A program made the position numbers and the translations under genes. This document shows positions 1 through 12,221 of a stretch of DNA of 12,221 nt, one piece after another. Location: contig JACQVL010000140.1 of the NCBI GenBank assembly GCA_016209865.1, forward strand, positions 1 through 12,221, written 5' to 3'. The number at the start of each line of letters is the position of its first letter. Position 1 is the stretch's first letter. The stretch comes from Candidatus Latescibacterota bacterium (GTDB lineage Bacteria; JAAXHH01; JACQVL01). The notes under the pieces were generated by a model. The model did no database searches. It worked only from the letters and a program-made list of their open reading frames with translations, and was not told the DNA's origin.

Positions 1-125
1 AGGAGATCGTCAACAGCCTGCTGGAAGAGGGACGCCGCCAGAAAGTCAAGCAATTGCTCGACCGGCTCACGCAAGCCGCGACGGTCGAGGTGAACGAGAA
101 AGCGTTAATAAAAGCAAATCGCTGA
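1..125 (+). CDS. C-terminal end of a PpiC/PrsA-like peptidyl-prolyl isomerase (5' truncated)
   Basis: An open frame with codons from position 3 runs to TGA at 123-125, giving the last 40 residues of a protein that begins outside the window. The end is charged and helical, with a stretch reading EEGRRQKVKQLLDRL, followed by a short segment resembling VEVNEKAL. This helix followed by a 'VEINE'-like strand is the usual C-terminus of secreted parvulin foldases, where it belongs to the N/C chaperone lobe that folds back on the protein. The next gene is a second foldase 71 bases downstream, which supports the reading. No parvulin domain is visible because only the tail is present, so the family call rests on the tail pattern and the context. 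The 71-base gap to surA (126-196) holds only a ribosome binding site. Confidence 0.55.
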   Translation, partial: EIVNSLLEEGRRQKVKQLLDRLTQAATVEVNEKALIKANR

Positions 126-180
126 AGGAATTAAAGATTCGGATTAAAGAGAAAGATGATAGGCTGGCACCGACCTTTCG

Positions 181-189
181 GGGAGAGGA
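181..189 (+). promoter_or_regulatory. Ribosome binding site of surA
   Basis: The purine run GGGAGAGGA ends seven bases before ATG at 197. It supports that ATG as the true start, even though the next codons are made of a heptamer repeat. Confidence 0.6.
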
Positions 190-196
190 TCGACTG

Positions 197-1519
197 ATGT
201 TTTCAATCCAAAATCCAAAATCCAAAATCCAAAATTTCATCCTCGCCCTTCTCCTGCTCCCCATCGGACCGCCCGCCGTGTCCGGCCAGGAGGTACTCGA
301 CCGCATCGTCGCGGTGGTCGAGAATGAGGTCATCCTGCAATCCGACCTCGACGAAGCGACGCAACTGTGGGTCCTGCAATCCCAGCAACGCCCTCGGAGT
401 CAGGACGAGTACGCGGCGCTCCAGCGTCAGTTACTCCACCAGATGATCGACGGGAAAGTGGTCATCGCGGCGGCCCGGCGGGATAGTCTTCAGGCGACGG
501 CCGACCAGGTAGACGCGGCGGTCAAGCAGGAGGTCGAGCGGGTGCAGCAGCAATTCGGGACGCTGGAGGCGCTCGAACAAGAACTCGCCAAATACGGGCT
601 GGCCGTTCGGGACTGGCACCGTATGCTCCGCAAGCAGAAGGAGGAAGAGATCATCCAACGCCGGCTTGAGGAGAAGCAATTCGGCACGGTGCGCGTGACG
701 GGCACGGAGGTCGAACAATTCTACGCGACGTACAAGGACAGCATCCCGGCACGTCCGACCATGGTCACGCTCAGCCATATCATGATGACCCCCCAGCCCG
801 GCGAGGAGTTGGCCCAGAAAGCTCTCGCGCGCATTCAGGACCTCCAGCAACGGGTGAAGGCCGGAGCGGATTTCGCTGAGCTGGCCGGCCAGTATTCGGA
901 AGACATCGCCAGCGCACAGAAGGGCGGAGACCTGGGCTTCTTCTCGAAGGGGACGTTCATGCCCGAGTTCGAGGAGGCGGCGCTGGCGCTCCAGCCCGGC
1001 CAGGTGAGCGAGGCCGTCAAGACACCGTACGGCTACCATCTGATCAAGATGGAGGCGAAAAGCGGGGATCAGGCGCACGTCCGCCATATCCTCATCCAGC
1101 TCCAGGCCACACCAGACGATGAACGCCGGGCGAGGGAGAACCTCTCGTTCCTCGGCCAACGGATCGTGGACGGACGGGAGAATTTCACGGATGCGGCGCG
1201 CAAATACTCCGAAGACACCACATCGAACAACGAGGGTGGTTCCTTAGGGACGATCCCGCTCGATCAGCTCCAGCCGCAAATCCGTGAAGTGATCGACAGG
1301 CTGAAGGACGGGGAGATCAGCGAGCCGGTCAAGCTCGAGTCGGAGGGCAAATCGACGTACCATCTTTTTAAGCTCGAGAACCGGACGGGCGGCAAGCCGT
1401 TGACGATCGAGGACGGTTGGGACGACATCGCGAAGCTGGCGCGGAATCATAAATGGCAGACTGAACGGCGTCGATGGCTCGACGCGCTCCGCCATGAAGT
1501 GTACGTTGAAGAGCAGTGA
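197..1519 (+). CDS. surA: SurA-like periplasmic chaperone/peptidyl-prolyl isomerase with two parvulin domains
   Basis: A 440-residue secreted foldase, close to the 428 residues of E. coli SurA. Residues 1-30 form a signal peptide: a basic start, a hydrophobic core (ILALLLLPIG) and a cleavage site near VSG-Q. Residues 31-170 are the SurA N-terminal chaperone helices, opening with DRIVAVVENEVILQSDLDEA, the family signature. Parvulin domain 1 covers about 187-287 (LSHIMM, YSEDIASAQKGGDLGFF, TPYGYHLIKM). Domain 2 covers about 292-395 (VRHILIQ, YSEDTTSNNEGGSLGTI, YHLFKLE). A C-terminal helix closes the N-domain. SurA carries outer-membrane proteins across the periplasm, so a diderm envelope is implied. 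The first codons after ATG are four copies of a 7-base repeat, and the stop codon lies inside another heptamer array. The family call is sure; orthology with SurA rather than another two-domain PpiC is likely. Confidence 0.9.
   Translation: MFSIQNPKSKIQNFILALLLLPIGPPAVSGQEVLDRIVAVVENEVILQSDLDEATQLWVLQSQQRPRSQDEYAALQRQLLHQMIDGKVVIAAARRDSLQATADQVDAAVKQEVERVQQQFGTLEALEQELAKYGLAVRDWHRMLRKQKEEEIIQRRLEEKQFGTVRVTGTEVEQFYATYKDSIPARPTMVTLSHIMMTPQPGEELAQKALARIQDLQQRVKAGADFAELAGQYSEDIASAQKGGDLGFFSKGTFMPEFEEAALALQPGQVSEAVKTPYGYHLIKMEAKSGDQAHVRHILIQLQATPDDERRARENLSFLGQRIVDGRENFTDAARKYSEDTTSNNEGGSLGTIPLDQLQPQIREVIDRLKDGEISEPVKLESEGKSTYHLFKLENRTGGKPLTIEDGWDDIAKLARNHKWQTERRRWLDALRHEVYVEEQ
205..235 (+). repeat. 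Tandem heptamer array AATCCAA x4 inside the surA signal peptide
   Basis: Four perfect AATCCAA units occupy 205-232, with a partial fifth to 235. They encode the polar start of the signal peptide (residues 3-13). Seven is not a multiple of three, so a gain or loss of one unit would shift the frame just after the start codon. The stretch is AT-rich against a GC-rich background, which suggests it was acquired. Confidence 0.85.
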
Positions 1520-1608
1520 AGAGTGATGAGTGAAAAGTGAAGAATTAAAGGCAAGACCCCCCGGGTGTTATCTTTCCACTCTTCATTCTTCACTCTACAC
1601 TCTTCACT
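1515..1608 (+). repeat. Inverted heptamer arrays (AGTGAAG x4 facing CTTCACT x4) between surA and rqcP
   Basis: Left arm units are AGTGAAG, AGTGATG, AGTGAAA and AGTGAAG (1515-1542). Right arm units are CTTCATT, CTTCACT, CTACACT and CTTCACT (1581-1608). The arms are complementary at about 24 of 28 positions across a 38-base loop, so the RNA could fold into a long hairpin. The surA stop codon (1517-1519) lies in the first unit. No T-run follows, so this is not a classical intrinsic terminator. Confidence 0.85.
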
Positions 1609-1625
1609 CTCTCTTGCCTTTCCCG

Positions 1626-1871
1626 ATGCGTATCGATCTCTTCCTCAAGCTCTCCCGGTTGATCAAACAGCGCGAGGCCGCCAAGCAGTCGTGCGAGCGG
1701 GGGCTCGTCCGGGTCGACGGTCGGCCGGTCAAACCGAGCCGGGAGGTGCGGGTTGGGGATCGGATCCTCCTCGACCTGCTCGACCAGCACCTGGAGGTCG
1801 AAGTCCTCGAACTCCCCTCCGGAAACGTCTCAAAAGCGCGGAGCCACACGCTCTATCGGGTGATCAGTTAG
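1626..1871 (+). CDS. rqcP: RqcP/YabO-like S4-domain RNA-binding protein
   Basis: An 81-residue protein made almost entirely of an S4 RNA-binding domain: MRIDLFLKLSRLIKQREAAK, then GLVRVDGRPVKPSREVRVGD, then a short beta tail. Length and pattern match B. subtilis RqcP (YabO, about 86 residues), which binds the 50S subunit between tRNA positions and helps RqcH add alanine tails to stalled peptides. An Hsp15-type heat-shock protein is the main alternative, but those usually have a longer C-terminal extension. The frame is open upstream to a GTG at 1530, but that extension would be translated repeat, so ATG 1626, where the S4 domain begins, is preferred. No purine-rich ribosome binding site precedes it; the preceding bases are pyrimidine-rich repeat. 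The methyltransferase follows six bases after the stop codon. Whether an RqcH partner exists cannot be seen here. Confidence 0.85.
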   Translation: MRIDLFLKLSRLIKQREAAKQSCERGLVRVDGRPVKPSREVRVGDRILLDLLDQHLEVEVLELPSGNVSKARSHTLYRVIS

Positions 1872-1877
1872 GCCCCC

Positions 1878-2666
1878 ATGTTCGAACGTTGGAAGAAACC
1901 CTGGACTGCCGACCAGGCCGTGCCCTACAGCCAACTGGCGGGGATCTATGATTATGTGATGCGGCACGTCGATTATACCCTGTGGGCGGACTACGTCCAG
2001 TCGATCTTCGCCCGGTATCGCACGAAGCCCGCGACCATCCTGGAACTCGCGTGCGGGACCGGGAGCCTGGCGCTGATCCTGGCCGATCGAGGGTACCGGG
2101 TGACCGGCGTCGACCAGTCGGACGCGATGGTCTCGGTCGCCCGGAAGAAAGCGGAACGGGTGCAACACCCGCTTTCGTTCATCCAGGGAGATATGACGGC
2201 CATCCCGGTCGACGGCCGGTTTGATGCCGTCTTGTGCCTGTACGACAGCATCAACTACCTGCTCGACCGGGACACGATGCAACGGATGATGGAAGGGGTC
2301 CGAACCCGATTGAGTCCGGGCGGGGTCTTCGTCTTCGACGCGTGTACCGAGATCAATTCCCGGCGGTATTTCCATCGCCATACCGAGAGAGAAGAGACGC
2401 CGCACTTTGCCTACATCCGGCGGAGCAAGTATCGCGCCCGCGATCGGATTCAGGTGAACGAATTCCGGCTTTGGCTCAAGCACGGAGACCGGTTCGAGGC
2501 GTATGACGAACGGCATGAACAACGCATCTACCCGATCGGCCAGATGGTCGAGACGATCCGAGCGGCCGGGTTTGACGTGCTCGGGACGTTCGACGGGTTC
2601 TCGTTCACGCCCGCGACGGAGCAGTCGAACCGGGTACATTTCGTCGTCGGTACGTTAGCCCGTTGA
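1878..2666 (+). CDS. Class I SAM-dependent methyltransferase of unknown substrate
   Basis: A 262-residue protein with a clear Rossmann methyltransferase core. Motif I is LELACGTGS (residues 55-63), the acidic residue ending strand 2 is D79 (GVDQSDAM), motif II is GDMTAIP (104-110), and FDAVLCLYDSINYL (115-128) is the post-motif strand. A YSQLAGIYDYVM segment near residue 17 is typical of the Methyltransf_25 type found in many small-molecule or unassigned enzymes. The C-terminal half (residues 150-262) is a beta-rich lid seen in the same group. Nothing reveals the substrate. The gene sits six bases after rqcP and 22 bases before holB, so it is probably co-transcribed with them. The start ATG 1878 has only a weak AGG five bases upstream, which fits coupling to the preceding stop codon. 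Confidence 0.85.
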   Translation: MFERWKKPWTADQAVPYSQLAGIYDYVMRHVDYTLWADYVQSIFARYRTKPATILELACGTGSLALILADRGYRVTGVDQSDAMVSVARKKAERVQHPLSFIQGDMTAIPVDGRFDAVLCLYDSINYLLDRDTMQRMMEGVRTRLSPGGVFVFDACTEINSRRYFHRHTEREETPHFAYIRRSKYRARDRIQVNEFRLWLKHGDRFEAYDERHEQRIYPIGQMVETIRAAGFDVLGTFDGFSFTPATEQSNRVHFVVGTLAR

Positions 2667-2688
2667 CACGTGTGAACGAGGGTGGGCT

Positions 2689-3855
2689 ATGGCGTTCGAC
2701 CGGGTTCTCGCGCAATCGACGACCAAAGACCGCCTGATGCGGGCGCTGGTCGACGGCCGGCTTGCGCACGCGTACCTGCTGCACGGACCGTCCGGGGTGG
2801 GGGCGGAGGCGCTGGCGATCGAGCTGGCGAAGGCCGTCAACTGCGTGAACGGGCCGGGAGAGCCGTGTCAGGTGTGCATCCCGTGCCGGAAGATCGGGAC
2901 GCTCCAGCATCCGGACGTCCGTCTGTACCTTCCGCTCCCGTCCCCTTCGGCCAAATCGGCGAAGGCCGGCGAGCGGACGGACGGGGAATCGGACGACGAG
3001 ACGGATGAGCGGGCCTCACGAGGAGAAGACCGGGAGGCACGCCGGCAGGAACTGCTCGCCATCCTGGCGGAGAGCCCGTATGTCCCCCTTCCGTTCAACA
3101 AGAGAGATCATCATGGGATCGATGACATCCGAGAGTTGAGACGCGAGGCGAGCGTCAAGCCGTACGAAGGCCGGCGGAAGGTCGTCATCCTGGTCGCGGC
3201 CGACCGGATGACCGCAGACGCCTCGAACGCGCTCCTCAAGACACTGGAAGAGCCGCCGGGCGACCTCCTACTGGTGCTCACGACGGATCGTCCCCATCGG
3301 CTGCTCCCCACGATTCTCTCCCGGTGCCAGCCGGTCCGGCTCTCCCGTCTGGCCGACGACGTGCTGGCGGAGGCGCTGACCCGCTGGTTCCACGTCGACC
3401 CCGGCCGGGTTCCCTTCGCCGTCCGCCAGGCGGACGGGAGCCTCAGCCGGGCGCTGGCCAGCGCGTCAGAGCGCGGAGAGACTCTGCGGACGACCGCCGT
3501 CGCCTTTCTTGACACGATCCACACCGGGACGATGGTGGACGTCTTCGACCGCATCGACCAGTTCCTCACGGCCCACAAAGAGACGCCTCTGATCGAGGAG
3601 ATACTCGACATCCTCATCGGGTACTACCGTGACCTCTTCATCCTGCTGGAGACCCGGGACGACGAAGCGGTGCAGAACCTCGACCGGCGTGACTGGCTGA
3701 TGACCCTGGCCGGGCAGACTTCGGCCGGGCAGGTCGAGACGGCCATCGACGCGATCCACACGATCAAGCAGGCGCTGGCCCGCAACGCCCATCCTCCGCT
3801 TGCCCTCACCGTCCTGGCCCTCCGGCTGCGCGCGTGCAGGAAGCCGGCGGCGTGA
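2689..3855 (+). CDS. holB: DNA polymerase III subunit delta'
   Basis: A 388-residue clamp-loader AAA+ protein. It opens with the delta' pattern (LAHAYLLHGPSGVGAEALA). C52, C60, C63 and C66 form the zinc-binding module, spaced almost as in the E. coli protein. The P-loop reads GPSGVGAEA (33-41) and lacks the Lys-Ser/Thr that binds ATP. The Walker B region (VVILVAADRM, 165-174) lacks the usual acidic pair. As in E. coli delta', the subunit is therefore probably not an ATPase but a stator. It keeps the SRC motif (211-213), whose arginine works in trans on a DnaX neighbour. Residues 85-120 are a very charged, probably disordered insertion between the zinc module and the rest. A GAGGGTGGG ribosome binding site lies just before ATG 2689. 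The C-terminal collar domain is helical. Confidence 0.93.
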   Translation: MAFDRVLAQSTTKDRLMRALVDGRLAHAYLLHGPSGVGAEALAIELAKAVNCVNGPGEPCQVCIPCRKIGTLQHPDVRLYLPLPSPSAKSAKAGERTDGESDDETDERASRGEDREARRQELLAILAESPYVPLPFNKRDHHGIDDIRELRREASVKPYEGRRKVVILVAADRMTADASNALLKTLEEPPGDLLLVLTTDRPHRLLPTILSRCQPVRLSRLADDVLAEALTRWFHVDPGRVPFAVRQADGSLSRALASASERGETLRTTAVAFLDTIHTGTMVDVFDRIDQFLTAHKETPLIEEILDILIGYYRDLFILLETRDDEAVQNLDRRDWLMTLAGQTSAGQVETAIDAIHTIKQALARNAHPPLALTVLALRLRACRKPAA

Positions 3856-3890
3856 TGGTGGTATCCCATTGAGTAAACCGCAAAAATGGA

Positions 3891-3971
3891 TTCACCACAA
3901 AGGCACAAAGCGCACAAAGGGAATTTAAACATCTTCATTTTCCTTTGTGTCCTTCGTGTCTTTGTGGTGAA
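3891..3971 (+). repeat. Long inverted repeat built from (C)ACAAAGG-type units
   Basis: The left arm (3891-3922) starts TTCACCACAAAGGCACAAAG. The right arm (3941-3971) ends TCTTTGTGGTGAA. The reverse complement of the right arm matches the left arm except at about four positions and one indel, several of which would be G-U pairs in RNA. The loop is 18 bases. Each arm repeats an ACAAAG core every eight or nine bases. Arms of this kind (accacaaagacacgaag...) recur between genes in many unrelated bacterial genomes. No T-run follows, so simple intrinsic termination is not obvious. Confidence 0.85.
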
Positions 3972-3998
3972 AGCATGGTGTTTGTCAGATATTCTTAC

Positions 3999-4027
3999 TT
4001 GTGAGAAATATGCATCCAACGTATAAT
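3999..4027 (+). promoter_or_regulatory. Sigma70-type promoter for ricT-metG
   Basis: TTGTGA (3999-4004) and TATAAT (4022-4027) are separated by exactly 17 bases, in the correct direction and about 100 bases before the ricT start. The expected transcription start is near 4034. An imperfect dyad (ATATTCT at 3989-3995 facing AGAAATAT at 4004-4011) overlaps the -35 box and could be an operator, but that part is weak. Confidence 0.7.
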
Positions 4028-4040
4028 GGTAATGGTATGT

Positions 4041-4068
4041 GTAGGGGCACGGCGCGCCGTGCCCCTAC
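4041..4068 (+). repeat. Perfect 28-bp palindrome in the ricT leader
   Basis: GTAGGGGCACGGCG is followed directly by its exact reverse complement CGCCGTGCCCCTAC, with no spacer. It would begin about seven bases into the predicted ricT transcript and fold as a very stable hairpin. Very similar GTAGGGGCRCGGC palindromes are dispersed between genes in many uncultured bacterial genomes. This is therefore probably a dispersed element that landed in the leader. Confidence 0.9.
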
Positions 4069-4125
4069 GGCAACGATCCTCATCTGCCCACTATCCCGAT
4101 CGTATCCCGGCCGTGAGGTGTCGCG

Positions 4126-4992
4126 ATGGAAATCTATGAGATAGAGTTTAAAGGGCGTCGCAGAGAACGCTACGGTAACCCGTTGAGTGTGCTGGTTGAA
4201 GTAGGGGAATACGTGATCGTCGAGGCCGAGCGCGGCGAGCACAGCGGGAAGGTCGTCTCCAGGTCCGAGGCGCTGGAGCCGGAGCCGGACCTCCGGTCGA
4301 TCCTCCGGCCGGGCACCCCGGAGGACCGGGAATGTCTGGTCAAGAATAGGCTCCGAGAGCAGGAAGCGTTCAGGACGTGCCGGGAGAAGATTCTCGAGCG
4401 CGACCTCGAGATGAAGCTCGTCGACGTGGAATACCAGTTTGACGGCAACAAAATCTCGTTCTATTTCACGGCGGACGGGCGGATCGATTTCCGCGAGCTC
4501 GTCCGGTGCCTGGCGGCGATCTACCGGACCCGGATCGACATGCGACAGATCGGGGCGCGGGATGAGACCAAGCGCATGTGCTGGACCGGAAGCTGTGGCC
4601 GTCCGCTCTGTTGCGGGACGTTCTTGCACCAGTTCCGGCCAGTCACCACCCAGGCCGCGCAGCATCAAAACCTGTCCCACAACTCGTCCAAGCTGTTGGG
4701 CGCCTGCGGCCGGCTGAAATGCTGCCTGCTGTACGAGGAAGGGTACTATGAGGAGGCCGGGAAACGATTCCCCAAGCTCGGAGCCCGGATCGCCACTCAG
4801 CTCGGCCCCGGCATCGTCGAGAAGATCGATGTCGTAGGGGACTTCGTCACCGTTGCCCATGACTCTGGAGTCGTCGAACGGCTCCCGCGCGCGATGATGG
4901 GCGAGGGGGATTGTGACGGCCAGAAATGCAGGAGGGATGTGGAGAGCTCCGTCGAGCATGACCATGACCACGCGATCGTCCACGAAGGATAA
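4126..4992 (+). CDS. ricT: RicT/YaaT-like PSP1-domain protein
   Basis: A 288-residue PSP1 C-terminal-domain protein. The diagnostic motif pair is present: GSCGRPLCCGTFL (residues 156-168) and GACGRLKCCLLYE (192-204), giving C157, C162, C163, C194, C199 and C200. In B. subtilis, RicT (YaaT) joins RicA and RicF in an iron-sulfur complex that promotes RNase Y-dependent mRNA maturation. The cysteine pairs fit such a role. Residues 105-145 contain the usual segment FYFTADGRIDFRELVRCLA. The last 26 residues add C263 and C268 (CDGQKC) and a HDHDH run, an extra possible metal site not expected from the family core. The gene lies between holB and metG, as yaaT lies close to both in Bacillus. It has its own promoter and a GAGGTG site before ATG 4126. 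Its partners are not in the window. Confidence 0.9.
   Translation: MEIYEIEFKGRRRERYGNPLSVLVEVGEYVIVEAERGEHSGKVVSRSEALEPEPDLRSILRPGTPEDRECLVKNRLREQEAFRTCREKILERDLEMKLVDVEYQFDGNKISFYFTADGRIDFRELVRCLAAIYRTRIDMRQIGARDETKRMCWTGSCGRPLCCGTFLHQFRPVTTQAAQHQNLSHNSSKLLGACGRLKCCLLYEEGYYEEAGKRFPKLGARIATQLGPGIVEKIDVVGDFVTVAHDSGVVERLPRAMMGEGDCDGQKCRRDVESSVEHDHDHAIVHEG
4985..4989 (+). promoter_or_regulatory. metG ribosome binding site within the end of ricT
   Basis: AAGGA sits in the last ricT codons, six bases before GTG at 4996. It supports the GTG start of metG and suggests that translation of metG is coupled to ricT. Confidence 0.6.
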
Positions 4993-4995
4993 CCT

Positions 4996-7107
4996 GTGCC
5001 GACCGAACGCATCTTAGTCACAGACGCCCTCCCCTACGCCAACGGGGGACTTCACCTCGGTCACGTCGCCGGGTCGCACCTGCCCGGCGATATCTACGTC
5101 CGGTACCAGCGGCTGAAAGGCCGGGACGTCATCCACATCGGAGGGACGGACGACCACGGCGTCCCCATCACCCTCGCCGCCGAACGGGAAGGGATCAGTC
5201 CCCAGGAGCTCGTGGGAAAATACTACCAGTCGATCGCGCGCAGCTTAGAGCGAGCCGGCATCGTGTTCGACAACTTTTCCCAGACCTCCCGGCCGATCCA
5301 CCACGAGACGGCGCGCGCCTTTTTCACCCGCCTGTACGAACGGGGATGGTTCGTCCCGCGCGAGACGGATCAACTCTACTGCGTGAAAGACCAGCGGTTT
5401 CTGCCCGACCGGTACGTGGAAGGCACCTGTCCGCACTGCGGCTACCCGCGGGCGCGAGGCGACCAGTGTGAGAGCTGCGGCACCCTGCTCGACGCCATCC
5501 AGTTAATCGACCCGAAATGCCAGATATGCTTCACCATCCCGGAAGTCCGCAAGACGACGCACTGGTATTTCCTGCTGACACGGGCCGAGCAAGACCTGGC
5601 CGCCTGGCTGGAGACGAAATCCCACTGGAAAGACAACGTCCGCCATTACTGCGCCGAGTGGCTCCGGCAGGGATTGGAAGACCGGCCGATCACGCGGGAT
5701 ATCGAGTGGGGGATTCCGGTCCCCCTGGCGGAGGCGGCGGGCAAGGTGATCTACGTCTGGTTCGAGGCGCTGATCGGGTACATCTCGTCCACGAAAGAAT
5801 GGGCGGCCCGTACCGGCCAGCCCGATCGCTGGAAGGACTACTGGCTCAACCCCGACTGCACCCTCGTCCACTGCCTGGGCAAGGATAACATCGTCTTCCA
5901 TGCCATCCTGTGGCCCGCCATGCTGATGGCGCACGGAGACTTCGTCCTCCCCGCCGAGGTCCCGGCGAATGAGTTCTTGAACATCGAAGGGCAGAAACTG
6001 TCCACCAGCCGGAACTGGGCGATCTGGCTGGAGGAGTTCTTAGAGGAGTTCCCGCCCGACCCTCTCCGGTATTATCTTGCGGCGATCGCGCCGGAGACGA
6101 AGGACACCGATTTCGCCTGGAAAGACTTCCAGGCCCGGAACAACAACGAACTGGCGGACAGTTTCGGGAATTTCATCAACCGGAGTCTGACGTTTATCGC
6201 CCGGTATGCCGACGGCCGGGTTCCGCCGCCGGGCGACCTGCAGGGCGACGACCGGGCGGTGCTCGACGCGCTCGTCGCCGCTCCGGACGCGGTCGGGGCC
6301 TGCTTCGAGTCGTTCCAGGTTCGCGCCGCCGTCCGTGAACTCATCCGGCTGGGGAATCAGCTCAACAAATACTTCAACGACCAGGAACCCTGGCGGACGC
6401 GGAAGACCGCCCCGGACCGGTGCGCGGCCACCCTCTACGTCTGCGCGCAGGCGGTCCGGTCGCTGGCCATCCTGATGGCCCCGATCACCCCGTTTTCCTC
6501 CGAGAAGGTCTGGACGATGCTCGCCCTGCCGGGCCGGGTGGACACGCAACGATGGGACAACGCCGCAGACCAGGGGGTGCCGGCCGGACATCAGATCGGC
6601 AAGCCGGAGATCCTGTTCACCAAGATCGAGGACGCGGTCATCGACGCGCAGATCGCCAAACTCGGCCGTCCGGCGGGGGGAAAAGAAGGCAGTGGGCAGT
6701 GGGCAGTGGGCAGTGGAACACCGACTCCGCCTGCCCAGACAGTGCCATCGCCTGCTGCGGAGTCGCCGTCTGTCCCCCCGGACACGATCTCTCTCGCGGA
6801 ATTCCAGCGGCTCGACCTCCGGGTGGCGGAGATCGTCGCCGCCGAGAGGGTGGAGAAGGCAGACAAACTCCTCCGGCTGCGTATCCGTATCGGGAGCGAA
6901 GAACGGCAGATCGTCGCCGGGATCGCCAGGCAGTACAGCCCGGACCGCCTGGTCGGGACGAAGATCATCGTCGTCGCCAACCTGCAGCCGACGACGATCC
7001 GCGGGATCGAATCCCAGGGCATGCTCTTAGCCGCCGCCGATGAGGACGGGGTACCCCTGCTGCTCCGGCCCGACGGGGACGTCCCGGCGGGCGCGAAGGT
7101 GAAATAA
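4996..7107 (+). CDS. metG: Methionyl-tRNA synthetase with C-terminal tRNA-binding domain
   Basis: A 703-residue class I synthetase that charges tRNA-Met in the cytoplasm. The catalytic domain shows the HIGH signature as HLGH (residues 20-23) and GGTDDHG (49-55). The zinc-knuckle insertion has C145/C148/C158/C161 plus C175/C178. The KMSKS loop appears as KLSTSR (334-339), a variant common in one MetRS group. The helical anticodon-binding domain covers about 370-555. Residues 600-703 are a Trbp111/EMAP-type OB-fold (FQRLDLRVAEIVAAE, then IVVANLQPTTIRGIESQGMLL) that helps dimerise and grip tRNA. The Pro/Ser-rich linker between them (560-598) contains GSGQWAVGSG, encoded by four copies of a heptamer repeat. 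The GTG start is set by AAGGA at 4985 and by alignment of the MetRS N-terminus. The gene begins three bases after the ricT stop codon. Confidence 0.97.
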   Translation: MPTERILVTDALPYANGGLHLGHVAGSHLPGDIYVRYQRLKGRDVIHIGGTDDHGVPITLAAEREGISPQELVGKYYQSIARSLERAGIVFDNFSQTSRPIHHETARAFFTRLYERGWFVPRETDQLYCVKDQRFLPDRYVEGTCPHCGYPRARGDQCESCGTLLDAIQLIDPKCQICFTIPEVRKTTHWYFLLTRAEQDLAAWLETKSHWKDNVRHYCAEWLRQGLEDRPITRDIEWGIPVPLAEAAGKVIYVWFEALIGYISSTKEWAARTGQPDRWKDYWLNPDCTLVHCLGKDNIVFHAILWPAMLMAHGDFVLPAEVPANEFLNIEGQKLSTSRNWAIWLEEFLEEFPPDPLRYYLAAIAPETKDTDFAWKDFQARNNNELADSFGNFINRSLTFIARYADGRVPPPGDLQGDDRAVLDALVAAPDAVGACFESFQVRAAVRELIRLGNQLNKYFNDQEPWRTRKTAPDRCAATLYVCAQAVRSLAILMAPITPFSSEKVWTMLALPGRVDTQRWDNAADQGVPAGHQIGKPEILFTKIEDAVIDAQIAKLGRPAGGKEGSGQWAVGSGTPTPPAQTVPSPAAESPSVPPDTISLAEFQRLDLRVAEIVAAERVEKADKLLRLRIRIGSEERQIVAGIARQYSPDRLVGTKIIVVANLQPTTIRGIESQGMLLAAADEDGVPLLLRPDGDVPAGAKVK
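6688..6715 (+). repeat. Tandem heptamer array GGCAGTG x4 inside the metG linker
   Basis: Four perfect copies of GGCAGTG encode most of a GSGQWAVGSG stretch between the anticodon-binding and C-terminal domains. Rotated, the unit is AGTGGGC, which shares AGTG with the two intergenic arrays in this window. A one-unit change would shift the frame and replace the C-terminal OB domain. Confidence 0.85.
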
Positions 7108-7111
7108 CACC

Positions 7112-7219
7112 AGTGACGAGTGGTCAGTGACAAGTGACGAGTACAGAAAATTCCGAGGAGATTGACTATCCATCTTCATCACGGTATACTGTTTTACTCG
7201 TCACTCGTCACTCGTCACC
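7112..7219 (+). repeat. Inverted heptamer arrays (AGTGACG x4 facing CGTCACT x3) between metG and tatD
   Basis: Left units are AGTGACG, AGTGGTC, AGTGACA and AGTGACG (7112-7139). Right units are CGTCACT, CGTCACT and CGTCACC (7199-7219), preceded by ACT. The best pairing is 7126-7142 with 7196-7212, matching at 16 of 17 positions. The 53-base loop contains the promoter at 7162-7190. The layout copies that of the surA-rqcP gap with a different heptamer. Confidence 0.85.
7162..7190 (+). promoter_or_regulatory. Sigma70-type promoter for the tatD operon, within the repeat loop
   Basis: TTGACT (7162-7167) and TATACT (7185-7190) are 17 bases apart, each one mismatch from consensus. Transcription would start near 7197, at the edge of the right heptamer arm, so most of the left arm would be left out of this transcript. 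Confidence 0.65.
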
Positions 7220-7221
7220 CT

Positions 7222-7227
7222 TATAAT
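7222..7227 (+). promoter_or_regulatory. Possible second -10 box immediately before tatD (leaderless start)
   Basis: A consensus TATAAT ends five bases before ATG 7233, so a start from it would fall on or next to the tatD ATG and give a leaderless message. No good -35 box is present at the right spacing, and tatD has no clear Shine-Dalgarno. This is a weak candidate beside the promoter at 7162-7190. Confidence 0.3.
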
Positions 7228-7232
7228 CGCTG

Positions 7233-7997
7233 ATGTTCACCGACACCCACGTCCACCTGTCGCTCCCGGAATTCGACGCCGACCGTGAGGCGGTCATCCG
7301 GCGGGCGTTCGACGCGGGGGTCACCCGGCTGATCATCATCGGCATCGACGTCGAGACGAGCCGGGCCGCCGTCGCCCTGGCCGGCCGGTCTGACGGCCTG
7401 TTCGCCACCGTCGGAATTCATCCGCATGAAGCCGGCCGGGCGACGGAGGATGATTTCCGCCAGATCGCCGACCTGGCGCGCCAGCCGAACGTCGTGGGGA
7501 TCGGGGAGACGGGTCTGGACTTCTACCGGAACCACTCTGAGGCCGACCCGCAGCGCCAGGCGTTCCGCCGCCACATCCGGTTGAGCCGGGAGTCCGGGCT
7601 TCCCGTCATCGTCCATGACCGGGAGGCGCATGATGAGGTGCTGGCCATCCTGCGTGACGAACGGGCGGACGAGGCGGGGGCGGTGTTGCACTGTTTCACC
7701 GGCGACCGGACGATGGCGGCGGCCGCGGCCGAATCGGGGTTCTTTCTGTCGTTGGGGGGCGTGGTGACGTTCAAAAACACCGCACTGGCGGCGGTCGTGC
7801 CGTTCATCCCGCTCGACCGGCTGCTCGTCGAGACGGACGCGCCGTACCTGGCCCCCGTCCCGTTCCGCGGGCGTCGCAACGAGCCGGCCTGGGTGGTGCA
7901 CACCGCGACAGCCGTCGCCCGAATCCTCGGCCGGCCCGTGGAGCAGATCGCGGATGCGACTTCACGGAACGCGGCGACGGTGTTCCGGCTGCCATGA
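7233..7997 (+). CDS. tatD: TatD-family metal-dependent deoxyribonuclease
   Basis: A 254-residue TIM-barrel hydrolase of usual TatD length. All expected metal ligands can be read: H6 and H8 (DTHVHL), E92 (GETGLDFYR), H128 (IVHDRE), H153 (LHCFTG) and D202 (ETDAPYL). TatD proteins cleave DNA, and some act on D-aminoacyl-tRNA. The protein has no signal peptide and should be cytosolic. The start ATG 7233 places the HxH strand at the expected residue. There is no clear ribosome binding site, only a pyrimidine-rich repeat arm and TATAAT. It overlaps the following rsmA gene by four bases (ATGA). Its place between metG and ksgA matches the yabD position in Bacillus. Confidence 0.95.
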   Translation: MFTDTHVHLSLPEFDADREAVIRRAFDAGVTRLIIIGIDVETSRAAVALAGRSDGLFATVGIHPHEAGRATEDDFRQIADLARQPNVVGIGETGLDFYRNHSEADPQRQAFRRHIRLSRESGLPVIVHDREAHDEVLAILRDERADEAGAVLHCFTGDRTMAAAAAESGFFLSLGGVVTFKNTALAAVVPFIPLDRLLVETDAPYLAPVPFRGRRNEPAWVVHTATAVARILGRPVEQIADATSRNAATVFRLP

Positions 7998-8869
7998 TGT
8001 CCGCCATCGCCCTGCTCCGCCGGTACAGGATCCATCCCGACAAGGCGTTAGGCCAGCACTTCCTGGTGAACGACAGGATCGCACGCCGGATCGTGGACGC
8101 GACCGGGGTTGACGCTCACACCGTCGTCCTGGAGATCGGACCGGGGATCGGGGCGCTGACCCGCCAGCTCGTCGAACGCGCCCGGCACGTCGTCGGGGTC
8201 GAGATCGATCCCGCGCTCTTCCGGGTGCTCCAAGCTGAGTTCGCCGATTGCCAGAACCTCACCCTGCTGTGCCAGGATATCTGTGACCTGGACATCACGG
8301 AGGTCTGTCGCGCGCATGGCGTGGACGATCTGATCGTGGTCGGAAACCTGCCGTACAACATCACCGGTCCCGTCATCGAGCGACTGCTGCGGTACCGTTC
8401 CGTCATCCGTCTGGCGACGATCATGGTCCAGCAGGAAGTGGGCGCACGCCTGACCGCCCCACCGGGGAACAAGACGTATGGAGCCCTCTCGGTGATCGTC
8501 CAGTATACGTACCAGCCTCGCCTGCTGTTTCGCGTGTCGCCCGGTCACTTCATCCCCCGTCCCGCCGTCCAGTCCGTCGTGATGACGCTGACCCCCCATC
8601 CGACCCCGCCGGTGAACGTGCACGACCCGGACTGCCTGTTCCGTCTCGTCAAGGCCGCGTTTCGGCATCGCCGGAAGATGCTCCATCACGCGCTGACCGG
8701 AGACCTCATCCCGCATCCCGACGCGGCTCAGCGTGCCGAGATCGAGTCGTGCACGGGGATCGACCTGCGCCGGCGTGGGGAAACCCTCAGCCTGGCCGAG
8801 TTCGGACGGCTGGCGGATGCGATAGGGCAACGACACAACAGGAACGAAACGGCGAAACGGGAAATGTGA
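7994..8869 (+). CDS. rsmA: 16S rRNA dimethyladenosine transferase (RsmA/KsgA)
   Basis: A 291-residue enzyme that dimethylates the two adjacent adenosines near the 3' end of 16S rRNA during small-subunit assembly. Visible motifs are the N-terminal LGQHFLVN (residues 19-26), motif I LEIGPGIGALT (46-56), the acidic VGVEIDPAL (67-75), the catalytic NLPYNIT (118-124), and VSPGHFIPRPAVQSVV (181-196), which precedes the helical C-terminal domain. The first ATG (7994) overlaps the tatD stop codon as ATGA. A second ATG follows at once, so either may be used. No Shine-Dalgarno is seen, so translation is probably coupled to tatD. The deacetylase gene begins on its last stop-codon base. Confidence 0.96.
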   Translation: MMSAIALLRRYRIHPDKALGQHFLVNDRIARRIVDATGVDAHTVVLEIGPGIGALTRQLVERARHVVGVEIDPALFRVLQAEFADCQNLTLLCQDICDLDITEVCRAHGVDDLIVVGNLPYNITGPVIERLLRYRSVIRLATIMVQQEVGARLTAPPGNKTYGALSVIVQYTYQPRLLFRVSPGHFIPRPAVQSVVMTLTPHPTPPVNVHDPDCLFRLVKAAFRHRRKMLHHALTGDLIPHPDAAQRAEIESCTGIDLRRRGETLSLAEFGRLADAIGQRHNRNETAKREM

Positions 8870-10095
8870 TGCGTTACCGTCGCTCACACGCCGTCCGACA
8901 ACGCTTAGCCGGGCGAGTCCGGCGTCCCTACCGGGTGCGCCAGCGCGTGCTCCTGGGGCTGTTGGTGGTCACGATGGCCGGCTGGGGGGGATGGGCGCTC
9001 ATCCGGAATGAAGGGCAACCGAACGGGCTGTCCCGGCTGTTGGGCCGGTCCGAGCCGCCCCCGCGTCCGGTCGATGCCAGGATCAAGCGGGTGGTGGCGG
9101 AGGCCGAGCAGTACCGGACGATGGACTTCGCTATCGCTCAGGCGCTCACCAACCTCCAGGTGGCGCCGGGCCGCGTGAAGGAGACGCAATCATGGCAGCC
9201 GGGACGGGACGGACTCTGGCATCCGACGCGACGGACGGTCCGGGTCTCCGCGTTCTATTCGTTCACCCGGTGTAATCTTGAAGTGACCCGGGCCATCACG
9301 GCGGCCGGCGGACGGATCAGCAGCGCGGTCGAGCACAGTCTGACGCGCGAGCTCACTCTGCGCGTGGGGATCGGCGACCTCTTGACCCACGAGTTGACTC
9401 TCCGCCGCGACCCGGATGTCCCGCGCCGGACGGGCCAGATGGCGATCATCATCGATGACTTAGGGGAGGTCGGGGGTGACGTCACGACGCAGTTTGTGCA
9501 GATCAAGCAACCGTTGACGTTCGCTCTCATTCCCTGGCAGCGCGAGGCACGGCACCTGGCGACCGAGGCGATCCTGCGCAAACACGAGGTGATCGTCCAC
9601 CTGCCGATGGAACCGAAGGAGTATCCCCGGCTGAATCCGGGATGGCGGGCGATCTTCGTGAAGCAATCCGACGCACAAATCCGCCGTGTGATCCAGGATG
9701 CGCTCATCGCCCTCCCCGCCGCGCGCGGGGTCAATAACCACATGGGAAGCCGAGCCACGGAGAACGCGCAGGTGATGCAGATTCTCCTGGAGGAAGTGAA
9801 ACGGAGCGGCAAGTACTTTATCGACAGCCGGACGACGCCGCTGTCTGTCGGCTATCCGCTCGCCCGCCGGCTCGGCATCCGGAGCGCGGCCTCCTGGGGG
9901 TTTCTGGATGAGATCGACGATCAGGAGCGGATCGCGGATGCCCTCGACCTGGCGTCCCACACCGCGCTGGAGCAAGGTCCGCTCATCGTCATCGGGCACG
10001 CCCGGCCGAATACTCTGACCGTCCTGCTTCAGATGCTCGACCGTCTGGAACTCCGGGGGATCCAGTTCGTGCCCGCGTCTGCATTGGCGCGATAA
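8869..10095 (+). CDS. yibQ: YibQ-type divergent polysaccharide deacetylase, membrane anchored
   Basis: A 408-residue protein with a basic N-terminus (many Arg in residues 1-26), one membrane segment at about 27-45 and an extracytoplasmic remainder. Residues 68-188 are a poorly characterised stalk domain. Residues 190-408 are the divergent deacetylase fold (Pfam Polysacc_deac_2): IIIDDLG (193-199), VHLPMEP (243-249), GVNNHMGSR (287-295), FIDSRTT (317-323) and IVIGHARPNT (373-382). D196/D197, H244, H291, D319 and H377 are likely metal or catalytic residues. The natural substrate of this family is not established; in E. coli, yibQ follows envC, a regulator of murein hydrolases. The frame is open to 8749, but ATG 8869 (shared TGATG with rsmA) is preferred because it starts the basic, membrane-anchored N-terminus and avoids a 120-base overlap. 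Confidence 0.88.
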   Translation: MRYRRSHAVRQRLAGRVRRPYRVRQRVLLGLLVVTMAGWGGWALIRNEGQPNGLSRLLGRSEPPPRPVDARIKRVVAEAEQYRTMDFAIAQALTNLQVAPGRVKETQSWQPGRDGLWHPTRRTVRVSAFYSFTRCNLEVTRAITAAGGRISSAVEHSLTRELTLRVGIGDLLTHELTLRRDPDVPRRTGQMAIIIDDLGEVGGDVTTQFVQIKQPLTFALIPWQREARHLATEAILRKHEVIVHLPMEPKEYPRLNPGWRAIFVKQSDAQIRRVIQDALIALPAARGVNNHMGSRATENAQVMQILLEEVKRSGKYFIDSRTTPLSVGYPLARRLGIRSAASWGFLDEIDDQERIADALDLASHTALEQGPLIVIGHARPNTLTVLLQMLDRLELRGIQFVPASALAR

Positions 10096-10096
10096 C

Positions 10097-10103
10097 AGGA
10101 GAG
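10097..10103 (+). promoter_or_regulatory. Ribosome binding site of the pdxJ homologue
   Basis: AGGAGAG lies seven bases before ATG 10111. It is one of the strongest such sites in the window and suggests the gene is well translated. Confidence 0.65.
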
Positions 10104-10110
10104 CATCCGT

Positions 10111-10866
10111 ATGGTCAAACTCAGTGTCTGTCTCGACCTGATCGCAGCGATCCGGCGGATGGGGGGCCGGATCGACCCCGACCCGGTCGCCGCGGCCGTC
10201 CTCGCCCAGGTGGGCGGGGCAGACGGAGTGACGGTCTCCTGGCTGCCGGAGGGAACAGGGCTTCAACCCGATGAATTTCCCCTCCTCCGCAGGCTCGTCC
10301 AGACCCACCTCACCCTCATCATGCCCCCGGCGGATGAGGTCGTGCAGGGGGCCTTGACCCTCCGTCCGGACATGGTGACCTTCGTCCCGACCGGGTATCA
10401 GAGCGCCGGGTTGGGGAGTGATTGGGCGAACGTCGGATGGCCGGAGACAGACACATCAGGGCGATCCCTCGACCCGATCGTCCAGGTGTTCCAGGACCGG
10501 AACATCCTGGTCAACGTCCTGGTCAGCCCGTCTGCCACGGACGTCCGGGCCTGCTCGAAGCTCAACGTCGACTCTGTCCATCTCGATGCCAGCCGGTTTG
10601 CCACCGCCGCGAATGCCGGGGACGAGCAACAGGCCCTGAACGAGCTGGCCAGCACCGCCAAGGTCGCGGCACGCCTGAACATGGGGGTCTCGATCGGACG
10701 CGGCGTGACGCCCCAGAACCTCCCCGACCTGGCGGGCATCTGGGAGGTCGAAGAGGTGGTCGTGGGGCATGCCGTGGCGGCCAGAGCGATGGCGGTCGGC
10801 CTCGAGCGAGCGGTGCGCGACCTCGTCGATGTCATCCGCCACGCGCCCAACCGTCCGGGGGAATAA
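10111..10866 (+). CDS. pdxJ: PdxJ-like TIM barrel lacking most canonical catalytic residues
   Basis: A 251-residue protein of PdxJ length that aligns with pyridoxine 5'-phosphate synthase along its whole length: VCLDLIAAIRR against VNIDHIATLR, DPDPVAAAVLAQVGGADGVTV against the DPVxAAxxAExAGADGITV region, then RPDMVTFVP, VNVLVSP, and EVVVGHAVAARAMAVGLERAV near the end. Key family positions differ. The His of NIDH is Leu, the HLREDRRHI stretch is SWLPEGTGL, the Glu of NLEMA is Ile, the His of NAGHGL is Arg (IGRGV), and the TTEGGLD loop is absent. The late phosphate-binding GHA is kept. Descent from PdxJ is therefore clear, but normal vitamin B6 synthesis is doubtful. The frame is intact and well translated, so it is not a pseudogene. 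It sits 15 bases after yibQ and overlaps secD by one base. Confidence 0.8.
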   Translation: MVKLSVCLDLIAAIRRMGGRIDPDPVAAAVLAQVGGADGVTVSWLPEGTGLQPDEFPLLRRLVQTHLTLIMPPADEVVQGALTLRPDMVTFVPTGYQSAGLGSDWANVGWPETDTSGRSLDPIVQVFQDRNILVNVLVSPSATDVRACSKLNVDSVHLDASRFATAANAGDEQQALNELASTAKVAARLNMGVSIGRGVTPQNLPDLAGIWEVEEVVVGHAVAARAMAVGLERAVRDLVDVIRHAPNRPGE

Positions 10867-12221
10867 TGACCTCATCCATTCTCCGACACCTTCATGTCAT
10901 CCTGCTCCTGGCAGCCACCTGGTGTGGCTGCTACCTGCTTTACCCTACCGTCCAGCTCTGGACGATGACCCCCGACGAAGTGAACCGGCTGCCGCCGTCC
11001 GACCGGGCGGCGTTGATGCGCCGGGCGATCGTGCCTGGACTCGACCTACGCGGTGGGTTCTCGCTGCGGCTGATCGTGGATACCTCGAAGTGGTCGGAAC
11101 GTGGACAACAGGTGATGGTGAAGCAGGTGATCGACCTCATCCGCGCCCGTCTGACGGCGATCGGCATCATCGAGCCGGGGCTCCGGCGACAGGGCGGACA
11201 CGACATCATCGTCGACGTGCCGCTCAGCGCGGACACGACGCAGATCGGCTTCCTGGTGAGTCACCCTGGACGCCTGACGTTCCAGTTGCTGAAGAGCGGG
11301 ACGGACGTGCAAGCCCTGCGCCAGCGGATCGACGCCGTGCTCACGACGCGAGCCGCCGCCGATACCACGCGCCCGCCGGCTCGACCGGCGGCGTCCCCTC
11401 CGTTCAGCGGACTCCTGGCCAGTCTGGTGATCGACGAGGGGATCGAGGATATCGTCGTCGCGGAGACAGCCGTGCCGCAGGTCAAGACACTCCTCGCTGA
11501 TTCGACGGTGCAGGCGGAACTGCGAGCGTTCAATCGGTCCCATCCGCCCGCCGGCGAGTTCGTCTGGCCGAGAAAACCCGTCGTTCAGGCCGGGCAGCAG
11601 TTTTACCCGCTCTACTTCGTCAAGCAGGAACCCGACCTCATCGGTACTCCGCTTGCGTCAGCACGGGTCAACCAGGCCTCGGGCGCGATGGCCGCACGCG
11701 TTCCGTACGTGGTGGAAATCCAGCTCAATGACGACGGGCGGCAGACGCTGACCAGCCTGTCCAGCGCGAACGTCGGCCGGCGCCTGGCGATCAGCGTCGA
11801 CGGCGGGGTATACACGACGCTGACCATCCAGGGAAAGATTCCGGACGGCCGGGCGATCATCCCGGCCGGGAACACGCTCGAGGAAGCGAGCGTCTTAGCC
11901 ACGGTCCTCCAATCAGGCGTCTTTCCGGTGACCGTGGCGACCGTGCACACCGAACCCATCGGCCCGACGACCCAGGGCCACACGACCGCCGTCCGTCCCG
12001 GAGCGTACGCGGCTGGTCTGGCGCTCGTTCTGGCCGGCCTGTTCCTGATCGTGGTCTACCGGGTCGCCGGGGCCGTGGCGGTCGTCGGGCTCCTGTTTGA
12101 CCTCGTCATGACCGGCGCGTGTCTGCGGTTGTGGAAGATCGCGGGCATCCACCCGCTCTTGACTCTCTCCGGACTGATCGGCTGCGGCCTGGGGATCGGC
12201 CTCGTCCTGGGTTCACATATC
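10866..12221 (+). CDS. secD: SecD-like protein translocase subunit, divergent (3' truncated by window end)
   Basis: Open for 452 codons from ATG 10866 (sharing TAATG with pdxJ) to the last base. Residues 9-27 are a first membrane segment. GLDLRGGFSLRLIVD (58-72) is the SecD signature. A large periplasmic region follows, with a Pro/Ala-rich stretch (163-180), then VPYVVEIQLNDDGRQTL and the LQSGVFPVTV segment corresponding to the family's LxSGALPAPL. Membrane segments follow at about 381-398, 401-419 and 430-449. SecD/SecF use proton flow to pull secreted proteins out of SecYEG. The fourth segment reads LLTLSGLIGCGLGIGLVLGS where most SecDs have TLPGIAGxxLTIGMAVDAN. The conserved Asp aligns with G449 and the Pro with Ser. 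SecF would be expected next, outside the window. Confidence 0.82.
   Translation, partial: MTSSILRHLHVILLLAATWCGCYLLYPTVQLWTMTPDEVNRLPPSDRAALMRRAIVPGLDLRGGFSLRLIVDTSKWSERGQQVMVKQVIDLIRARLTAIGIIEPGLRRQGGHDIIVDVPLSADTTQIGFLVSHPGRLTFQLLKSGTDVQALRQRIDAVLTTRAAADTTRPPARPAASPPFSGLLASLVIDEGIEDIVVAETAVPQVKTLLADSTVQAELRAFNRSHPPAGEFVWPRKPVVQAGQQFYPLYFVKQEPDLIGTPLASARVNQASGAMAARVPYVVEIQLNDDGRQTLTSLSSANVGRRLAISVDGGVYTTLTIQGKIPDGRAIIPAGNTLEEASVLATVLQSGVFPVTVATVHTEPIGPTTQGHTTAVRPGAYAAGLALVLAGLFLIVVYRVAGAVAVVGLLFDLVMTGACLRLWKIAGIHPLLTLSGLIGCGLGIGLVLGSHI

Follow-up and report, generated by a model that had tools for sequence, protein, structure and literature searches.

The window, a 12,221-nt stretch of DNA from Candidatus Latescibacterota, makes up one whole contig in a genome bin of 3.75 Mb, and carries a gene for a homologue of the pyridoxine 5′-phosphate (PNP) synthase PdxJ between a polysaccharide deacetylase gene and a secD-like gene, with the following features.

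8869..10095, + strand: PF04748 divergent polysaccharide deacetylase (SddA/YibQ type), directly upstream of the pdxJ-like gene; PF04748 match of 221 bits, metal ligands intact
10097..10103, + strand: likely ribosome binding site AGGAGAG, from sequence inspection
10111..10866, + strand: PdxJ-fold protein without the PNP-synthase catalytic residues; 251-aa open reading frame, PF03740 match of 150 bits, model pLDDT 91
10237..10239, + strand: Ser43 codon, at catalytic His45 of E. coli PdxJ by alignment; Ser invariant in the phylum
10318..10320, + strand: Ile70 codon, at catalytic Glu72 by alignment; Ile invariant in the phylum
10390..10464, + strand: residues 94–118, a longer stand-in for the TTEGGLD active-site loop
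10699..10701, + strand: Arg197 codon, at catalytic His193 by alignment; Arg invariant in the phylum
10866..12221, + strand: secD-like gene, truncated at the contig end; name based on sequence and neighbors

The pdxJ-like gene is intact and follows a likely ribosome binding site, as an earlier note on this DNA had described, and its stop codon overlaps the ATG of the secD-like gene by one base. A further gene of the window, at 4126–4992 between holB and metG, which we take to be ricT-like, had no BLAST match at the corresponding position in the relatives compared.

The pdxJ-like protein matches PF03740 over its full length (150 bits against a curated cut-off of 24.5, E = 6e-44, profile positions 1–233 of 234), and its closest PDB entries by sequence are all PdxJ. 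The AlphaFold model (pLDDT 91) predicts a PdxJ-type TIM barrel, for which the top PDB fold matches are again all PdxJ at a TM-score of about 0.86, bearing out the full-length homology claimed in the earlier note. In PdxJ, H45, E72 and H193 are catalytic and, like the ligand residues compared below, were strictly conserved in the canonical sequences of this analysis. Relative to E. coli MG1655 PdxJ, which we used as the reference, the window protein carries H45>S, E72>I and H193>R, along with N9>C, H12>L, R20>G, R47>L, R50>G, H52>G, T102>G and E153>H, and retains D11, R17, G194, G215 and H216. The substrate-site residues that mark a PNP synthase (N9, R20, R47, H52 and T102) are thus C, G, L, G and G, and the protein fell below the cut-offs of all six NCBIfam PNP-synthase equivalog models (best 142 bits vs 190). 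The stretches containing residues 45, 72 and 193 aligned without gaps, so the catalytic residues have not shifted to a nearby register; the replacement of the catalytic signature stands, and the comparison with PdxJ sequences and structures that the earlier note proposed as a check revealed no relocated catalytic residues nearby. The same note was correct that the TTEGGLD motif is gone, but what replaces it is a loop six residues longer with conserved residues of its own (Tyr96, Gly100-Leu101, Trp105, Trp110-Pro111 and Arg118). It had also considered the GHA phosphate site kept, which holds for the window protein but not for the phylum, where the motif reads GYA in 13 of 15 copies, indicating that the phosphate site is retained only in part. 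The protein therefore resembles PdxJ (PF03740; E. coli structures 1HO1 and 1M5W) in full-length homology and barrel, and differs from it in the lost catalytic residues, the largely changed sites for both substrates, the longer lid and the scores below equivalog cut-offs. A PNP synthase working through other residues would account for the retained fold and overall sequence, but none of the three catalytic residues and few of the ligands of either substrate remain, and a canonical copy or PdxS covers the need for PNP; we consider it very improbable.

Orthologues were found in 15 of the 16 genomes of the phylum (E below 1e-130, compared with 3e-52 for the next best match among 384 genomes); G011, a 99% complete genome, had no orthologue match, and the contig with the better of its secD matches breaks off within secD. 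Across families the pdxJ-like proteins are 50–58% identical and share invariant Ser-Trp at 45–46, Ile 72, His 153, Asp 155 and Arg 193 (E. coli numbering), and they form their own strongly supported group with these fixed substitutions, a point that the earlier note had proposed to check with a tree. Its assignment of the gene to an operon with envelope genes is likewise upheld by the order deacetylase-pdxJ-like-secD, part of a block surA-S4-MTase-holB-metG-tatD-ksgA-deacetylase-pdxJ-like-secD that is kept wherever the contig is long enough. Among close relatives, dN/dS of the pdxJ-like gene is 0.11–0.24, within the range of the comparison genes (canonical pdxJ 0.10–0.32, metG 0.10–0.19, secD 0.14–0.26), and the gene is thus selected as a protein. 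The overlap of its stop codon with the secD start would suit a relic whose one remaining use lies in the translation or transcription of secD, but the low dN/dS, an amino acid constraint as strong as that of housekeeping genes, the identity maintained across families and the different setting in Calditrichota, where the gene does not immediately precede secD, make such a relic extremely improbable.

Canonical pdxJ is present elsewhere in every genome of the phylum and pdxA in all 16, whereas pdxS occurs in the window’s genome only, where the second canonical pdxJ, pdxA and pdxS that the earlier note suggested looking for were thus all found. In this genome the canonical pdxJ is divided between two contigs, which share an end overlap of about 84 bases containing a few mismatches, and its product is of one type, while the other genomes of the phylum encode another, very long-branched type. 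The latter, in the sister families (L017–L030), is a very divergent subfamily on a branch of about 2.2 changes per site that has N11, K12 and D194 and retains H45, E72 and H193. The pdxS gene (G000 C37:1202-1819), alongside canonical pdxJ and pdxA, could reflect a genuinely doubled supply or else a contaminated bin. The pdxA gene (G000 C288:16269-17141) lies in most genomes of the phylum within open frames of about 780–1020 codons, which may represent a fusion or high-GC read-through.

The presence of canonical pdxJ in all genomes of the phylum and of the pdxJ-like gene in 15 of 16 would fit a non-catalytic subunit that assembles with canonical PdxJ and tunes it, by analogy to plant PDX1.2, the non-catalytic partner of PDX1 (PdxS type). 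Both PDX1.2 and the window protein have a B6-synthase fold, have lost catalysis and have been retained, but they belong to unrelated families, and PDX1.2 acts via an active paralogue, which most genomes with a dead PdxJ in our analysis lack. Although PdxJ is an octamer (PMC10471632) and might accommodate such a subunit, the pdxJ-like partner is conserved over canonical copies of two very different types, and in Calditrichota and five other genomes the non-canonical copy occurs without any canonical PdxJ, so that we regard a tuning subunit as improbable. The two unlike canonical types and Calditrichota speak equally against an obligate partner of canonical PdxJ.

A PdxJ homologue was detected in 35 of 40 Calditrichota genomes, always one per genome (in one case split over two contigs), and all those that we read were non-canonical, including that of G385, a 4.98 Mb genome in a single contig. 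PdxS is encoded in 37 of the 40. As in the window’s phylum, the catalytic residues are lost from the sole operon-type copy, which has envelope-gene neighbors, here two small lipoprotein genes beside ligA that precede the pdxJ-like gene, often with secD and secF nearby. The Calditrichota copies differ in having other replacements (Y/T45, R/H72 and G193), in that their genomes encode no canonical PdxJ and in that no adjacent deacetylase was seen. Among roughly 65 sampled sequences outside these two lineages we identified five more clearly non-canonical PdxJ proteins, each the only PdxJ homologue of its own genome.

In two genomes (G743 and G478) a PF04748 deacetylase gene lies immediately 5′ of a non-canonical pdxJ, and in G468 a deacetylase gene and a Calditrichota-type lipoprotein gene are found about 3 kb from pdxJ. 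The same deacetylase also directly precedes a catalytically complete pdxJ in L008, L009, L092, L093, L096, L097 and L099 (with secD next in two of them), as well as in L191, L205 and L197. The deacetylase-pdxJ order occurs in 10 of 17 near relatives vs 0 of 27 distant canonical PdxJ, where near and distant are defined by a tree whose deepest split is weak. The gene order deacetylase-pdxJ(-secD) predates the catalytic loss and, given that the same order surrounds intact PdxJ in related lineages, the window gene looks like a long-established operon copy whose activity was lost. In the tree, 19 of 20 non-canonical rows form one clade (88/91) among operonic canonical sequences, and the remaining one, L105, groups apart with canonical L097; an AU test did not reject a single clade of all non-canonical copies (p = 0.24). 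A recent duplication of the phylum’s own canonical pdxJ was not the best tree, with AU tests that gave no rejection (p = 0.13 and 0.36). Given the long branches, and since none of the AU tests gave a rejection, the tree by itself does not settle the origin, and gene order is the stronger evidence.

E. coli SddA, a PF04748 protein, is a peptidoglycan deacetylase whose activity is abolished by replacement of D31/D32, H78 or H123 (PMC12440217). The PF04748 domain encoded in the window keeps D31, D32, H78 and H123 (DDHH) and is of the SddA type, while the 14 other copies examined in the phylum (orthologues in L033–L047) read AYLY, NQNY or NDNF and have lost most or all metal ligands; the dead deacetylase is still under selection, with dN/dS near 0.3. 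A deacetylase without metal ligands accompanies a canonical PdxJ in L092, L096 and L097, the reverse case of a ligand-intact deacetylase next to a non-canonical PdxJ is found in the window, L239 and L240, and in L008, L009, L093 and L099 both are intact; these are two adjoining enzyme genes, each of which has turned into a pseudoenzyme gene in different lineages. ATU2773, a dead SddA homologue kept beside envC in Agrobacterium (PMC12440217), is of the same family as SddA/YibQ and the window’s upstream neighbor and offers a precedent for a dead member in an envelope operon, but this precedent touches the deacetylase rather than the PdxJ protein, and envC, the known partner gene, is absent from the window. 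Because each neighbor lost catalysis in different lineages while the pair stayed together, a second function needing neither active site can be envisaged. We put forward tentatively a so far undescribed second role of PdxJ, independent of both active sites, within an envelope module of small lipoproteins, an SddA-type deacetylase and SecD, in which case lineages with an intact operonic PdxJ would carry a moonlighting B6 enzyme.

Across the phylum, part of the inner pocket and the new lid of the pdxJ-like protein are conserved and positions 47, 50 and 52 vary; taken as a set, the pocket residues showed no clear excess of conservation over the remaining positions (permutation P = 0.06 for the phylum; 0.13 and 0.20 for Calditrichota). 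Almost none of the new pocket residues are common to the window’s phylum and Calditrichota, which makes one common ligand doubtful. A rebuilt active site (Ser43, His157, Asp159, Arg197, His66 and Asp9 under the Trp-containing lid) acting on a different phosphorylated metabolite would explain the invariance of these polar residues and of the lid in three families and the retention of Gly198 and Gly219 from the standard barrel phosphate site. Yet positions 47, 50 and 52 are free to vary, the residues differ in other non-canonical lineages, and the loss of catalysis in the neighboring deacetylase is a better fit to a non-catalytic role, so that a new enzyme, though the leading alternative, appears rather unlikely. 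The conserved inner pocket and new lid, taken together with the variation at 47, 50 and 52 and the different set in Calditrichota, instead favor a non-catalytic ligand-binding protein. The repurposed TIM barrel suggested in the earlier note is supported by the catalytic loss, the separate group with fixed substitutions and the second canonical pdxJ, but its more specific suggestion of a phosphate-ligand sensor is at most a possible reading, as several phosphate-binding positions vary beside the conserved part of the inner pocket and lid.

We give about an even chance to the window protein being a pseudoenzyme of PdxJ fold whose altered pocket probably binds a ligand and which has a putative envelope-linked role. 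Five observations underlie this reading: the catalytic residues are lost, the gene is under purifying selection, its order is kept, other B6 genes are present, and the same order surrounds intact PdxJ. The gene would be the pdxJ of an old deacetylase-pdxJ-secD operon; its product would have ceased to make PNP, probably once another B6 route existed (the unlinked canonical pdxJ here, PdxS in Calditrichota), and would have been retained for a second, envelope-linked role. We speculate that the predicted PdxJ barrel accommodates another ligand, probably one with a single phosphate, in the remnant of the inner pocket under the new lid, and that it may serve as a non-catalytic binding or regulatory protein acting together with the SddA-like deacetylase and SecD. 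The envelope link is suggested by gene order alone, and operon membership could persist for expression reasons alone; the AU tests also leave other tree placements possible. A literature search on PdxJ as a pseudoenzyme, in Latescibacter, in a deacetylase operon or as a moonlighting protein returned no description, and the gene order points to an unrecognized, testable link between PdxJ and envelope genes.

The gene pdxJ is used as a signature of the DXP-dependent B6 pathway (PMC9997740). Since in whole lineages the only PdxJ homologue lacks the catalytic residues, B6 pathway calls made from the presence of pdxJ could be wrong there.

The two small lipoprotein families next to the Calditrichota gene (L141:8414-9624 and loci L142–L160) are kept across that lineage, and a Pfam search of these lipoproteins gave no convincing family. 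A gene related to them adjoins deacetylase-pdxJ in other lineages.
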